NCBI RefSeq assembly: GCF_900109615.1
Contig: NZ_FOIX01000003.1
Coordinates: 372,001-436,000, forward strand
Direction of reading: 5' to 3'
DNA from: Kaistella antarctica
Lineage (GTDB): Bacteria > Bacteroidota > Bacteroidia > Flavobacteriales > Weeksellaceae
Length of the DNA: 64,000 bases
The stretch's first letter is position 1, and the number at the start of each line of letters is the position of its first letter. A program made the translations under genes and the position numbers. The notes under the pieces were generated by a model, which was not told the origin of the DNA, made no database searches, and saw nothing but the letters and a program-made list of their open reading frames with translations. Below are positions 1 to 64,000 of this stretch, in pieces.

Positions 1-138
1 AGTGGAATTTATTCATTAGAGGATTTCAAATTTTTAAAAGAAAAAGGGTTTAATGGATTTTTGATGGGCGAATATTTTATGCGAAATGCGAATCCCGGAA
101 TTGCTTTTGAAGAGTTTATAAAGATAATTAAAAAATAA
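1..138 (+). CDS. trpC: Indole-3-glycerol phosphate synthase, C-terminal end only
   Basis: The window opens inside this gene; only the last 45 codons and the TAA stop are visible. The tail has a loop ending in GFLMGEYFMRNANPG, which matches the end of the TrpC barrel (the G-hLMGE-hM phosphate-binding strand), followed by a basic helix. TrpC closes the indole ring of indole-3-glycerol phosphate in tryptophan synthesis. The position just before trpF, trpB and trpA supports the call, since these genes commonly follow trpC in Flavobacteriia. The start and most of the protein lie outside the window. Confidence 0.85.
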   Translation, partial: SGIYSLEDFKFLKEKGFNGFLMGEYFMRNANPGIAFEEFIKIIKK

Positions 139-279
139 AAGCCACGATTTCACGAATTATTTTAGATAATTATTGAATAAGTAGCAGCATATAAACTGAC
201 ATTAAATATTCTTAATAGGAACGGGCTTTAGCCCGATTACAAAATTTACAAATTCAATCGGCTTTAGCCAAAACTTAAT
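139..279. repeat. trpC-trpF gap with short palindromes
   Basis: The 141-base gap carries a 6-bp stem with a 2-base loop, CGGGCTTTAGCCCG (222-235), and a second partial copy, CGGCTTTAGCC, at about 258-268. At 139-160 there is a CCACGATTTCACGAAT stretch that resembles one arm of the repeat at 17206-17405. No promoter or attenuator is evident. The elements sit inside an operon, so they would be transcribed and form small hairpins. Confidence 0.5.
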
Positions 280-912
280 ATGAAATTAAAAGTTTGCGGT
301 TTAACAAGAATAGATCAAATAGAAGAATTAATTTCTTTAAAGACAGATTTTTTGGGATTTATTTTTTATGAAAAATCCCCTCGTTATGTTTTAAATTCTT
401 TGACTTTGGAAGAAATGAAATCAATTAATCATCCAGGAAAAGTCGGAGTATTTGTAAATGAAAGTGTAAGTGAAATTATAAAAATATCTGAAAAAGCGAA
501 ACTCAACTATATTCAACTTCACGGTGATGAAAGCAGTGATTTTATTTGCGAATTAAGAAAAAAATTAAATGAGAAAATAGAAATTATAAAAGTCATAAGA
601 ATTGGAAATCACAATATTGAGGTGTTACAAAAAACCATCAACCATCAACCATCAACCGTCGACTATTTATTATTTGATACCGATTCAAAAGCATTTGGTG
701 GAACAGGAAAATCTTTCGACTGGCAAATTTTAAATAATTTAGAAATCACCAAGCCATACTTTTTAAGCGGTGGAGTTTCTCTAGAAAATATTGAAAATCT
801 CAAATTATTGAAACAAAAACCTTTTGCCTTAGATATCAATTCAAAATTTGAAGTAGAGCCTGGAAATAAAAACATAGAAAAAATAAAAGAATTTAAAAAC
901 CTTCTCGATTAA
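280..912 (+). CDS. trpF: Phosphoribosylanthranilate isomerase
   Basis: TrpF catalyses the Amadori rearrangement of phosphoribosylanthranilate to CdRP, the step before TrpC, in the cytoplasm. The 210-residue protein starts [10 protein letters not shown], with the catalytic Cys at residue 6, and continues with [13 protein letters not shown], the typical phosphate-binding N-terminal strand. Near the C-terminus are [11 protein letters not shown] and ALDINSKFE, the latter carrying the general-acid Asp and the usual D-hNS-hE motif. Length is normal for the family. It sits between trpC and trpB. A CA-rich run near 636-656 encodes a His/Gln/Pro stretch that may be a local insertion. Confidence 0.95.
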
Positions 913-940
913 AAAGTTGAGAAATGATAAAAAAGATAAG

Positions 941-2122
941 ATGAAAACATACAGAAATCCAGATGAAGATGGTTATTACGGCGAATTTGGTGGCGCCTTT
1001 GTTCCGGAAATGTTATATCCTAATGTAGAGGAACTACAACATAATTATTTAGAAATCATAGAGTCGGAAGAATTCCAAGAGGAATATCAAGATCTTTTAA
1101 AGAATTACGTAGGTCGTGCAACACCATTATATTTCGCTAAAAATCTAAGCAAGAAATACAACACTCAGATTTATCTGAAAAGAGAAGATTTAAATCACAC
1201 TGGAGCACATAAAATCAACAATGCTTTAGGTCAAGCCTTGCTTGCTAAAAAATTAGGAAAGCAAAGAATTATCGCAGAAACTGGCGCTGGACAACACGGC
1301 GTTGCGACTGCGACCGCCTGTGCTTTGCTCGGATTAGAATGCATTATTTACATGGGCGAAGTTGACATTGCTCGTCAAGCGCCAAATGTTGGACGAATGA
1401 AAATGTTGGGCGCAACAGTTATCCCTGCAACTTCTGGATCGAAAACATTGAAAGATGCGGTGAATGAAGCGTTAAGAGATTGGATCAACAATGCTACGAC
1501 AACGCACTATATTATTGGAAGTGTGGTCGGTCCACATCCTTTTCCGGATTTGGTGGCGCGGTTTCAAAGTGTTATTTCCGAAGAAATAAAATGGCAATTA
1601 AAGGAAAAGAGTGGCCGTGAAAATCCAGATGTGGTTATTGCTTGCGTTGGTGGTGGAAGTAATGCTGCCGGTACTTTCTACCATTTTGTAGATGAACCGA
1701 GTGTGAAAATTATTGCGGCCGAAGCGGGTGGTTTTGGAATTCATTCTGGGAAATCTGCGGCGACTACTTTCTTAGGAACATTGGGTGTTTTGCATGGCAG
1801 TAAAAGTTTGGTGATGCAAACTGCTGATGGACAAGTGATCGAACCTCACTCGATTTCTGCAGGGTTAGATTATCCTGGAATTGGACCTTTTCACGCTAAT
1901 TTATCCATTAATAAAAGAGCAGAATTCTTTAGTATTAACGATGAAGAAGCCTTGAAGTCAGCATTTGAACTAACCCAAATCGAAGGAATTATTCCGGCCT
2001 TGGAATCTGCGCATGCTTTGGCGGTTTTAGAAAAGAAAAGTTTTGGAAAAGACGAAGTTGTGGTGATTTGTTTGAGTGGAAGAGGCGATAAGGATATGGA
2101 AACGTATCTTTCAAAATTATAG
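941..2122 (+). CDS. trpB: Tryptophan synthase beta subunit
   Basis: TrpB joins indole and L-serine to make tryptophan, using pyridoxal phosphate, in an alpha2-beta2 complex with TrpA. The N-terminus [13 protein letters not shown] is diagnostic; the PLP lysine is in HTGAHKINN (Lys91) and the phosphate loop is [22 protein letters not shown] and SGRGDKDM are also intact. Length from this start is 393 residues, normal for TrpB. The reading frame opens further up with TTG at 917, but the ATG at 941 gives the conserved [14 protein letters not shown] start, so I prefer it. The gap after trpF is 28 bases, consistent with one transcript. Confidence 0.95.
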
Positions 2123-2145
2123 AATAATTATTTGGGCAGACATTT

Positions 2146-2227
2146 CCGCCTTCCACTTCCGCTTTTTTAAATGCTGGCTTCGACAAGCTCAGCCACCAAT
2201 TAAAAAGAGCTTCGTTCAAGTCGGGCT
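2146..2227. repeat. Hairpin repeat family A, copy 1
   Basis: Lies between trpB and trpA. It has outer arms CCGCCTTCC and GTCGGGCT, a stem CTTTTTTAA paired with TTAAAAAG, and an internal small hairpin GGCTTCGACAAGCTCAGCC. The outer layout matches copies at 6815, 19078, 50885 and 51695, although the centre differs. As it lies inside the trp operon it should be transcribed and could form a strong RNA hairpin between the two synthase subunits. Confidence 0.55.
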
Positions 2228-2266
2228 GCAGTCTGCGCTCTGATTGAAAACTTATTTAATTTATAA

Positions 2267-3019
2267 ATGATCAAAATCAAAATGAAAAAGAAACTCAATA
2301 TATATTTCACCGCGGGAATTCCCCAATTGAAAGACACGACTGAAATTTTAAAAATAATCCAACATTCCGGGGCTGATTATATCGAAATCGGAATGCCGTA
2401 TTCTGATCCGGTTGCAGATGGACCTGTTATCCAAAAAGCTCATGAAATTGCCTTAAAAAATGGAATGACCATCGCGGAACTTTTTATCCAATTGAAATCG
2501 GTGAAATCAGAAATGAAAATTCCGATTATTTTGATGGGCTATATTAATCCGGTTTTAAGTTTTGGATTTGAAGCCTTCTGTAAAGAATGTAAAGAGTCTG
2601 GAGTTTCTGGCTTGATTATTCCGGATTTGCCCCCCGTAGAATTTGACAAAAACTACCGCTCTACTTTAGAGAAATACAATCTTAATTTTATCTTTTTGGT
2701 GACGCCGGAAACTTCCGATGAAAGAATTAAATATCTGGATTCTTTAAGTTCCGGATTTTTATATGCCGTTTCAAGTTCTTCTACGACAGGGAATGAGGCG
2801 AAAGAAATCAACAATGAAGAATATCTGAATCGACTGGCGAATTTAGGTTTGAAAAATCCAGTCATGATTGGGTTTGGAATTAAAAATAAATCTGATTTTG
2901 ATAAGGTTACCGAAAAAGCAGATGGTGGAATTATCGGAACTGCTTTGGTGAATATTTTGCTGAATAATGATGACTGGGCGAAAAAAGGAGAAAATTTTAT
3001 TCGTAGCATAATAAATTAA
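2267..3019 (+). CDS. trpA: Tryptophan synthase alpha subunit
   Basis: TrpA cleaves indole-3-glycerol phosphate to indole and glyceraldehyde 3-phosphate and channels indole to TrpB. The protein shows FTAGIP at the start, the catalytic Glu in DYIEIGMPYSDPVADGP (Glu40, with Asp51 after it), GLIIPDLPP and the C-terminal phosphate loop GFGIKNKSD followed by GGIIGTALV. At 250 residues it is of normal length. An in-frame ATG at 2282 (MKKKLN) is an equally plausible start that removes five residues. It is separated from trpB by 144 bases that contain a hairpin repeat. It is the last gene of the operon. Confidence 0.95.
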   Translation: MIKIKMKKKLNIYFTAGIPQLKDTTEILKIIQHSGADYIEIGMPYSDPVADGPVIQKAHEIALKNGMTIAELFIQLKSVKSEMKIPIILMGYINPVLSFGFEAFCKECKESGVSGLIIPDLPPVEFDKNYRSTLEKYNLNFIFLVTPETSDERIKYLDSLSSGFLYAVSSSSTTGNEAKEINNEEYLNRLANLGLKNPVMIGFGIKNKSDFDKVTEKADGGIIGTALVNILLNNDDWAKKGENFIRSIIN

Positions 3020-3239
3020 TTTTATAAATTTGCGAGTGGAAATCTTAAAAGCACAATAGAATATAGCGATTAATTAAAATGAAAATTTTTAACGCAAAGG
3101 CGCAAAGATTTGATTATAAATTTACTGTTCTTCGTACTTTTTTAAGGGCGCAAAGGCGTTACACTTAGCAAAGGGAGTAAGAAATATATTTTTAGTATTC
3201 ATTAAGGATTTATATGAAGTTTCTAATTTAATAAATTCG
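3020..3239. repeat. Gap with GCAAAGGCGCAAAG-type repeat and a candidate promoter
   Basis: First half of the 430-base gap between trpA and lipB. A -7-like element TAAATTTG stands at 3025-3032. At about 3090-3110 is AACGCAAAGGCGCAAAG and at 3145-3162 GGGCGCAAAGGCGTTA, two related copies about 40 bases apart. Such CGCAAAG strings are common in flavobacterial intergenic DNA by my recollection. I see no open reading frame with coding character here. Confidence 0.4.
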
Positions 3240-3446
3240 TTGTAAAAAAACAAAATGGATTTAGAAGCGGAATCCTGCAATAAGGATAGAAGTGAAAATC
3301 CTTTGGTGAGGAACGAACCAAAGATTGACTCAAATTAATATTTTTTTTATTTGAATCGTCGAAACTTGTACCTCGTTTTGTAACGAATAGCCCGACCCAA
3401 GCGGCTGGAAAAGCGTTGGAGAGGGGACTGCCCAAAAATAGAAAAT
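3240..3446. repeat. Structured repeat family B, copy 1
   Basis: This stretch ends just before lipB and is a diverged copy of the element at 23850-24045. Shared blocks, in order, are CCTGC-TAAGGAT, a GTGAAAATCC block, then TAGCCCGACCC, GGCTGGAAAAGCG, and a final GGG-CTGCCCAAAAATAG. Between blocks are variable hairpins: CTTTGG with CCAAAG, and TCAAAT with ATTTGA. AGCC and GGCT bracket the CGACCC block. Conserved cores with changing hairpins suggest a structured mobile or RNA-like module. It is likely within the lipB leader. Confidence 0.6.
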
Positions 3447-3449
3447 AAA

Positions 3450-4172
3450 ATGACAAGCACACAGAATAGAACTTTGCTGTTTCAGGACTTAGGGTTGATG
3501 GACTATGAACCGGCTTTTGAATTTCAGGAAAAATTGATGAAAGAAATCATCGATTTGAAACTGGAGAATCGCAACCGAACTGATGATGAACAGTCAGAAA
3601 CTCCGAATTATTTATTGTTTGTAGAGCATCCACATGTTTACACGATAGGGAAATCGGGAGACGAACATAATATGTTGGCGAATGCAAAAAAATTAGAAGA
3701 AATTAATGCGACTTTTGTAAAAACGAATCGGGGTGGAGATATTACGTATCACGGTTTCGGGCAGATTGTAGGATATCCGATTTTGGATTTGGATAATTTC
3801 AAATCTGACATTTTTTTGTATATGCGGAATTTGGAGGAAGTGATTATTCGCACGATTGCTGAATATGGTTTGACTGGCGAGAGAAGTGAAGGTGAAACGG
3901 GAGTTTGGCTAGATGTTGGAAAACCTTATGCTCGAAAGATTTGCGCGATGGGCGTGAAGACTTCGAAATGGGTAACCATGCACGGTTTGGCGTTGAATGT
4001 AAGTACGGATTTGCGCTATTTCGAATATATTATTGCGTGTGGAATTAAGGATAAAGGCGTGACTTCTTTGCAAAGAGAATTAGACAGAGAATTCTCAACA
4101 GACGAATTGGCTGAAATTAAAGAGAAAATCAAAAGATATTTCTGTGACGTTTTTGAAGCGCAGATTATTTAG
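3450..4172 (+). CDS. lipB: Octanoyltransferase (lipoate biosynthesis)
   Basis: LipB moves octanoyl from acyl carrier protein to the lipoyl-domain lysine of E2 and H proteins, the first step of lipoate synthesis. The protein has NRGGDITYHGFGQIVGYPI (residues 93-111), the lysine of the RKICAMG motif (Lys163) and the catalytic cysteine in IIACGIK (Cys197), all expected of the family. Length, 240 residues, is normal. The start is the ATG right after the family B repeat. An E2 component with a lipoyl domain, a natural client, lies nearby at 5402. lipA is not in the window. Confidence 0.93.
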   Translation: MTSTQNRTLLFQDLGLMDYEPAFEFQEKLMKEIIDLKLENRNRTDDEQSETPNYLLFVEHPHVYTIGKSGDEHNMLANAKKLEEINATFVKTNRGGDITYHGFGQIVGYPILDLDNFKSDIFLYMRNLEEVIIRTIAEYGLTGERSEGETGVWLDVGKPYARKICAMGVKTSKWVTMHGLALNVSTDLRYFEYIIACGIKDKGVTSLQRELDREFSTDELAEIKEKIKRYFCDVFEAQII

Positions 4173-4183
4173 TGTTTGAAAAG

Positions 4184-4331
4184 TTCTTTACCGCAAAAGA
4201 CACAAAAGTTTCATTTTAATAGAATGTTCAAAAGGTTGCAAAAGGTGAATAATTTTACTTTTTGCAACCTTTTGTTATTAATTATTAGTAGGAAGTTTCA
4301 GAATCTTTTGCCTCTTTTGCGGTTAAAAGAT
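4184..4331. repeat. Nested inverted repeat between convergent genes
   Basis: Fills the gap between lipB (plus) and the deformylase-like gene (minus). The outer arms are TTTACCGCAAAAGACACAAAA (4186-4206) and the inverted TTTTGCCTCTTTTGCGGTTAAA (4305-4326), imperfectly paired. Inside is a perfect 14-bp arm pair, AAAAGGTTGCAAAA (4230-4243) with TTTTGCAACCTTTT (4260-4273). The inner hairpin may act as a terminator on both strands. It has the look of a small non-autonomous palindromic element. Confidence 0.6.
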
Positions 4332-4357
4332 TTTGCGTTTTAAGAAATATTTAGTTT

Positions 4358-4975
4358 CTATTTTATCTCTTTATAGAATTCCACTTTCTCGAAATTTTTC
4401 ATTTTCTGATTTTCAATTTTATCAGAAATTAAAATCCCCGAAAGATGATCGATCTCGTGCTGCAAGATAATTGCCGTGAAACCTTCCACAATTTCAGTAT
4501 GTTTCTTTCCGTCTAAATCAAAATATTCTAATTGAATCACTTGACTTCTATAAAAATAATCTCTGAAAACCTCGATGGATAAATCGCCTTCCGGACCTAG
4601 ATTCAAAACTTCTGAACGCCAGAGAATTTTTGGATTGATAAAATATTCCAAAGGTTTTCCGTCCTTATCAAACCTTTTTGCCCAAGTGATATTTCGATTG
4701 ATTCCGACTTGTGGTGCAGCAATTCCAACTCCGCTTCCTGTAGAAAGAAGTGCGAGTTTCATTCGGTTGACTAAAATCTTTGTGTATTTATCTTTTGGAT
4801 TTGCATCCATTGACTGATCAAGTAAAACTTTATGCTGCAAAGAATCTGACGTTTGAAAAATAGTCAAGGCCGAATCGATATTCCCTTCCGTAATACGTGA
4901 AATTTCTGCTTTGGTATATTTTTGAGAAAACGCGAAAACAGAAAATAAGACCAATAATAAGGAAACCTTCTTCAT
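4358..4975 (-). CDS. Exported peptide deformylase-like protein, Cys ligand replaced by Asp
   Basis: The 205-residue protein begins with a signal peptide (MKKVSLLLVLFSVFAFSQ), unlike cytoplasmic deformylase. The fold's motifs are present: GVGIAAPQ (residues 82-89, motif 1) and QHEIDH (172-177, motif 3). Motif 2, normally EGCLS with the metal-ligand Cys, reads EGDLS (129-133), so Asp131 takes the Cys place. True deformylases remove formyl from new proteins in the cytoplasm; an exported form with a changed ligand is unlikely to do that. It follows the monooxygenase-like gene with a 3-base gap, so they are probably co-transcribed. Fold is clear; activity is unknown. Confidence 0.8.
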   Translation of the reverse strand: MKKVSLLLVLFSVFAFSQKYTKAEISRITEGNIDSALTIFQTSDSLQHKVLLDQSMDANPKDKYTKILVNRMKLALLSTGSGVGIAAPQVGINRNITWAKRFDKDGKPLEYFINPKILWRSEVLNLGPEGDLSIEVFRDYFYRSQVIQLEYFDLDGKKHTEIVEGFTAIILQHEIDHLSGILISDKIENQKMKNFEKVEFYKEIK

Positions 4976-4978
4976 GAT

Positions 4979-5272
4979 TTAAAACGTTTTGTAACCTTTA
5001 TAAACCTGTGCTGATTTCTCTAACATCGACGCAGATTGATTTCTGAAGTTCATCAAATGATTTGTGCCATTGTGTTGATGGTGATGTTCGTCACTTTCCC
5101 AAAGTTCCACAATAAAGAAAACTCCTTTATTCGTGTTGTCTTCAATCAAGTCGTACTGTAAACAACCTTCTTCTTTTCGGGTTTCGAAAACTAATTTTTT
5201 CAGTAATTCCAAAGCGTCCATTAAATCACTTTCTTTGAATTGGAATAAGGCTACGATATGCAGGTTTTTCAT
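4979..5272 (-). CDS. Antibiotic biosynthesis monooxygenase (ABM) family protein
   Basis: A 97-residue single-domain protein of the ABM/YgiN-like dimeric alpha-beta barrel type. The beginning MKNLHIVALFQFKE, the central EEGCLQYDLIED and the later FFIVELWESDEHHHQHNGTNHL follow the family pattern in which a strand-helix-strand unit ends in an ELW-S-AHHxH block. Members include quinol and small-aromatic monooxygenases and proteins of unknown role. The three-His cluster is typical of the family. It heads a two-gene unit with the deformylase-like gene, behind a -7 element at 5290-5297. Substrate cannot be told. Confidence 0.8.
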   Translation of the reverse strand: MKNLHIVALFQFKESDLMDALELLKKLVFETRKEEGCLQYDLIEDNTNKGVFFIVELWESDEHHHQHNGTNHLMNFRNQSASMLEKSAQVYKGYKTF

Positions 5273-5289
5273 TAAGATAAATATTTAGA

Positions 5290-5297
5290 CAAATGTA
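5290..5297 (-). promoter_or_regulatory. -7 element TACATTTG before the ABM gene
   Basis: On the minus strand the sequence reads TACATTTG, fitting the Bacteroidetes -7 consensus TAnnTTTG, 17 bases before the start codon at 5272. No clear TTG -33 box was found at the usual distance. Confidence 0.45.
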
Positions 5298-5375
5298 AAA
5301 ATAGAAAACTTAATTATTGAAATAAAATCAAAAAAATGCCCTAAAAATTCGTTTTTTCTTAATGGGAAAATTTTT

Positions 5376-5383
5376 TATCTTTG
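5376..5383 (+). promoter_or_regulatory. -7 element TATCTTTG before the E2 gene
   Basis: TATCTTTG matches the Bacteroidetes -7 consensus and stands 18 bases before the ATG at 5402, giving a short leader. The -33 region is T-rich without a clear TTG. Confidence 0.5.
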
Positions 5384-5401
5384 TGAAAATCGAAATATAA
5401 A

Positions 5402-6745
5402 ATGGCAGAATATAAATTACTACTTCCATCGATGGGAGAGGGCGTGATGGAAGCGACGATTATCAGTTGGATGTTCAATGAGGGAGATTCCGTAAAGGAA
5501 GATGACTCCGTTGTAGAAATTGCAACCGACAAAGTTGATTCCGATGTTCCGACTCCAGTTTCGGGGAAAATTATTAAAATCCTGAAACAGAAAGATGAAG
5601 TTGCAAAAATTGGTGAAGCCATTGCAATTTTAGAAGTTGCCGGCGCTGGTGATGCAGTTGCAGATCAGCCTCAAGAACCAAAATCTGCGGAAGAAGTGAA
5701 AACTGAAATTCCAAATGTAGATTCCGACGTTGTAAAAGGTTTGGAAGCAGCCATGGAAAGCGCAAAAGCTGCTACCGGTTTCGAAGGTTCCGATTTATAT
5801 TTATCACCATTAGTAAAATCAATCGCACAAAACGAAAAAATTTCTGACAACGAATTGCAATCTATTAAAGGAAGCGGTTTAGACGGAAGAATTACCAAAG
5901 AAGATATATTATCATTTGTTGCCAACAGAGCTTCTCGTGTAGCGCCGCAAGCGGTTTCTACGCCTTCAGTTGCAGCAACTCCAAGTCCGGCTCCACAAGC
6001 CGCCGCTCCAGTTTCTGCGACAATTAAATTAAATGAGGGTGACGAAGTAATCCAGATGGATCGCGTTCGTAAAATCATCGCTGATGCCATGGTGAAAAGC
6101 AAACACACTTCGCCGCACGTTACGTCGTTCATCGAATCTGACGTTACCAATGTCGTACGATGGAGAACGAAACACAAAGATATTTTCGAAAAGAGAGAAG
6201 GCGAGAAATTGACCTACATGCCAATTTTTGTTCACGCAATTGTGAAAGCAATTCAGGATTTCCCTATGATCAACGTTTCTGTAGATGGCGATAAAATCAT
6301 CAAAAAGAAAAACATCAATATCGGAATGGCAACGGCACTTCCAGACGGAAATTTAATTGTTCCTGTTATTAAAAACGCAGATCAACTTTCTCTTTCAGGT
6401 TTAGCAAAAGCGATCAACGATTTGGCTTACCGTGCTAGAAATAAAAAATTGAGACCCGAAGATACGCAAGGTGCAACGTACACGATTTCCAACGTTGGAG
6501 GCTTCGGAAACCTAATGGGTACGCCGATTATTCCACAACCTCAAGTTGCGATTCTGGCCGTTGGTGCGATTGTGAAAAAACCTGCAGTTTTGGAAACGAA
6601 AGACGGCGATGTGATTGCGATCCGTAATTTGATGTTCATGTCACATTCTTACGATCACCGTGTAGTAGACGGTTCTTTGGGAGGAATGTTCCTAAAACAC
6701 GTTCACGATTATCTTCAAAACTGGGATATGAATACCGAAATATAA
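5402..6745 (+). CDS. 2-oxo acid dehydrogenase E2 (dihydrolipoyl acyltransferase)
   Basis: The E2 core of a pyruvate-, branched-chain- or 2-oxoglutarate-type dehydrogenase complex. One N-terminal lipoyl domain (about residues 3-78) carries the lipoyl lysine in EIATDKVDSD (Lys44). An acidic linker follows, then a peripheral-subunit-binding domain (about 132-175, YLSPLVKSIA through GRITKEDI), an Ala/Pro linker and the acyltransferase domain to residue 447. The catalytic motif is SYDHRVVDGS, with His419 and Asp423. The single lipoyl domain and an isolated gene without E1 or E3 leave the exact complex open; a branched-chain type is my first guess. LipB at 3450 would serve it. Confidence 0.9.
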   Translation: MAEYKLLLPSMGEGVMEATIISWMFNEGDSVKEDDSVVEIATDKVDSDVPTPVSGKIIKILKQKDEVAKIGEAIAILEVAGAGDAVADQPQEPKSAEEVKTEIPNVDSDVVKGLEAAMESAKAATGFEGSDLYLSPLVKSIAQNEKISDNELQSIKGSGLDGRITKEDILSFVANRASRVAPQAVSTPSVAATPSPAPQAAAPVSATIKLNEGDEVIQMDRVRKIIADAMVKSKHTSPHVTSFIESDVTNVVRWRTKHKDIFEKREGEKLTYMPIFVHAIVKAIQDFPMINVSVDGDKIIKKKNINIGMATALPDGNLIVPVIKNADQLSLSGLAKAINDLAYRARNKKLRPEDTQGATYTISNVGGFGNLMGTPIIPQPQVAILAVGAIVKKPAVLETKDGDVIAIRNLMFMSHSYDHRVVDGSLGGMFLKHVHDYLQNWDMNTEI

Positions 6746-6773
6746 GTAATAGGTAATTACCAATAATTAATTT

Positions 6774-6803
6774 AACCTTCGAATTTTTTTCGGAGGTTTT
6801 TTT
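6774..6803 (+). terminator. Terminator after the E2 gene
   Basis: AACCTTCG and CGGAGGTT form a stem with one mismatch and a T-rich loop, followed by seven T. It lies 28 bases after the stop codon. Confidence 0.7.
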
Positions 6804-6814
6804 AGGAGCTTAAT

Positions 6815-6883
6815 CCCGCTTTCCGCTATATCTTTTCCTCGTCATTCCTCCTCAGAAAAGGATGTCGCTACAATCTGGGCTAG
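6815..6883. repeat. Hairpin repeat family A, copy 2
   Basis: Outer arm CCCGCTTTCCGCTATATC and far arm GGATGTCGCTACAATCTGGGC enclose a CTTTTC/GAAAAG stem. Layout matches the other family A copies; the loop GTCATTCCTCCTC resembles that of the copies at 50885 and 51695. Located between the E2 terminator and the GNAT gene. Confidence 0.65.
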
Positions 6884-6950
6884 TTACGAGTGGATCTTCA
6901 AATTAAATTCTTTCAAAAACCTTAACTTTGATTTCTAAAATTTAAAAGAA

Positions 6951-7421
6951 ATGTTCACGATTAGAAAAGCCACTCCAGAAGATACTCCAGTAATTTTTGA
7001 TCTTATTAAAAAACTAGCCGTTTACGAAAAAATGGAAAATGAAGTTGTGACTTCAGTAGAAGAGCTTCAGGAAAATATATTTGTGAAAAAATTCGCACAC
7101 GTCATTATTGGTGAAGAAAATGGAATGCCGGCTGGATTTGCGTTGTATTTTTATAATTTTTCAACTTTTGTCGGAAAGCCCGGTTTATATCTCGAAGACC
7201 TTTACGTCGAGCCAGAACACCGCGGAAAAGGATATGGGAAAACTTTGCTGATTGAACTTACGAAAATTGCAAATGCAGAAAACTGCGGCAGAATGGAGTG
7301 GTCGGTTCTCAATTGGAATCAACCCGCTATCGATTTCTATGAATCTCTTCAGGCAAAACCTATGAATGAATGGACGGTTTATCGTCTAGATGGAAAAGGA
7401 ATTGTAGATTTAGCAGAATAA
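6951..7421 (+). CDS. GNAT family N-acetyltransferase (diamine acetyltransferase-like)
   Basis: A 156-residue GNAT enzyme that uses acetyl-CoA to acetylate an amine. The start MFTIRKATPEDTPVIFDLI and the motif A block LYLEDLYVEPEHRGKGYGKTLL (the QxxGxG/A type pyrophosphate loop, here RGKGYG, about residues 88-95) are clear. The later WSVLNWNQPAIDFYESLQA is the motif B region. LEDLYV and the NWN-AI-FY string recall the spermidine/spermine or thialysine acetyltransferase branch, which is an inference on substrate. It ends before a terminator shared with the convergent msrC-like gene. Confidence 0.85.
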   Translation: MFTIRKATPEDTPVIFDLIKKLAVYEKMENEVVTSVEELQENIFVKKFAHVIIGEENGMPAGFALYFYNFSTFVGKPGLYLEDLYVEPEHRGKGYGKTLLIELTKIANAENCGRMEWSVLNWNQPAIDFYESLQAKPMNEWTVYRLDGKGIVDLAE

Positions 7422-7439
7422 AAAACTCCTTATAAACAC

Positions 7440-7475
7440 AAAAAGTGTGGACTTCTAAAAATCCACACTTTTTTT
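7440..7475. terminator. Bidirectional terminator
   Basis: AAAAAGTGTGGA pairs with TCCACACTTTTT around a 10-base loop, with T runs on both strands. It separates the convergent GNAT (plus) and GAF-domain (minus) genes. Confidence 0.85.
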
Positions 7476-7493
7476 ATTATAAATCAAATTTGA

Positions 7494-7943
7494 TTACATA
7501 ATTTTTGCAACTTCAGCACAAAGCCATTCTAACATTTCACGATCTTCATCGGTAAACGGATCTACTTTGTGAGAGTCAATATCAATCTGACCAAGATTTT
7601 GACCGTCTTTCATAATCGGAACTACGATTTCTGCTTTGGTATCGATAGAACAGCTTAAATAATTGTCTTGCTCATGAACATCTGGAACCACGAAGGTTTC
7701 ATTGGAAACAGCAACCTGTCCACAAATTCCTTTTCCGTAAGGAATAATCGTGTGATCTGTCGGTGCGCCGACGTAAGGTCCTAAAATCAATTCTTCTTTA
7801 TCACCGTTTTTAAAGTAAAATCCTGTCCAGTTGAAGTAGGAGATTTCCTGATCTAACAACGCACAAATTTTTTGAAGTTTTTCTTCCGTATTATCTTTTG
7901 GGCTTTCTAAAATAATGGAAAGACGTTTTTTTATTTCAGACAT
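7494..7943 (-). CDS. msrC: Free methionine-(R)-sulfoxide reductase, GAF domain
   Basis: A 149-residue stand-alone GAF protein of the fRMsr type, which reduces free Met-R-sulfoxide with thioredoxin. The family pattern FNWTGFYF, GPYVG, GKGICG and YLSCS-TKAEIVVPI is followed by GQIDIDS. Two cysteines are seen, Cys74 and Cys98, with the 24-residue spacing of two of the three Cys in the E. coli enzyme. The position of the third, ten residues before Cys74, is His64. The catalytic mechanism may therefore use only these two. It follows the uncharacterised gene at 7954 by 10 bases, suggesting one transcript. Confidence 0.85.
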   Translation of the reverse strand: MSEIKKRLSIILESPKDNTEEKLQKICALLDQEISYFNWTGFYFKNGDKEELILGPYVGAPTDHTIIPYGKGICGQVAVSNETFVVPDVHEQDNYLSCSIDTKAEIVVPIMKDGQNLGQIDIDSHKVDPFTDEDREMLEWLCAEVAKIM

Positions 7944-7953
7944 TTTTTTATTT

Positions 7954-9384
7954 TTAAATAAATTCTTTGAGTTTTAATTCTTCTTTGTAACCGAACATTC
8001 CGCGTTCTTTAATCAATTCCGCAACACCTTCCGGAACTTCTTTTTCCCAACCTGGAATATGGTTCGAAATCTTATCAAGGATAATTCTGGAGTAGATTTC
8101 AGAATAATCGGGATTATAATCCTTAATATCGACTATCCTTTTATTGAGTTTAAAATATTTATACAATTCTTTCAAACTATCGGCAACCTTTAGATTGTTG
8201 GCAGTCAGTAGTTCATGGGTTTCTGGATCTTTATACGGGTAGAGATAAACACGCATCCCTTTTCTGAAAAACTTACCAAACGCTTCCAAAATTCCGCCAG
8301 AAAGATTTTCATAATAATTTTCATCAAAAACATCGAGCATATTATTAACGCCCATCGCAACGCCAATTTTTCCATTGGTATAAGGTGCGAAATAATCAAT
8401 CAAACGATAGTATTCTGAGAAATTTGAGATGATCACCGTGTATCCTAATTTACCCAAAATATCGACTCTGTCTAGGAAATCTCTTTCGTCGATATCGCCC
8501 GCTGCTCTTAGATTGGCAATCGTGATTTCAAATAGAACCTCGGTTTCTGCTTCATTGCATCCCCAATCTTTTTTAAATAAATCGAGGCCTTTCTCAAACA
8601 TATCAATATTCACCAAAGTCACTGGTCTAAAGCTCCCACGGACGGCGAAAATATTTTTTCTATACAAAATATCGGCGGGCAACATATTGTTTCCTTCTGA
8701 ATTGAAAATAACAGCGTCCGTCATGCCACTTTTCACCAACTGCAGACTCATTAATCTGTTGTCAACATAGGTGAAAGCTGGTCCGCTGAAGTCGATCATA
8801 TCGATTTCTATGTTATCTTTTGAAATATCATCAAAAAGAGAATTAATTAAAATTCGTGGATTGTCAAAATAGTAAAAAGCTCCATATATAAGATTAACGC
8901 CAAGACTTCCTAAGGTTTCTTGTTGTAAAGTCGCATCGTTTTCATTAAACTTTACATGTAAAACGATTTCATTATAATCTTCAGATTCATGACACTGAAA
9001 CCGTAATCCAATCCAGCCATGACCTTTCATTGTTTTATCAAAGTTGATCGTGGTGACGGTATTGGCGTAAGAGAAAAATTTTCGACCAGGACAAGTTTCG
9101 CGGGAGACGCGTTCTTCGATTAGCGAAACTTCATAGCGCAACATTTTGCGCAATCTATTTTGAGTGACGTATCTATTTTTGGCTTCTCTACCATAAATCG
9201 CATCACTAAAGTCTTTATCATAAGCAGACATCGCCTTTGCGATGGTTCGAGAGGCGCCTCCTGCTCGGAAAAAATAGCGTACCGTTTCCTGACCAGCTCC
9301 AATTTCGGCAAAGGTGCCGTAAATGTTTTGGTCCAGATTGATCGCTAAGGCTTTCTGCTTGGGTGTTAATTTCGGTTGAATCAC
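7954..9384 (-). CDS. Conserved protein of unknown function (476 aa)
   Basis: I recognise a conserved bacterial family with the N-terminal signature KALAINLD-IYGTFAEIGAGQE followed by YFFRAGG-S-TIAKAMSAYDK-FSD-IYG, but know no proven function. By recollection, homologues carry conflicting database names (nicotinate-nucleotide adenylyltransferase, TonB-dependent receptor), and nothing here supports either: there is no signal peptide, beta-barrel or HxGH motif. It looks cytoplasmic. A hydrophilic middle includes NSEGNNMLPADILYRKN and a later GVNNMLDVFDENYYENLSGGILEAFG. It is 10 bases upstream of the free-Met-sulfoxide reductase and probably co-transcribed, which hints at stress or repair. Confidence 0.75.
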   Translation of the reverse strand: MIQPKLTPKQKALAINLDQNIYGTFAEIGAGQETVRYFFRAGGASRTIAKAMSAYDKDFSDAIYGREAKNRYVTQNRLRKMLRYEVSLIEERVSRETCPGRKFFSYANTVTTINFDKTMKGHGWIGLRFQCHESEDYNEIVLHVKFNENDATLQQETLGSLGVNLIYGAFYYFDNPRILINSLFDDISKDNIEIDMIDFSGPAFTYVDNRLMSLQLVKSGMTDAVIFNSEGNNMLPADILYRKNIFAVRGSFRPVTLVNIDMFEKGLDLFKKDWGCNEAETEVLFEITIANLRAAGDIDERDFLDRVDILGKLGYTVIISNFSEYYRLIDYFAPYTNGKIGVAMGVNNMLDVFDENYYENLSGGILEAFGKFFRKGMRVYLYPYKDPETHELLTANNLKVADSLKELYKYFKLNKRIVDIKDYNPDYSEIYSRIILDKISNHIPGWEKEVPEGVAELIKERGMFGYKEELKLKEFI

Positions 9385-9437
9385 AGTGAAGTCTAATTTT
9401 TTGTAAATTTACCAAAATAAAGCCAACATCAAAAAAA

Positions 9438-10202
9438 ATGAAGTTGAAATTTTTAGGAACGGGTACCTCTCAAGGAGTTCCCGTTATTGCCTGCCATTGC
9501 GACGTTTGTTCGTCATTAAATTTAAAAGATAAACGATTCCGTTCATCAGCTTTAATCACGACCGATTTCGGTAAGAAAATTCTGATTGATTGTGGACCTG
9601 ACTTCAGGTTGCAAATGCTCGATAACAAAGAAGAGCAAATCGATGCGGTGCTATTAACACATGAGCATAACGATCATGTGATTGGTTTGGATGATTTGCG
9701 ACCGCTCATCTTTAAAAATAGAAAGAACATCGATCTGTATGCGAATAAAAGAGTAGGTGACGAAGTGAAATCCCGTTTCCCTTACGCTTTTGCGGATATT
9801 AAATATCCTGGTGCGCCTTCTTTTAATTTACAGGAAATCACAGGTGATTTTAATATTTTGGACAATGATATTTATCCGATAGAGGTGATGCATTCTAAAA
9901 TTACCGTTCTTGGTTTTAAATTTAAAAAGCTTGCTTACATTACCGATGCTAGCTTCATTAATAATGATGAAAAAGAAAAATTAAAAAATCTGGATGTTCT
10001 TATTCTAAACTGCATTCGTAAAGAAGAATTGCATCCCGCGCACTTTATTTTGCCGCAGGTTTTAGAACTCTTTGAAGAGCTTCAACCAAAGAAATTGTAC
10101 CTCACTCATATTTCTCATCACTTAGGAATGCATGATGAAACAGAATTTGAACTGCCAGAAAATGTTCATCTCGCCTATGATGGTTTAGAATTGCAGTTTT
10201 GA
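9438..10202 (+). CDS. Metallo-beta-lactamase-fold hydrolase (PhnP-like)
   Basis: A 254-residue MBL-fold enzyme. The start MKLKFLGTGTSQGVPVIACHC is typical of the PhnP/phosphoribosyl cyclic phosphodiesterase-like branch. The metal motif HxHxDH is LTHEHNDHVIGLDDLRPL; later ligands are in VMHSKI and ITDASF, and the end has LYLTHISHHLG. The paired CHCDVC cysteines near residue 20 resemble the extra Zn site of this branch. No phosphonate genes are nearby, so the substrate may be another cyclic phosphate or a nucleic acid. It is divergent from the gene at 7954-9384 with only 53 bases between. Confidence 0.85.
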   Translation: MKLKFLGTGTSQGVPVIACHCDVCSSLNLKDKRFRSSALITTDFGKKILIDCGPDFRLQMLDNKEEQIDAVLLTHEHNDHVIGLDDLRPLIFKNRKNIDLYANKRVGDEVKSRFPYAFADIKYPGAPSFNLQEITGDFNILDNDIYPIEVMHSKITVLGFKFKKLAYITDASFINNDEKEKLKNLDVLILNCIRKEELHPAHFILPQVLELFEELQPKKLYLTHISHHLGMHDETEFELPENVHLAYDGLELQF

Positions 10203-10292
10203 TAATCAAATAGTTAGTTAGTTTTAGTGATGAACACGACGGTTTTGTTGAAATTTTAGTAAATAAATTTCCTGTTCTTAAAAAATTAATTC

Positions 10293-10300
10293 TATATTTG
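10293..10300 (+). promoter_or_regulatory. -7 element TATATTTG for tRNA-Leu
   Basis: TATATTTG, a perfect TAnnTTTG element, stands 15 bases before the tRNA 5' end. Confidence 0.6.
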
Positions 10301-10315
10301 CACTCCAATTTAAAC

Positions 10316-10397
10316 GCCCGGCTGGCGGAATTGGTAGACGCGCTAGACTCAAACTCTAGTATCGCAAGATGTACCAGTTCGATTCTGGTGCCGGGTA
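10316..10397 (+). tRNA. tRNA-Leu (anticodon CAA)
   Basis: An 82-base class II tRNA without encoded CCA. The acceptor arm GCCCGGC pairs with GCCGGGT, with a terminal G-U. The D arm holds TTGGTAGACGC, the anticodon arm CTAGA-CTCAAAC-TCTAG gives anticodon CAA (reads UUG), a short variable stem follows, and the T loop is GTTCGATTC. A hairpin terminator follows directly. Confidence 0.95.
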
Positions 10398-10401
10398 CTA
10401 C

Positions 10402-10440
10402 AAACCTCTGTAATCATTGATTCACAGAGGTTTTTTATTT
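10402..10440 (+). terminator. Terminator after tRNA-Leu
   Basis: AAACCTCTGT pairs with ACAGAGGTTT around a 12-base loop and is followed by T-rich sequence. The A-rich left side could also serve the minus-strand channel gene. Confidence 0.85.
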
Positions 10441-10456
10441 CTACATCTAATTTAAA

Positions 10457-11548
10457 TTATTTTGGTTTCCCCAAATACTCTTCAATAATTTCTGAAATTT
10501 GCTGATCTTCCGATAATTCTAACAGCGTTCTATTGACTTGGAAAACTAAATTACTTTCTTTGGGAAAAGCAAAGCCGTAACCTTGTTGATAGTATTCTGC
10601 GGTGGCAAGCTCTAAATCATCATCTTTGTGCGTATTGATGTAGTGCATCAACTGCGGCCGGTCGTAAACAATAGCATCAACTTGTTCAGCATTCAGCATT
10701 TTTATCGCTTCAGCTAAAGTCTCTGTCGGTTTTATTCTAATATTATATTCCTTTAAAAAAGTAACAGAAGGAGAACCTGAAATGGTTGCGACTTTTTTTC
10801 CATTTAATTGCTCAATATTTTTAATGTCAACCGACTGAAAATTAGAGAAGGTAAGAACACTCGCAATTCCTGCAATCATCGAGGTCGCTGAAATAATCGA
10901 TACAACCATCCAAGTTCCTGCAATTATTCTACCCATCAATGTTACTGGTGCTTTATCACCATAACCAGTTGTACTCATGGTTACAATTGCTAACCACATT
11001 CCGCTGCCAATTCCTTTTGCAGGTTTCGAGGAGAACTGTTCGGGCGATGCTTTCCTTTCTGCAAGCCACAGTAAAGTACCAACGATTCCCAGAATAACAA
11101 GAAAGATTCCTATTGCTAATAATAATTTAAAGCTAAATAAAAGTTTGAAAACATTCCAGATACTAAATTCACCTTGCTTATAAGCGATAGCTAAACTTGA
11201 CTGATAAAACGGTTGTGAAAATCTAAAATCGTTTAACCTCTGAGAGTTAATGGTTACTGGTCCAACAACCAAATCCAAGTCTCCTTTTTTCAAAGCATCT
11301 AAGGCAAGATTAACGGTTTTGTAAGATTTATATTGATAAGTCCAGTCAAGATCTGTTGCAATTTCATCCCAAATACTAACCGAAATTCCTTGAGGCGCAG
11401 AATTTCCACGTTCCGTAAAAACAAATGGCGCAGTCCCAGCCACACCAACTCTTAAAGAATCAGTTTTCGAATTGATGGTCTGTGCTGAAATTGTATTAAC
11501 GAACAGAAAATTTAAAATCAGTAAAATGTAGAAATGAGATCGCTGCAT
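10457..11548 (-). CDS. GluR0-like ligand-gated potassium channel (SBP domain plus ion channel)
   Basis: The layout is signal peptide (1-22), first half of a periplasmic amino-acid-binding domain (about 31-125), helix (142-162), pore loop, helix (208-232), then the second binding half (about 245-363). This is the order of prokaryotic ionotropic glutamate receptors such as GluR0. The filter is TTGYGD (193-198), which in known channels selects K+. VGPVTINSQRLNDFRFSQPF aligns with the iGluR block whose Arg (here Arg104) holds the ligand carboxylate. It would sit in the inner membrane and open on binding a small ligand. The ligand is unknown. Monocistronic. Confidence 0.88.
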   Translation of the reverse strand: MQRSHFYILLILNFLFVNTISAQTINSKTDSLRVGVAGTAPFVFTERGNSAPQGISVSIWDEIATDLDWTYQYKSYKTVNLALDALKKGDLDLVVGPVTINSQRLNDFRFSQPFYQSSLAIAYKQGEFSIWNVFKLLFSFKLLLAIGIFLVILGIVGTLLWLAERKASPEQFSSKPAKGIGSGMWLAIVTMSTTGYGDKAPVTLMGRIIAGTWMVVSIISATSMIAGIASVLTFSNFQSVDIKNIEQLNGKKVATISGSPSVTFLKEYNIRIKPTETLAEAIKMLNAEQVDAIVYDRPQLMHYINTHKDDDLELATAEYYQQGYGFAFPKESNLVFQVNRTLLELSEDQQISEIIEEYLGKPK

Positions 11549-11666
11549 GTAATAGAGATGTATTTACAAAGTTTTTAAAATAAGAAAAATTTATTCTTTA
11601 GACCAATTAGCCAGTATTTATAACCTTTAAATAATTATCCTTCCCTTATTAAAGAAGTGAAAAACG

Positions 11667-12344
11667 TTATTTATAATGCTGAAATATTCCAAAATCAGTC
11701 GGGGTCCAAAGTGCAGCTTTTTGGCCAGCTGCTTTTAAAGCGTTGTTGGTCCAAGTATTACAAGTGTATAAAAAACTGTAACTTCCTTTGGCTTCATAAA
11801 ACGCATCGTCCTTAGAATATACCGCGTCTGTAGGAATTAAGATATTTTGTCCTGAACTATCTTTGTCAAATTTAGAATCTACAAATTCAATCAATGCTGC
11901 ATACTGATTTTTGGTAAGCAGCATTTTTTTACAGTCAGCTCCTTCTTTCATTGTTTTGTAAAAAGTGGTATGCATCGCCGAATCGCCCAGCCAAAAAGCT
12001 GCATAAAATGCTGTGGAAACTTTTAGTTCTGCCCATGTCGGTGTGTCTAAATAGAATCCTTTGTCGCCCCAACCAATGCCGACATAATTAAAATCCGAAC
12101 TTTTAGAAGTCGTATTATCAAATAGGATTTTGGTGCTCCAATCAATTTGGTCAGTTTTGATCGGCATTACAATATCAGTATGGACACCGTTCGTATAAAT
12201 ATAAATAGGAATATTTGCGATTTCGGTAGTCGCCTTTTTTTGAATTGGAATATACGGAATAACCAAAGAAAGAACTACGTAGAGTAGAACCAAGCCCAGA
12301 ATTGCAGCTAAACTTTTCAGAATAATTGAGAATGCTTTTTTCAA
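11667..12344 (-). CDS. DUF2459 (TIGR02117 family) membrane-anchored protein
   Basis: A 225-residue protein with an N-terminal membrane anchor (about residues 8-31) and an extracytoplasmic domain. Motifs YIYTNGVHTDIVMP, YVGIGWGDKGFYLDTPTW and YSFLYTCNTWTNNALKAAG match the DUF2459/TIGR02117 family. The conserved His, Asp and the late C-TW-N pattern recall a papain-like NlpC/P60-like arrangement, an inference only. No function is established. It has no close operon partner. Confidence 0.75.
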   Translation of the reverse strand: MKKAFSIILKSLAAILGLVLLYVVLSLVIPYIPIQKKATTEIANIPIYIYTNGVHTDIVMPIKTDQIDWSTKILFDNTTSKSSDFNYVGIGWGDKGFYLDTPTWAELKVSTAFYAAFWLGDSAMHTTFYKTMKEGADCKKMLLTKNQYAALIEFVDSKFDKDSSGQNILIPTDAVYSKDDAFYEAKGSYSFLYTCNTWTNNALKAAGQKAALWTPTDFGIFQHYK

Positions 12345-12393
12345 AATGTGTTTTTTTTTAAATTTGATTTCATCATTGCTTTAATAATGATTG

Positions 12394-13350
12394 TTAAAAG
12401 TTAGAGGTTTTAGAATCAGTCAAAAATTCTATATTTCTTTTCAGCCCTGCAAATTTCGTTCTCTTTACGGGAGACTTTCGAAATATTTCTGAAAATAATT
12501 CCTGTGAGAGTTCTTGCCAATCAGATTTTTCTAGATTTTGAAGCAGAGAATTAGGTTTAAATTTTTCCTGCTGATGCGGCTTTGAAAAACGATTCCAAGG
12601 GCAAACATCCTGGCAAATATCGCAGCCAAACATCCAGTCTTCCATCTTACCTTTAAAGTGAGCGGGAATTTCATTTTTCAATTCGATGGTTGCGTAAGAA
12701 ATACATTTGCTTCCATCGATCACGCGGTCAGCAACAATTGCATCGGTTGGACACGCGTCGATGCATTTTCGGCAGGAACCACAATGATCAGTCGTTTCAT
12801 AATCTTCCACAAGTTCTAAATCACAAATGATTTCGGCTAAAAAATAAAAGGATCCAGTTTGTTTGGTGATAAGATTGGCGTTTTTCCCGACCCAACCAAT
12901 TCCCGATTTTCTGGCCCAACTTCTTTCTAAGATCGGGGCGGAATCGGTGAAAACCCGACATTCAATATCTCCGATTTCATCCTTTAACTCAGCTACCATT
13001 TCACGCAAAATCTCCTTTATAATTTCATGGTAATCTTCACCATAAGCGTATTTAGAAATTTTTAGGTTGCCCAGATTAGCCAAATTTTTTTCTGGAAAAT
13101 AATTGTAGGAGAGTGAAATAACTGATTTAGAACCTTCAACCAACCGTCGTGGATCCAGTCTTTTGTCAAAGTAATTTTCCATGTAAGACATTTCTCCCTG
13201 GTAATTATGCTTCAGCCAACTTTCAAACGGTCTAGCATCTTCTTCCAGAAAATCTGCTCGTGATATTCCACAATTTTGAAAACCAAACTTTTTTGCTTTG
13301 GCTTTAATTAAATTTGAATTAAATTCTGGACTTTGTAACATAGATTGCAT
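12394..13350 (-). CDS. queG: Epoxyqueuosine reductase
   Basis: QueG reduces epoxyqueuosine to queuosine in tRNA, using cobalamin and two 4Fe-4S clusters. The 318-residue protein has FGFQNCGISRADFLEEDARPFESWL at the start (conserved in QueG), then CGSCRKCIDACPTDAI and CDICQDVCPWN, the two ferredoxin-type Cys clusters. Length is slightly short of enzymes with a C-terminal HEAT extension. The start at 13350 would be almost leaderless behind the -7 element at 13353-13360; an in-frame ATG at 13341 is the alternative. Divergent from the rhodanese gene. Confidence 0.92.
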   Translation of the reverse strand: MQSMLQSPEFNSNLIKAKAKKFGFQNCGISRADFLEEDARPFESWLKHNYQGEMSYMENYFDKRLDPRRLVEGSKSVISLSYNYFPEKNLANLGNLKISKYAYGEDYHEIIKEILREMVAELKDEIGDIECRVFTDSAPILERSWARKSGIGWVGKNANLITKQTGSFYFLAEIICDLELVEDYETTDHCGSCRKCIDACPTDAIVADRVIDGSKCISYATIELKNEIPAHFKGKMEDWMFGCDICQDVCPWNRFSKPHQQEKFKPNSLLQNLEKSDWQELSQELFSEIFRKSPVKRTKFAGLKRNIEFLTDSKTSNF

Positions 13351-13352
13351 TG

Positions 13353-13360
13353 CAAAACTA
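13353..13360 (-). promoter_or_regulatory. -7 element TAGTTTTG for queG
   Basis: The minus strand reads TAGTTTTG, fitting TAnnTTTG, directly before the queG start. It lies back to back with the plus-strand element at 13372-13379. Confidence 0.45.
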
Positions 13361-13371
13361 ACAATATTTTA

Positions 13372-13379
13372 TAAATTTG
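13372..13379 (+). promoter_or_regulatory. -7 element TAAATTTG for the rhodanese gene
   Basis: TAAATTTG matches the -7 consensus; a TTG near 13350 lies about 20 bases upstream, a suitable -33 distance. The gene starts at 13415. Confidence 0.55.
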
Positions 13380-13414
13380 TGACTTAAATATTTATAACCA
13401 TTAAATTAAAAAAT

Positions 13415-13702
13415 ATGTCAATAGAAGAAGTTTTAAAAACAGGAAACTACCATTTAGTCGATGTTCGTGAACAAATGGAACTGGAAATGGATGGTGAGAT
13501 AGAATCTGCCCTTAACATTCCTTTAGGCGAAATTCAAGACCGGAAAGAAGAGGTGATGCAGTTAGAAGGTCCGAAAATCTTTTTCTGCAGAAGCGGAAAC
13601 AGAAGCGGTAAAGCGTTAGAGTTCTTTAAATCTGAAAATATGTCCGATATTTATAATGGTGGCGGATTTGCTGACGTTCAGAAATCGCTGGAAAGTATTT
13701 AA
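13415..13702 (+). CDS. Single-domain rhodanese-like sulfurtransferase
   Basis: A 95-residue single rhodanese domain, likely a cytoplasmic sulfur carrier. LVDVREQMELEMDGEIESALNIPLGEI is the usual first half. The active-site loop CRSGNRS carries the catalytic Cys58, with the RSGNRS form common in thiosulfate sulfurtransferases of the PspE/GlpE kind. The end NGGGFADV matches the family G-G--W block. No signal peptide. It is divergent from queG, but no functional link is obvious. Confidence 0.9.
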   Translation: MSIEEVLKTGNYHLVDVREQMELEMDGEIESALNIPLGEIQDRKEEVMQLEGPKIFFCRSGNRSGKALEFFKSENMSDIYNGGGFADVQKSLESI

Positions 13703-13722
13703 CATTATTTTGTCGTGAAGTT

Positions 13723-13755
13723 AAAAGAGTTGATTATAAATCAGCTCTTTTTTTG
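13723..13755 (+). terminator. Terminator after the rhodanese gene
   Basis: AAAGAGTTGATT pairs with AATCAGCTCTTT around an ATA loop, with one G-T pair, and ends in a T run. Confidence 0.8.
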
Positions 13756-13951
13756 TGTAATTTATAATGTTTCAATGACACGGATTGATATAATCCTTTT
13801 TAAAATCTAAATGTGCGTTTAATTAATTGTATTCGCTAATTATTTGATTATCAATAATTTGCAAATAATGGAAGAATTTTAAGCACAAAATAAATCCATT
13901 TTGGCACGATTTTGACAAGTAACCTCGAAGTAAAATTAAAAATTTAGAATT

Positions 13952-14521
13952 ATGAAATCAATCAAAAAAACAATTCTTGCCTTAGGAGTAATGAGCGCAG
14001 GATTATTAAGCGCACAAAGTGCAGACATGACGAACATGCTTAAAGTAGGAATCCACGGTGGACTTGCCGTTCCTGCAGAAAACGCAGGTGGTAATTTAGG
14101 AGTAGACCTTTCTTACCAAAATTTAATCACACCAGGTTTCGGTTTAGGTATTGCAACAGGTTATAGCCATTTTTTCGGAAAAGAAAACAACGGTTATGAT
14201 AACAACGATTTTGGTGTAGTTCCAGTAGCTGCATTGATTAGAGTTTACCCGAAACAAATGGGTTTCTATTTAGGAACTGATATTGGTTACGGATTTATCG
14301 TTGGTGATGACAAAGTTGCTGCAAACGATATTACCAATACTGCAAGACCAGATGGTGGACTTTACATCAAACCAGAAATAGGATATCATAACAAAGACTG
14401 GAACTTCTCTTTACATTATCAAAAGACTTTCACTGGAGATAAAGGAGAATTGACTAATCAAAAATATAGCGCTGGCGCAGTCGGTGTAGGTGTGGGTTAC
14501 AACATTCCTTTAGGTAAATAA
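13952..14521 (+). CDS. Outer-membrane beta-barrel protein
   Basis: A 189-residue protein with a signal peptide (cleaved near LLSAQS, residue 21). The rest is rich in alternating, Gly- and aromatic-ending strands (VGIHGGLAVP, GFGLGIATGYSHFF, GFYLGTDIGYGFIVG, AGAVGVGVGYNIPL), as in small OmpA-like or porin-family barrels. The last strand ends in a hydrophobic pattern suited to outer-membrane insertion. Function is unknown. It stands alone, with a terminator after it. Confidence 0.7.
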   Translation: MKSIKKTILALGVMSAGLLSAQSADMTNMLKVGIHGGLAVPAENAGGNLGVDLSYQNLITPGFGLGIATGYSHFFGKENNGYDNNDFGVVPVAALIRVYPKQMGFYLGTDIGYGFIVGDDKVAANDITNTARPDGGLYIKPEIGYHNKDWNFSLHYQKTFTGDKGELTNQKYSAGAVGVGVGYNIPLGK

Positions 14522-14539
14522 TTTTTGCATAAATATCAT

Positions 14540-14573
14540 AACCTTCTCTTTCAACAGAGGAGGTTTTTTTTTG
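14540..14573 (+). terminator. Terminator after the beta-barrel gene
   Basis: AACCTTCTCT pairs with AGAGGAGGTT around a short loop, followed by nine T. Confidence 0.8.
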
Positions 14574-14602
14574 TTTTTAAGCGGTTTTTTAAAAACAATT
14601 AT

Positions 14603-14610
14603 TATCTTTG
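14603..14610 (+). promoter_or_regulatory. -7 element TATCTTTG for glucokinase
   Basis: A perfect TAnnTTTG element 17 bases before the glk ATG. No clean -33 TTG at 17-23 bases. Confidence 0.5.
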
Positions 14611-14627
14611 GTTGATAACATTACAAC

Positions 14628-15677
14628 ATGGACACTAAAAATAAATTCGAACTTTTTTTACCCGGAATTGGCACTGAAACAAATGACAACATCTCTTTGA
14701 TCGCTGCCGATCTTAGGGATGAAAAAACAGTGATTGGCCTTTATGCAACGGAAGATAAAAAGATTTTCTCCAAAATAGAAAATACGTATTCAACCAACGA
14801 ATTCAGCTCTTTTTCGGCCATCGTCAATCAATTTATTACCGAACATTCCCTAGAAAATATTTCAAAAATTGCAGTGGCTGTTCCGGGACCAGTCCTCGCT
14901 GGCAAAAGTGCTCCACAACGTTTGTCTTGGGCATTAGATGCTGAGGACATTAAAAATGAAACCTCAGTAAGTGAAGTGTTTTTAATTAATGATTTGGAAG
15001 CTTCAGCGTATGGATTAGAACAGGTCGCAGCCGAAAATTTGGTTACGATTCACGATTCAGGCAATTTCACGCCTGGCAATGCCGTGCTTTTGGCACCTGG
15101 AGACGGATTGGGTGAAGCAGCTTTATTTTGGGACGGAAGTTTTTTAAGACCTTTCGCCACAGAAGGTGGGCATTCTGAATTCTCTCCACGTACAAATGAC
15201 GAAGTTGAATTTTACTCTTTTCTTCAAAAAATATACGGAATTGTAAGTTGGGAATCTGTGCTTTCTAAAGGTGGACTGTTTAACGTTTACCGATTCCTAA
15301 GAGATGTAAAACGACAAGTACAACCCGATTGGTTGACACAAGAAATAGAAGCCGGTAATTTTACACAAGCCATTATTCAAGGTGCAATCCAGAAAAGAGA
15401 TCGTATCTGTACCATGACCATTGAAACATTTTTAGTTTTCCTTGCTCGCGAGGCAAACAGTTTAGTGCTCAAGATGAAAGCAACTGGCGGATTATACTTA
15501 AGCGGAGAAATTCCAGTTATGCTGGAAGATTTCCTTAATAACAAAAAGTTTTATAAGAACTTCATCATCAGCGATAAAATGGAGAATATTCTAAAAGATA
15601 TTCCAATTTATTTGGTTAAGGATGAGAAAACAATTCTCAATGGAGCGGCTTTATACGCCGCTTTTTATAAAAAATAA
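14628..15677 (+). CDS. glk: Glucokinase
   Basis: Phosphorylates glucose with ATP to glucose 6-phosphate in the cytoplasm. The 349-residue protein belongs to the proteobacterial Glk (PF02685) branch: IAVAVPGPVLAGK, LINDLEASAYGLE with the catalytic Asp, LLAPGDGLGEAALFW and EGGHSEFSPR. The C-terminal GGLYLSGEI is the second phosphate/adenosine motif. The start LIAADLRDEKTVIGLY replaces the usual DIGGTN motif with ADLRDE, a visible departure in the first phosphate loop. It lies between two terminators and appears monocistronic. Confidence 0.87.
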   Translation: MDTKNKFELFLPGIGTETNDNISLIAADLRDEKTVIGLYATEDKKIFSKIENTYSTNEFSSFSAIVNQFITEHSLENISKIAVAVPGPVLAGKSAPQRLSWALDAEDIKNETSVSEVFLINDLEASAYGLEQVAAENLVTIHDSGNFTPGNAVLLAPGDGLGEAALFWDGSFLRPFATEGGHSEFSPRTNDEVEFYSFLQKIYGIVSWESVLSKGGLFNVYRFLRDVKRQVQPDWLTQEIEAGNFTQAIIQGAIQKRDRICTMTIETFLVFLAREANSLVLKMKATGGLYLSGEIPVMLEDFLNNKKFYKNFIISDKMENILKDIPIYLVKDEKTILNGAALYAAFYKK

Positions 15678-15695
15678 TTAAACTTACTGATACTT

Positions 15696-15724
15696 AAAAA
15701 CTTCGCTAATCAGCGGAGTTTTTA
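15696..15724 (+). terminator. Terminator after glk
   Basis: AAAACTTCGCT and AGCGGAGTTTTT pair around AATC, followed by T. Confidence 0.75.
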
Positions 15725-15889
15725 TATTTCAATTAAAATTCTTTTAACCAAAATTTAATTAAGAATTTCACAGTCATTTGAAAGTACACTGAAGCTTAAA
15801 GTTATCTATAAATAGTCTAGATGATGGAAAACTTCCTGGAAATAGGCATTTCTTATCTTACATCAAGAGCATCCTGCTAAATGTTTCGA

Positions 15890-15897
15890 TATTTTTG
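15890..15897 (+). promoter_or_regulatory. -7 element TATTTTTG for the YceI gene
   Basis: Fits TAnnTTTG, 25 bases before the ATG at 15923. Confidence 0.5.
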
Positions 15898-15922
15898 CAC
15901 TTGAAAATTTAATTAAAAAAAT

Positions 15923-16489
15923 ATGAAAAATTTAGTAGCAGTGGCGCTTTTGGCTGGAGGAATGATGTTTGGTCAGTCCAAGAAAGTTTCCAATTCCAAT
16001 GTTCAGTGGTTTGGTTATAAACTGATAAAAACCGAAGCATCTACGCATAACGGAGTGCTTAATTTAACCGCTGGCGACGTGATGATGAAAGGAAATAATA
16101 TCGTAGGTGGAACTTTTGATTTAGATATGACCAGTATTAATGCAACTGATTTGTCAGGTGAAAATCAAGCGAGACTAAACAATCAGTTGAAAATCGGCGA
16201 TTTTTTTGATACAGAGAAATTTCCCACTGCGACTTATAAAATTACTTCCGTTAAAAAGAATAATAATAAAGCATTTCCCTTCATGATTTACGGAAATCTA
16301 ACGGCAAAAGATAAAACAAATCCTGTCGCTTTTCCAGCGAATATTACTATGAAAAATGGCGTTTTAAATATTGTTTCAGACAAGTTTAGTTTTGACAGAA
16401 AGAAATTCGGAATTTCCTTTGCTTCTGCAGCAAAAGACATTATTATCAATGATGATATCGATATGATTATTAATGTTACGGCTAAATAA
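15923..16489 (+). CDS. YceI family exported protein
   Basis: A 188-residue exported protein with a signal peptide (about residues 1-18, ending MMFGQS). The YceI-like lipocalin fold binds isoprenoid-type lipids in known members. Typical strands are seen: VQWFGYKLI, HNGVLNLTAGDVMM, FDLDMTSI, LKIGDFFDTEKFPTATYKITSV and LTAKDKTNPVAFPANITM, with KFGISFASAAKDIIINDDIDMIINVTA at the end, the conserved C-terminal block. In Bacteroidetes such proteins are common and largely unstudied; ligand is unknown. Single gene with its own promoter and terminator. Confidence 0.88.
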   Translation: MKNLVAVALLAGGMMFGQSKKVSNSNVQWFGYKLIKTEASTHNGVLNLTAGDVMMKGNNIVGGTFDLDMTSINATDLSGENQARLNNQLKIGDFFDTEKFPTATYKITSVKKNNNKAFPFMIYGNLTAKDKTNPVAFPANITMKNGVLNIVSDKFSFDRKKFGISFASAAKDIIINDDIDMIINVTAK

Positions 16490-16510
16490 GTTTAACAAAA
16501 TATTAGCACA

Positions 16511-16540
16511 GAAAGAGCAGCATTGTCTGCTCTTTTTTCT
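16511..16540 (+). terminator. Terminator after the YceI gene
   Basis: GAAAGAGCAG pairs with CTGCTCTTTT around CATTGT, followed by T. It ends about 12 bases before the next start codon. Confidence 0.8.
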
Positions 16541-16551
16541 ATTTTTGAAGG

Positions 16552-17193
16552 ATGAAATTGTATGTCATCAGTGGACTTGGAGCCGATTTTAAAGTATTAG
16601 AAAAAATTACTTTCCCCAAAGAATTAGAAGTCGTTTTTTTAGATTGGTTGATGCCCGAAATTAAAGAAGATTTTTATGAATATGTTCAAAGAATGGCTGA
16701 TCGAATCGATGACTCCGAACCTTTTGCCTTACTTGGCTATTCCTTTGGTGGCATCATCGTTCAGGAAATCGATAAAATAAAATCTGCCGAAAAAATCGTA
16801 ATTATGGGCAGCATTAAATCTGACAAAGAGAAATCCCGGTTCATTAAATTTGGCGAAATTTCTAAAATCCCAAGGTTCCTACCAGAGATCATGTTTAATG
16901 TGAAATCTGCCGCGGTTTATTCAGTAGCCAGAAATATCGTTGATCCCAAAAATCCGAATCTGATGAAATACTTTACCGTCAGAGATGCACACTTTTTAAA
17001 ATGGAGTATCGAAAAAGTTTCCGCCTGGAAATTTGATGAAAATCCAAAAGTGATTCAAATACTAGGAAGCAGAGACATCGTTTTCCCGATTAAATATTCA
17101 AAACCTGATTACGTGGTCGAGAATGGAACCCATCTTTTCCCGGCTACCAAACCAAAACAGGTCTCCAAAATTTTAAATGAAATTTTCAAATAA
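16552..17193 (+). CDS. Alpha/beta-fold hydrolase
   Basis: A 213-residue hydrolase. The nucleophile elbow is GYSFGG (Ser64) and the oxyanion region is ISGLGAD at the start. The final His is in NGTHLFPATKP, and an Asp in LGSRDIVFPIKY could complete the triad. The protein is cytoplasmic, without signal peptide, and lacks a large lid domain. No substrate can be deduced. It begins 12 bases after the preceding terminator, so it needs a promoter that overlaps the terminator or read-through. Confidence 0.8.
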   Translation: MKLYVISGLGADFKVLEKITFPKELEVVFLDWLMPEIKEDFYEYVQRMADRIDDSEPFALLGYSFGGIIVQEIDKIKSAEKIVIMGSIKSDKEKSRFIKFGEISKIPRFLPEIMFNVKSAAVYSVARNIVDPKNPNLMKYFTVRDAHFLKWSIEKVSAWKFDENPKVIQILGSRDIVFPIKYSKPDYVVENGTHLFPATKPKQVSKILNEIFK

Positions 17194-17554
17194 TATTTTT
17201 GAAGCACAGACTTCACGAATGTTTACAGATTATAAAAAATGTAACGATCTAATTACGCAACTTTATAAGTCGAGAATCAATTTTCTTTAGCTAAAACCTA
17301 CAAGATTTCTCTCTTGCTAGAATTTCCTCAATCTAATTTCGAGAATTTCAAATGAACAGAAAGTTTTTGATCCGTGTAAATCTGTGGAATCCGTGCGCAG
17401 AAATCCTATGCAAAGTTTAACATCATAACGAACCTGAAAACGACTTCAAAACATCACCTTTTAAAAAAAACACTTCGCCCTTTCATTAAATTATTGTTAA
17501 TCTAAAAAACCTATTTCATTCATAATTCGCTTCACCAAATCTCAAAAATAGAAT
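17194..17554. repeat. Non-coding gap with an inverted pair of CACAGATTCACG-type repeats
   Basis: The 415-base gap before sdaA holds no plausible gene. At 17206-17232 is AGCACAGACTTCACGAATG, and at 17371-17398 GATCCGTGTAAATCTGTGG with ATCCGTGCG; the second is roughly the inverse complement of the first. This CACAGAT/CACGAAT wording recurs at 139-160 and is, by my recollection, frequent in flavobacterial spacers. The rest is AT-rich with no clear structure up to the sdaA promoter. Confidence 0.45.
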
Positions 17555-17562
17555 TATCTTTG
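17555..17562 (+). promoter_or_regulatory. -7 element TATCTTTG for sdaA
   Basis: Perfect TAnnTTTG element, 46 bases before the sdaA start at 17609. Confidence 0.5.
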
Positions 17563-17608
17563 TCTTTGAGTCAATCAGGTTAAATCAACATTTCGTACAA
17601 AAAAAGTA

Positions 17609-19027
17609 ATGGAGTCAATCAGTGTTTTTGAAATTATAAAAGTCGGCATCGGACCCTCGAGTTCACATACGATGGGACCGTGGAATGCGGCTGAAAGTTT
17701 TATTAGAAAAATTAAAGTAGATCACCAGCTTCAAGATGTTAAAGAAGTGTTCGTCGAGTTTTTTGGCTCACTGGCAAAAACGGGCATCGGGCACGGAACT
17801 GATATCGCAGGAATGCTTGGGCTTTCTGGCGAAAATTTTAAACTTATTGACACATCAAAAATAGATGAGAAAGTAGCCTACATCAAATTTTCAGAGACAC
17901 TTAATCTCAACGGTGAAAAGCAAATCCCTTTTATTTACGGACATCATTTGATTTTAAATAAACAGAAATCCCTTGACTTTCATCCGAACGGAATGATTTT
18001 CAAAGCCGTTTTCGAAAATGGGGAAGAAATGACACAAGATTACTATTCTGTTGGCGGCGGTTTTATTGCAACACAAGACGAACATTCTTACGAAAACAAT
18101 TGCACCAGAACGTTATATCCTTGCCATAACGGGAAAGACATCGATAAAAATATTGCGAAGTTAAAGCTCGATAAGATTTCAGATCTCGTCTTCCTGAATG
18201 AAGAATCCTGGCGTACCAAAGAAGAAACCGAAAAAGAAGCTCTTTATATCTGGCAGCAAATTAAAGAATGTATTTATAAAGGCGTCAATAAAGAAGGCAT
18301 TCTACCTGGCGGGCTCAATGTTACCCGACGTGCAGCAGGTTTAAATACCAAATTATTGGGCAAAAATGTCTACAAAAATATTCATGAATGGTACCAATAT
18401 TTGGTCGATGCCGATTTGAGTTTCACCAATATCAACAAATGGGTTTCCTGTTTTGCTTTAGCGGTTAACGAAGAAAATGCCAATTTTGGCCGAATTATTA
18501 CGGCTCCAACCAACGGTGCAAGTGGCGTCATTCCCGCCGTCCTAATGTATTCTCAATGTTTCACCGAATTTAAAAGTGACGAAAATGTCATCCGGTTCCT
18601 TTTGGTAGCTGGAGAAATTGGAACACTCTTTAAGAAGAATGCCACCATTTCTGCAGCGATGGGCGGTTGTCAGGCTGAGATTGGCGTTTCCTCTGCGATG
18701 GCTGCGGCTGGTCTCACAGAGATTATGGGCGGAACTCCAGGTCAGGTTCAGATGGCGGCTGAGATTGCCATGGAACATCATCTCGGCATGACTTGCGATC
18801 CGATTGGTGGCTTGGTTCAAATTCCGTGTATCGAACGAAATTCAATGGGTGCCATGAAAGCAATTACCGCAGCCAATATCGCTTTAGAATCTGATCCTGC
18901 CAAAGCGCGCGTGACTCTAGACGAGGTCATTCAATCGATGTGGGAAACCGCTCAAGGGATGAATGATCGCTTCAAAGAAACCTCGGAAGGCGGTCTGGCC
19001 ATTGCGGTTAACGTGGCTGAATGTTAA
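17609..19027 (+). CDS. sdaA: L-serine ammonia-lyase, iron-sulfur type, single chain
   Basis: Converts L-serine to pyruvate and ammonia. The 472-residue chain joins the beta domain (IKVGIGPSSSHTMGPWNAAESF) with the alpha domain (about 180 to the end). Three cysteines fit the 4Fe-4S ligands: GGCQAEIG, MTCDPIGG and IPCIERN. The glycine-rich APTNGASGVIPAV is also conserved. Length matches single-chain bacterial enzymes. It is preceded by its own -7 element and followed by a family A repeat. The reaction feeds pyruvate metabolism during amino-acid catabolism, in keeping with the peptide-use genes elsewhere in the window. Confidence 0.93.
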   Translation: MESISVFEIIKVGIGPSSSHTMGPWNAAESFIRKIKVDHQLQDVKEVFVEFFGSLAKTGIGHGTDIAGMLGLSGENFKLIDTSKIDEKVAYIKFSETLNLNGEKQIPFIYGHHLILNKQKSLDFHPNGMIFKAVFENGEEMTQDYYSVGGGFIATQDEHSYENNCTRTLYPCHNGKDIDKNIAKLKLDKISDLVFLNEESWRTKEETEKEALYIWQQIKECIYKGVNKEGILPGGLNVTRRAAGLNTKLLGKNVYKNIHEWYQYLVDADLSFTNINKWVSCFALAVNEENANFGRIITAPTNGASGVIPAVLMYSQCFTEFKSDENVIRFLLVAGEIGTLFKKNATISAAMGGCQAEIGVSSAMAAAGLTEIMGGTPGQVQMAAEIAMEHHLGMTCDPIGGLVQIPCIERNSMGAMKAITAANIALESDPAKARVTLDEVIQSMWETAQGMNDRFKETSEGGLAIAVNVAEC

Positions 19028-19077
19028 ATTTTCCGCTCTGATTTTTAGGAGCGTCAAGAATTTAGCTTTCTCGAATA

Positions 19078-19152
19078 CCCGTCCGGCTGTCCACTGTATC
19101 TTTTTATTTTTTTCTGAAAAAATAAAAAGGATGTCGTTTCCATCCGGGCTAG
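19078..19152. repeat. Hairpin repeat family A, copy 3
   Basis: Located after sdaA. The central stem is CTTTTTATTTTTT with AAAAAATAAAAAG around CTG, a perfect 13-bp hairpin different in sequence from other copies but in the same place. Outer arms are CCCGTCCGGCTGTCCACTGT and GATGTCGTTTCCATCCGGGC. It may also end sdaA transcription. Confidence 0.7.
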
Positions 19153-19245
19153 AATAAAGATTTGCTTTTCTTCGAAAGAACTTTGAAAGAAGTGTCAATA
19201 TTATAGGAATTTTTCTAGATTAGTAAAAACTTAAATTCTAAACCA

Positions 19246-19701
19246 ATGAAACCTGAAATCCTTTTCCAGATCCTAAATAATCTCGTCTTATTAGTTTGGA
19301 TTTTAATGATTGTTGCTCCGAAATGGAAAGTAACACGTAAAATCACTGCTACTTTTGCCCTTACGATCATACTAAGTATCGTTTACGGCGCCATTATCAT
19401 AACCAGTTTTGGCAAAGTAGACTTTATGGATTTCGGTTCTCTAGACGGGATTGTTAAGATGCTCCAAAACAGTGATGCGTGGGGTAGTAGTGCCATTTGG
19501 TATCACTTTCTCGCCTTCGATCTTTTTGTAGGATCCTGGATTTTGAAAGATGCACAAAAATTGGGTATTCCACATTTGACCATCATTCCATGTTTGCTCT
19601 TTACTTTCATGTTGGGGCCACTGGGCTTTCTCATCTATCAAATCGTAAAATTTGGATACTTAAGATTTAAAAAAGGTAGGTTGAATGCAGATTTGTTCTG
19701 A
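19246..19701 (+). CDS. ABA4-like family (DUF4281) membrane protein
   Basis: A 151-residue integral membrane protein with four hydrophobic segments (about 10-25, 34-55, 83-100, 112-135). The block WYHFLAFDLFVGSWILKDAQKLGIPH and the late GPLGFLIYQIVKFG are characteristic of the family that includes plant ABA4, needed for neoxanthin synthesis. Bacterial members are mostly uncharacterised, and no carotenoid genes are nearby. A small envelope or carotenoid-related role is only a guess. It appears as a single gene, convergent with tyrA. Confidence 0.82.
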   Translation: MKPEILFQILNNLVLLVWILMIVAPKWKVTRKITATFALTIILSIVYGAIIITSFGKVDFMDFGSLDGIVKMLQNSDAWGSSAIWYHFLAFDLFVGSWILKDAQKLGIPHLTIIPCLLFTFMLGPLGFLIYQIVKFGYLRFKKGRLNADLF

Positions 19702-19719
19702 AAAAAATTGGATTTAAGT

Positions 19720-20562
19720 TTACCTCAAAATCCCCCTAATCTTATTCGCATTCCGAATCAACTCTTCCAAATATTCATAATTATCTTTTTCCAGCGCAGA
19801 TTTAAATTTCCGAAGTTGCGTAATATGCTCATTTAAAACATCCAACACATTTTCTTTATTCTGACGGAAAATGGGGACCCACATTTCTGGATGAGATTTT
19901 GCCAAACGAACTGTACTCGAGAAACCGGAACTCGCCAATTGGAAGATGGTATCTTCTTCGCGTTCCTTTTCCAAAACTGTATTCGCCAAAGCGTAAGAAG
20001 TGATATGCGAGATATGAGAAATGTAAGCCGTATGAATATCATGACCTTCTGCATCCATATACAACAGATTCATTCCTAAGGTTTCTGCAACTTCCTCCAC
20101 CATTTTCAAAGCATCTGGTGCAGAATCTTCTTGATCGCAAATTACGCCGGCTCTTCCCGCGAAACTATCTGATATCGCCGATTTCGGCCCAGAGTTTTCT
20201 GTTCCCCACATTGGGTGAAAAGCCACGAAACGATTTCTATTTGGATGGTTTTCTACTCCCTTTACGATTCCACCTTTTGTAGAACCAACATCCATCACAG
20301 TTTGATTGTCATTGACCAAATCCAATATTGTTGGCAATAATTTTCTGGATCCATCAACTGGAATGGCCAGAATAATTAAGTCAGAATTTTGAATCGCATT
20401 TTCTAAAGTCGAACCTTCGTCAATAATACCCAATTCTTTTGCTTCAACTAAATGTTGCTCGTTTTGGTCAACGCCATAAACGCAATCAACAAAGTGTTTC
20501 TCACGTAATTTTAAGGCGATGGACCCACCAATTAAACCAGTACCGATGATGGTTAATTTCAT
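19720..20562 (-). CDS. tyrA: Prephenate dehydrogenase
   Basis: Oxidises prephenate to 4-hydroxyphenylpyruvate with NAD(P)+, towards tyrosine. The 280-residue protein has the Rossmann GTGLIGGSIALKL start, DVGSTKGGIV, then FVAFHPMWGTENSGP (the conserved HPMxGxE) and ISHITSYALANT with the catalytic His region. No fused chorismate mutase or ACT domain is visible. It follows the small-protein gene by 24 bases, and so appears to be the third gene of an ald-orf-tyrA transcript. Confidence 0.9.
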   Translation of the reverse strand: MKLTIIGTGLIGGSIALKLREKHFVDCVYGVDQNEQHLVEAKELGIIDEGSTLENAIQNSDLIILAIPVDGSRKLLPTILDLVNDNQTVMDVGSTKGGIVKGVENHPNRNRFVAFHPMWGTENSGPKSAISDSFAGRAGVICDQEDSAPDALKMVEEVAETLGMNLLYMDAEGHDIHTAYISHISHITSYALANTVLEKEREEDTIFQLASSGFSSTVRLAKSHPEMWVPIFRQNKENVLDVLNEHITQLRKFKSALEKDNYEYLEELIRNANKIRGILR

Positions 20563-20586
20563 ATGAATTTTTTTAGAAGAAAGAGA

Positions 20587-20958
20587 TTATCTTAGTTTAA
20601 GAAGACTTTGAAAGTTTGATTGTTCTTTACATTTTTCAAATCCAATTTCATAGCGCGGATTTTTCTTTGGATAAAAAAGAATATAACTTGGACACGGTTT
20701 TTTTTGCGCATCACTTCTGTCGAAATCAACATAGCCTTTTGTCATGATACTGTCTTTTAAAAACTTTTCATCGATTTTCCACAGGTCCATTTCTTTTTTG
20801 AAATTTTCAGAGTAGGTAAATTCTTTTGATAAAGATTCTGCGATCACTCTGGAATTAGGAAGATATCCACTGCAGCTTGCTCCTTTTTTGTTCAGAATAA
20901 AAAACACTAAAATAAGTCCGGGAATTAATCCCAGTAAGAAGAATTTGATTTTTCTCAT
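20587..20958 (-). CDS. Small membrane-anchored protein of unknown function
   Basis: A 123-residue protein I do not recognise. Residues 5-22 are a single membrane segment or uncleaved signal (FFLLGLIPGLILVFFILN). The rest is soluble and probably extracytoplasmic, with three cysteines (in ASCSGYLP, KKPCPSY and FEKCKEQ). Its start codon directly follows the ald stop (no gap), and tyrA follows 24 bases on, so it is firmly embedded in the ald-tyrA unit. Translational coupling to ald is likely. Confidence 0.7.
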   Translation of the reverse strand: MRKIKFFLLGLIPGLILVFFILNKKGASCSGYLPNSRVIAESLSKEFTYSENFKKEMDLWKIDEKFLKDSIMTKGYVDFDRSDAQKKPCPSYILFYPKKNPRYEIGFEKCKEQSNFQSLLKLR

Positions 20959-22152
20959 TTAAAAAATTAAAAGATTGATATCATGATACGTCAGATCAAA
21001 ACGGTCACAGATTATTTTTTTGGTATGCCGACCTTTATACATATAGAGAGACTGTTTCATTTCACTTTTGTGAACGAGCATATTTTCAAAACCGCCTTCT
21101 TCATCATTATGAAGCAGATAAGAAAGGAAGAAATTAGAAATGGCTTTCGTCGTCGTACGCGGCATTTTTGACGTTAGATTTGGCAACCCGCAATGAATAA
21201 CGCCATGTTTAATGGTGTAAGGATTTTCCATATCCGTTACTTCCGAAGTCTCGATCATTTTTCTGTTGTCGATAGTCACGTCAATAATGACACTTCCTTT
21301 TTTCATTCCAATGACCATATCTTCGGTCACAATCGGAACGGCACTTAACTTTGAAAGAGCGCCAATAACTACATCAGCTCTTTTTAAACTTTTCGCCAGT
21401 TCTTTCGGATCGATAATCGAAGTTGGCACGCGGCCATCAACCATCATGTGTAACCGCCTAAGTTTCGATAAAGAATTATCAAATACTTTTACGGTCGCCC
21501 CTAATCCTAAAGCGGCTTTGGTCGCAAATTCACCAACGATTCCAGCACCGATAATCACCACTTCCGTTGGGCGAACTCCTGTAATTCCGCCTAACATTAA
21601 ACCGTTCGAAAGTGCTAATAATTCTGCGGCATAAAGTACAGAAATACTTCCTGCGATTTCGCCAATCAATCTGACTAAGGACAATTGCTTGTATTCATCA
21701 GCGATAAATTCGAAAGCGATGGCATTTATTTTTTTCTCGCCCAGTTTTTTAAAATACTCTTTATCACGAAGATTAATTTGTAAGGCTGAAACCAAGTAGC
21801 TATTCATTTTCAGCATTTCAATCTCGTCGGTAGTCGGCGGATTGATTTTTAAAACTAAATCCTGTTCGAAGGCTTCTTGCGGATTTTGAGTGATTTTTGC
21901 ACCCGATTCAGAGTATTGCAAATCGGTAAAGAAAGAACCTTCGCCAGCTCCAGCCTCCACGATAATATGGTGTCCGTTTGCTACCAAAACTTGTACGGCA
22001 TCAGGAGTGATGCAAGTTCTACGTTCATTAAGGCAAGTTTCTTTAGGAATTCCTATGCTGAATTGTTTTCCTTTTTTGACGATTTCTAATTTCTCTTCTT
22101 GTGGCAATAAATCCTGCTCAGAAAAAGGCGTAAAAACGTGGGTGTGACTCAT
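20959..22152 (-). CDS. ald: Alanine dehydrogenase
   Basis: Reversible NAD-dependent deamination of L-alanine to pyruvate. The protein shows FSIGIPKETCLNERRTCITPDAV, with the substrate Arg and Lys region, then AGAGEGSFFTD, the Rossmann VVIIGAGIVGEFATKAALGLGA and KHGVIHCGLPNLTSKMPRTTTKAISN at the active-site end. Its 397 residues include an N-terminal extension and longer C-terminus than the 370-residue classic enzyme. It also resembles the NAD-binding alpha subunit of transhydrogenase, a family relative; the catalytic blocks favour Ald. It heads the ald-orf-tyrA unit behind the -7 element at 22199-22206. Confidence 0.88.
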   Translation of the reverse strand: MSHTHVFTPFSEQDLLPQEEKLEIVKKGKQFSIGIPKETCLNERRTCITPDAVQVLVANGHHIIVEAGAGEGSFFTDLQYSESGAKITQNPQEAFEQDLVLKINPPTTDEIEMLKMNSYLVSALQINLRDKEYFKKLGEKKINAIAFEFIADEYKQLSLVRLIGEIAGSISVLYAAELLALSNGLMLGGITGVRPTEVVIIGAGIVGEFATKAALGLGATVKVFDNSLSKLRRLHMMVDGRVPTSIIDPKELAKSLKRADVVIGALSKLSAVPIVTEDMVIGMKKGSVIIDVTIDNRKMIETSEVTDMENPYTIKHGVIHCGLPNLTSKMPRTTTKAISNFFLSYLLHNDEEGGFENMLVHKSEMKQSLYMYKGRHTKKIICDRFDLTYHDINLLIF

Positions 22153-22198
22153 TTTAAAAGTTTTGATAAAAGACGGCTAATTCGAAAGAATCAGGAGG

Positions 22199-22206
22199 CA
22201 AAGATA
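22199..22206 (-). promoter_or_regulatory. -7 element TATCTTTG for ald
   Basis: Minus strand TATCTTTG, 46 bases before the ald start codon, after the end of tsaE. It supports a separate ald transcript. Confidence 0.5.
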
Positions 22207-22220
22207 CGATGATTTGATAA

Positions 22221-22643
22221 TTAAAAGGGTAAAATTGAAGTGAACTTAACCCGTCGATATTCACCGTTATTATCGATAGTCATTTCGTGATGGGGAAAAT
22301 GAGCGAGTTCGTCTTCATAAACTTCTGGCCATTCAATGATGGACAGAAAAGCATTATTAAGATATTCATGCATGCCGATATCTTCCACTTCATCTGCACT
22401 TTTCAAGCGGTATAAATCGAAATGAAAAACGTTTCCTTTTGGAGTATCATACTCATTTACAATCGCATAAGTAGGAGAGGAGACATCATCGTCGCTGCCA
22501 AGATTCTTTAAAAGGAATTGGGTGAAAGTAGTTTTTCCAGCGCCTAGATTTCCTTTTAGCAAGAGAATGTTATACTCAAGTTTGGGCAGAATTTCGTCAA
22601 TGACTTTTTGCCAGTCTTCCAATTGATCAATTTTGAATTCCAT
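22221..22643 (-). CDS. tsaE: tRNA t6A biosynthesis ATPase
   Basis: TsaE is the small ATPase that supports the TsaB-TsaD complex in making t6A37 on ANN-decoding tRNAs. The 140-residue protein has the P-loop LLKGNLGAGKTTFTQFLL (about 33-50), the switch-like VSSPTYAIVNEY, and HFDLYRLKSADEVEDIGMHEYL with the W-P-h block IIEWPEVYED. Length is normal. It begins 2 bases after the isoaspartyl-peptidase stop, a tight pair, and precedes ald. Confidence 0.93.
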   Translation of the reverse strand: MEFKIDQLEDWQKVIDEILPKLEYNILLLKGNLGAGKTTFTQFLLKNLGSDDDVSSPTYAIVNEYDTPKGNVFHFDLYRLKSADEVEDIGMHEYLNNAFLSIIEWPEVYEDELAHFPHHEMTIDNNGEYRRVKFTSILPF

Positions 22644-22645
22644 TA

Positions 22646-23650
22646 CTATTTGTAAATTTCAATCATGATTTCGCCAGCTTCCGTAATCGCGCCACGATAC
22701 ATTCCCGCAGTGTTAAACGGCATTGCGATATTTCCGTCCTTGTCTAAAGCGATCAAGCCACCATCGCCACCCATTTTTTCGATTTCGTCAATGGTTTCTT
22801 GAGTAGCAGTTTTAATATCCTTATTTTGAAATTCCATTTTCGCCGCAATTGTTCTGGCTGCCGTTGCTCTTATGAAATATTCGCCCCAACCTGTGGCCGA
22901 AATGCCGACTTGAGAATTGGCATAAGTTCCAGCACCGATAATTGGAGCATCGCCAATTCGACCATATTTTTTATTGGTCATTCCACCTGTTGAAGTTCCG
23001 GCAGTAATATTTCCGCTTTTATCTAAAGCAACCGCACCAACAGTCCCGAATTTCTGATCGATTTCGTAAGAGTTAGGTAAGGTGTTTTGGGAGACTTTTT
23101 TTGTCGAAGTCGACTGTTCTTTCTGTTTGAGTTTTTGCAAACCTTCCCAACGCTCTTTCGTCCAGAAGTATTTTGGATCAACAATTTCTAGGTTTTGATC
23201 TTTTGCAAACTGTTCGGCACCAAGTCCTGATAACATGACGTGTTCAGATTTTTGCATCACGGCGATGGCAGTTTTAATCGGATTTCTAATGGTATGAACA
23301 CCAGCAATCGCACCGGCTGATTTATCTTTTCCATACATAATAGAAGCATCGAGTTCATTCTTTCCCTCAGCGGTAAAAACGGCTCCTTTTCCTGCATTGA
23401 ATAATGGTGAATCTTCCATGATCATAATGGAAGCCGCAACGGCATCGATGGACGTATTTCCTTTTTGAATTTCTGCATATCCAGCTTTTAAGGCTTCAGT
23501 CAATTTCGCTTTGTAGGCGATTTCTTTTTCATCGGTCATATTTGATTTAAGAATCGTGCCGGCGCCACCGTGAATCACGAGAACGTAATTTTTTTGGGCC
23601 GTTACCATCAGTGAAAAAGTGACGATGGAGGCGAGTAGAAGTTTTTTCAT
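22646..23650 (-). CDS. Isoaspartyl peptidase / plant-type L-asparaginase
   Basis: An Ntn-hydrolase that cleaves isoaspartyl dipeptides and asparagine. The 334-residue precursor has a signal peptide (1-18) and so is periplasmic. It should self-cleave before Thr203 in KFGTVGAVALD, which becomes the nucleophile; the following TAGTSTGGMTNKKYGRIGDAPIIGAGTYA carries the substrate-binding Arg and Thr-Gly-Gly. VIHGGAG, GKGAVFT and LDASIM are conserved in the alpha part. A variable, Lys/Ser-rich linker precedes the cleavage site as usual. Heads a pair with tsaE. Confidence 0.9.
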   Translation of the reverse strand: MKKLLLASIVTFSLMVTAQKNYVLVIHGGAGTILKSNMTDEKEIAYKAKLTEALKAGYAEIQKGNTSIDAVAASIMIMEDSPLFNAGKGAVFTAEGKNELDASIMYGKDKSAGAIAGVHTIRNPIKTAIAVMQKSEHVMLSGLGAEQFAKDQNLEIVDPKYFWTKERWEGLQKLKQKEQSTSTKKVSQNTLPNSYEIDQKFGTVGAVALDKSGNITAGTSTGGMTNKKYGRIGDAPIIGAGTYANSQVGISATGWGEYFIRATAARTIAAKMEFQNKDIKTATQETIDEIEKMGGDGGLIALDKDGNIAMPFNTAGMYRGAITEAGEIMIEIYK

Positions 23651-23669
23651 TATTAAAGAAATGGTTGGT

Positions 23670-23677
23670 CAAATTTA
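23670..23677 (-). promoter_or_regulatory. -7 element TAAATTTG before the isoaspartyl peptidase gene
   Basis: Minus strand TAAATTTG, 19 bases before the start codon. A CAA (TTG on the minus strand) at 23702-23704 is 24 bases away, slightly long for a -33 box. Confidence 0.45.
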
Positions 23678-23844
23678 TTGAATTTTTTCGTAGGGGCATG
23701 CCAAGCGACTGGCAAATTAACTTTTTTATTAAATTTTGAATCGGCAATTTTTAATAAGGAATTTAATGCAGGAATGTATAACTAACTTTAAAAATTAGTT
23801 TACGATTTTGTAATTCAAAATGCAGCATTCAAAATTTAAAACTG

Positions 23845-24045
23845 GGGTTCCACCTAGCTCTTCCCCTGCGTAAGGGATCGCAATGGAAAGCCCGGAAGGA
23901 GGCGCGATCCGCCTCGGCGGATCGCGGCGACTGAGGACTTGTAATGAAGAGCCCGACCCGATATGTGGCTGGAAAGCGCTGTTAGGGCTCGAAGCCCTAA
24001 CAGCGCTGAGCGATGGAAACGAGGGATACGCCCAAAATAGTAAGG
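23845..24045. repeat. Structured repeat family B, copy 2
   Basis: A GC-rich island in an AT-rich genome, ending about 30 bases before dnaG. Blocks in order: CCTGCGTAAGGGATCGCA, ATGGAAAGCCCGG, a perfect hairpin CGCGATCCGCC-TC-GGCGGATCGCG, GAGCCCGACCC, GTGGCTGGAAAGCG, a perfect hairpin CGCTGTTAGGGCT-CGA-AGCCCTAACAGCG, then GCGATGGAAACGAGGG and ATACGCCCAAAATAG. The copy at 3240-3446 shares the cores but has other hairpins. It resembles a mobile palindromic module with two interchangeable stem-loops. Confidence 0.7.
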
Positions 24046-24076
24046 AAAAGAAAAACTTATTCCCTATTTTTACAAA

Positions 24077-26053
24077 ATGATTTCTAAGCAAACAATTGAT
24101 AAAATATTTTCTGCCATTCGGGTAGAGGAAATCGTCGGCGAATATGTGCAACTTAAAAGAGCAGGCTCGAATTTTAAAGGGTTAAGTCCGTTTCATGATG
24201 AGAAATCACCGAGTTTTGTGGTGTCGCCAAGTAAGCAAATTTGGAAAGATTTTTCATCTGGAAAAGGTGGAACTGCCATTTCATTTTTAATGGAAATTGA
24301 AAATTTCACGTACCCTGAAGCACTGCGGCATGCGGCTCAAAAGTATGGAATAGAAATAGAAGAGGACAAACGGGAACTTACGGAAGAGCAAAAGCAAGCG
24401 CAGACCGATAAAGAACTGCTTTACAAAATTCATGAGATCGCGAACGATTTTTTCCAGGAACAACTTTTCGAAACCGAAGAGGGACGGACAATCGCCTATT
24501 CTTATTTTAAAGAGCGCGAACTTAGGGATGATATTATTAAGAAATTCCAGTTGGGATATTCACCAGAACAGCGGAATGCTTTTACAGAATTTGCTTTAAA
24601 TAAAAGATATTCCAGCGATATTCTGGAGAAATCTGGACTGTCTATTTTTCCGGAAAATGCGCCAAACGGAATCGATCGTTTTCGGGAAAGGGTTTTATTT
24701 CCGATCCATAGTTTTTCAGGACGGGTTTTAGGATTTGGAGCGAGAATTCTGAAAAATAATATTAAAACTGCCAAATATTTAAATTCTCCCGAAACGGAAA
24801 TTTATCATAAATCAAGTGTCCTTTATGGTCTAAGTCAGGGAAAGCAAGCCATCTCCAAAGCAAACCTTTGTCTTTTAGTAGAAGGTTATATGGATGTTAT
24901 TGCGCTGCACCAAAGCGGAATTGAGAATGTCGTGGCCAGTTCTGGGACTGCTTTAACCGTCGATCAAATCAAGTTGATTAAAAGATTAACCGAAAACGTA
25001 ACCATTCTTTTCGATGGAGATCCAGCTGGAATTAAAGCGAGTTTTAGAAGTATCGATTTGTTGCTCGCCGAAGAAATGAATATTCGGATTTTACTTTTTC
25101 CAGATGGCGATGATCCTGATTCTTTTTCAAGAAAACATCCGCAAGATTATGTGGAAGACTTTATAAAAACGCAGGCTAAAGATTTCATCGATTTCAAAGC
25201 AGAAATTTTATTAAAAGAAGCGGGCGATGATCCCATTAAGAAAGCGGAATCTATTCGGGATATCGTAAAGTCGGTGGCGTTTGTGAAGAATGCTTTAAAG
25301 CAGGAAGTTTATTTAAAGGAAGTTGCCAATAAATTTGGCATTTCAGAACAATCGCTTTTTAATGAATTGAATGTTCAGAAACAACTTCAAAGTCAACAAT
25401 TCTCGCCGCAACAAAGAGCCGAGCCGCAGCTAAAGACGAAACTTGAAATCGTTCCATTAAGCACCATTTCTGTAAATCCATTATTGGAGCTGGAGGAGAA
25501 ATTAGTGAAACACATGCTCAACTTCGGAGATCGTATTTTAGAAAAATCGCATGCGGATAATCAGCCTTTTAAAATTACGGTTATTGAGGAGATTATAAGT
25601 CACTTTAATGAAGATGATTACGAGCCACAATCGCCTATTAATCAGAAAATAATCGAAGAATTAAAAATTGGTTTGGCGAATAATGAGATTATACAAAGCA
25701 ATTTTTTCTTAACTTTAATGGATGAAACCATTGTCTCTAAAGTTTCAAGCGCCATTCTGGAAGACGAAGAACTGAGTAACTGGGAAAAAAGCAATATTTT
25801 CCCACCTAAACCCGGTGAAAAATTAGAGGCAGAAATTGAGGATGATATTCTGATTCATAAAAGTCATTTCATTGAAAAAATGATTTATGATATTGTCAGA
25901 AATTTAGATGCAGTGCGGGATGAAAAGCCAGATGAGTATTATGAACTGGTTAAAAGAATCATGATTTTAAAAAGTCTTTTAAATGAAATCAATATGAAAT
26001 TAAACCGACAACTGACAAAAGGGCATAGTTATTTTAAGGAACAGAAATTGTAA
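24077..26053 (+). CDS. dnaG: DNA primase with degenerate zinc-ribbon
   Basis: Synthesises RNA primers at the replication fork. The 658-residue protein keeps the CHC2-domain scaffold at its N-terminus, FKGLSPFHDEKSPSFVVSPSKQIWKDFSSGKGG (28 to about 66), but the zinc cysteines are replaced (GLSPFH for GLCPFH, DFSSGKGG for a C-GCG type turn); only the His remains. The TOPRIM core is LCLLVEGYMDVIALHQSGIENVVASSGTALT with later LFDGDPAGIKASFRSIDLLL. A C-terminal DnaB-binding-like part follows. It precedes clpP by 25 bases. Confidence 0.93.
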   Translation: MISKQTIDKIFSAIRVEEIVGEYVQLKRAGSNFKGLSPFHDEKSPSFVVSPSKQIWKDFSSGKGGTAISFLMEIENFTYPEALRHAAQKYGIEIEEDKRELTEEQKQAQTDKELLYKIHEIANDFFQEQLFETEEGRTIAYSYFKERELRDDIIKKFQLGYSPEQRNAFTEFALNKRYSSDILEKSGLSIFPENAPNGIDRFRERVLFPIHSFSGRVLGFGARILKNNIKTAKYLNSPETEIYHKSSVLYGLSQGKQAISKANLCLLVEGYMDVIALHQSGIENVVASSGTALTVDQIKLIKRLTENVTILFDGDPAGIKASFRSIDLLLAEEMNIRILLFPDGDDPDSFSRKHPQDYVEDFIKTQAKDFIDFKAEILLKEAGDDPIKKAESIRDIVKSVAFVKNALKQEVYLKEVANKFGISEQSLFNELNVQKQLQSQQFSPQQRAEPQLKTKLEIVPLSTISVNPLLELEEKLVKHMLNFGDRILEKSHADNQPFKITVIEEIISHFNEDDYEPQSPINQKIIEELKIGLANNEIIQSNFFLTLMDETIVSKVSSAILEDEELSNWEKSNIFPPKPGEKLEAEIEDDILIHKSHFIEKMIYDIVRNLDAVRDEKPDEYYELVKRIMILKSLLNEINMKLNRQLTKGHSYFKEQKL

Positions 26054-26078
26054 TTTACAAAACGAAAAAAATAGATAA

Positions 26079-26774
26079 ATGGATATTAAAAAAGATTTCA
26101 GAGATTTCTCTGTGAAACATTTAGGAAACAGTGGATTGGCGACTGATCAATATATGGGAATGTATGGACCGACCAATTTAACGCCTTATATTATGGAAGA
26201 ACGAAGATTGAACGTGACTCAAATGGACGTTTTTTCACGTTTGATGATGGACCGAATTATCTTCTTAGGAACCGGAATCGACGATCAAGTTGCGAATATC
26301 GTAACCGCACAGTTACTGTTCTTAGAAAGTTCTGATGCGTCGAAAGATATTCAGATTTACATTAACTCTCCTGGAGGAAGCGTTTATGCTGGATTGGGAA
26401 TTTATGACACCATGCAAATCATCAAGCCGGATGTTGCGACAATCTGTACAGGAATGGCAGCTTCAATGGGTGCAGTTCTTTTGGTTGCAGGTGAAAAAGG
26501 AAAACGTTCAGCCTTGAAACATTCAAGGGTGATGATTCACCAGCCAAGTGGCGGCTCGCAAGGTGTTGCAACCGATATGGAAATCAACTTGCGCGAAATG
26601 TTGAAATTGAAGAAAGAATTATACGATATCATCGCTGAACATTCTGGACAAGATTATGACTGGGTAGAAAGAAATTCTGAGAGAGATTATTGGATGACTT
26701 CACCAGAAGCCAAAGAATTCGGAATGATTGACGAAGTTCTGCAAAGAAAAGTAGAAAAGCCGGAAAAGAAATAA
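26079..26774 (+). CDS. clpP: ATP-dependent Clp protease proteolytic subunit
   Basis: ClpP forms the double-heptamer protease chamber that works with ClpX or ClpA-type unfoldases. The 231-residue protein has the triad Ser129 (GMAASMGA), His154 (MIHQPSGG) and Asp203 (NSERDYWM), with INSPGGSVYAG and TDMEINLREMLKLKKELYD conserved. A longer N-terminal part than the E. coli enzyme suggests a propeptide that is removed on assembly. The clpX gene is not adjacent; dnaG precedes it closely. Confidence 0.95.
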   Translation: MDIKKDFRDFSVKHLGNSGLATDQYMGMYGPTNLTPYIMEERRLNVTQMDVFSRLMMDRIIFLGTGIDDQVANIVTAQLLFLESSDASKDIQIYINSPGGSVYAGLGIYDTMQIIKPDVATICTGMAASMGAVLLVAGEKGKRSALKHSRVMIHQPSGGSQGVATDMEINLREMLKLKKELYDIIAEHSGQDYDWVERNSERDYWMTSPEAKEFGMIDEVLQRKVEKPEKK

Positions 26775-26795
26775 GTTTCTTTTAAACATATAACT

Positions 26796-26829
26796 GAAAA
26801 ATGCGTCTCAAAGTTGAGACGCATTTTTT
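26796..26829. terminator. Bidirectional terminator between clpP and tpiA
   Basis: AAAAATGCGTCTCA pairs perfectly with TGAGACGCATTTTT around AAGT, with A and T runs on the two sides. The genes converge here. Confidence 0.9.
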
Positions 26830-26870
26830 GTAAAAGATCTTCTCTTTTGGAGAGGAAGTTTGGGTGAGGA

Positions 26871-27632
26871 TTAAGAGTTAAATCCCTCAATAATTTTTGC
26901 AAAATCTTCCACTTTCAAAGCAGCGCCGCCGATTAAACCACCGTCGATATCTGGTTGAGAAAATATTTCTTTCGCGTTATCTGGCTTTACAGAACCACCG
27001 TATAAAATCGAAATTTCATCAGCAATATCTTTTCCATATTTATCAGCGATTAAAGTTCTGATGTGTTTATGAATTTCTTGAGCTTGTTCCGGAGAAGCAG
27101 TTTCGCCCGTTCCAATGGCCCAAACTGGTTCGTACGCAATAACGACCTTTTTAATTTCTTCAGCTGTTAAAGTGAAAAGTGCAACTTCAATTTGGTATTT
27201 TACCACTTCTAAATGTTGACCAGATTTTCTCTGCTCCAGCGTTTCACCATTACAGTAAATTGGCGTTAACCCTTTATCCAAAGCTAATTTCACTTTTACG
27301 TTACAGTGAGAATCGGTCTCACCGTGATATTGTCTTCTTTCACTATGTCCGATCAAGGTTCCAGTTGCGTGGATGGATTCCAGCATATCTGCCGAAATTT
27401 CTCCCGTATAAGCGCCACTTTCATATTCGCTCATGTCTTGCGCAAGAACACCGATTTCATTGTGAGAAAATACATCTTTCGCCATCATCAAATACATTGC
27501 TGGTGGCGCAATCCAAACTTCGCAGTTGGTCGTATTCTTCTTTTTATACTCTAATAATTGAAACATCAGTTGTTGTGCTTCAATCACATTCTTATTCATT
27601 TTCCAGTTCCCTGCAACGATATTTTTTCTCAT
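26871..27632 (-). CDS. tpiA: Triosephosphate isomerase
   Basis: Interconverts dihydroxyacetone phosphate and glyceraldehyde 3-phosphate. AGNWKMNK holds Asn9 and Lys11; IGHSERR holds His96; the catalytic Glu168 is in VIAYEPVWAIGTG, followed by the flexible-loop sequence. LYGGSVKPDN and GLIGGAAL bind phosphate. The 253-residue length is normal. It is the last gene of the four-gene minus-strand unit that begins at 29682. Confidence 0.96.
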   Translation of the reverse strand: MRKNIVAGNWKMNKNVIEAQQLMFQLLEYKKKNTTNCEVWIAPPAMYLMMAKDVFSHNEIGVLAQDMSEYESGAYTGEISADMLESIHATGTLIGHSERRQYHGETDSHCNVKVKLALDKGLTPIYCNGETLEQRKSGQHLEVVKYQIEVALFTLTAEEIKKVVIAYEPVWAIGTGETASPEQAQEIHKHIRTLIADKYGKDIADEISILYGGSVKPDNAKEIFSQPDIDGGLIGGAALKVEDFAKIIEGFNS

Positions 27633-27647
27633 TTTAAAATGATTTAT

Positions 27648-28010
27648 TTAATTAAGTTTCCAAATATTTTTAAGAAGCATGTAGAACATATGTTCACGCT
27701 CCGTTACTTCTGCATCTGCTTTTATCAGACTTTTGGCAAACTGCAAGAAGTGTTTTCTTTCCTCTTCAGTCGAATCGTCTAAAAAGCAATGCGCATGAAA
27801 TTCAAAATGATCTTTCCACTCTTCTGCCTGTAAAACCGCAATTGCATCGAGCTCGTTGTCTAAATTTATTTTAAAAGGAAATTCATCTGCAAGATATTCC
27901 TGAATAAGCATTCCTTCTGCTGGTGCAAATTCACCATCAACTGCTGAAAGAATCATCAGTAAATGATATCCGGCAATTGACTTGTTAGATTTGTGTTGGT
28001 TTTGATTCAT
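27648..28010 (-). CDS. TerB-like family protein
   Basis: A 120-residue all-helical protein. The first half GYHLLMILSAVDGEFAPAEGMLIQEYLADEFP and the later FAKSLIKADAEVTEREHMFYMLLKN carry the TerB-type acidic pattern (A-DGE--P-E and ADAEVTE-E), which in TerB binds metal. The family is linked with tellurite resistance and envelope stress in some bacteria, but no other ter genes sit here (a TerC gene lies 18 kb away). It is 6 bases from the DoxX-type gene and 15 from tpiA. Confidence 0.75.
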   Translation of the reverse strand: MNQNQHKSNKSIAGYHLLMILSAVDGEFAPAEGMLIQEYLADEFPFKINLDNELDAIAVLQAEEWKDHFEFHAHCFLDDSTEEERKHFLQFAKSLIKADAEVTEREHMFYMLLKNIWKLN

Positions 28011-28016
28011 TATCTT

Positions 28017-29111
28017 TTAATTTTTTTGTTTAATATAATCTTCTGCTGAACGTTTATCCACAATTTTTCCTTTTTCCAAAGTCAAAACAAAAGGATTACT
28101 TCTGGCAATTGTTTTAATAGCAGTTCCGTCCATCATCGCATTATTAATGGTTTTGAACGTATTTGGATCTGTTGAGACTCCTAGAATCAGCGCGTCTTTT
28201 TGCTGACTTAATTTCGCTTCTGCCTGAGCTAAAATATTGATGTTCGCATTTTTGGGGTCGTAAGCAAAAATCAAGACTGATTTTGGAGCTTTCAAAATTT
28301 CTTCGGTCATGTCAATTCCATCAGCAGTTTCTGGTTTAAACTTTGATATTTCCGATTCATAACCTTGCTTTACTAATTTTGAACTGGTCTTCGCTTCATC
28401 AATAATCCAGGGTGAACCTTCTTCCCAATATTTTTTGTCATTAACGTAATCATCCTGATTAACTTCTAGAACTTCACCTGATTTTTCATTCTTGAGAGAA
28501 TAATAGGTTTTAAATTCCGAGGGATCTTTGGCTATTTTATGTTTCTCAATATTTAAATCAGTTCCTATTTTATAATCTCTAAAATCAATAATTGGTTCGT
28601 GCGTTATTCCCCAATTGATCACGAAAACCATGGTTAAAAAGGCAAAGGCAGAAAGGTATTTTTTAAAGGGTGTTTTTTCTTCTGGTTCATTAAACTCATT
28701 TCGGTAAAGAAAATAAAGAATTAACAGACCAACTAGTAAAACAATGTCTTTCCAGAAACTTTGCCAAGGCTCCATTTTTAATGCATCTCCAAAACATCCA
28801 CAATCGGTTACGACATTGAAATAGGCGGAGTAGAAAGTGAGGAACGCGAAGAAAACGCACAAGGCAATTAGCATTGACAATGTAAATTTTAACTGACTTT
28901 TGATCAACAGGAAAAATCCAAATATCAATTCGAAAGCCACCACCAATACTGCTAAAATCAGAGCCTGCTTTTCAAAGAAAGGCATGTTGAAAACGGCAGG
29001 AGAAAAATATTCTTCCAGTTTAAAGGAGAAGCCAACTGCGTCCACAGCTTTTACAAAACCAGAGGCAATAAAAATTAAAGCAATAACAATCCTCAGTACA
29101 TTTTTCAACAT
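28017..29111 (-). CDS. BT_3928-type DoxX membrane protein
   Basis: A 364-residue inner-membrane protein. The N-terminal DoxX-like part has about four membrane segments (residues 5-22, 45-68, 72-92, 112-133) and DVLKNVLRIVIALIFIASGFVKAVD-like opening, followed by a conserved CGCFGDAL Cys pair. A further segment (152-168) precedes a soluble tail that ends like a thioredoxin-fold domain (ILGVSTDPNTFKTINNAM). In Bacteroidetes this family neighbours tpiA and DUF1599, as here. It may take part in redox or electron-transfer work at the membrane; not proven. Gap to DUF1599 is 4 bases. Confidence 0.75.
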   Translation of the reverse strand: MLKNVLRIVIALIFIASGFVKAVDAVGFSFKLEEYFSPAVFNMPFFEKQALILAVLVVAFELIFGFFLLIKSQLKFTLSMLIALCVFFAFLTFYSAYFNVVTDCGCFGDALKMEPWQSFWKDIVLLVGLLILYFLYRNEFNEPEEKTPFKKYLSAFAFLTMVFVINWGITHEPIIDFRDYKIGTDLNIEKHKIAKDPSEFKTYYSLKNEKSGEVLEVNQDDYVNDKKYWEEGSPWIIDEAKTSSKLVKQGYESEISKFKPETADGIDMTEEILKAPKSVLIFAYDPKNANINILAQAEAKLSQQKDALILGVSTDPNTFKTINNAMMDGTAIKTIARSNPFVLTLEKGKIVDKRSAEDYIKQKN

Positions 29112-29115
29112 GTTA

Positions 29116-29682
29116 TTAAATTATAGTGGGTTTAAAAACTTCTTTTTCTTCGGAAAACTTGATGAGACAGAAGACTGCGTAATTCAGCATATCAAAATAA
29201 TTGGCGTCAACTCCTTCCGAAACTAAAGTCGCTCCAGCATTGTCTTCGATTTGTTTTGTTCTCAGAACTTTCTGATAAATTAAATCTGTGATGGAAGAGA
29301 TCCTCATTTCGCGCCAAGCTTCTCCATAATCATGATTTTTCCGAAGCATCAACTCTTTTGCTTCATGCGCAAATTTGTCGTACAGCTCTAGGATTTCATT
29401 TCTATCTTGTTTAAAATCGTCTGCAAAACCTTTCTCTAATTGAATTAAACCAATAATCGAGTAGTTCACAATTGCCATAAAATTTTCTTCTTCCGATTCT
29501 CCAACTTTAGAAACAGCCGTTGTTTGGAAGTTACGCAAGCTTTTAACTTTTATAAAAATTTGGTCGGTTAATGAAGAAGTTCGTAAAACCCGAAACGAAG
29601 CTCCGTAATCTGATAATTTATTGCTGAATAAATTTCGGCAGCTCTTTATAACGTCGTCGAACTGTTTTGATGTTTTTTGCAT
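29116..29682 (-). CDS. DUF1599 protein with two repeated domains
   Basis: A 188-residue protein composed of two copies of the DUF1599 domain, recalled as a nucleotide-modification-associated domain. The two copies share the string (K)(L/N)xDYGxxxRxxRxSSxTDxIxxKV: SDYGASFRVLRTSSLTD and HDYGEAWREMRISSITD. The longer reading frame opens at 29799, but that would run through the -7 element at 29700-29707 and overlap folP; the ATG at 29682 is chosen. It is the first gene of the unit DUF1599-DoxX-TerB-tpiA. Activity is unknown. Confidence 0.82.
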   Translation of the reverse strand: MQKTSKQFDDVIKSCRNLFSNKLSDYGASFRVLRTSSLTDQIFIKVKSLRNFQTTAVSKVGESEEENFMAIVNYSIIGLIQLEKGFADDFKQDRNEILELYDKFAHEAKELMLRKNHDYGEAWREMRISSITDLIYQKVLRTKQIEDNAGATLVSEGVDANYFDMLNYAVFCLIKFSEEKEVFKPTII

Positions 29683-29699
29683 AAGATTTCTAAACTTTT

Positions 29700-29707
29700 C
29701 AAAGATA
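29700..29707 (-). promoter_or_regulatory. -7 element TATCTTTG for the DUF1599-tpiA unit
   Basis: Minus strand TATCTTTG, 17 bases before the start at 29682; it decides the start choice. It is divergent from the folP promoter. Confidence 0.55.
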
Positions 29708-29731
29708 AGAATTTCGATTGAGAGTTTTCGG

Positions 29732-29759
29732 TTGATACTTGTCAGAAATCGTATTTTTG
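29732..29759 (+). promoter_or_regulatory. Full -33/-7 promoter of folP
   Basis: TTG (29732-29734), 17 bases, then TATTTTTG (29752-29759): a full Bacteroidetes promoter. The folP ATG is at 29764, only 4 bases after the -7 element, so the transcript should start at or next to the start codon. Confidence 0.65.
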
Positions 29760-29763
29760 TCAG

Positions 29764-30621
29764 ATGAATGCTAATACCCAACAACCTGAATCGTTGCACT
29801 TTTCAACCCTGAATTGTCGTGGGCAATTGATCGATTTATCCCAACCGAAAATGATGGGCATTCTTAACGTCACCCCAGATTCTTTTTCAGATGGAGGAAG
29901 TTTTAATACTGAAAAAACAGCGCTCGTTCAGGTAGAAAAAATGATTGGTGAAGGTGCGACTATTATCGATATCGGCGCTCAATCGACCAGACCGAACGCT
30001 CAACTTTTAGATTCAAAAGACGAAATTTTGAGAATCGGAAAGATCATTTCAAGCCTCAAAAAAGAATTCCCCCACGTTCTAATTTCGTTAGATACTTTTT
30101 TTTCAGAAACGGTGCAGTTTGGTTTTAAGGAAGGAATCAATTTGGTGAATGATATTTCCGGCGGAATGTACGATGATGAAATGTATGAAACAGTTGCCTA
30201 TACTGGACTTCCGTACGTGTTAATGCATGTGAACGGCTCTTACCACTCAATGCACGAAAAATTGATTGATGACGATATTATCTTAAAGCTCAATCATTAC
30301 TTTTCCGAAAAAATTCAGTTGTTGAGAGGATTTGGAATTAAAGATATCATCCTTGATCCTGGGTTTGGATTTGGTAAAACGGTAGCGCAAAACCATCAAC
30401 TCATTCAGGAATTCAATCAGCTAAGTTTTGGCCAATTTCCGATTTTAGCAGGGATTTCCAGAAAGTCTTTTATTTATAAACCTTTAGGCAAATCACCTTT
30501 AGATGTGGAAGAAGAAACGCAAAAACTGCATCTAAAAATGTTAGAAAAAGGCGCTAAGATTTTACGCGTTCACGATGTTGCCGCCACTAAGAAAACGATT
30601 GATCACTTTATAAGTAATTAG
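29764..30621 (+). CDS. folP: Dihydropteroate synthase
   Basis: Joins DHPP and p-aminobenzoate in folate synthesis; target of sulfonamides. LNCRGQLIDLSQPKMMGILNVTPDSFSDGG is the conserved start, IIDIGAQSTRPNA binds pterin, and GINLVNDISGGMYDDEM, LDPGFGFGKT, AGISRKSFI and LRVHDVAA complete the barrel. Length of 285 residues is normal. The start must be at or near 29764, because LNCRGQLIDLS is conserved; this makes the mRNA nearly leaderless. It converges with the small gene at 30618, with a 4-base overlap. Confidence 0.95.
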   Translation: MNANTQQPESLHFSTLNCRGQLIDLSQPKMMGILNVTPDSFSDGGSFNTEKTALVQVEKMIGEGATIIDIGAQSTRPNAQLLDSKDEILRIGKIISSLKKEFPHVLISLDTFFSETVQFGFKEGINLVNDISGGMYDDEMYETVAYTGLPYVLMHVNGSYHSMHEKLIDDDIILKLNHYFSEKIQLLRGFGIKDIILDPGFGFGKTVAQNHQLIQEFNQLSFGQFPILAGISRKSFIYKPLGKSPLDVEEETQKLHLKMLEKGAKILRVHDVAATKKTIDHFISN

Positions 30622-30854
30622 TTCAATCCTGAAAGTTTTTCAGAATATTCCTGGGCAAACTCTTTTCTGTCTTCCTCGAGTCGAGCGAGATTATCTGGCA
30701 ATAAATAAGTGAAAAGAAGTTTTTCTTCCTCATCCAGAAAGATAATTTCTTTTTGGTCACCATCAATCATCTGCGCGAAAATTTCCCACATTGAAGTATC
30801 TTTAAGCTTCAGCAATTCAAAAAAAGAGCTTGCTTTAATCTGAATATTTTTCAT
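30618..30854 (-). CDS. Small acidic protein of unknown function
   Basis: A 78-residue cytoplasmic protein I do not recognise. It is acidic and charged in the second half (LDEEEKLLFTYLLPDNLARLEEDRKEFAQEY), likely helical. It starts 2 bases after the stop of the DUF5686 gene, so it is coupled to it, and its own stop overlaps the folP stop by 4 bases on the other strand. The tight packing argues that it is real. Confidence 0.6.
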   Translation of the reverse strand: MKNIQIKASSFFELLKLKDTSMWEIFAQMIDGDQKEIIFLDEEEKLLFTYLLPDNLARLEEDRKEFAQEYSEKLSGLN

Positions 30855-30856
30855 TC

Positions 30857-33298
30857 CTAAAATCCTAAAAAATTGAGTTTTAGCTGAATGGCAAAATTTT
30901 CTTTGAACATAGGAGTGGAGTAATATCCGACGCGATAGAAGAAACCTAGATTGAAAGGACTTCCCAAGAAGTTATTGGCTTCTAAGCCGATCTCCTGGTA
31001 AAAATGATTAAGTTTTTCAAATTCAAAATCATGAATTTCAGGATTTTTCATGTCACCTGTAATTCCTCTGTAAACCATATCAAAGCTTGAAATTTTCTTT
31101 CCGAAGGTGCTAAAGTAATAAGGGATTCTGTGCGTTAAGTAGTAACCTATAAATTTATCATTATAGTATTTTCCACCTTCCATCGTTGCAAAACCAAGGT
31201 AAGAAGTAAAGTTGAAATTTAGCGAGTTTTCTCCATTTCCTAAACCATTAATTGCAAATTGATGCCAGATAGGAGCGTTACCAATAACTAATCCCCCATA
31301 CAAACGAGCGCCAGTCACACCCAGTTTTGTTTTAAAACTGTGCTGAACCAAAACGTCAAAACTGCTGAAATTAAAATCTCCACCCAGTGATTTTAAACCT
31401 TGTTCATAATTGAAATAAAACTCAGGATAGTTCTGCTCATAAGTCAATTTTCCAGACGGTGTCATCATGCTTTTAGAATTCGGCGAATATTTCAATGTTA
31501 ATTGAGTCGCGAAATTTTCAAAACTGCTGCCAAGATTGTTATAGTTATAATCAAATTTAGCTTCTTCTTTGTCTTTCTTTACGGATCCTCGCAACGTTAA
31601 AGTATTGGATAAATCATTTTCGTAGGAAACTTTGAAACCTTCAAAATGATAAAATCGATCGTTATTTAAATCAACGCCCGAGTTGTTAATTTTCATTTTA
31701 AAGTTCCACAGATTCTCGTTAAATCTGCCAGCGGCATCAACGTCATTGTAATATTCTACTCTAAAAAAAGATGTCTTTGCTAAGGTTGTTTTGAGGTCAA
31801 CGCCCAAACCATATTTCCAAGCGCGGTCTTTAAAGCCATAGGCGACATAAGCATCAGGCGAAATATATTTATTGAATCTTTCATTTAATTTAGCATTTGC
31901 GCCTAGCCGAAATCCTTCATACTGATTGTATTTCAAGATCTCAAGAGCGTCGAAATCTACATTGCCAACTCTTATTTTTCCTTTCAGAAAACCCGTAACC
32001 ACATTCAATTTTTGATCGAGATTGTATTTTTTTCCAACACTATCTATTTTGGCGTAAGTCATTTTCTCACGATCAGTTAAAGAATCGGTGCGGTATTGAT
32101 CTAAGATTGCTCCATCGGAGTTCTCTACGGATATCGAATAACCCGAGAAATCTTTTTTATTTTGCTCAATTGAAGTTTTAAAATCGAAATAATCCGCCAT
32201 GATGAAAACATAGTTGCCAAACTTTTGCTTCATTTTTTCCTCGGCATCATCTTTTTTATTTTTGTCCTTTTTCTTGCCATCAAAAACGGTGGCGCCCATC
32301 TTTATTTTAAAATTCTCTTTCAATAAAAACCATTTATTATCGATTGGTTTCCACGTACTGGTAATTGAACCTTCGCTCTTTTTCTTGCTGTTACTTTCAA
32401 TCTTTTTTAGACCGTAAGTGTCTGCATCAACATAGATATAACCGTTGAATTTTCTTTTCTGAATCGGATTTTTGTAATCTGCCTGTCGAAAACGAATTAC
32501 ATAATTTTTACGACCTTCAATGTCAATACTATCCGTTAAAAAATAGCGGTAAAGCGTACGGTTTTCTTCTTGTATTTCTTTTGGAATTTTGTTTCGGTTA
32601 GAGCGCAAAGCCATCATTTCGTAGACGGGCTCTTTCAATCCAGCCACACGATTGTCTAAAATATTAATCTTTTCACCGTATTTTTCTGAATATGAATACT
32701 GCGCAGCGCGTTCCCAGAGAAATAATTTACTGGTGGTCATTAATTTCATCACGTTCACACTCTCTATCGAATCTTTCTTTTTATCCACAGATTGAGTCTG
32801 TGTCGGCAACAACTTCAAAGAATCCAATCGATGACTCAGATATTGGTTGTACTGTTTAATACTGTCTTCATCAAAATCAAAAGATATTTTTTCGTAGGAT
32901 TTAAACGAATAAGAATCTAAACTATGAGGTGAATTATTTTTAAAATTGTCGTTTACCTTCTGCAAGATTGCCAAGGCGCGCGGATCACTTTTGTCTGATA
33001 TAATCACGCCTTCAATCGATTGTGTTTTGGGGTCTGTTTTAGAAAGTCCCAGCTCCATCACTTTATCGACCACCGCTTCATCTTCATAAAAACCAGCCGC
33101 TTTGACATCAACTTTTTCGCACTTTGTTCGAAAGCTTAAAATTCCTTGGGCATTTGTCTTCCCTAAAAGTTTTCCCTTGCAAGAAACCGTTGCGTTTGGA
33201 ATAGGCGTTCTTTCGCCTGTTTTTAAAACGGTAATTGTAGACTGCGAAAATAGGTTTAAAACTACAAATAGAAAGAGTAGCGAAATGTGTTTTTTCAT
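30857..33298 (-). CDS. DUF5686 / carboxypeptidase-like regulatory domain outer-membrane protein
   Basis: An 813-residue outer-membrane protein of Bacteroidetes type. After the signal peptide (MKKHISLLFLFVVLNLFSQS) comes a carboxypeptidase-regulatory-like beta sandwich (VLKTGERTPIPNATVSCKGKLLGKTNAQG), a long middle region and many beta strands ending in a final FAIQLKLNFLGF, typical of a barrel. Such proteins are common, often stress-linked in Bacteroidetes, and of unknown function. The first in-frame ATG (33307) overlaps the -7 element at 33305-33312, so the start at 33298 is preferred. The small gene at 30618 follows it. Confidence 0.82.
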   Translation of the reverse strand: MKKHISLLFLFVVLNLFSQSTITVLKTGERTPIPNATVSCKGKLLGKTNAQGILSFRTKCEKVDVKAAGFYEDEAVVDKVMELGLSKTDPKTQSIEGVIISDKSDPRALAILQKVNDNFKNNSPHSLDSYSFKSYEKISFDFDEDSIKQYNQYLSHRLDSLKLLPTQTQSVDKKKDSIESVNVMKLMTTSKLFLWERAAQYSYSEKYGEKINILDNRVAGLKEPVYEMMALRSNRNKIPKEIQEENRTLYRYFLTDSIDIEGRKNYVIRFRQADYKNPIQKRKFNGYIYVDADTYGLKKIESNSKKKSEGSITSTWKPIDNKWFLLKENFKIKMGATVFDGKKKDKNKKDDAEEKMKQKFGNYVFIMADYFDFKTSIEQNKKDFSGYSISVENSDGAILDQYRTDSLTDREKMTYAKIDSVGKKYNLDQKLNVVTGFLKGKIRVGNVDFDALEILKYNQYEGFRLGANAKLNERFNKYISPDAYVAYGFKDRAWKYGLGVDLKTTLAKTSFFRVEYYNDVDAAGRFNENLWNFKMKINNSGVDLNNDRFYHFEGFKVSYENDLSNTLTLRGSVKKDKEEAKFDYNYNNLGSSFENFATQLTLKYSPNSKSMMTPSGKLTYEQNYPEFYFNYEQGLKSLGGDFNFSSFDVLVQHSFKTKLGVTGARLYGGLVIGNAPIWHQFAINGLGNGENSLNFNFTSYLGFATMEGGKYYNDKFIGYYLTHRIPYYFSTFGKKISSFDMVYRGITGDMKNPEIHDFEFEKLNHFYQEIGLEANNFLGSPFNLGFFYRVGYYSTPMFKENFAIQLKLNFLGF

Positions 33299-33304
33299 AG
33301 AGAA

Positions 33305-33333
33305 CAAAAGTATTCAAAATAATTAAAAATCAA
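33305..33333 (-). promoter_or_regulatory. Full promoter of the DUF5686 gene
   Basis: Minus strand TTG (33331-33333), 18 bases, then TACTTTTG (33312-33305). It falls 7 bases before the chosen start, which predicts a leaderless or near-leaderless mRNA and rules out the upstream ATG. Confidence 0.65.
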
Positions 33334-33369
33334 TGCATTTCAGATTATTTAGATGGTAATTTTACGCTG

Positions 33370-35460
33370 CTAAGAAATCCGGCTCCATTTATTTTTTCCT
33401 TTGTATTGTTTGGAATAATAAGTTCGCAATTCAAAATTTTCTGGATCTTCTAAATGCGGGTCGTTTTTAAGTATTTTTTCAACGGTCGATTTGGCGATTT
33501 TAATAATTTTTCCGTCCGTAATTAAATCTAGTTTTTTAAAATCGACCACGCCACTTTGTTGGGTTCCTAAAATATCGCCAGGACCACGCAATTTCATATC
33601 AACTTCTGATATTTTAAAACCATCATTGGTCTCCACCATTGTTTTCATTCGGATTCGGCTATCACTGGAAAGCTTATCAGAAGTTACTAAAATACAATAA
33701 CTCTGTTCGGCGCCCCGACCAACTCTGCCACGCAGTTGATGAAGCTGTGACAAACCAAAGCGCTCGGCACTTTCAATAATCATTACTGAAGCATTAGGAA
33801 CATTGACGCCAACTTCAATTACCGTGGTAGCAACCATGATATGCGCTTTTCCAGAAGCGAAATATTGCATAGCGGCTTCTTTTTCAGCGGGCTTCATTCT
33901 GCCGTGAAGCATGGTAACGTTAAATCCTTCGTAAAATTCTAGAATATGATCAAAGTTTTCCAGCAGGTTTTTATAATCTAAAGTTTCTGACTCTTCAATT
34001 AAAGGATAGACGAAATAAATTTGCCGGCCTTTTTCAATCTCATCTTTCGCAAATCTAAAAATCGATAAGCGATCTTTGTCCCTTCGATGCGCCGTGATAA
34101 TGGGTTTTCTGCCAACTGGTAATTCGTCAATGATCGAAACATCCAAATCGCTGTAAAAACTCATCGCTAAAGTCCTTGGAATCGGTGTTGCGGTCATGAC
34201 TAAAATATGTGGTGGAATTTTATTTTTCGCCCATAATTTTGCGCGTTGGGCGACACCAAATCGATGCTGCTCATCAATGATTGCCAATCCTAAATTTTTA
34301 AACTGAACGATATCTTCTAAAACGGCGTGCGTCCCAATCAAAATTGAGAGTTCACCATCCAAAAGTTCCTGATGAATTATCTTCCTAGCTGAAGTTTTTG
34401 AAGAACCAGTTAGCAATCGGACTTTGATTTTTGTTGTCGCCAAAAGTTCCTGAATTGAATTAAAATGTTGTTGTGCTAATATTTCAGTCGGTGCCATCAG
34501 ACAACTTTGAAAACCATTATCCAAAGCGATCAGCATTGAAAGCAGCGCGACCATTGTTTTTCCCGAGCCAACATCGCCCTGAAGAAGACGGTTCATTTGA
34601 ATGGGTTTTTTCATATCGTTTCGAATTTCCTTTAAAACTCTCTTCTGAGCATTGGTCAGTTCGAACGGAATACAATGATTGTAAAATTGATTGAAATGTT
34701 CGCCTACTTTGGGAAATGGATTTCCGACAACAGATGCTTTATGATGCTGCTTTTTTAAACCGTAGCCTAGCTGAAAGAAAAAGGCCTCTTCAAACTTTAC
34801 GCGATTTTCGGCGTGTTGAAAATGAAGGAAATCTTTTGGGAAATGAATATTGTATAAAGCTGGAATTCTTCCGATTAAATTCAATTTTTTCATTAAAGAA
34901 TCGGGAAGATTTTCAGAAACTAAACTTGGTAGATTTTTCACAATTTCTGCAGTAACCGTTTGAAAAAACTTATTGTTCAAGCCTCTCTTGGCGAGTTTTT
35001 CACTGCCTGGATAAATCGGGAGAAGAGTTCCTGACAAAGCTTTCTTCTCATCGATTTCAATTTCTGGATGCGGCATTGAGAAAAGACCGTTGAATTCATT
35101 GATCTTTCCGAAGATGAACATTTCTTGATTCAGCGGAATCTGTTCTTTCATCCATTTTGTATAGCGAAACCAAACTAATTCCAGCGTTCCGGAATCGTCG
35201 CGAAACTTGGCTACCATTCTCTTTTGACCTTTGCCATAAGCAACCTCCTTGATGTCTGAAATCTTACCTTTAAACTGAATTTCAGCAACGGTTTCTGTTT
35301 TTAAATCGCCAATCTTGTGAACGATACTTCTGTCAATATATCGCAAAGGGTAGAAGGTGAGAAAGTCTTCGACCGTGGAAAATCCTAAAACATTGTTTAT
35401 GAATTTAGCTCGTTCGGGACCGATTCCCTTTAAAAATTCTATGGAAGTTTCTAAAGTCAA
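33370..35460 (-). CDS. recG: ATP-dependent DNA helicase RecG
   Basis: RecG remodels stalled forks and Holliday junctions. The 696-residue protein has the N-terminal wedge (OB-fold) domain (GKISDIKEVAYGKGQKRMVAKFRD) and helicase motifs I (LLQGDVGSGKTMVAL), II (IDEQHRFG), III (VMTATPIPRT), V (VATTVIEVGVNVPNAS) and VI (QLRGRVGRG). The RecG-specific tail (GPGDILGTQQSG) is present. It ends at residue 696 with a short C-terminal helix. It follows the thioredoxin-like gene's terminator and appears to be a single gene. Confidence 0.95.
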   Translation of the reverse strand: MTLETSIEFLKGIGPERAKFINNVLGFSTVEDFLTFYPLRYIDRSIVHKIGDLKTETVAEIQFKGKISDIKEVAYGKGQKRMVAKFRDDSGTLELVWFRYTKWMKEQIPLNQEMFIFGKINEFNGLFSMPHPEIEIDEKKALSGTLLPIYPGSEKLAKRGLNNKFFQTVTAEIVKNLPSLVSENLPDSLMKKLNLIGRIPALYNIHFPKDFLHFQHAENRVKFEEAFFFQLGYGLKKQHHKASVVGNPFPKVGEHFNQFYNHCIPFELTNAQKRVLKEIRNDMKKPIQMNRLLQGDVGSGKTMVALLSMLIALDNGFQSCLMAPTEILAQQHFNSIQELLATTKIKVRLLTGSSKTSARKIIHQELLDGELSILIGTHAVLEDIVQFKNLGLAIIDEQHRFGVAQRAKLWAKNKIPPHILVMTATPIPRTLAMSFYSDLDVSIIDELPVGRKPIITAHRRDKDRLSIFRFAKDEIEKGRQIYFVYPLIEESETLDYKNLLENFDHILEFYEGFNVTMLHGRMKPAEKEAAMQYFASGKAHIMVATTVIEVGVNVPNASVMIIESAERFGLSQLHQLRGRVGRGAEQSYCILVTSDKLSSDSRIRMKTMVETNDGFKISEVDMKLRGPGDILGTQQSGVVDFKKLDLITDGKIIKIAKSTVEKILKNDPHLEDPENFELRTYYSKQYKGKNKWSRIS

Positions 35461-35509
35461 TATCTAATTTTATGGTTTGATCGTAGGATGCAGCGAATTT
35501 CGTTAAAAT

Positions 35510-35539
35510 AAAAAAGACTTCCAAAGTTAATTGAAAGTC
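35510..35539 (-). terminator. Terminator after the thioredoxin-like gene
   Basis: On the minus strand GACTTTC pairs with GGAAGTC around an AT-rich loop and is followed by TTTTTTATTTT. Confidence 0.7.
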
Positions 35540-35566
35540 ATCTGATTTCTTCTAAGATTTCGGCGA

Positions 35567-36100
35567 TTAATCCTTAATGGTTGACTTAAATTTCTTCTGG
35601 TAATTTTCCCAATCAGCTCGCGTAGTAACCTTTTTTAGGTCGTCATTACCAATGAATGTGATATAAGGTTCTAATTCTTTCGCACTTAATGCACCTTGCA
35701 AAATGGTAATTGGATTGCCAGCTTCATCTAAAAAAACGGCAGATGGAATTGCATTAACATTCATGTATTTGGTAAAATCATGCATGGAATTTTTCTTCTT
35801 CCCCTCTGCAAAGTTCGAATTGGTGAAGGTTCTGTTGAATACTTCTAAATCTTCGCTTCCTTCCGCATTAAATTTTACAGGATAGTAATTGTCATTTATG
35901 TAAGACGCAATCGCTGGCTGGCTGTACGTACCTTTATCCATGGTTTTACAAGTAGTGCAAGAATCTGTGTAGAAATTGACCAATATTTTTTTTGGAATTA
36001 ATTTCTGTGCATTCATTGCTTCTCCCAAGGTCATCCACTTCACCTGAGAGGAAGCCAGAAATGTTATGGATATTGAGAATAAAAGGATTATTTTTTTCAT
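35567..36100 (-). CDS. Exported thioredoxin-family protein
   Basis: A 177-residue protein with a signal peptide (1-18) and a thioredoxin fold. NFYTDSCTTCKTMDKGTYSQPAIASYIN gives the redox pair Cys48-Thr-Thr-Cys51, not the CGPC of thioredoxin. NAIPSAVFLDEAGNPI carries the cis-Pro turn. It resembles the DUF255/thioredoxin_7-type periplasmic disulfide or reductase proteins of Bacteroidetes. It starts 36 bases after the POT transporter, so the two may share a transcript. Partner is unknown. Confidence 0.85.
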   Translation of the reverse strand: MKKIILLFSISITFLASSQVKWMTLGEAMNAQKLIPKKILVNFYTDSCTTCKTMDKGTYSQPAIASYINDNYYPVKFNAEGSEDLEVFNRTFTNSNFAEGKKKNSMHDFTKYMNVNAIPSAVFLDEAGNPITILQGALSAKELEPYITFIGNDDLKKVTTRADWENYQKKFKSTIKD

Positions 36101-36136
36101 TTTGAGTGAATGGCTAAAGTCGTACCAAGTTAAATA

Positions 36137-37648
36137 TTACCGTACTTCTTGCATCAGTTTTTTAACTAATGGAGAAATTATTATTAAAATGATTCCCGCA
36201 ATCACGGCATATAGACCTAAATCCTTATAACCTGAAGTATATGCTTCCAGTTTTTCAAGATTTGAAGACCCGTCGCGGGCGGTGGCCATGTTGGCACCAA
36301 TTAATCCCGCCACATATTGGCCATAAGCAGATGCTAAGAACCACATTCCCATCATCATTCCCTGTAATTTCTGGGTAGAAAGTTTTGTCATAATTGAAAG
36401 ACCGATAGGTGAGAGGCACATTTCCCCCAGCGTTATTATAAAGAGTGCAATCGTAAATAAACTGAGTGACGTCACTCCAGCCATACTGGCGAAAAACTTA
36501 GTCGCATAAATCGCATAAAATCCTAAGCCCAAGAACAAGAATCCTAAACCGAATTTAATAATGGTATTAGGTTCTAATTTCTTTTTACTCAACCAGATCC
36601 AAAGCAAACCGATTGGAACTGCAACTAGTAAAATGAAAAATGCACCTCCAGAATTATTAACTCCATTTGGATCTAATCCTAGTAAATCATTATTTAAATT
36701 ATGAGCAGCGAAAATACTCAGGGAACCACCACTTTGTTCGTAAATTCCCCAGAATACAATCGAAAAAAGAATAAAAATTAAAGCCGCGAAAAGTTTATTT
36801 CGCTCTGGCTTGTTGACTTTTGACATTTCATAAAATAGATAAATTAACGTCAAAGGTCCCACGGTATACATAAAATAGTCGGTGTATTCGGTTTTAGCAA
36901 CCATCACCATAATCATCGGAATGAAAATTAAAGACAAGGCGTAAACCCCGTATTCTTTCCATTTTTCCATATCTATTTCTTCGCCGTTCGCTAATGTTTT
37001 TTTAGGCTGAAGTCCGATCGGACCTAAACTTCTCTGAGTAAAAACAAAATTAATTAAGCTGATCACCATTACCACAGCAGCCAGCCCGAACGCAACATTC
37101 CAATGAAGTCCTTCTGGAATTAAGTGAGCGAATAATTCACCTTTACCAATGGCGATACAAAGATAACCTCCCAGCAAAGCTCCTAGATTGATACCCGCAT
37201 AAAAGAGAGAGAAACCTGCATCGGTTCTATTATCACCTGATTTATAAAGTTTTCCAACCATGGTAGAAATGTTTGGTTTAAAGAAACCAGTTCCTACCAC
37301 CGTAAATGAAATTCCAAGGAAAAAATAGTCATGTGGATTGGCGGCCAAAATCATACTTCCAATGATCATTAAAAATCCTCCCCAAAATAAAGATTTTCTA
37401 AAACCCAATATTTTATCTGCGAACAAACCACCTACAAAGGTAAACGCATATACAAAAGCTTGTGTAGCTCCGTATTGTAAATTAGCCTCCTTTTCGGCAA
37501 GATTCAGTTGGGAAATCATGAAAAACACCAGCATTCCCCGCATTCCGTAGAAGCAGAAGCGTTCCCACATTTCAGAAAAGAAGAGTGACCAAATTTGTTT
37601 CGGATATTTTCCTTTGAAATCCTGAATTTGTTCGAGAGTTAGATTCAT
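36137..37648 (-). CDS. POT-family peptide transporter, copy 1
   Basis: A proton-coupled oligopeptide transporter (PTR2/POT, MFS fold) for di- and tripeptides, 503 residues, with about 12-14 membrane segments. The signature WSLFFSEMWERFCFYGMRGML is the POT ExxER (here EMWERF) motif; GTGFFKPNISTMVGKLY is the second POT signature and AGINLGALLGGYL follows. The frame opens at 37690, but the ATG at 37648 (MNLTLEQIQDFKGKYPKQIW) gives the usual start. It is the shortest and third in transcription order of three tandem copies. A thioredoxin-like gene follows closely. Confidence 0.9.
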   Translation of the reverse strand: MNLTLEQIQDFKGKYPKQIWSLFFSEMWERFCFYGMRGMLVFFMISQLNLAEKEANLQYGATQAFVYAFTFVGGLFADKILGFRKSLFWGGFLMIIGSMILAANPHDYFFLGISFTVVGTGFFKPNISTMVGKLYKSGDNRTDAGFSLFYAGINLGALLGGYLCIAIGKGELFAHLIPEGLHWNVAFGLAAVVMVISLINFVFTQRSLGPIGLQPKKTLANGEEIDMEKWKEYGVYALSLIFIPMIMVMVAKTEYTDYFMYTVGPLTLIYLFYEMSKVNKPERNKLFAALIFILFSIVFWGIYEQSGGSLSIFAAHNLNNDLLGLDPNGVNNSGGAFFILLVAVPIGLLWIWLSKKKLEPNTIIKFGLGFLFLGLGFYAIYATKFFASMAGVTSLSLFTIALFIITLGEMCLSPIGLSIMTKLSTQKLQGMMMGMWFLASAYGQYVAGLIGANMATARDGSSNLEKLEAYTSGYKDLGLYAVIAGIILIIISPLVKKLMQEVR

Positions 37649-37732
37649 ATTTTTAAATTGTGAAAATGAGTATAAAAAGTAATCAATCAAAGTAGCGAAT
37701 GGACTTTAGATTAATTTGACCACACGAAATTA

Positions 37733-37761
37733 AAAAAAACCACCGAATAATCGATGGTTTT
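37733..37761 (-). terminator. Terminator between POT copies 2 and 1
   Basis: Minus strand AAACCATCGA pairs with TCGGTGGTTT around ATTAT, then eight T. It separates the two transporters' transcripts. Confidence 0.75.
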
Positions 37762-37785
37762 GGTATATTTTTATTTGAAAAATTC

Positions 37786-39282
37786 TTAGTGAATTCCCTT
37801 CATAAACTTGTTTAAAATTGGTGAGAGCAATAATAAACATGCTCCTGAAGCCAACATTAAATAAGTAATAAAAGGATATAAAGCAAAATCGTACGTCGTT
37901 AAGATTTGCTCTAAAGTTGCCGCTAAATAGTTACCTAAAGCAAAACTGGCCATCCAAACACCCATCATAATTGACGTGATGCTTCCTGGAGATAATTTAG
38001 TCACCATAGAAAGTCCGATTGGTGATAACATTAATTCTCCCACTGTTAGGAGTGCGTAAACAACTACCAACCACATTGGGCTAACAATATTTCCTGCATC
38101 TGCACTGTTTTGTGCTTGAGTCATGATAAAGAAAGCAATCGCTCCAATAAACATTGCCATTGCAAATTTAACAGGAGTTCTTGGATTTAGTTTCTTAGCT
38201 GCTAATTTCACCCATAAGATTGAAAATAGGGGAGCCAAGGTCACAATCACAATAGGGTTAATGTTTTGAAACCAAGTCGTTGGGATTTCAAATCCACCAA
38301 CAACTCTATCTGTATTTTCTTGTGCGAAAAGGTTAAATGTTCCTCCAGCCTGTTCGAATCCTGCCCAGAAAACGATGTTGAAAAAGGCAAGAATTAAGAT
38401 TACAAATACTCTGGTCCATTCTGTAGAACCGTTGGTCCCTTTAAAAATGGACATTCCAATAAATCCAACTCCAGCAATTCCCAAGACCCAAACCATGATG
38501 GTATGAATGAGTTCGGAAGAGTGGTTCCAAATGAACATAATTAGAATAACGAACGCGACATTTCCGATGGTGTATAAAATTACATCTCTCCAGTCTTTTC
38601 CTACCAGATCAGTCAGTCCTTTTTCTTTATATCCTGGTGGAAGTCCTTTGTCGCCAAGAGTTCCTCTACGTGCGTAGAACCAAAGAACACCTAAAAGCAT
38701 TCCTAAACCTGCCGCAAAATAACCGTAAGGCCAACCCACTTTTTCGCCTAAAGTTCCCGCTACGAAAGGAGAAAGAAAAGCTCCAATGTTAATACCCATG
38801 TAGAAAATGGTAAAAGCACCATCTTTTCGAGGATCATCATTATCATATAAATCTCCAACGATCGTAGAAATATTTGGTTTGAAGAAACCATTACCTAAAA
38901 TCAAAACTCCTAGACCTAGATAAAAAAGGTTTTTTCTGGTTTCAAGATCTGGTAACAATTCAATGGAAGAACCTGCTGCCAACATAAACTGACCAATCGC
39001 CATCACTAAACCACCAACTAAGATCGATTTTCTTTGACCTAAAATTTTATCTGCAAACCAACCTCCTAGAATAGGCGTTAGATAAACTAAAGCAGTAAAA
39101 ACTCCATAAACCGATAAAGATTCAGCACGGTCTAGGCCGAAACCTCCCGTTGCCAGCTCTGCGGTTAGAAAAATTGTAAGTAGCGCACGCATTCCATAAT
39201 AGGAAAATCGCTCCCACATTTCAGTAAAGAACAGAGTGTATAATCCTTTCGGATGTCCCTGTTGAGGCTGTGTTGTATCCAT
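37786..39282 (-). CDS. POT-family peptide transporter, copy 2
   Basis: A 498-residue proton-coupled oligopeptide transporter. The POT motifs are LFFTEMWERFSYYGMRALL and GNGFFKPNISTIVGDLYDNDDPRKDGAFTIFYMGIN. The late LMLSPIGLSMVTKLSP is also a POT block. The frame opens at 39315 but that ATG overlaps the -7 element at 39313-39320; the ATG at 39282 (MDTTQPQQGHPKG) is chosen. It should sit in the inner membrane and import di- or tripeptides with protons. It is flanked by terminators. Confidence 0.9.
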   Translation of the reverse strand: MDTTQPQQGHPKGLYTLFFTEMWERFSYYGMRALLTIFLTAELATGGFGLDRAESLSVYGVFTALVYLTPILGGWFADKILGQRKSILVGGLVMAIGQFMLAAGSSIELLPDLETRKNLFYLGLGVLILGNGFFKPNISTIVGDLYDNDDPRKDGAFTIFYMGINIGAFLSPFVAGTLGEKVGWPYGYFAAGLGMLLGVLWFYARRGTLGDKGLPPGYKEKGLTDLVGKDWRDVILYTIGNVAFVILIMFIWNHSSELIHTIMVWVLGIAGVGFIGMSIFKGTNGSTEWTRVFVILILAFFNIVFWAGFEQAGGTFNLFAQENTDRVVGGFEIPTTWFQNINPIVIVTLAPLFSILWVKLAAKKLNPRTPVKFAMAMFIGAIAFFIMTQAQNSADAGNIVSPMWLVVVYALLTVGELMLSPIGLSMVTKLSPGSITSIMMGVWMASFALGNYLAATLEQILTTYDFALYPFITYLMLASGACLLLLSPILNKFMKGIH

Positions 39283-39312
39283 TTTTTTTAATTGTTGTTT
39301 TTGATTAAGGAA

Positions 39313-39320
39313 CAAATATA
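39313..39320 (-). promoter_or_regulatory. -7 element TATATTTG for POT copy 2
   Basis: Minus strand TATATTTG, 31 bases before the chosen start at 39282; it overlaps and excludes the upstream ATG. No clear -33 TTG. Confidence 0.5.
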
Positions 39321-39367
39321 GTTTTTTTTTCTTTTTAGGAGAAAGGATATTCTCAAATTAAACATGA

Positions 39368-39392
39368 AAAGTGCTGAATTTAACAGCACTTT
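39368..39392 (-). terminator. Terminator after POT copy 3
   Basis: AAAGTGCTG pairs perfectly with CAGCACTTT around seven bases. On the minus strand it ends in TTTTC. Confidence 0.7.
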
Positions 39393-39416
39393 CAAGATAA
39401 TTAGTTATCAAAGGTT

Positions 39417-41099
39417 TTAGTTAATCCCTTTTTCTTTCAAAATTTTATTAAGCCTTTTCAAAATTGAAAGTCCTAAAATGGTTGCAATTAACAACAAACC
39501 AAAATTGACGACAAAGAAATACGCCTTGTTGTCGTATTCATACCAAAAACTAGCTAAGACACCGGATAATTTATTACCGATTGATGTTGATAAGAAGAAT
39601 CCTCCCATCATTAAAGCTGTAAGTCGCGGTGGCGAAAGTTTTGACACAAGCGATAGTCCCATCGGCGAAAGCATTAATTCTCCCAACGTAATAACTCCAT
39701 AGGACGCTATTAACCAGATGGCAGATACTTTAATCAATCCATTGTCCCCGGCATACACGGCTCCTACCATTACCAAACAGGATAAGGCGGAGATAAATAG
39801 TCCTAAAACAATTTTGGACGGAGTGGTGGGTTCTTTTCCTTTTCGCCGCAAGAACATAAAGAAGCCGACGACAATTGGCGTGAGTATAATCACCCAGGCT
39901 GGATTAATCGATTGGAATAATTCGGTATTGTAAAGAGCCACCTCTTGACTCGGCTTGGCTTCGAGTTTAGCCCGTTCAGTTTCTGAAATATTTCTAAAAT
40001 AAATATCCTGACCTTGCTCTTTTACTGGTTTTCCGGCTTCATCTTTCTTGGTACGGTATTGATCATCATACGCTGAGACCTCTTTCATTTCGTAAGTTTT
40101 ACCTTGTACGCCATCTTTTCCATCAATTAAATTAATGGCTCTTAATGGTTCAATCAAAGGCGCTGGAATAGAGCGATCGGTATAATTGTTTGCCCAACGA
40201 GTCAGTGCAGTTCCGTTTTGTTTGAATACTGCCCAGAACATTAAACTCACTGCAAAAATAGCAAGCAAAGCCCCGATAGGTCTTTTATCTTCTGCATTAG
40301 CTTTTACATAAAGCATAATGTAGAAGTAGATCACGGGAATACAGGCAAAAATGAAGGCGTCAGTAGAATCGGTTCCGAAAACATTTCCGGGAATCATCCA
40401 GCCAATTACCCCTGCAACGATCGCTGGTAAGAAAACCTTTAATAAAACGTCAGATATTTTGGTGTCACCTTCTTGAGATGGTTTCAAAATATTAGCTTGT
40501 AAAATGTGCTTTCTACCCAAGGTGAAAACCAATAACCCAATAAACATCCCGACTCCTGCTGTCATAAAGGCTGGTCCCCAACCATATTTATTACGCATGA
40601 AGGCCGCAATAATATTACAAATAAAGGCGCCAATATTAATTCCCATGTAGAAAATATTGTATCCCGCATCTTTATTTGCGATGTATGGTTCTTCATTATA
40701 AAGGTTTCCTAACAAGGTAGAAATACTTGGTTTGAAGAAACCATTTCCTAGAATTACAAGTCCTAATGAAGCGTAGAATAATGGTAATTCTTTGAATAAA
40801 CCAACACCCAAATATCCTAAACCCATCAAGGTTCCCCCGATATAAATTGCTTTGATATATCCTAAAACTTTATCAGCTAAAAAACCACCAAGAAAAGGAG
40901 TAAGATAAGTAAGGGCGATAAAAGTTCCGAAAATATCATCTGCACTTTTATCATTAAAGGCAAGACCTCCTTTTTCACTGTCGATCATATATAGAACGAA
41001 GATTCCGAGGATTAGATAGTAGCCAAAACGTTCCCACATTTCTGTAAAAAACAGATAAGGTAAACCTTTAGGATGTTTGCTGGTTGATTTTTGTTCCAT
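39417..41099 (-). CDS. POT-family peptide transporter, copy 3 (long form)
   Basis: A 560-residue peptide transporter with POT motifs LFFTEMWERFGYYLILGIF and GNGFFKPSISTLLGNLYNEEP-type blocks and LMLSPMGLSLVSKLSPPR. It is longer than its two neighbours because of a hydrophilic insert of about 90 residues in the later half (about 310-400, rich in charged residues, before FQSINPAWVIILTP). Such a loop between transmembrane segments 9 and 10 occurs in some Bacteroidetes POT proteins. It follows the dipeptidyl peptidase gene by 94 bases, with its own -7 element and a terminator between. Confidence 0.9.
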   Translation of the reverse strand: MEQKSTSKHPKGLPYLFFTEMWERFGYYLILGIFVLYMIDSEKGGLAFNDKSADDIFGTFIALTYLTPFLGGFLADKVLGYIKAIYIGGTLMGLGYLGVGLFKELPLFYASLGLVILGNGFFKPSISTLLGNLYNEEPYIANKDAGYNIFYMGINIGAFICNIIAAFMRNKYGWGPAFMTAGVGMFIGLLVFTLGRKHILQANILKPSQEGDTKISDVLLKVFLPAIVAGVIGWMIPGNVFGTDSTDAFIFACIPVIYFYIMLYVKANAEDKRPIGALLAIFAVSLMFWAVFKQNGTALTRWANNYTDRSIPAPLIEPLRAINLIDGKDGVQGKTYEMKEVSAYDDQYRTKKDEAGKPVKEQGQDIYFRNISETERAKLEAKPSQEVALYNTELFQSINPAWVIILTPIVVGFFMFLRRKGKEPTTPSKIVLGLFISALSCLVMVGAVYAGDNGLIKVSAIWLIASYGVITLGELMLSPMGLSLVSKLSPPRLTALMMGGFFLSTSIGNKLSGVLASFWYEYDNKAYFFVVNFGLLLIATILGLSILKRLNKILKEKGIN

Positions 41100-41118
41100 T
41101 TTTAAAGTTTAAGTTGAG

Positions 41119-41126
41119 CAAATATA
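41119..41126 (-). promoter_or_regulatory. -7 element TATATTTG for POT copy 3
   Basis: Minus strand TATATTTG, 19 bases before the start codon at 41099. Confidence 0.5.
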
Positions 41127-41147
41127 TATTATTTAGTTTAAATATAA

Positions 41148-41177
41148 AAAGCCCCCAAATTGGTAGTTTGAGAGCTC
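41148..41177 (-). terminator. Likely terminator after the dipeptidyl peptidase
   Basis: An imperfect minus-strand stem, AGCTCTCAAA with TTTGGGGGCT, followed by TTTTTATAT. Weaker than the others. Confidence 0.55.
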
Positions 41178-41193
41178 CTTATGGCTGTTTTAT

Positions 41194-43320
41194 TTAAAGA
41201 TTTTCTAGTAAAAAATTAGTCATCTTCTGGTACAATTGCGGACGGGTTTGGCCGCCGTAAATTCCGTGGTTTTTATCGGGATAAGCCATGAATTCAAACT
41301 GCTTGTTGTTCTGAATTAAAGCTTCCGAAAATTCCATAGCGTTCTGAAAATGAACATTATCGTCAGCAGTTCCATGGATTAAAAGGTATTTGCCCTTAAG
41401 TAAATTTGCGTAGGTTGTGGGTGAATTATCATCATATCCACCTGGATTTTCCTGTGGAGTTCTCATGAATCTTTCGGTATAAATGGAGTCGTAATATCTC
41501 CAGTTTGTAACTGGTGCCACCGCTATTCCGGTTTTGAAAACATCTGCTCCTTTTGTCAAGGCCAAACTCGCCATATATCCACCGTAACTCCAACCAAAAA
41601 TCCCAATTCTGTCTTTGTTGATGTATGATTGTTTTCCAAACCACTTTGCAGCAGCAATTTGATCATCAATTTCGAATTTTCCTAAATTAAGATAAGTTGT
41701 TTTTTTGTATTCAGTTCCCTTATAACCCGTTCCACGACCATCAACACAAGCAACGATATATCCCTGCTGAACCAAATGGTTGAACCATAAACCATTTCCT
41801 TGATCCCAGGAATTGGTCACCTGCTGAGAACCTGGACCAGAATATTGAAACATAAATAAAGGATATTTCTTAGTCGGGTCAAAGTCTTTTGGCTTCATTA
41901 CCCAAGCATTCATCTGATCTCCAACTTCATTGGGAATGGTCATAAATTCTTTAACAACCATATTATCAGCCTGAAGTTTTTTCAGCTGCTCTTCATTATT
42001 TTGTAATTCCTTCATCGTTTTTCCTGAGCCATCTTTCAAAACATAAGTGAAAGGTTTGGCGGCAGAAGAGGATGTTTCAATGAAATAATTATAGTTCTGG
42101 CTGAAGTTGGCACTGTTGGTGCCGGAAGCATTTGAAAGTAAGGTAGTTTTTCCAGTATCGATATTCACTTTCGAAACTACTTTATTGATGCTTCCTTCTT
42201 GAGTTGTTTGAATGAAAACTTCCTTGGTTTTCGGATTATAACCGTAGTAATTGGTTACTTCCCAATTTCCTTTGGTGATTTGTTTTTTCAGTTTTCCGTT
42301 TTGATCGTATAAATAAAGATGACGGTTGCCATCTCGTTCTGCGCCCCAAATAAATGAGTTGTCAGCTAAGAATTCCAAGGTTACGTTATCAGTATCGATC
42401 CATCTTTTATCAGATTCGGTGAATAGTTTGGTAACGGTTCCCATTTTTGTATTTACCTTTAAAACATCAGAAGCATTTTGCAACCTTTCCGACGTAATCA
42501 AAATGATTTCATCAGGTTTCGCAGTTTTATAAACGTCAGGAATGTAATAATTTTTATAGTTGCTTAGATTTAAGACCATCGTTTTAGCCGAATCTAAACG
42601 ATACAATTGAGCAGAAACTACTGAATTTTTTTCTCCCGCTTTAGGATATTTAAAACGCATTTCAGAAGGGTAGAGCTGTTTTCCATAAATCGGAATCGAC
42701 ATTTCAGGAACTTCAGATTCGTTTGATTTTACAAAAACGATGGCGTCTGAATTTTTTGTCCATTCGTATAATTTAGCATGTCCGAATTCTTCTTCATACA
42801 CCCAATCACCTAATCCATTAAGGATAAAGTTTTTCTTACCATCGGTCGTGATTTGAGTAATTTTTCCCGAATTAATATCTTGATAAAATAAATTGTTATC
42901 AGCAATAAAGGCTACTTTACTTCCATCTGGCGAGAAAGTCGGCTCTTGTACAAAATTTCCATTATTAAGAGTTAAAACTTTTGCTGATTTTAAATCTTTA
43001 ACGTCAAACTTTCCTAAAAAAGAATGTCTGTAAATAGGTTGACTTTCTTTTAGCAAAAGGATTTTTGACTCATCATCATTAAAAATATAAGACTGGAATT
43101 TTCCATCAACGATGTTTCCTTCTTTTTGAGTGGTTTTATAGGAGTACTTTGCAATTCCACCTGGTTCGATGATCGCATAATTTTCGCCGTTTTTAAGTGA
43201 TGAAATTCCTGAAATTCCTTTGCCTCGATAATAACCGGAATAAATTTTATCTAAAGTTATTTCCTGAGAGAAATACAAGACTGATGTTAAAATAGAAATG
43301 GAGAAGAGGATTTTTTTCAT
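41194..43320 (-). CDS. Dipeptidyl peptidase IV (S9B) family serine peptidase
   Basis: Releases N-terminal dipeptides, usually after Pro or Ala. The 708-residue precursor has a signal peptide (1-19), a beta-propeller and an alpha/beta-hydrolase domain. The triad is Ser578 (GWSYGGYM), Asp653 (HGTADDNVHF) and His685 (DKNHGIYGG). The double-Glu motif that holds the substrate N-terminus is DWVYEEEFG, as in human DPP4, which supports dipeptidyl activity. It is upstream of, and in the same direction as, three POT transporters that could import the dipeptides it makes. Own -7 element at 43340-43347. Confidence 0.92.
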   Translation of the reverse strand: MKKILFSISILTSVLYFSQEITLDKIYSGYYRGKGISGISSLKNGENYAIIEPGGIAKYSYKTTQKEGNIVDGKFQSYIFNDDESKILLLKESQPIYRHSFLGKFDVKDLKSAKVLTLNNGNFVQEPTFSPDGSKVAFIADNNLFYQDINSGKITQITTDGKKNFILNGLGDWVYEEEFGHAKLYEWTKNSDAIVFVKSNESEVPEMSIPIYGKQLYPSEMRFKYPKAGEKNSVVSAQLYRLDSAKTMVLNLSNYKNYYIPDVYKTAKPDEIILITSERLQNASDVLKVNTKMGTVTKLFTESDKRWIDTDNVTLEFLADNSFIWGAERDGNRHLYLYDQNGKLKKQITKGNWEVTNYYGYNPKTKEVFIQTTQEGSINKVVSKVNIDTGKTTLLSNASGTNSANFSQNYNYFIETSSSAAKPFTYVLKDGSGKTMKELQNNEEQLKKLQADNMVVKEFMTIPNEVGDQMNAWVMKPKDFDPTKKYPLFMFQYSGPGSQQVTNSWDQGNGLWFNHLVQQGYIVACVDGRGTGYKGTEYKKTTYLNLGKFEIDDQIAAAKWFGKQSYINKDRIGIFGWSYGGYMASLALTKGADVFKTGIAVAPVTNWRYYDSIYTERFMRTPQENPGGYDDNSPTTYANLLKGKYLLIHGTADDNVHFQNAMEFSEALIQNNKQFEFMAYPDKNHGIYGGQTRPQLYQKMTNFLLENL

Positions 43321-43339
43321 AATAAATTTGATAAGATTT

Positions 43340-43347
43340 CAAAGATA
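43340..43347 (-). promoter_or_regulatory. -7 element TATCTTTG for the dipeptidyl peptidase
   Basis: Minus strand TATCTTTG, 19 bases before the start codon at 43320. Confidence 0.5.
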
Positions 43348-43440
43348 GGAAATTTCTTAAAATACCGTTAAACTTTCTATTAATCAGTTTTAATGGCAAT
43401 GTTATTGATATCCTTTACCTAATTAAAAAAATAACAAATT

Positions 43441-43914
43441 ATGGAAACTTTTAACGAGGAAAAACTAGTAAAATATCAAATGGACGAAAAGGAGATCGTT
43501 GTAGGTTTCGCAACATTTCAAGACGCAGAAAATTATGCTGCTCAAAGTTTAGGTGATTTAGTAGAAGTTGGATTTAAAGATGGAAATGATAATCCACAAC
43601 TAACCAACGAAGCATCTTTGATTTCTCAAAAACTGCATTATTTTGTAGAAGCAGGTCCAGAATACAAATTTATTCATTCCGCAGATCCAGCATTTAGAGA
43701 CTACGCGGATCAACTGCAGGAGAGAAAAGCAGATTTGAATGACGACAGCCCAGAAGAAAAATATATCGCAAATGCTGAGATTGAAATCTCGGAAGATCCA
43801 ATCATCGTTTTGAAAAATAATGAATTCGAATCGATAACTTCCCGCGAACGCTCAAAATATCTAAAGCAAGCAAATGTTTATGAGATAGGCGTTTCAAAAC
43901 CTTTAGAATTGTAA
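43441..43914 (+). CDS. Acidic cytoplasmic protein of unknown function
   Basis: A 157-residue protein that I do not recognise. There is no signal peptide or membrane segment. It is strongly acidic (for example NDDSPEEKYIANAEIEISEDP), with mixed alpha-beta character. It is divergent from the dipeptidyl peptidase gene, 120 bases away, and convergent with the AAA gene; a hairpin (43944-43974) ends it. Codon use and clean start and stop argue for a real gene. Confidence 0.65.
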   Translation: METFNEEKLVKYQMDEKEIVVGFATFQDAENYAAQSLGDLVEVGFKDGNDNPQLTNEASLISQKLHYFVEAGPEYKFIHSADPAFRDYADQLQERKADLNDDSPEEKYIANAEIEISEDPIIVLKNNEFESITSRERSKYLKQANVYEIGVSKPLEL

Positions 43915-43943
43915 AAAGAATTAAAAATTCTAGTATCTAAATA

Positions 43944-43974
43944 TATAACTCATTGAATTAAGTGGGTTATTTTT
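43944..43974 (+). terminator. Terminator after the acidic protein gene
   Basis: ATAACTCA pairs with TGGGTTAT (one G-T pair) around an AT-rich loop, then ATTTTTAT. It overlaps the end of the AAA gene by 2 bases. Confidence 0.6.
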
Positions 43975-45322
43975 ATGACTTTTTTTCGTCGGTATGAGTA
44001 AATCCGATTGGTTTTTTTGGCAGATCCACAATTTTATAATGTTCTAATTCAGTTCTCAGCGCGTCAATTCTTTGCTTAAAATCATCATAATTATTCAGGG
44101 AAACATCGAACAGAAACTGATCTACTTGCTCTAAGTAAGTACTTGTTAATTTTTTTGAAGCGTCTCGTAAAGAAGCATCTTGCATTTTTTGGGTAATTAC
44201 AATAGGCAGAGTTTGATCTTTTAAATAGACATTTCTAATTCTTTTCTTCAAGCTTTGGGTAAAATCAATGAGCATGGTATTAGAAAATGCGCGCATATTT
44301 TTAGAAACCTCCAACCAGAAGGGCAGTCGATGTGCTTTATTGTTTTCTAAGATCTTCATTAACAAAGCCTCATCTGCAAGATTTTCGGTCATATGATGTA
44401 GAAGCATTTCTGAACGTTCCTTGATATTCGGAGGAAAAACGGGGATTAAAACGTCAAACCTTCCCGGAGCGAGTAGCTCTTTGTCAATATTTGCCAATGA
44501 ATTGGCAGCACCAACCATCAGTATTTTTTCTCTTTCAAAATGGCTGATATAGTGAAGGATTAATTCTTTGCTCTCTTCATCACAACTTTTTACCGATTGC
44601 TCTTCATTGCGTTCACGCATTAACTGATCGAAATCTTCTAATAAAAGAAGGACGTTGTCCGACTTCATCATCTGAATCAGAAAATCATTAAAGGTTGTTT
44701 TCTGATTATCGACCAATGTAGTTCCTAAATAGTGTTTTTTAATTTCTTTGAAATCGTAGGAGATGATTTCTGCAATTTTATTAGCCCAAAATATTTTACC
44801 ACTTCCCGGCGGACCATATACAATAATGCCGGCTGGTTTATGGATTCCCCATTCTTGTAATGAACCACTATTGAGGTAGGGTTCTAACGCTTGAGAAATA
44901 AAGAAAAAAACATCCCGATAACCGATAAATTCACGTTCTGCCAGTGGCGTACTTTTACCAAAATAGTTATAAATAAATTTGTAGTTGCCACCAAGTTGGT
45001 TATCAATACCAAAACTAGAAACAGAAGATCTGTATTTGCCGTTATCAAATACCTTTGGCTTATCTTTCTTAATAATCTCTGCAACTTTATTGGTCGGTTG
45101 ATCGATGTTTTCGGCAATCTCTTCAATCGATTTGTTTTGGTTTAAATCTTCTGAATACTTTTTTAAGAAAGTAATATTTTCTCTTGCAAATCGTGCGAAG
45201 TCATCCTTAACGTCAAAATTTGTGGTTATACATTCGGAAAGCTCTAAATCAAAATCCTGGATAAATTTGATAAAACTATCCGTAGGAATTTTAAGTTCTT
45301 TTGCGAGGTCAGCCAATTTCAT
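43973..45322 (-). CDS. AAA-family ATPase-like protein with IF2-N-like head
   Basis: A 449-residue protein. The N-terminus MKLADLAKELKIPTDSFIKF (1-20) matches the small IF2-N helical fold found before IF2 and some others. The AAA domain (about 160-345) has GPPGSGKI (170-177), LLLLEDFDQL (225-234), sensor-1 Asn in GAANS (274) and an arginine finger PGRFD (288). Two key motifs deviate: the P-loop Thr/Ser is Ile177, and the Walker B DE is ED. Nucleotide binding may persist but hydrolysis may be weak. It follows the Xre gene by 84 bases with a -7 element of its own. Confidence 0.78.
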   Translation of the reverse strand: MKLADLAKELKIPTDSFIKFIQDFDLELSECITTNFDVKDDFARFARENITFLKKYSEDLNQNKSIEEIAENIDQPTNKVAEIIKKDKPKVFDNGKYRSSVSSFGIDNQLGGNYKFIYNYFGKSTPLAEREFIGYRDVFFFISQALEPYLNSGSLQEWGIHKPAGIIVYGPPGSGKIFWANKIAEIISYDFKEIKKHYLGTTLVDNQKTTFNDFLIQMMKSDNVLLLLEDFDQLMRERNEEQSVKSCDEESKELILHYISHFEREKILMVGAANSLANIDKELLAPGRFDVLIPVFPPNIKERSEMLLHHMTENLADEALLMKILENNKAHRLPFWLEVSKNMRAFSNTMLIDFTQSLKKRIRNVYLKDQTLPIVITQKMQDASLRDASKKLTSTYLEQVDQFLFDVSLNNYDDFKQRIDALRTELEHYKIVDLPKKPIGFTHTDEKKS

Positions 45323-45348
45323 ATTAGTCCGTTTAAAAAGGGTAGACT

Positions 45349-45356
45349 CAAATATA
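45349..45356 (-). promoter_or_regulatory. -7 element TATATTTG for the AAA gene
   Basis: Minus strand TATATTTG, 26 bases before the start at 45322. Confidence 0.5.
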
Positions 45357-45406
45357 CAAAATTAAATTTTTTTGTTATTTTTGATTTTAATGTCGGAAGT
45401 CTCAAA

Positions 45407-45931
45407 TCACTGTTCGAAAGATTCAAATTTACCATTTTCATAGAAGAGAACGATTCTTTTAAGTTTAACTTCCTGTTTATCAATTGACTCTATCTTCTTT
45501 TCTAAATCAGCAACCTCTAATCGCTGAGAATCCATTATTTTCTCCTTTGTAACTACTTGTTCAGCCAAATTCGATTCCTGTGGAACGTTACTAATGATTG
45601 TATCCTCAGATTCAGTAATTCCAAAGGCTTCATCATTTATTAACGAGAATAAATCGGGTAGTGATGTTGGTTTAGGTTTTTCCGGCTCAACCTTAATTTC
45701 ATTAGGCTCAACGGCTGTTTTCAACATTTCCCCTTCACCTTCGATAAGCCATTCCCATGCGAGTTCGGGGAAGCGTCTTTTAATTTTCATTAAAAAATCC
45801 AGTGATGGTTTATTCCGCCCAGAAGTAATATGAGAGATACTCGAACGCTGTACTTCGATTTCGTCTGCAAATTCGGACAGTGATAATTCAGCGTAGGTGA
45901 TTACTTTAGAAATTCTTTCCTTTAAATCCAT
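45407..45931 (-). CDS. Xre-type helix-turn-helix regulator
   Basis: A 174-residue protein. Residues 5-60 form a Cro/CI helix-turn-helix (ITYAELSLSEFADEIEVQRSSISHITSGRNKPSLDFLMKIKRRFP), then a long acidic linker and a C-terminal coiled coil of about 35 residues (LEVADLEKKIESIDKQEVKLKRIV). The coiled coil suggests dimerisation. No enzymatic domain. The gene is preceded by three TTAC-N4-GTAA palindromes (45933-46010) that may be its operator. It precedes the AAA gene on the same strand. Confidence 0.82.
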   Translation of the reverse strand: MDLKERISKVITYAELSLSEFADEIEVQRSSISHITSGRNKPSLDFLMKIKRRFPELAWEWLIEGEGEMLKTAVEPNEIKVEPEKPKPTSLPDLFSLINDEAFGITESEDTIISNVPQESNLAEQVVTKEKIMDSQRLEVADLEKKIESIDKQEVKLKRIVLFYENGKFESFEQ

Positions 45932-45932
45932 A

Positions 45933-46010
45933 TTACAAATGTAAATAATATTTTACAAATATAAATTACATAAGTAAACTAAAATAAAATCACCTCAATT
46001 ACAAAAGTAA
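45933..46010. promoter_or_regulatory. Three TTAC-N4-GTAA palindromes before the Xre gene
   Basis: Sites at 45933-45944 (TTACAAATGTAA), 45966-45977 (TTACATAAGTAA) and 45999-46010 (TTACAAAAGTAA), spaced 33 bases between centres. The first overlaps a -7 element TACATTTG (45936-45943, minus strand) and a second -7-like TATATTTG is at 45956-45963. The equal spacing and overlap with the promoter suit an autoregulatory operator. A fourth match at 46065-46076 lies in the terC stop and may be chance. Confidence 0.5.
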
Positions 46011-46022
46011 AATGAGGTGATA
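45990..46022 (-). terminator. Terminator after the TerC gene
   Basis: On the minus strand ATCACCTCA pairs perfectly with TGAGGTGAT (9 bp) around a 15-base loop and is followed by TTTATTTTAG. The third palindrome lies in its loop. Confidence 0.7.
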
Positions 46023-46064
46023 ACTAATTGATAGATAATGTTGTTGAGTATTTACATTCCTAAA

Positions 46065-47156
46065 TTACTTTCGTAAATGATCATCATTTTTAGGATCATA
46101 CTTTAATTTTCGATCTTTCTTCTGCTCTGGTAATACCAAGGAAAGGAAGATACTTCCACCTAGAATTCCGACAATAATGAAAAGTGAATCGGTAGTTGAA
46201 AAACCTAATTGATCGAGATATTCATGGAACAACATCTTCAATCCGATAAAGGTTAAAAGAATTGCCAATCCTACCTGTAGGAATCTGAACTTGTCGATAA
46301 CTCCAGCTAATAGAAAGAACATAGATCGTAGGCCGATGATGGCAAAAATATTAGAAAAGAAGACGATATAAGGATCTTTAGTCACCGAGAAAATCGCCGG
46401 AATACTATCAACTGCAAATATTAAATCGGTAAATTCTATGATCACAAGTACCAGAAATAAAGGAGTCATTTTATTAACGCCATTGATTTTCACAAAGAAT
46501 TTATTACCCACAAAATGGTTATGTACCTTAAAATACTTATTGGCGAATTTTACTACGGGATGTTTTTGAGTATCAATTTTTTCGTCGTGGTCTTTACTGA
46601 AGAACATCTTAACCCCTGTAAATACTAAGAAAGCTCCGAACACATACATAATCCATTCGAACTTCTGAATAAGAGCTGCACCTACGAAAATGAAAATAAA
46701 TCTCATTACAATCGCTCCCAGGATTCCCCAGAACAGCACGCGGTGATAATTTCTTGGAGCCACGCCAAACGCGGTAAAGACCAGAACCATTACAAAGATA
46801 TTATCAACTGATAGCGCGTATTCTACTACGTACCCCGTTAAATATTCAAGTCCGAGATTTTGATTGTATAAATAAAGACTACTTCCCAAATCGCCAGGTA
46901 TAATCTTTACAGGATGATGATGTTTAGAAACGATCTGTTGAAGTTTCTCGATACTGTCTATACCATGGAGTAGGTGACCGTAGTTAGTGAGAACAAAATA
47001 GAAACACATAGAAAGTGCCACGACGAAGAAACTCATCAATCCAGCTTGTTTCATCGAAACAGTGTCAGATTTTTTATTTAACAATCCTAAATCTAACGCC
47101 AGGATAATAAAGATGAAGAGGATGAAACCTAATAAGAAAATACTCTCGTTTGTCAT
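46065..47156 (-). CDS. TerC-family membrane protein (Alx-like)
   Basis: A 363-residue integral membrane protein with about nine hydrophobic segments. The TerC/Alx pattern is clear: SLYLYNQNLGLEYLTGYVVEYALSVDNIFVMVLVF (with the conserved E and D), VLFWGILGAIVMR, and VLVIIEFTDLIFAVDSIPAIFSVTKDPYIVF. The N- and C-terminal halves repeat this acidic-pocket pattern. The family is linked to metal ion, particularly manganese, export in recent work on Alx and TerC; that is family knowledge. The frame opens at 47183 but the -7 element at 47171-47178 favours the ATG at 47156. Confidence 0.9.
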   Translation of the reverse strand: MTNESIFLLGFILFIFIILALDLGLLNKKSDTVSMKQAGLMSFFVVALSMCFYFVLTNYGHLLHGIDSIEKLQQIVSKHHHPVKIIPGDLGSSLYLYNQNLGLEYLTGYVVEYALSVDNIFVMVLVFTAFGVAPRNYHRVLFWGILGAIVMRFIFIFVGAALIQKFEWIMYVFGAFLVFTGVKMFFSKDHDEKIDTQKHPVVKFANKYFKVHNHFVGNKFFVKINGVNKMTPLFLVLVIIEFTDLIFAVDSIPAIFSVTKDPYIVFFSNIFAIIGLRSMFFLLAGVIDKFRFLQVGLAILLTFIGLKMLFHEYLDQLGFSTTDSLFIIVGILGGSIFLSLVLPEQKKDRKLKYDPKNDDHLRK

Positions 47157-47170
47157 ATAATAGTAAAGCG

Positions 47171-47178
47171 CAAATATA
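47171..47178 (-). promoter_or_regulatory. -7 element TATATTTG for the TerC gene
   Basis: Minus strand TATATTTG, 15 bases before the ATG at 47156; it lies after the alternative ATG at 47183 and excludes it. Confidence 0.5.
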
Positions 47179-47183
47179 ATCAA

Positions 47184-47504
47184 AATACGTACTTGTTCAG
47201 TAATTTACATTTGTGAATAACAGAAGATGCGTCTATCAAAAATAAAAACCAGTGTTTGTGTTTATTACCACCAAATGGCGAAAAAGCTTATGTTTTTCAC
47301 TTGAACCAAGTGCGAACCTTAGATTGAGCTAAATACTTTAAATCACTGAAATATAACAAGTTGTAAATAGTAATTAAAAATAACGCAATCCACAATTTAA
47401 TCAACAGACATTCTGGCAATCAACACTGTTTAATCAATTTACAAAAGTTAATTGCGTTTTTAGAAAAGAAAATTCTAAATTTGGAAATTGTAAAATAAAT
47501 AAGA
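47184..47504. other. Divergent intergenic region, one promoter seen
   Basis: A 321-base AT-rich gap between the TerC gene (minus) and the carboxypeptidase (plus). A full promoter is visible at its right end: TTG (47452-47454), 21 bases, TAAATTTG (47476-47483), 22 bases before the ATG at 47505. A 25-codon frame near 47230 has no support. The rest shows no repeat or RNA fold that I can see. Confidence 0.55.
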
Positions 47505-48611
47505 ATGTCGTCAAACGTAATTTACCATCAGAACCCTAACTTCCCAAACCGCTATATTTCCCCAGAGAAATTATTTTATTACCTACAGACGAATTACAGT
47601 GAGGTTATTGAAAAGGTCGGATCTTCTTATCTTGAAAATCCGATTTACAAAATGAGTCTGGGAAATGGACCGATAAAAGTCCTCGCTTGGTCTCAGATGC
47701 ATGGAAATGAATCTAATTCGACTCATGCGATGTTGGATTTGCTGGAGATCTTTAAAAGACAACCAGATCTGAAAGAACATTTATTCTCAAAAATAAGTTT
47801 GGATTTTATTTTTATGCTTAATCCAGATGGTTCAGAGAAATGGACCAGACGAAACGGACTAGATATTGATCTTAACAGAGATTTCCTTAAACAATCGAGT
47901 AAAGAGTTTCCTTTGTTAAAAGAGCTGGCGAAAAATGGAACTTATCATTATGCCTTGAACCTGCATGAGCAGCGAACAATTTTTAGTACGGACGGAGTCC
48001 ACCCTGCCACCTTATCTTTTTTAGCGCCATCTCAGGACCATGAAAGAACTATTTCAGAAACGAGAAAGAAAGCTATGGCCGTAATTTCGAGAATATATCA
48101 AAAGTTGAAGATCGAAATTCCCAATCAAATTGCGAGGTATTCAGATGAGCATTATCCTAGTTCGACAGGAGATAATTTTACCAAAATCGGCATTCCAACA
48201 ATTTTGTTTGAAGGAGGTCATTTCCCTAATGATTATCAAAGAACTGGAACTCGAAAATACTATACGTTCGCATTGTACGAGGGATTGCTGGCGATTTCGA
48301 CCTTAAATGGTGCCACTGATGGTTGGGAAACCTATCAAGAAATCCCTGAAAACATAGAATCACATTTCGATGTTATTTACAGAAATGTCAAGCTGAATAC
48401 TGATTTTGAGTGTATTTTAGATATCGCTGTACAATACAAAGAAGAAATAAAGCCGGATGCGAATGAAATTTCTTTCACTCCAATTGTGGTCGAAGTGGGA
48501 GATATTGGTAAAAAGAAAGGCTGGGTAGAAATTAATTGTACTGGGAAAAATTTTGTCTCAGAGAAGAAATTTCCTAAACTAGATGAAGAAGTAGATTTTA
48601 GAATAGAATAA
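47505..48611 (+). CDS. M14-family zinc carboxypeptidase-like protein
   Basis: A 368-residue protein with the M14 zinc pattern: WSQMHGNESNST (His66, Glu69), MLNPDGSEKWTRRNGLDIDLNRDF (conserved Asn-Pro-Asp-Gly and the R-N-D-h substrate-binding block) and NLHEQR (His154). The catalytic Glu is likely in TILFEGGHFPNDYQR. There is no signal peptide, so it is cytoplasmic and may trim peptides or modified amino acids; some relatives are peptide-modifying. A C-terminal domain of about 90 residues follows. Own promoter and terminator. Confidence 0.85.
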   Translation: MSSNVIYHQNPNFPNRYISPEKLFYYLQTNYSEVIEKVGSSYLENPIYKMSLGNGPIKVLAWSQMHGNESNSTHAMLDLLEIFKRQPDLKEHLFSKISLDFIFMLNPDGSEKWTRRNGLDIDLNRDFLKQSSKEFPLLKELAKNGTYHYALNLHEQRTIFSTDGVHPATLSFLAPSQDHERTISETRKKAMAVISRIYQKLKIEIPNQIARYSDEHYPSSTGDNFTKIGIPTILFEGGHFPNDYQRTGTRKYYTFALYEGLLAISTLNGATDGWETYQEIPENIESHFDVIYRNVKLNTDFECILDIAVQYKEEIKPDANEISFTPIVVEVGDIGKKKGWVEINCTGKNFVSEKKFPKLDEEVDFRIE

Positions 48612-48613
48612 GA

Positions 48614-48641
48614 AAAAGCGAAGTCACTCGACTTCGCTTTT
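48614..48641. terminator. Bidirectional terminator
   Basis: AAAAGCGAAGTC pairs perfectly with GACTTCGCTTTT around ACTC, between the convergent carboxypeptidase and DUF4920 genes. Confidence 0.85.
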
Positions 48642-48662
48642 ATATTTTTATGGGTGTGCGGT

Positions 48663-49169
48663 TTAGTCAATGACTTTTATCCCACTCGCCATAAATCTGG
48701 TTTCTTGTTGTGGTTTAGTGATCGCATCTATTTCGGCTTGAGATTTTTTAGCGTCTTCCGCGTAATGTTTTTGCTCGTCAACCGAAGTAACTTTTGTTTC
48801 GGCATTTCCTTCCAAAATTACCGTTTTACCTTCCAAGGCCGTCGGTACAAAAAAAGCATAATCTTTCATCTTTACAAAGAACTTTTCCTTATTAGCTGTT
48901 TCCACCGTTAGCCAGCAGCCTTTTTTGTCGCAAACTTTAACTACTTTTCCTTTAATGGCGACATTTTCAACTTTCGCAGATTTCTTTAATATCTGATCTA
49001 ATTTCTTGACGCTAATTGCAGATTTCTCCGAGTTTGCAGATACTCCGGCGCCATAACTTTCGCCAACCATTGCCATGCCTTCTGGTGGACCAACTTTTTT
49101 AGCCTCCGAATTTTGTGCAAAAGCTACCGTACAAAATAGGAATGATAATAAAAGACCTAATTTTTTCAT
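48663..49169 (-). CDS. DUF4920 exported protein
   Basis: A 168-residue exported protein with a signal peptide (1-19, ending AFAQ). The core VAIKGKVVKVCDKKGCWLTVE and FVKMKDYAFFVPTALEGKTVILEGNAETK is typical of DUF4920: an OB-like small beta domain with a CDKKGCW Cys pair. The pair may bind metal or form a disulfide. The end ETRFMASGIKVID is the common C-terminal string. Function is unknown. Single gene with -7 element at 49184-49191. Confidence 0.85.
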   Translation of the reverse strand: MKKLGLLLSFLFCTVAFAQNSEAKKVGPPEGMAMVGESYGAGVSANSEKSAISVKKLDQILKKSAKVENVAIKGKVVKVCDKKGCWLTVETANKEKFFVKMKDYAFFVPTALEGKTVILEGNAETKVTSVDEQKHYAEDAKKSQAEIDAITKPQQETRFMASGIKVID

Positions 49170-49183
49170 TGATTTAATTTTTA

Positions 49184-49191
49184 CAAAAATA
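49184..49191 (-). promoter_or_regulatory. -7 element TATTTTTG for the DUF4920 gene
   Basis: Minus strand TATTTTTG, 14 bases before the start at 49169. Confidence 0.45.
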
Positions 49192-49420
49192 GATAAAATT
49201 TTTAAATGCGAATTGCTTCTGAATCAATAATTTATGTTAATTGATTAACTGTTGTTATTAATTTTTAAAATTCTTTGCAGAAAATTTATATATTTACCGC
49301 TTTCAAACTTAAAATCGGAATAAGGTTTCATTTCCTAAACTAAAAATTTACAGTGTAGTATTTATAATTTTTTAAAAATAAATTAGGAAGTATTATCCCT
49401 TCATTAATCTTAAATAAGGT

Positions 49421-50830
49421 ATGCATAAAAAACTCAAACTTTGGGACGCCACGATGTTGGTCATGGGTTCTATGATCGGGAGTGGAATTTTTATCGTCAG
49501 CTCAGATATGATGCGGAATTTAGGTTCCGGTTATTGGCTGATCGCAGTTTGGGTCATTACCGGAATTATGACGGTCGCTGCCGCAATTTCATACGGCGAA
49601 CTTTCCGCAATGTTTCCAAAAGCGGGTGGGCAGTACACTTACATTAGAGAGATTTTTGGAAAAATGCCAGGTTTTTTGTATGGTTGGGGTTTGTTCACCG
49701 TCATCCAAACGGGAACGATTGCCGCCGTGGCAATGGCTTTCGGTAAATTTACCGCCTATTTAGTTCCAGCGCTCAATGATGCCCAGCCGCTTTTTCAAAA
49801 TGGTGGTTTCAAAATCACCTGGATTCAAATTTTAGCGATTGCTATTATCATGTTGCTGACCTACATTAATTCTAAAGGATTAAAAAATGGAAAAATTCTG
49901 CAAGATGTTTTCACGTCTTCGAAAATCATCGCTCTTCTAGCCATCATTATCTTCGGAGTAATTCTGGTGAAAGATTCCCAGTGGGCTTCAAATATGAGTT
50001 TTGGCTGGAATGCTTTTCAGGATTTTGGCGTCGAAAATGGGAATTCTCTAGAATCAAGCGGTTGGAAATCCATCGGAAGTATTACGCTCCTTGGCGGAAT
50101 TGCCGCCGCCATGGTCGGTTCTGTGTTTAGTTCTGTGGCCTGGGAAAACGTAACATTTATGTCTGGCGAAATTGAAAACCCTAAGAAAAATGTCGTAAAA
50201 GCAATGGTTCTCGGGACCTCTGTGGTAATGGTTTTATATCTTTTTGTCAATTTCGTTTACCTACACGCACTCGATCGCGACGGAATCGCTTTCGCCAATA
50301 CCAACCGTCCTGCCGTAGCTGCTTCCGAAGTTATATTCGGCAGCACAGGTACAATCATTATGGCGGTTTTAGTCATGATTTCAACTTTTGGCTGCATCAA
50401 TGGATTGGTGTTAGCAGGAGCGCGAGTTTTTCAAACCATGGCCAAAGGAAATTTGTTTTTTAAATCTGCCGCAGAAAATAATAAAAATGGTGTTCCGGGA
50501 AGATCCCTTTGGATGCAGGGACTTTGGGCGTCAGTTCTTGCGCTTTCCGGGCAATATGGCGATTTACTCGATATGATTTCGTTCATCATCGTATTATTTT
50601 ATATGGTCACCGTTTTCGGAGTGATTTGGCTCAGAATCAAACAGCCTAATTTAGAACGACCGTACAAAACATGGCTATATCCAATCACGCCAATTATTTA
50701 TTTACTCATCGGAGCTGCATTTTGCACCCTTTTAATCATCTTCAAACCTCAATATACCTGGCCAGGATTCATCCTCATTTTATTGGGAGTTCCCGTGTAT
50801 TGGTACATCAACAGGAAAAAAGTGGAGTAA
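49421..50830 (+). CDS. APC-superfamily amino acid permease
   Basis: A 469-residue amino acid transporter with about 12 membrane segments. The TM1 break motif is GSMIGSGIFIVSSDM, which binds the substrate amino group in APC transporters, and YGELSAMFPKAGGQYTYIREIFG follows, characteristic of the LAT/YfnA-like group. AWENVTFMSGEIENPKKNV is the TM6 region. The substrate is not certain, but a cationic or neutral amino acid is likely. The end is highly hydrophobic with a short basic tail. Followed by the repeat island. Confidence 0.92.
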   Translation: MHKKLKLWDATMLVMGSMIGSGIFIVSSDMMRNLGSGYWLIAVWVITGIMTVAAAISYGELSAMFPKAGGQYTYIREIFGKMPGFLYGWGLFTVIQTGTIAAVAMAFGKFTAYLVPALNDAQPLFQNGGFKITWIQILAIAIIMLLTYINSKGLKNGKILQDVFTSSKIIALLAIIIFGVILVKDSQWASNMSFGWNAFQDFGVENGNSLESSGWKSIGSITLLGGIAAAMVGSVFSSVAWENVTFMSGEIENPKKNVVKAMVLGTSVVMVLYLFVNFVYLHALDRDGIAFANTNRPAVAASEVIFGSTGTIIMAVLVMISTFGCINGLVLAGARVFQTMAKGNLFFKSAAENNKNGVPGRSLWMQGLWASVLALSGQYGDLLDMISFIIVLFYMVTVFGVIWLRIKQPNLERPYKTWLYPITPIIYLLIGAAFCTLLIIFKPQYTWPGFILILLGVPVYWYINRKKVE

Positions 50831-51130
50831 CTAGTAGTGCTTTTTGCTGGGAGCAACCTTATTTTTGCTTCTTTCAAAACCAGTCACGCTCTCCACTATA
50901 TCTTTTTTTCGTCGTGCCTCCTCAAAAAAGGATGCCGTTGCGATCGTGGCTAAAACTTCTTCCTAGCTTTCTTTCAAAATTATATTGGCAAATATTATTG
51001 CGGCAAATAACTACGGTTGCGTTTGTAGTTGACGAAAAAACTGTTTTGGTTGAAATAGAAAATTAATGCTCATTTTTCTTGCTGCATCTGCTGGTTTGGA
51101 AAAAATAACTAACTTTCCAAAAAAGAAAAT
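50831..51130. repeat. Gap with hairpin repeat family A, copy 4
   Basis: The 300-base gap holds a family A copy at 50885-50952: CACGCTCTCCACTATATC, CTTTTTTTCG loop and GGATGCCGTTGCGATCGTGGC. Sequence on its left (GGAGCAA near 50850, CTTCTTTCAAAACCAG) also aligns loosely with the far side of the inverted copy at 51695-51764, so the repeat may be longer than its core. The rest, 50960-51130, shows no gene; a frame that runs through it is a read-through of the repeat. Confidence 0.6.
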
Positions 51131-51370
51131 ATGTCAGAATTAGTTCCAATTTTTCAATCTTCGTACTTGTATGAAATTGAAGTTGCCAAAACCAAACTCG
51201 CTTCCCGCGAAATTCCCAGCTATATCAAAAATGAATACGTGAACAATATCGCAGTATTTCCAATGTCACAAAACTATTATCTATTGGTAAGTGAACGCGA
51301 CTTTGAAGCCGCAGAAAAAGTTCTGGAAGAAAATGATGAGATCTCAGAGGACGATTTTAAATTACCATAG
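51131..51370 (+). CDS. DUF2007-type putative signal-transducing protein
   Basis: A 79-residue small cytoplasmic protein. The strings VPIFQSSYLYEIEVAKTKLASREIPSYIKNEYV and YYLLVSERDFEAAEKVLEEND match the DUF2007 fold, related to PII-like and tRNA-modification-like small alpha-beta proteins. Members bind no known ligand with certainty. It is boxed in by two family A repeats in opposite orientation. No partner gene is adjacent. Confidence 0.82.
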   Translation: MSELVPIFQSSYLYEIEVAKTKLASREIPSYIKNEYVNNIAVFPMSQNYYLLVSERDFEAAEKVLEENDEISEDDFKLP

Positions 51371-51888
51371 ATTCAAGTTGCTAAAGCTGAATCTGCTTTA
51401 AGCGCGATTTTTATCGATCTCAGAAACGTACTGAATAACATACCACCATTAGCCTCTATCTTTTTTCTGAAGATAAATATTATTATAAATTTTTCCAGTT
51501 GATATAAACTTGATTCCAGAGAAATTACATCTCTGTGGAAATAGCAATGTAGTTTTTAAATCGTTCCGTAGGAACGCTATCCTCCTAGAAGATTTTTTTA
51601 TAAGCGCATAGACTAGAAAGATGACTAATCTTTCACAAATTCTAATTAATAGGTTACTCTCCGAAAATCTTTGAAATAGAAAATTCTTGTCTTTTAGCCC
51701 CGACTGAAGCGACATCCTTTTTTGAGGAGGCACGACGAAAAAAAGATACAGCGGAAGGCGGGTGGAGTCCTTGATGAAAACGAAAATCTTTTTGCTCCTC
51801 AAAACCACTAAATCTCCCCAATTTCGACCCGTTTTCATTTGGTCAACCCTGCTAAAATTACCTATCTTTACGCAAAATTTTACGCAAA
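51371..51888. repeat. Repeat island: GTTCC-GGAAC element and family A copy 5
   Basis: A 518-base gap with no supported gene. At 51510-51600 is a palindromic stretch: CCAGAGA with TCTCTGTGG around AATTACA, then CGTTCCGTAGGAACG; by recollection this last string recurs widely in Bacteroidetes spacers. At 51695-51764 is family A copy 5, inverted relative to copy 4: TAGCCCCGACTGAAGCGAC, CCTTTTTTG paired with CGAAAAAAAG, then GCGGAAGGCGGG. A menB -7-like element TATCTTTA is at 51863-51870. Confidence 0.6.
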
Positions 51889-52725
51889 ATGACAGACTGG
51901 AAAACCGTCAAAGAATACGAAGATATTACGTACCAGAAAAAAGGTGGCGTCGCAAGAATCGCCTTTAACAGACCGGAAGTGCGCAATGCATTTCGCCCCA
52001 AAACAACCTCAGAATTATACGATGCTTTTTACCACGTTTCCGAAGATTCGTCGGTAGGCGTTGTTTTGTTAACTGGTGAAGGTCCAAGCCCGAAAGATGG
52101 GGGTCACGCTTTTTGTAGCGGTGGCGATCAGCGAGCACGTGGCGAGCAAGGTTATGTTGGCGAAGATGGCAGACACCGATTAAATATATTAGAAGTTCAG
52201 CGATTAATTCGCTTTATGCCGAAAGTGGTAATTGCTGTTGTGAATGGTTGGGCAGTTGGTGGCGGACATTCTCTTCATGTTGTTTGTGATCTAACTTTAG
52301 CGAGTAAAGAGCACGCTATTTTCAAACAAACCGATGCCGATGTGACCAGTTTTGATGGTGGCTATGGTTCGGCTTATTTGGCAAAAATGGTTGGACAGAA
52401 AAAAGCCAGAGAAATTTTCTTCCTTGGACGAAATTATTCTGCTCAAGAAGCTGCTGATATGGGCATGGTGAATGCTGTAATTCCGCACGCTGAATTAGAA
52501 GATGCGGCGTACGAATGGGCTGAAGAGATTCTAGGAAAGTCACCGATGTCGATTCGAATGTTGAAATTTGCCATGAATCTAACCGACGATGGAATGGTTG
52601 GTCAGCAAGTTTTTGCTGGTGAAGCAACCCGTTTAGCCTATATGACCGAAGAGGCAAAAGAAGGGCGAAATGCTTTCCTTGAAAAAAGAAAACCTGACTT
52701 CGGAGATAATAACTGGATATCTTAA
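51889..52725 (+). CDS. menB: 1,4-Dihydroxy-2-naphthoyl-CoA synthase
   Basis: MenB cyclises o-succinylbenzoyl-CoA to DHNA-CoA in menaquinone synthesis. The crotonase-fold protein (278 residues) has FNRPEVRNAFRPKT, AFCSGGDQRARG (oxyanion hole), GWAVGGGHSLHVVCDLTLAS and TDADVTSFDGGYGSAYLAK, the MenB-specific blocks. The C-terminal helix with ATRLAYMTEEAKEGRNAFLEKR is normal. It stands 87 bases before menA; the gap contains short inverted AATAATT/ATTACTCATT strings. Confidence 0.95.
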   Translation: MTDWKTVKEYEDITYQKKGGVARIAFNRPEVRNAFRPKTTSELYDAFYHVSEDSSVGVVLLTGEGPSPKDGGHAFCSGGDQRARGEQGYVGEDGRHRLNILEVQRLIRFMPKVVIAVVNGWAVGGGHSLHVVCDLTLASKEHAIFKQTDADVTSFDGGYGSAYLAKMVGQKKAREIFFLGRNYSAQEAADMGMVNAVIPHAELEDAAYEWAEEILGKSPMSIRMLKFAMNLTDDGMVGQQVFAGEATRLAYMTEEAKEGRNAFLEKRKPDFGDNNWIS

Positions 52726-52812
52726 AATAAGTAATTGGTAATGAGCAATGAATAATAATTCATCGCTCCAAATTACTCATTATAGATTACTCATTACTCA
52801 TTAAAAAAATAC

Positions 52813-53745
52813 ATGACTGATTGGATTAAAGCAGCTCGACTGCGAACATTACCACTTTCGATGAGTGGAATTATTTTAGGTTCTTTTATCGCACGATGGA
52901 GAATTCTTGAAAATAATGGAACTTGGGATTGGCGAATTTTCGCGATGGCTTTGGTCGTCACTTTATTATACCAAATCCTTTCAAATTTCGCTAATGATTA
53001 CGGCGACGGAATTAGAGGAACCGACCAATTGCGCGTTTCAGAAGCAGAACAAAGAGCCGTAGCTTCAGGGAGAATTACCGCAATACAAATGCGAAATGCT
53101 GTAATTCTTTTTTCTATTTTATCGTTAATTGCTACGATTGCCTTGCTTTATCTGGCTTTCTTCAAAGAAAACTTAATGAACGAGTTTTATATTTTTGTGG
53201 GCTTAGGAATCGCCTGTATTTTGGCTGCGATCGGCTATACGATTGGGAAGAAACCGTACGGTTATTTAGGATTAGGCGATATGATGGTCTTTATCTTTTT
53301 CGGTTTGGTTTCGGTCTGTGGAAGTTATTTTCTTTTCACCAAACATTTCGACTGGGATATGCTTTTACCTGCAACTGCAGTAGGTCTATTGAGTGCAGCG
53401 GTTTTAAATCTGAACAATATGCGCGACATCGAAAGTGATGCAGCGAGCGGAAAGAAAACCTTGGCGTTACGCTTGGGATTTAAAAAAGCGATGGTTTATG
53501 AAATCGTTCTATTGCAGCTGCCTTTATTGGTGATGTTGGTCTTTATGATGATGAATGGTCTACACACTCAAGGAAAATATTATGCTTTTATCTTTTTCAT
53601 TCTCATGCTTCCTATGACTGGGTTGCGACGAAAAATTATGCAAGTAAAAGAACCAAAAGAATTAGATCCGTTCTTGAAACAAGTTGGAATTATTACTTTA
53701 ACCATGGCCGTTTTAGTAGCGGCTGGCTTAAATTATTTTAATTAA
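52813..53745 (+). CDS. menA: 1,4-Dihydroxy-2-naphthoate polyprenyltransferase
   Basis: MenA prenylates DHNA in the inner membrane to demethylmenaquinone. The 310-residue UbiA-family protein has about eight or nine membrane segments. The first Asp-rich motif is NFANDYGDGIRGTDQL and the second NNMRDIESDAASGKKTLALRLG; both coordinate Mg-diphosphate. The end has a short hydrophobic helix. It lies between menB and the UPF0173 hydrolase, in a likely menaquinone unit. Confidence 0.94.
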   Translation: MTDWIKAARLRTLPLSMSGIILGSFIARWRILENNGTWDWRIFAMALVVTLLYQILSNFANDYGDGIRGTDQLRVSEAEQRAVASGRITAIQMRNAVILFSILSLIATIALLYLAFFKENLMNEFYIFVGLGIACILAAIGYTIGKKPYGYLGLGDMMVFIFFGLVSVCGSYFLFTKHFDWDMLLPATAVGLLSAAVLNLNNMRDIESDAASGKKTLALRLGFKKAMVYEIVLLQLPLLVMLVFMMMNGLHTQGKYYAFIFFILMLPMTGLRRKIMQVKEPKELDPFLKQVGIITLTMAVLVAAGLNYFN

Positions 53746-53757
53746 ATTTTTAATGAA

Positions 53758-54447
53758 TTGAAAATGAAAATAAAATTTCTCGGACAAAACTGTTTTTTGT
53801 TCACTTATAAAGGAAAAAATATTTTAACAGATCCTTTTTATAATTTTCAAAAAGAAAAATCTGGTTTTGATATTGTTGCACAGAAGATTGATTACGTACT
53901 GATCACGCACGCACACGGCGATCATATTGCTGATGTGAAAGAAGTTCTACAACATTATCCCGAAGCTTCGGTGATTGGACAACCTGAGATTTGTGGTTAT
54001 TTTGCTCATCCTAATTCTATTGATATAAATTTCGGAGGTTCGGCGAAGGTTGAGGATTTAAAAATTTCAATGGTCCCGGCCAGTCATACCAGCTCTTTTC
54101 CTGATGGAACTTATGGCGGCGAACCGTGCGGATATATTTTTAGATATCCGGGCAAAAATATCTATTTCTCTGGTGATACTGGAGTAATGGCGGATATGGA
54201 AATGTTTCCGAAGTTATTTGGGAAAATTGATTTGGCCATACTTCCGGTAGGCTCACATTATACAATGTGTGCGCGCAAAGCAAGTTTTGCGGCGGCGGAA
54301 TTACTGAAAGCAAAAAAAGTGATTGGGTGTCATTTCGACACTTTTCCGCCGATTACAATTAATCATGAAAAAGCACACCGACTGTTTGCAGAAAAAAATA
54401 TTGAATTTACTTTACCAAAATTGGGAGAGGAATTCGAAATTGAATAG
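53758..54447 (+). CDS. UPF0173-type metal-dependent hydrolase
   Basis: A 229-residue MBL-fold protein. KFLGQNCFLFTYKGKNILTDPFY starts the fold; the HxHxDH motif is THAHGDHIADV. SHTSSFPDGTYGGEP, IYFSGDTGVMADMEMF and PVGSHYTMCARKASFAAAELLKAKKVIGCHFDTFPPI are all UPF0173 blocks. The family's activity is not firmly known. It follows menA by 12 bases, so it is likely co-transcribed with menA, though a menaquinone role is only inferred. Confidence 0.88.
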   Translation: MKMKIKFLGQNCFLFTYKGKNILTDPFYNFQKEKSGFDIVAQKIDYVLITHAHGDHIADVKEVLQHYPEASVIGQPEICGYFAHPNSIDINFGGSAKVEDLKISMVPASHTSSFPDGTYGGEPCGYIFRYPGKNIYFSGDTGVMADMEMFPKLFGKIDLAILPVGSHYTMCARKASFAAAELLKAKKVIGCHFDTFPPITINHEKAHRLFAEKNIEFTLPKLGEEFEIE

Positions 54448-54588
54448 AGCAGAATAGGAAACTTTTCTAAGTAGGAGATCGATGTAAAGGTTTAATAGAG
54501 AGGATCGTTTTTGAAAAAGTGGAGACGATTAAATAAAAGAAGAAACGATAAGTGATATGAAAATACGAGACTATAAGGCACAAAAAAT

Positions 54589-54681
54589 GGCAAGCTACCT
54601 AAATCACACCGCTACAACCGATTACCTTTGCTGCGTTCCCACCCTGGAGGAGTCTCAGGAGCTGGTTGTTTAGGACTTGCC
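54589..54681 (-). ncRNA. ffs: Small signal recognition particle RNA (4.5S type)
   Basis: On the minus strand the transcript starts GGCAAGTCC and ends GGTAGCTTGCC, so the 5' and 3' ends pair (GGCAAG with CTTGCC). The conserved tip, domain IV, is CTCCAGGGTGGGAACGCAGC, with the GGAACGCAGCAA asymmetric bulge that binds Ffh. It is about 93 nt and lacks an Alu domain, as in the E. coli type. A T run (ATTTTTT) follows its 3' end. Position and strand are certain from the pairing; ends may move by a few bases. Confidence 0.92.
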
Positions 54682-54685
54682 GTTG

Positions 54686-54714
54686 CAAATATACGCCTTT
54701 AATTCAAAATTCAA
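54686..54714 (-). promoter_or_regulatory. Promoter of the SRP RNA
   Basis: Minus strand TTG, 18 bases, TATATTTG, then CAAC and the RNA 5' end. This is a near-ideal -33/-7 pair placed directly before the RNA. It lies between the RNA and the divergent DUF4199 gene. Confidence 0.65.
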
Positions 54715-54754
54715 AATTCTAAACTTTAAAATTATAAAAATTATTACTTTCAAT

Positions 54755-55333
54755 ATGAACAAAAATGTCTACACCATTGGTTTTACGCTGTTTATCACCA
54801 CAATGGTTATCTTCTTCGCCATGTATTTTTTCGGAATGAATACCGATTATTTTGATAATACTATGCTTTTGAACTCCTTTATGATGCCAACCGTGTATTT
54901 GGCGGGTGCTTACTATTCTGTACATTTAATTAGAAAAACAGGCGTGAGAATGGGATTTGCAGAAATTTTCGGACGAGCTTTTAAACCAATGTTTGTTGGT
55001 GGTTTTTTATCGATAATGACCATGTTCCTATTTTTAAACTTTGTAGACCCGGCAGCAAAAGATTTATTAAACTTCCAATATCTTGAAAGACAGAAGACCG
55101 AAATGGATAATGAGTACAATACGACTAAACCAATCCTAAAAACAGATGAGCAAAAAGCAGAATTAGAAAAGGAATATGCACAAAATAAACTGCGTATTTC
55201 TCCTGAAATGACTAAAGATAAAGACTTATTCAGCTTTCGGCAGTTTAGTTATTATTTCGCGGCGATCCTTATTTTTTACGTTATTTTATCTACTTTTTTT
55301 GCAAGTTTCTTTAGAAGTAGAACGGAACTTTGA
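54755..55333 (+). CDS. DUF4199 membrane protein
   Basis: A 192-residue protein with four membrane segments (about residues 6-26, 37-57, 78-96, 164-187) and a central hydrophilic helix. The pattern GFTLFITTMVIFFAMYFFG and VRMGFAEIFGRAFKPMFVGG recalls DUF4199, a Bacteroidetes family of unknown role. The frame is open from 54677, but that would run into the SRP RNA; the ATG at 54755 is chosen. It precedes the glycosyltransferase by 73 bases, a gap with a -7 element at 55377, so the two may be separate. Confidence 0.78.
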   Translation: MNKNVYTIGFTLFITTMVIFFAMYFFGMNTDYFDNTMLLNSFMMPTVYLAGAYYSVHLIRKTGVRMGFAEIFGRAFKPMFVGGFLSIMTMFLFLNFVDPAAKDLLNFQYLERQKTEMDNEYNTTKPILKTDEQKAELEKEYAQNKLRISPEMTKDKDLFSFRQFSYYFAAILIFYVILSTFFASFFRSRTEL

Positions 55334-55376
55334 TTTTAATCATCAAATCAGATAGTGCTTCCAAGGAATAAACCCC

Positions 55377-55384
55377 TAATTTTG
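55377..55384 (+). promoter_or_regulatory. -7 element TAATTTTG before the glycosyltransferase
   Basis: Fits TAnnTTTG, 22 bases before the ATG at 55407. Confidence 0.5.
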
Positions 55385-55406
55385 TCTCAATAACATTTTA
55401 CAATTA

Positions 55407-56357
55407 ATGAATTTATCCATCATCATTCCACTTCTCAACGAGCAAGAATCTCTTGAAGAACTTTTTTCAAGAATTGACAAAGTTTGTTCTAATCATGATC
55501 TTTCCTATGAAATTTGGTTTGTAGATGATGGCAGCACCGATCTTTCCTGGAGTATCATCGAAAATTTAAAGGTGCAGCATCACCAAATTCGAGGCATCAA
55601 ATTTCCCCGAAATTATGGTAAATCACAAGCTTTACACGCCGCCTTTGAGCGCGCAAGTGGAGACGTAATTATCACAATGGACGCTGATTTACAAGATTTT
55701 CCGGAAGAAATTCCAGAGTTATACGACATGATCAAAAACGAAGGTTATGATATTGTTTCAGGTTGGAAAAAGAAACGCTTTGATAATGTAATGACTAAAA
55801 ATATTCCATCGAAATTATTCAATGCGGCTGCGAGAAATTTGTCGGGAGTAGAATTACATGATTTTAATTGTGGGTTGAAAGCTTATAGAAAACAAGTCGT
55901 AAAATCCATCGATGTCTATGGAGATATGCATCGTTATATTCCAGTTTTAGCTGCGAATGCGGGTTTTAGAAAGATTACTGAAAAGCCAGTTCAACATCAG
56001 GCGCGACCTTACGGAACTTCTAAATTCGGAACCGAGCGTTTCGTGCGTGGATTTTTAGATTTAATTACCCTCTGGTTTGTAAGCAGGTTTGGTGGACGTC
56101 CGATGCATTTTTTTGGAGCCGTGGGAACCATTATGTTTATCGTCGGATTTTTATCAACAATTTGGCTGGGAATTTCGAAATTGGTCGATGTTTCAAAAGG
56201 AATTTACGGACATTTATTAACGAATAACGCTTGGTTTTTTATTGCCTTAACCATGATGGTTTTAGGAACTTTACTTTTCATCGCAGGATTTTTAGGAGAG
56301 ATGATTATCAGAACAAATCGTCAACATGAGAATTACCACATTGAGGAAGTGATTTAA
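55407..56357 (+). CDS. GT2 family glycosyltransferase, polyprenyl-phosphate type
   Basis: A 316-residue membrane glycosyltransferase of the DPM1/GtrB-like kind, which moves a sugar from a nucleotide donor to undecaprenyl phosphate. Motifs are IIPLLNEQESLEELF, WFVDDGSTDLSW, ITMDADLQDFPEEIPELYD (the DxD-like metal site) and FNCGLKAYRKQVV. The C-terminal third has two membrane segments (about 232-255 and 270-295), as in this family. The sugar and target are unknown. It precedes the DUF2807 lipoprotein gene by 54 bases. Confidence 0.9.
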   Translation: MNLSIIIPLLNEQESLEELFSRIDKVCSNHDLSYEIWFVDDGSTDLSWSIIENLKVQHHQIRGIKFPRNYGKSQALHAAFERASGDVIITMDADLQDFPEEIPELYDMIKNEGYDIVSGWKKKRFDNVMTKNIPSKLFNAAARNLSGVELHDFNCGLKAYRKQVVKSIDVYGDMHRYIPVLAANAGFRKITEKPVQHQARPYGTSKFGTERFVRGFLDLITLWFVSRFGGRPMHFFGAVGTIMFIVGFLSTIWLGISKLVDVSKGIYGHLLTNNAWFFIALTMMVLGTLLFIAGFLGEMIIRTNRQHENYHIEEVI

Positions 56358-56411
56358 TTGGTTGGTAAAAGTTTTGGCAACAACACAATTCATATTTGAT
56401 AAATTTTAGTA

Positions 56412-57113
56412 ATGAGGAATTTAATATATGTCGGACTTATTTTCAGCTTGTTCTCTTGCGGAAAAGTTTCTCCAAAAGGTGAAATTATAAGCAAGGATAT
56501 TAAAGTTGAAGAATTTGTCAACCTTAATTTGGATGGGAAATTCCGAGCTTTCTATATTAAAAGTGACAGCAGTTTTGTCAATGTAGAAACCTATAAAAAT
56601 GTTGGTGATAATTTAAAAATTAAAGTTAAAGATAAAACTTTATCGATTACGGAAAGCCGAGAAACAGAAGGAGTCGATTTCTATAACGTTACTATTTATT
56701 CCAAGTATAATTTAGAAAAAGTCTCAATGACGCAAACGTCGGAATTGAACATCTCCAGCGAAATTAAGACTGATAACTTTCGACTTAATCTAAAAAATAG
56801 CGCTAAATTTATAGGATCGGTGAATTCCAGAAGGGCAGAAATTGATATGACTGAAAAAAGTCGTGCGAATTTTTTAGGTAAAACAAAAGACGTTATTTTG
56901 AAAATCTCCGACACTGCCAGTTTAATCGCTCCATATTGGATGATTGATCATTTAAAAATAGAGTCTAAAAACGGAAATTATGCAGAAGTTAATGTGAAGG
57001 ATTCTTTAAAAGGAGCGGTTAAAAACACAGCGAAACTAACCTATTACAATGATCCGATCAGCGCAATTAAAATTGAAGAAACCGCAACTGTTCAACACCA
57101 AGAATTAGAATAA
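56412..57113 (+). CDS. DUF2807-type lipoprotein
   Basis: A 233-residue lipoprotein: the lipobox is LFSCGKV, with Cys16 as the predicted acyl site after a short signal sequence. The rest shows beta-helix-like repeats, as in the GIN/DUF2807 domain (LKIKVKDKTLSITE, LEKVSMTQTSELNIS, FRLNLKNSAKFIGSV, AEIDMTEKSRANF), often called a putative auto-transporter adhesin head. Cell location should be the outer or inner membrane, facing the periplasm or surface. Function is unknown. Confidence 0.8.
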   Translation: MRNLIYVGLIFSLFSCGKVSPKGEIISKDIKVEEFVNLNLDGKFRAFYIKSDSSFVNVETYKNVGDNLKIKVKDKTLSITESRETEGVDFYNVTIYSKYNLEKVSMTQTSELNISSEIKTDNFRLNLKNSAKFIGSVNSRRAEIDMTEKSRANFLGKTKDVILKISDTASLIAPYWMIDHLKIESKNGNYAEVNVKDSLKGAVKNTAKLTYYNDPISAIKIEETATVQHQELE

Positions 57114-57167
57114 AATTTAAAGTAGAGCAGTTTTTATAAATTTAAATTAGAAATAAAAAATATTGAT

Positions 57168-58880
57168 ATGACAACTTTAGAAAAAGCAAAACTCTGGCTA
57201 ACAGACACTTTCGACGAAGAAACCCAGAAAACGATTCAAGAATGGATCGATACCAATTCTGATGAATTAGAAGATTCTTTCTACAAAGAGCTAGAATTTG
57301 GTACTGGCGGAATGCGTGGAATTATGGGCGTCGGAACCAATCGCTTAAATAAATATACTTTAGGACAAGCCACGCAAGGTTTGGCGAATTATCTTCATGA
57401 GTCGTTCCCTAATCAAGAAATTAAAGTAGCGATTGCCTATGATGTTCGTCACAATTCGAAAGAATTTGGTAAAATGTGTGCAGATGTTTTGACTGCCAAC
57501 GGAATCAAAGTTTTATTATTCAAAGAACACCGACCAACGCCGGAACTTTCTTTCACGGTAAGAGATAAAAATTGTAACGCTGGAATTGTTTTAACTGCTT
57601 CTCATAATCCACCTGAATATAACGGTTACAAAGTATATTGGAATGATGGTGCGCAAATCGTACCACCAGATGATGAGAATATTATCAAAGAAGTTTATTC
57701 GGTAAAATTCAATGAAATTAAATTTGATGGAAACGATGATTTAATCGAATGGATCGGACCAGAACAAGACGATGTTTACATCGATGCTTGTATGAAAAAT
57801 TCCCTTTACCAAGATGTTGGCAGAGATAATTTGAATATCGTTTTTACTTCTATCCACGGAACAACGTATGCAACTGTACCGCAAGCTTTAGCAAAAGCAG
57901 GCTTTAAGAAAGTTGATTTGGTAAGAGAGCAAATGATTCCAAGTGGAAATTTCCCTACTGTAGCTTCACCGAATCCTGAGGAACCAGCTGCTTTGGAAAT
58001 GGCGATGGATTTAGCCAGAATTACCAACGGTGATATCGTTCTGGGAACTGATCCAGACGGAGATCGATTGGGAATTGCCGTTAGAAATTTAGATGGAGAA
58101 ATGCAGTTACTGAATGGAAATCAAACCAATACCATTTTAACTTATTATATTTTAGATCAATGGAAAAAAGCCGGAAGAATTACGGGTAAAGAATTCATCG
58201 GGTCTACGATTGTAACCTCCGACATCTTTATTGATATTGCTGAAAAATTCGGGGTTGACTGTAAGATCGGTTTGACTGGTTTTAAATGGATCGGAAAAAT
58301 GATCCGTGATTTCGAAGGCAAAGAAAAATTTGTTTGTGGTGGCGAAGAAAGTTTCGGTTTTATGACTGGAGATTTCGTTCGCGATAAAGATTCTTGTGGA
58401 TCAATATTATTAGCTTGCGAGATTGCCGCTTGGTGTAAAGCGAACAACACAACCATGTTTGAATATATGATCGAGATTTACAAAGACCTCGGAATGTATT
58501 ATGAAGGTTTAGTCAACGTAGTGAGAAAGGGGAGAACTGGGGCTGAAGAAATCATTCAGATGATGAAAGATTTCCGAGAAAATCCACCAGCAGAAATCGC
58601 AGGTTCTAAAGTGGCCATCGTAAAAGATTTCCAGGAACAAACTTCTTTAAATCTATCTAAAAACCAGAAATCGGTGATGGATGATATTCCAAAATCGAAT
58701 GTATTGATTTATTACACAGAAGATGGAACAAAGGTTTGCGTGCGTCCATCTGGAACGGAACCGAAAATTAAATTCTACGTTTCTGTAAAAGATCAAATTG
58801 CTTCCAAAGAAGAATTCAAGGAAAAAGCGGCTCTTTTGGGTCAAAAAATTAATCAAGTAAAAGAAGATTTGAAACTGTAG
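57168..58880 (+). CDS. Phosphoglucomutase/phosphomannomutase (PGM2 type)
   Basis: A 570-residue alpha-D-phosphohexomutase that interconverts hexose 1- and 6-phosphates. The phosphoserine loop is TASHNPPEYNGYKVYW (Ser145), the Mg loop DPDGDRLGIAV, the sugar loop GGEESFGF and the phosphate loop RPSGTEPKIKFY. The order and spacing fit the long PGM2-like branch, not the 450-residue ManB/PMM branch. The start FYKELEFGTGGMRG is also typical of PGM2. With glk (14628) it supports sugar phosphate flow, though the genes are far apart. Confidence 0.93.
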   Translation: MTTLEKAKLWLTDTFDEETQKTIQEWIDTNSDELEDSFYKELEFGTGGMRGIMGVGTNRLNKYTLGQATQGLANYLHESFPNQEIKVAIAYDVRHNSKEFGKMCADVLTANGIKVLLFKEHRPTPELSFTVRDKNCNAGIVLTASHNPPEYNGYKVYWNDGAQIVPPDDENIIKEVYSVKFNEIKFDGNDDLIEWIGPEQDDVYIDACMKNSLYQDVGRDNLNIVFTSIHGTTYATVPQALAKAGFKKVDLVREQMIPSGNFPTVASPNPEEPAALEMAMDLARITNGDIVLGTDPDGDRLGIAVRNLDGEMQLLNGNQTNTILTYYILDQWKKAGRITGKEFIGSTIVTSDIFIDIAEKFGVDCKIGLTGFKWIGKMIRDFEGKEKFVCGGEESFGFMTGDFVRDKDSCGSILLACEIAAWCKANNTTMFEYMIEIYKDLGMYYEGLVNVVRKGRTGAEEIIQMMKDFRENPPAEIAGSKVAIVKDFQEQTSLNLSKNQKSVMDDIPKSNVLIYYTEDGTKVCVRPSGTEPKIKFYVSVKDQIASKEEFKEKAALLGQKINQVKEDLKL

Positions 58881-58907
58881 GGTTCAGATAATTTTGATAA
58901 CTTTAAG

Positions 58908-58937
58908 GCAGAGATATAATTTATCTCTGCTTTTTTA
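58908..58937 (+). terminator. Terminator after phosphoglucomutase
   Basis: GCAGAGATA pairs perfectly with TATCTCTGC around TAATT, followed by a T run. Confidence 0.85.
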
Positions 58938-58993
58938 TTTGCCAAGAAATGAATTTTAGGCATATCAACAACTTGAAATTAATCTATTTTATT

Positions 58994-59569
58994 ATGAAAA
59001 AAAGTTTGTCATTTTTATTTTTTATTGCAATCTTTCATTTTGTGAATGCGCAGGTAAGTATGATTACATCGAAATTTTCGCAAAATTTAACAAAATCAGA
59101 TTTGCCTTTTTCAGGAGATCGGAAATTATATGCAGTTGGTATTGATGACAAGAACACAGAAAATTATTTTGTGGTTTCGAAGAATCGCTCTGGTGCAGAC
59201 CGTGATGAGCTATTCATTGAGAAATTCACCAAAAAAGGAAATGAGTTTATTAAATCGTTCCAATATAAACTGACGCATCCCATTAATAAATCTTTAGCAT
59301 TCATTGACAATCGAGCCAGTTATTCCGACGTTGATAAAGATGGAAATTACGAAAGTCTTTCGCTCATCGATCAACACCAATCTGGACCTGAAAGTAAAGT
59401 AGAGAAGGTAATAGGAATGATTTTATACCAAAACACAGCCTACGAAGTTTGGATTTCTGCCGAGGACGAATTTTCCCAAAATCATTTCAGCGCTAATTTT
59501 TCTAAGTTACCTGTTGCTGTTAAAGAACATTTTCTAAAATTTTGGGATGGTTTAAATAAAATTAAATAA
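58994..59569 (+). CDS. Exported protein of unknown function
   Basis: A 191-residue protein I do not recognise. It has a signal peptide (about residues 1-19, ending in VNAQ). The mature part is beta-rich with SYSDVDKDGNYESLSLID, a DxDxDG-type calcium-loop-like string seen in many VCBS-like envelope proteins. The frame opens at 58949, but MKKSLSFLFF at 58994 is the start of a normal signal sequence. Ends before a strong bidirectional terminator. Confidence 0.65.
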   Translation: MKKSLSFLFFIAIFHFVNAQVSMITSKFSQNLTKSDLPFSGDRKLYAVGIDDKNTENYFVVSKNRSGADRDELFIEKFTKKGNEFIKSFQYKLTHPINKSLAFIDNRASYSDVDKDGNYESLSLIDQHQSGPESKVEKVIGMILYQNTAYEVWISAEDEFSQNHFSANFSKLPVAVKEHFLKFWDGLNKIK

Positions 59570-59596
59570 TTTTCAGATGGTCGCTTTACAAAAATA

Positions 59597-59629
59597 AAAG
59601 TTCTGCACGTTTTCGTACAGAACTTTTTT
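59597..59629. terminator. Bidirectional terminator
   Basis: AAAGTTCTG pairs with CAGAACTTT, with a further CACG/CGTA partial match and T run. It lies between the convergent genes at 58994 and 59649. Confidence 0.8.
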
Positions 59630-59648
59630 ATGGTTTTAGCCTTTCAAC

Positions 59649-60455
59649 TTAAAGTGCTGTTTCCTCAGTCTCAACTGGATTTTCAGGTGGTTCTTGGGCT
59701 GTTTCTTTTTTAACTTTTACTGGTTCTACTATTGCTGCGGGCGGTTTTGGTTGACTTTCCTCTACCTCGTCGTCATAATCGCCGTGATCGACATATTCTT
59801 CTTCTTGATTATTAATATCATTTTCGGTATACTGATAATACGAATTAAATTTTTTAGATTTTTTATCGTAAATAACTACGTATTTGCTCGATTCTCTCTG
59901 AACGATTAAACCACTGGTTGGTGCATTAATTAAGGTAGATTCTTCTAAAAATATTTTTGACCCAGCTGGAAAGGAATTGATTACAGGTAGTTCATTATCG
60001 TAATCTTCAATAAACAACAGTTCACCTTTTCGGTTAAAAATAACAAGTTTAGAACTTTTAAAATCATTTTTTTCTAAAATAACCGCCATATCATCTATAT
60101 CCTGGCCATCATCTGTAAAATTACCGAACGCAAAAACTTTCTTCGCCCGGTCTGGGATTTTAGTCATAAAATAAGTACCATCTAAATAATTATTTACATC
60201 TAAGAAATGATAAATAAAGGTTTTATAATTATAATGAATCTCATCATAAGCAGGCGCCGAAAAGATTGATTCAACATCAGCAACAACATACTCATTCGAA
60301 ACCGTTGTTTGGTTAAATTTATCTTTAACTAAAAATCCTATTATTAAAAGCAGTATGAAGCCTACTATTAAGGTGATGATTAATCCCTTTCTAGATTTTT
60401 TAATAGGAAGTGGTGGTTGATTTGATGGCAAATCCGAGGGTTGATTTTCGATCAT
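59649..60455 (-). CDS. Membrane-anchored protein with acidic Pro/Glu tail
   Basis: A 268-residue protein not assigned to a family. Residues 1-22 are a Pro-rich cytoplasmic start (PSDLPSNQPPLP), 24-43 a membrane segment and the rest an extracytoplasmic domain. It ends in a low-complexity tail rich in Glu, Pro and Asp (about residues 212-268). YFMTKIPDRAKKVFAFGNFTDDGQDIDDMAVILE and LVIFNRKGELLFIEDYD suggest beta repeats, and FTDDGQDIDDMAVI looks like a VCBS-type loop, in common with the protein at 58994. Function unknown. Confidence 0.6.
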   Translation of the reverse strand: MIENQPSDLPSNQPPLPIKKSRKGLIITLIVGFILLLIIGFLVKDKFNQTTVSNEYVVADVESIFSAPAYDEIHYNYKTFIYHFLDVNNYLDGTYFMTKIPDRAKKVFAFGNFTDDGQDIDDMAVILEKNDFKSSKLVIFNRKGELLFIEDYDNELPVINSFPAGSKIFLEESTLINAPTSGLIVQRESSKYVVIYDKKSKKFNSYYQYTENDINNQEEEYVDHGDYDDEVEESQPKPPAAIVEPVKVKKETAQEPPENPVETEETAL

Positions 60456-60822
60456 GTTAATTTATCTAGTTTGAATTTATTTTGCAATTATTTTAAACGT
60501 ACTGCATACAAATCTAATAAAAAAGTTTTAATTTTCAATTTTAAGCGAAATTTTTAAATTCATTTTTATCTATATTAAATTTACTAAAATCTCAAGTGAT
60601 GAAACACTTCAAATAGTTTATGAAGAAGGTGAGAAGTTTAAGATAAAACTGGGTGAAATTATTTTTAAGAACTAGATCATAAACCTTTCTTGTAGTATAT
60701 GTCACTAAATGGTCTCTGTTTTTTGGGTCGGAAAGTCAAATGAAATTTGTTTAAAAGTTGTAAATTTGATTCAAACTAAATCGACCAATTATAGGTCTTA
60801 TATTTTTCATTAAAACTCATCT
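60456..60822. other. AT-rich gap with a possible gene remnant
   Basis: A 367-base gap. From 60532 to 60675 a plus-strand frame without start codon encodes a protein-like tail that reads KISSDETLQIVYEEGEK and then KFKIKLGEIIFKN before TAG. It could be the decayed end of a gene, as no ATG or full domain is present. No repeat or promoter of the TAnnTTTG kind is convincing before the aminotransferase at 60823. Confidence 0.3.
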
Positions 60823-62076
60823 ATGAAAGTATCTAAATTAGCAGCCAATCTTATCGGCTCCGAAATCATCAAAATTGGAAATCAAGTCAATGACATGAAA
60901 TCGCAAGGTGCTGAAATTGCAAACTTGACTATTGGCGATTTAAACTCTAACATCTATCCGATTCCTGATTTTTTAAAGGAGGAAGTTCAGAAAGCCTATC
61001 AAAATAATCTAACCAATTATCCGCCCGCCAACGGACTTTTATCTTTGCGGAAAGCGATTTCAACAGATATCCAAAATCGCTGGAATTTAGATTACTCTGA
61101 AAATGATATTCTCGTTGCTGGAGGTTCCAGGCCCTTAATTTATGCCGCGTTCAAAACAATTGTTGATCCCGATGATAAAGTAATTTACCCCGTTCCATCT
61201 TGGAATAATAATCATTACGCTTATCTGACTGAAGCCCAGAAAATTGAAGTTGAAACAACTCAGGAAAATAATTTTCTACCAACCGCAGCAGATTTAAAAC
61301 TTCATTTAAAAGGAGCCGTGCTTATTGCGCTTTGTTCCCCTCTAAATCCGACTGGAACCATGTTTAGCAAACAGCAACTGGCCGAGATTTGCGAAATGAT
61401 CATCGAGGAAAACAAAACTCGTGGTGACGATGAAAAGCCTCTGTATTTGATGTATGATCAGATTTATGCCATGCTTACTTTTAAGGATGAACACTTCGAT
61501 CCCGTTTCTTTATATCCTGAATTAAAAGAATTTACCGTTTATATTGACGGCGCTTCTAAATGTTTTGCAGCTACTGGAATTCGAGTAGGCTGGAGTTTCG
61601 GACCAGCTTTAATCATCAATAAAATGAAATCCTTGCTGGGCCATATCGGGGCTTGGGCGCCAAAACCTGAACAAGAAGCAGTTTCGGTTCTATTAAATCA
61701 TCCTGAAAAAGTTGATGAATTTGTCAATCATTTTAAAGGAGAAATTGCTGAAAGTCTGACGGTTCTTCATAATGGAATTCAGAATTTAAAAAACAAAGGC
61801 TTTTCTGTGGAAAGCATTCAGCCGATGGGCGCACTTTATCTTACCATAGAGTTGGATTATATCGGTAAAACAAAACCTGATGGTGTGGTGATCAAAGATT
61901 CTTCTGATCTTGTTTTTTACTTAATTGAAGAAGCTGGAATCGCCTTAGTTCCTTTCTCAGCTTTTGGAAATTCGCGCGATATGCCGTGGTTCCGCGCTTC
62001 GGCAGGCGGAGTTTCTTTAGAAGAAATCAAAAATATGTTGCCTAGATTAGAAGCCGCGTTAACCAAACTTTCCTAG
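60823..62076 (+). CDS. Class I aminotransferase
   Basis: A 417-residue fold-type I PLP enzyme. ALCSPLNPTGTMFSKQQL is the Asn-Pro substrate loop, LMYDQIYAMLTF holds the ring-binding Asp and Tyr, and the PLP lysine is in YIDGASKCFAATGIRVGW, followed by the Arg of the phosphate site. The C-terminal FRASAGGVSLEEI supplies the carboxylate Arg. The sequence is of the aspartate/tyrosine/alanine aminotransferase I-alpha/gamma type; substrate is not clear. It ends 9 bases before kdsB, so they are likely co-transcribed. Confidence 0.88.
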   Translation: MKVSKLAANLIGSEIIKIGNQVNDMKSQGAEIANLTIGDLNSNIYPIPDFLKEEVQKAYQNNLTNYPPANGLLSLRKAISTDIQNRWNLDYSENDILVAGGSRPLIYAAFKTIVDPDDKVIYPVPSWNNNHYAYLTEAQKIEVETTQENNFLPTAADLKLHLKGAVLIALCSPLNPTGTMFSKQQLAEICEMIIEENKTRGDDEKPLYLMYDQIYAMLTFKDEHFDPVSLYPELKEFTVYIDGASKCFAATGIRVGWSFGPALIINKMKSLLGHIGAWAPKPEQEAVSVLLNHPEKVDEFVNHFKGEIAESLTVLHNGIQNLKNKGFSVESIQPMGALYLTIELDYIGKTKPDGVVIKDSSDLVFYLIEEAGIALVPFSAFGNSRDMPWFRASAGGVSLEEIKNMLPRLEAALTKLS

Positions 62077-62085
62077 TTAGATTAG

Positions 62086-62826
62086 ATGAAAATTATTGCT
62101 GTTATTCCCGCTCGATATGAGGCCAGTCGATTTCCTGGAAAACTGATGCAGATTTTGGGTGAAAAATCCGTCATCGCAACCACTTATCAAAATGTCGTTG
62201 ATACGAATTTATTTGATGAAGTATTCGTCGCCACAGATTCCGAAATTATCTTTAATGAAATCCGGATTATTGGTGGTAACGCAGTCATGACCGGCGAGCA
62301 TGAAACAGGCAGCGACCGAATCGCAGAGGCAGTTGCGAATATTGAGTGCGATATTGTAGTGAATGTTCAGGGTGATGAACCTTTTTTAAAAACTGAACCT
62401 TTGAAACAATTGATTTCTGTTTTCAATGACGATAAAGAGGAACAAATCTCCTTGGCATCTTTAAAGATAAAAATCACTGAAATAGAGGAAATAGAAAATC
62501 CCAATAACGTGAAAGTGATTACTGACAGTCAAGGATTTGCCCTTTATTTCAGCCGATCGATGATTCCGTATCCGCGAGAGACAACTTCTACTGCAGAATA
62601 TTTTAAACATATCGGCGTTTATGCTTTTAGGAAAAAGGCTTTAGTGAATTTTGCAAATCTAAAAATGAAACCTTTAGAAATTGCGGAAAAGATTGAATGT
62701 ATTCGCTATTTAGAATATGGAATGAAAATCAAGATGGTTGAAACCGATTTCGTCGGCATTGGAATTGATGTTCCTGCGGATTTAGAAAAAGCCCGTTTGA
62801 TTTTGAAAAACAGTTCTACTTTTTAA
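62086..62826 (+). CDS. kdsB: 3-Deoxy-manno-octulosonate cytidylyltransferase
   Basis: Activates Kdo with CTP to CMP-Kdo for lipopolysaccharide. The 246-residue protein has [15 protein letters not shown] (nucleotide loop), [38 protein letters not shown] and [12 protein letters not shown], then [12 protein letters not shown], all of the KdsB set. Length is normal. It confirms an outer membrane with Kdo-type LPS. The upstream aminotransferase is only 9 bases away, an unusual neighbour. Confidence 0.94.
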
Positions 62827-63005
62827 TCTGTGTTTGTTCAAATAGTAGGATAAACATTCTTAAAATTGGTTAAAAAATCAATAACCATCCTAAAGTCATA
62901 AACTTTTCATTTCAAAAAGTATATATTTGAAACCTGTTCAAAAAGAGCAGTGTTTTTAGGGTAAATTAATTTACAAAGAACGCTTCACAAGCGTAATTTT
63001 ATTAT

Positions 63006-63668
63006 ATGAGAAAATTATTTTTAGTATTATTAATAGGAATAGGATCGATCGTTTCAGCGCAAACTGCCAAGGAAATTATTGATAAAAACATAGAATTAAC
63101 AGGCGGATTAAACAACTGGAAACTTTTGAATTCCGTTTTACTTCAAGGACAAGTCACTCTAGGAATCAATGATGAATATCCCATTAAAATTTATCAGCAA
63201 AGACCTAATCTTACTAAAACTACGATTACGATCGGCAAAAAGGAAACTGCCGTGGAAGGGTATGACGGAAGCAAAGGATATGCGATGAATTACGCGACCA
63301 ACAAAACCCAGGAGTATCCCAATTACATAGCTGAGAGTTTTGATAATGATTTCATCGACTGGGAAAATAAGGGATTTGAAGCGAAATATCTGGGTAAAGA
63401 AAAAATGGGTGATATCTATTGCCACAAAGTTGAGCTGACCAAGAATGTGAATAAAACCCTTTACTTTTTCGATTCGAAAACCTATATGCTTCTGAAAGAA
63501 TTTAAGAAAGACGAAACTTTAGCTTATTCAGATTTTAGAACGGTCGGATCTTTGATGATGCCGTACAGGATTGAATCATCTTCCGCTAAGAAAGACAGCG
63601 ATTATGTGATGATGTTGAACAAAATAGAAACCAATAAAGTGTTTCCAGCAAGTACTTTTAAATTTTAA
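63006..63668 (+). CDS. Exported LolA-like lipoprotein-sorting-type protein
   Basis: A 220-residue exported protein with a signal peptide (1-18, ending VSAQ). The mature part has the half-barrel pattern of LolA/LolB-like outer-membrane lipoprotein-sorting proteins: AKEIIDKNIELTGGLNNWKLLNSVLLQGQV, then strands with TTITIGKKETAVEGYDG and YCHKVELTKNVNKTLYFFDSKTYMLLKE. In Bacteroidetes these are widespread and not proven to sort lipoproteins. It is followed by the glutathione peroxidase 5 bases on, so they are likely co-transcribed. Confidence 0.75.
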   Translation: MRKLFLVLLIGIGSIVSAQTAKEIIDKNIELTGGLNNWKLLNSVLLQGQVTLGINDEYPIKIYQQRPNLTKTTITIGKKETAVEGYDGSKGYAMNYATNKTQEYPNYIAESFDNDFIDWENKGFEAKYLGKEKMGDIYCHKVELTKNVNKTLYFFDSKTYMLLKEFKKDETLAYSDFRTVGSLMMPYRIESSSAKKDSDYVMMLNKIETNKVFPASTFKF

Positions 63669-63673
63669 GAATT

Positions 63674-64000
63674 ATGAAAAAATTATTTATACTGCTTCTA
63701 TCTGCAGGAGCATTTTTACAAGGTTGTAAAAATCAGAAAAACGATGTTTCGAAAACAAAAACTACAGAGAATAATATGGAAAAATCCATTTTCGATTACA
63801 AAGTAGAAAGCTTGGAAGGACAAGAAATTAACTTTGCAGATTTCAAGGGAAAGAAAATTTTGGTGGTTAATACGGCTTCTGAATGTGGATTTACTCCACA
63901 ATATGCCGATCTAGAAAAATTGTCAAAGGATTATTCAGATAAATTAGTGGTGATTGGCTTTCCAGCGAATAATTTTGGTGGACAAGAACCAGGTAGTAAT
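63674..64000 (+). CDS. Exported glutathione peroxidase lipoprotein, 3' end outside window
   Basis: The first 109 codons are visible. A lipobox LQGC (Cys18) after MKKLFILLLSAGAF suggests a lipoprotein. The peroxidase domain starts around residue 40 with IFDYKVESLEGQEINFADFKGKKILVVNTASECGFTPQY; the catalytic residue is Cys (ASECGFT), not selenocysteine. FPANNFGGQEPGSN is the next family motif. Bacterial members usually use thioredoxin to reduce lipid or other hydroperoxides. The gene runs off the end of the window. Confidence 0.9.
   Translation, partial: MKKLFILLLSAGAFLQGCKNQKNDVSKTKTTENNMEKSIFDYKVESLEGQEINFADFKGKKILVVNTASECGFTPQYADLEKLSKDYSDKLVVIGFPANNFGGQEPGSN

Follow-up and report, generated by a model that had tools for sequence, protein, structure and literature searches.

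Two structured repeats upstream of lipB and dnaG in Kaistella antarctica belong to an extended Flavo-1 family with a three-way junction fold

Introduction

The window analysed here, 64,000 nucleotides of a Kaistella antarctica contig (NZ_FOIX01000003.1, forward-strand positions 372,001 to 436,000), contains two stretches, 3240-3446 upstream of lipB and 23845-24045 upstream of dnaG, that had been read as diverged copies of one repeat. That reading (the original prediction, from which the two gene names are taken over) held that they share the same blocks in the same order and are either a mobile palindromic module or a structured RNA, for which it knew no name. These loci raise the question of what the element is, how it came to lie before two unrelated genes, and what would keep its fold.

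Results and Discussion

Assignment of the two stretches to Flavo-1

The blocks named in the original prediction were present in both stretches and in the order described, within narrower limits than had been drawn (Table 1). R2, a covariance model built from 33 copies with neither window copy among them, found both elements (E 6.9e-12 for copy 1, before lipB, and 2.7e-13 for copy 2, before dnaG); the family claim thus passed an independent check and goes beyond chance similarity. The search for further genomic copies was run with R1, a first covariance model trained on an alignment of 8 own-genome copies; within the same genome it matched 23 places at E < 0.01, rising to 32 at E ≤ 1 (training copies included), of which L039 (a duplicate of L011) and L041 and L042 (doubtful) were dropped from the later copy set.

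A name for this family does exist, namely Flavo-1 (RF01705), although its function is unexplained. Against RF01705 the K. antarctica genome gave 64 matches at E ≤ 0.01, 35 of them above the gathering cut-off (42 bits, the detection threshold). Both window copies scored below this cut-off, at 21.9 bits (E 0.014) for copy 1 and 31.0 bits (E 4.7e-5) for copy 2, and at the default threshold Rfam reported neither stretch while assigning four other places in the window to Flavo-1. B-type sister copies in the same genome reached 52-65 bits (e.g. 64.9 and 63.3) and L091, a Pedobacter sister element, 69 bits; in the Rfam alignments of both window copies and of L091, the core letters and core pairs of Flavo-1 occurred in order. 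Since the sister B-type copies and L091 pass the cut-off, and R2 matches, both stretches are almost certainly diverged members of Flavo-1, and they belong to its GCNNN/NNNGCCC subfamily. The likeness to the published family extends to the core sequence and its pairs (GAUxG.A..GGA / GAU.G.A..GGAyAGC), to its occurrence in Bacteroidota and to its unexplained function (PMC2864571). The perfect stems of 11 and 13 bp described for copy 2 were there, with other lengths: P2 folds as 10 bp and the palindrome stem as 15 bp.

Table 1. Flavo-1 elements in the window and the parts of the two extended copies.
Feature	Position	Strand	Remarks
Extended (B-type) Flavo-1, copy 1, upstream of lipB	3277..3433	+	R2 3274-3436, 52.4 bits; Rfam below cut-off
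Copy 1 P1 5' arm GCAAT	3277..3281	+	3' arm ACTGC at 3427-3431, one A.C mismatch
Copy 1 P2 arm	3297..3379	+	hairpin CTTTGGT..ACCAAAG plus ~46 nt insertion
Copy 1 AGCCCGACCC block and P3 slot	3389..3426	+	
Flavo-1, A-type	6805..6885	-	Rfam 57.1 bits for 6808-6885; GCTCC just beyond Rfam end, no P3 hairpin
Flavo-1, A-type, complete to GCTCC	19048..19154	-	Rfam 69.8 bits (19076-19154); R2 19061-19155
Extended (B-type) Flavo-1, copy 2, upstream of dnaG	23868..24033	+	R2 23865-24036, 57.7 bits; Rfam below cut-off
Copy 2 P1 5' arm GCGTA	23868..23872	+	pairs with TACGC at 24027-24031
Copy 2 P2 arm (AAGCCC .. GAGGACTT) with hairpin tip	23888..23940	+	
Copy 2 33-bp palindrome AGCGCTGTTAGGGCT-CGA-AGCCCTAACAGCGCT, in P3 slot	23975..24007	+	independent repeat, also solitary
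Flavo-1, A-type, complete to GCTCC	50850..50955	-	Rfam 61 bits (50878-50955); R2 50862-50953
Flavo-1, A-type, complete to GCTCC	51692..51798	+	Rfam 55.6 bits (51692-51769)

Flavo-1 continues beyond the catalogued model

Thirty own-genome Flavo-1 loci were inspected, with L174, L176 and L193 (B-type), L177 (hybrid) and L178 (contig end) set aside. A GCTCC-like closing segment lay 3' of the Rfam end, facing the 5' TAGC, in 24 of the 25 A-type loci; the expression used for it was loose, with chance matches expected in some windows, and the stricter figure is that for exact GCTCC, found in 18 of those loci (n = 25). One A-type locus (L169) carried a matched double change, TACC/GGTCC, and in five the P3 hairpin was replaced by a short linker. 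R2, a B-type model, aligned two A-type copies of the window over its full length, from first to last position. Flavo-1 is thus longer than catalogued: the Rfam model covers the core and leaves its flanks unpaired, whereas the full element also has P1, P3 and a conserved 3' end (GCTCC or GCCC). The passages on the family in three published accounts (PMC2864571, PMC9723704, PMC9029176) mention neither a closing stem nor a second hairpin, and say nothing of dispersal.

The complete element folds as a three-way junction

Complete Flavo-1 is a three-way junction in which an outer stem, P1, surrounds the core arm and a second hairpin slot, P3. P1 closes the element as GCNNN/NNNGC, followed by CC, and one arm consists of P1b, a 2-bp middle helix and P2 with two 3x3 purine loops (GNA and GGA on either side), which are conserved and mutually non-complementary. 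Covariation had been named in the original prediction as the check on such a fold, and both P1 and the pair X-Y were found to covary across copies. With a P1-free pattern, an exact P1 complement occurred in 72 of the 80 copies among the matches listed; within the same matches, 36 copies had a non-majority 5' arm, of which 29 carried their own complement and 4 that of the majority. A P1-blind set of 132 distinct copies was assembled from two pattern searches (for one of these from the matches listed, and with a site in G641 not included). Here the exact P1 complement was present in 125 copies and X-Y was Watson-Crick in 131 (A-T 79, T-A 51, G-C 1, T.T 1). In the 110 anchored copies, 327 of the 330 cells for the variable P1 pairs (three per copy) were Watson-Crick. 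The second P1-blind pattern, run on 395 genomes, hit 82 sites in 38 of them, and its reversed control 2.

In a mixed set of 155 copies, X-Y was Watson-Crick in 151, and of the two middle-helix pairs one was so in 154 and the other in 148, with a further 1 and 5 G.T. P1 was Watson-Crick in 673 of 680 cells of the 136 anchored copies, figures to be read in light of the fact that the expression was P1-free but some of the loci had been retrieved through R1 or R2, models that score P1 favourably, and that the GC anchor favours the first two P1 pairs. Four of the 19 unanchored copies showed a further double change, GGGTT..AACCC. A pair count on A3, a set of 33 rows, gave 99.4% paired compared to at most 51.7% in slid controls; its P1 counts are biased, as an exact P1 complement had been the basis for selecting 30 of the rows. 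Of the rows flagged as poor in one P1-free copy set, three proved to be misanchored and one was truncated. Quasi-palindrome template switching was considered as a source of the covariation and is not favoured, because it would erase the conserved non-complementary GNA/GGA loops.

Strand of folding

Mismatch counts differed between the strands, with 12 G.T vs 0 A.C among the 1610 pairs counted in the mixed set, and 5 vs 0 in the P1-blind set. In folded P3 hairpins, G.U made up 28/514 pairs on the + strand vs 6/477 on its complement, and whole elements were more stable on the + strand in 122 of 127 cases; P2 tips showed no strand preference (50/1208 vs 68/1332). Copy 1, with one A.C in P1, falls outside the counted sets owing to its AAGGAT, and two lipB orthologs carry G.T in P1. 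Overall, these data favour, if less firmly, a single folding strand, the + strand. The stems of 20 tRNAs from the same loci contained 31 G.T among 436 pairs, more than the conserved Flavo-1 helices, so that single-stranded DNA is possible alongside RNA.

A bias towards one replication strand was also considered and dropped. The best two-segment splits of element strands in five complete genomes gave p values of 0.019, 0.05, 0.26, 0.50 and 0.89 (150 listed of 207 matches), and GC skew sampled at 20 points revealed, by eye, no leading or lagging preference in G198 (~13 v 16) or G343 (~24 v 27); the skew of G331, sampled as well, was too weak for use.

Dispersal with sharp borders

R2 matches were found in at least 62 of 395 Bacteroidota genomes (with the best nine candidates per genome scored), one genome scored in full gave 68 at E ≤ 0.01, and the 80 pattern loci among the matches listed all bore Bacteroidota names. 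In one Aquimarina genome, 21 copies were a median of 90% alike with flanks at the 50% baseline, and a Pedobacter copy was 96.7% alike to one from F. branchiophilum, again with unrelated flanks. Some of this pattern might also arise from gene conversion among copies, an explanation that scarcely works between orders where the flanks are unrelated. The borders were sharp in 134 copies: GC is preceded by pyrimidines, GCCC is in most cases followed by A or T, and beyond these the sequence is background. No target site duplication stood out, as at most 4 of 126 copies agreed for k = 4-8 at the best offsets shown. The border, flank-similarity and target-duplication analyses all concern copies with an exact P1 complement.

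The search for a parent element covered 75 five-prime halves: 10 had no strict 3' half within 120 nt, none of these showed an ORF-bearing insert by eye, and neither an autonomous relative nor an enzyme was found near the 75 halves. Carriage by phages or plasmids was rejected. Viral contigs gave no match to one exact pattern, phage records gave no blastn match at E 1e-3, and the two plasmid matches were weak, one from Capnocytophaga covering 40% of the query (its 3' half) and one from Paraclostridium bifermentans with 76.6% identity over 79% of the query. A Flavo-1-like sequence, GTTAGGGATTGTAGTGGAAATCC.. ..GATTGGAACGAAAAGCCCGA, was seen at ~4001-4070 of L376, a plasmid filed under the latter species, which lies outside Bacteroidota.

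Elements at lipB and dnaG appear to be compensated in place

The two sites were compared across the genus in the best 30 loci per gene, drawn from the 36 genomes matched for each, own genome included. R1 found the element in 20 lipB and 13 dnaG loci, and found none in the other 10 and 17. At the lipB site X-Y was A-T in 9, C-G in 5, T-A in 5 and C.T in 1, and at the dnaG site C-G in 9, A-T in 2 and T-A in 2; one of the three Watson-Crick pairs was thus present in 32 of 33 orthologs. The P1 5' arm at lipB was GCAAT in all 20 despite differing P2 contents, with an exact complement in 17 and one imperfect pair in each of the remaining three, and at dnaG it was GCGTA in 11, GCGCG in 1 and GCGTT in 1, each with its own complement. 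Because P1 is specific to each site while X-Y varies, the matched X-Y changes look like point changes that arose in place, and not like replacement of the element. A plain parasite would not usually show compensation of this kind, which points to a role at the level of the host.

Losses, in turn, look like decay through internal deletions or remnants: L261 and L262 keep just the 3' end, L257 and L258 seemingly a P3 piece (by eye), and L378 lost the site through an internal deletion. When six own-genome copies were followed into eight relatives, R1 matched at E < 1e-5 in 18 of the 30 loci examined, and these 30 loci included no precise empty site. The proposal of a mobile palindromic module or a structured RNA is therefore largely supported by the covariation, the many copies, the swapped tips and the dispersal, but lacks a clean empty site.

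The fold is kept whatever the direction of neighbouring genes

Among 136 copies with both neighbours, 36 lay in sense, 46 in antisense, 39 in convergent and 15 in divergent positions. Sense and antisense did not differ (p 0.32), and divergent intergenic regions were under-used. Within the P1-blind set, an intact P1 together with an intact X-Y was seen in 25/26 copies in sense, 36/39 in antisense, 32/34 in convergent and 13/14 in divergent positions. The observation that both copies end just before a + strand start codon is correct for the window (lipB ATG at 3450, dnaG ATG at 24077); as a rule, the tie to a following start codon that this implied fails, since the downstream gene was co-directional in 51 of the 136. 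Flavo-1 is indifferent to gene direction, and its fold is kept whatever the neighbours do.

No TAnnTTTG box was enriched at a fixed distance in the 60 nt upstream of the same 134 copies used for the borders. At individual sites, inspected by eye, several lipB orthologs have a promoter-like TATAAATTTGC upstream of the element (which in the window stands 16 nt before the ATG); the dnaG loci, whether occupied or empty, share a promoter-like TATTTTTAC, which is found between the element and the ATG. Weinberg et al. tabled Flavo-1 in 2010 as a likely Bacteroidetes RNA that is neither cis-regulatory nor a switch (PMC2864571, as tabled). In the passages on Flavo-1 of an F. psychrophilum transcriptome study, matches lie sense or antisense alike and many outside transcribed regions, several 5' transcribed regions overlap matches, and a clue to the role is lacking (PMC9723704). 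A review counts Flavo-1 as one of the sRNA families with the most copies in bacteria, and the passage assigns it no function (PMC9029176).

Possible origin and retention of Flavo-1

We favour the explanation that Flavo-1 is a non-autonomous element that disperses as one folded strand and is then kept in place by selection on its fold, and give it about an even chance of being right. The + strand would fold, as RNA or single-stranded DNA, and be recognised via the two purine loops, presumably by a protein; the element would spread in trans as this folded strand, without target duplication, moved by an enzyme encoded elsewhere, and landed copies would be retained by selection on the fold. The dispersal, sharp ends, lack of a promoter and gene-direction indifference fit a non-autonomous element spreading as a folded strand, and the compensation in place fits selection on landed copies. 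The main rival, which we consider rather unlikely, is that each copy is kept for its transcript, as a protein-binding hairpin that stabilises or processes its mRNA or an antisense RNA. Better folding on the + strand, compensation at lipB and dnaG, the promoter-like sequence upstream of the lipB element together with its proximity to the ATG, and the overlaps with 5' transcribed regions (PMC9723704) are all consistent with such a role; however, sense is not preferred over antisense (nor in the P1-blind set, 26 v 39) and integrity is similar in both, the published matches include many outside transcribed regions, and at dnaG the promoter-like sequence sits beyond the element. We also considered stand-alone small RNA genes with their own promoters: Rfam types Flavo-1 as 'Gene; sRNA' and the copies are multiple, intergenic and structured, but the lack of an enriched upstream box and the many published matches outside transcribed regions make this reading quite improbable.

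If folded single-stranded DNA is the mobile form, mobilisation of a REP-like element through a Y1 (IS200/RAYT) transposase would account for the stabler strand, the absence of target duplications and the many intergenic copies, and a Y1_Tnp match was present in 51 of 62 element-bearing genomes vs 220 of 333 others (compared by hand). Four element-rich genomes (G084, G202, G218 and G290, with at least 8 or 9 matches each) nevertheless had no Y1_Tnp match, and the one adjacent Y1_Tnp inspected (G296) was bracketed by its own, different palindrome; we regard this mover as unlikely. The rarity of G.T (12 of 1610 pairs vs 31 of 436 in tRNAs of the same loci), the P2 tips without strand preference and the gene-direction indifference would also suit a double-stranded palindrome or cruciform, serving as a protein or recombination site with no single-strand function. 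This is very improbable given strand-specific G.T (12 vs 0 A.C; P3 28 vs 6), purine loops that are conserved and non-complementary, and no link to the replication strand in G198 and G343. We give equally little credence to a cis-regulatory leader of lipB and dnaG: both copies do precede start codons and occur in much of the genus, but the same element stands before, behind and against unrelated genes and was not found in 10 of 30 lipB and 17 of 30 dnaG loci.

Compared to known systems, Flavo-1 resembles REP/BIME repeats with their RAYT transposases (PMC2817692, compared from one passage) in its many intergenic copies and one-strand hairpins, and differs in its three-way junction with purine loops, its length of ~80-180 nt and the lack of a consistent Y1 transposase, as seen in the four element-rich genomes named above. 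MITEs are short, non-autonomous, dispersed elements with sharp ends, and Flavo-1 is like them in these respects; unlike them, it has no target duplication and no parent transposon was found, and its end arms vary between copies yet match each other. In integron attC sites a single strand folds into a conserved structure with variable tips, as Flavo-1 would, but these have RYYYAAC/GTTRRRY core sites, whereas Flavo-1 has no fixed AAC/GTT core and its P1 arms vary (GCAAT, GCATG, GCGCG and others). With its full boundaries, closing stem, second hairpin, gene-direction indifference and in-place compensation described, Flavo-1 is open to probing, deletion and pull-down. If mobile, it would represent a new way of spread for a folded strand; if retained as RNA, it would imply an unknown partner.

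Palindromes are exchanged at the P2 and P3 tips

The tips of P2 and P3 are sockets at which unrelated palindromes are exchanged. Identical P2 tips were shared across species, in one case between Flavobacterium and Pedobacter, and across the genus the P2 of the lipB site held a T/A hairpin, GGCGCGAGCGAAGCGAGCGCC-type palindromes or GC-rich palindromes, depending on the species. The 33-bp palindrome of the dnaG copy also occurred in P3 of the lipB orthologs L230 and L233, and solitary elsewhere in the genome. We tentatively suggest that Flavo-1 is a Bacteroidota class of mobile elements that travel as a folded single strand, needing neither a known transposase nor target duplication, with tips acting as landing sockets for palindromes, retained by their hosts together with the fold, and not primarily a small RNA gene; in this full form the proposal is possible, though we would not expect all of it to hold.

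Several further arrangements were seen. The 33-bp palindrome, AGCGCTGTTAGRGCT..AGCYCTAACAGCGCT, is an independent intergenic repeat, present besides the window in L005, L007 and L008 (one slightly imperfect). Palindromes of the GGCGCGAGCGAAGCGAGCGCC type occupy the P2 slot and also lie free in intergenic DNA throughout the genus (L228, L229, L273, L274 and L284; upstream of lipB or dnaG). The ~46-nt P2 insertion of copy 1 is a module common to L011, L012 and L014, of ATTTGAATCGTCGAA type. These three loci, with L043-L045, form a further subfamily, GCNAC-CCGACTT.. ..AAGTNGCC, apparently without P3. In the Flavobacterium copies L105, L122 and L146, the 5' GGGAT is separated from the GTGGAAATCC block by an extra insert that looks like a hairpin (GTGAAYTTCRTTTG or a related sequence); in L105 and L146 an insert was noted behind GGGATTA. 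At L468 (1862-2323), ~250 bp from a Flavo-1 element, a Y1 transposase gene is bracketed by its own ACCCAAATGTCATCCCTACGGGA-type palindrome in a RAYT-REP-like arrangement. In L341, the P2 slot holds a long nested inverted repeat, CCGCACATAAA..TTTATGTGCGG, which encloses a GAGATTGCTTCG..CTCGCAATGA repeat.
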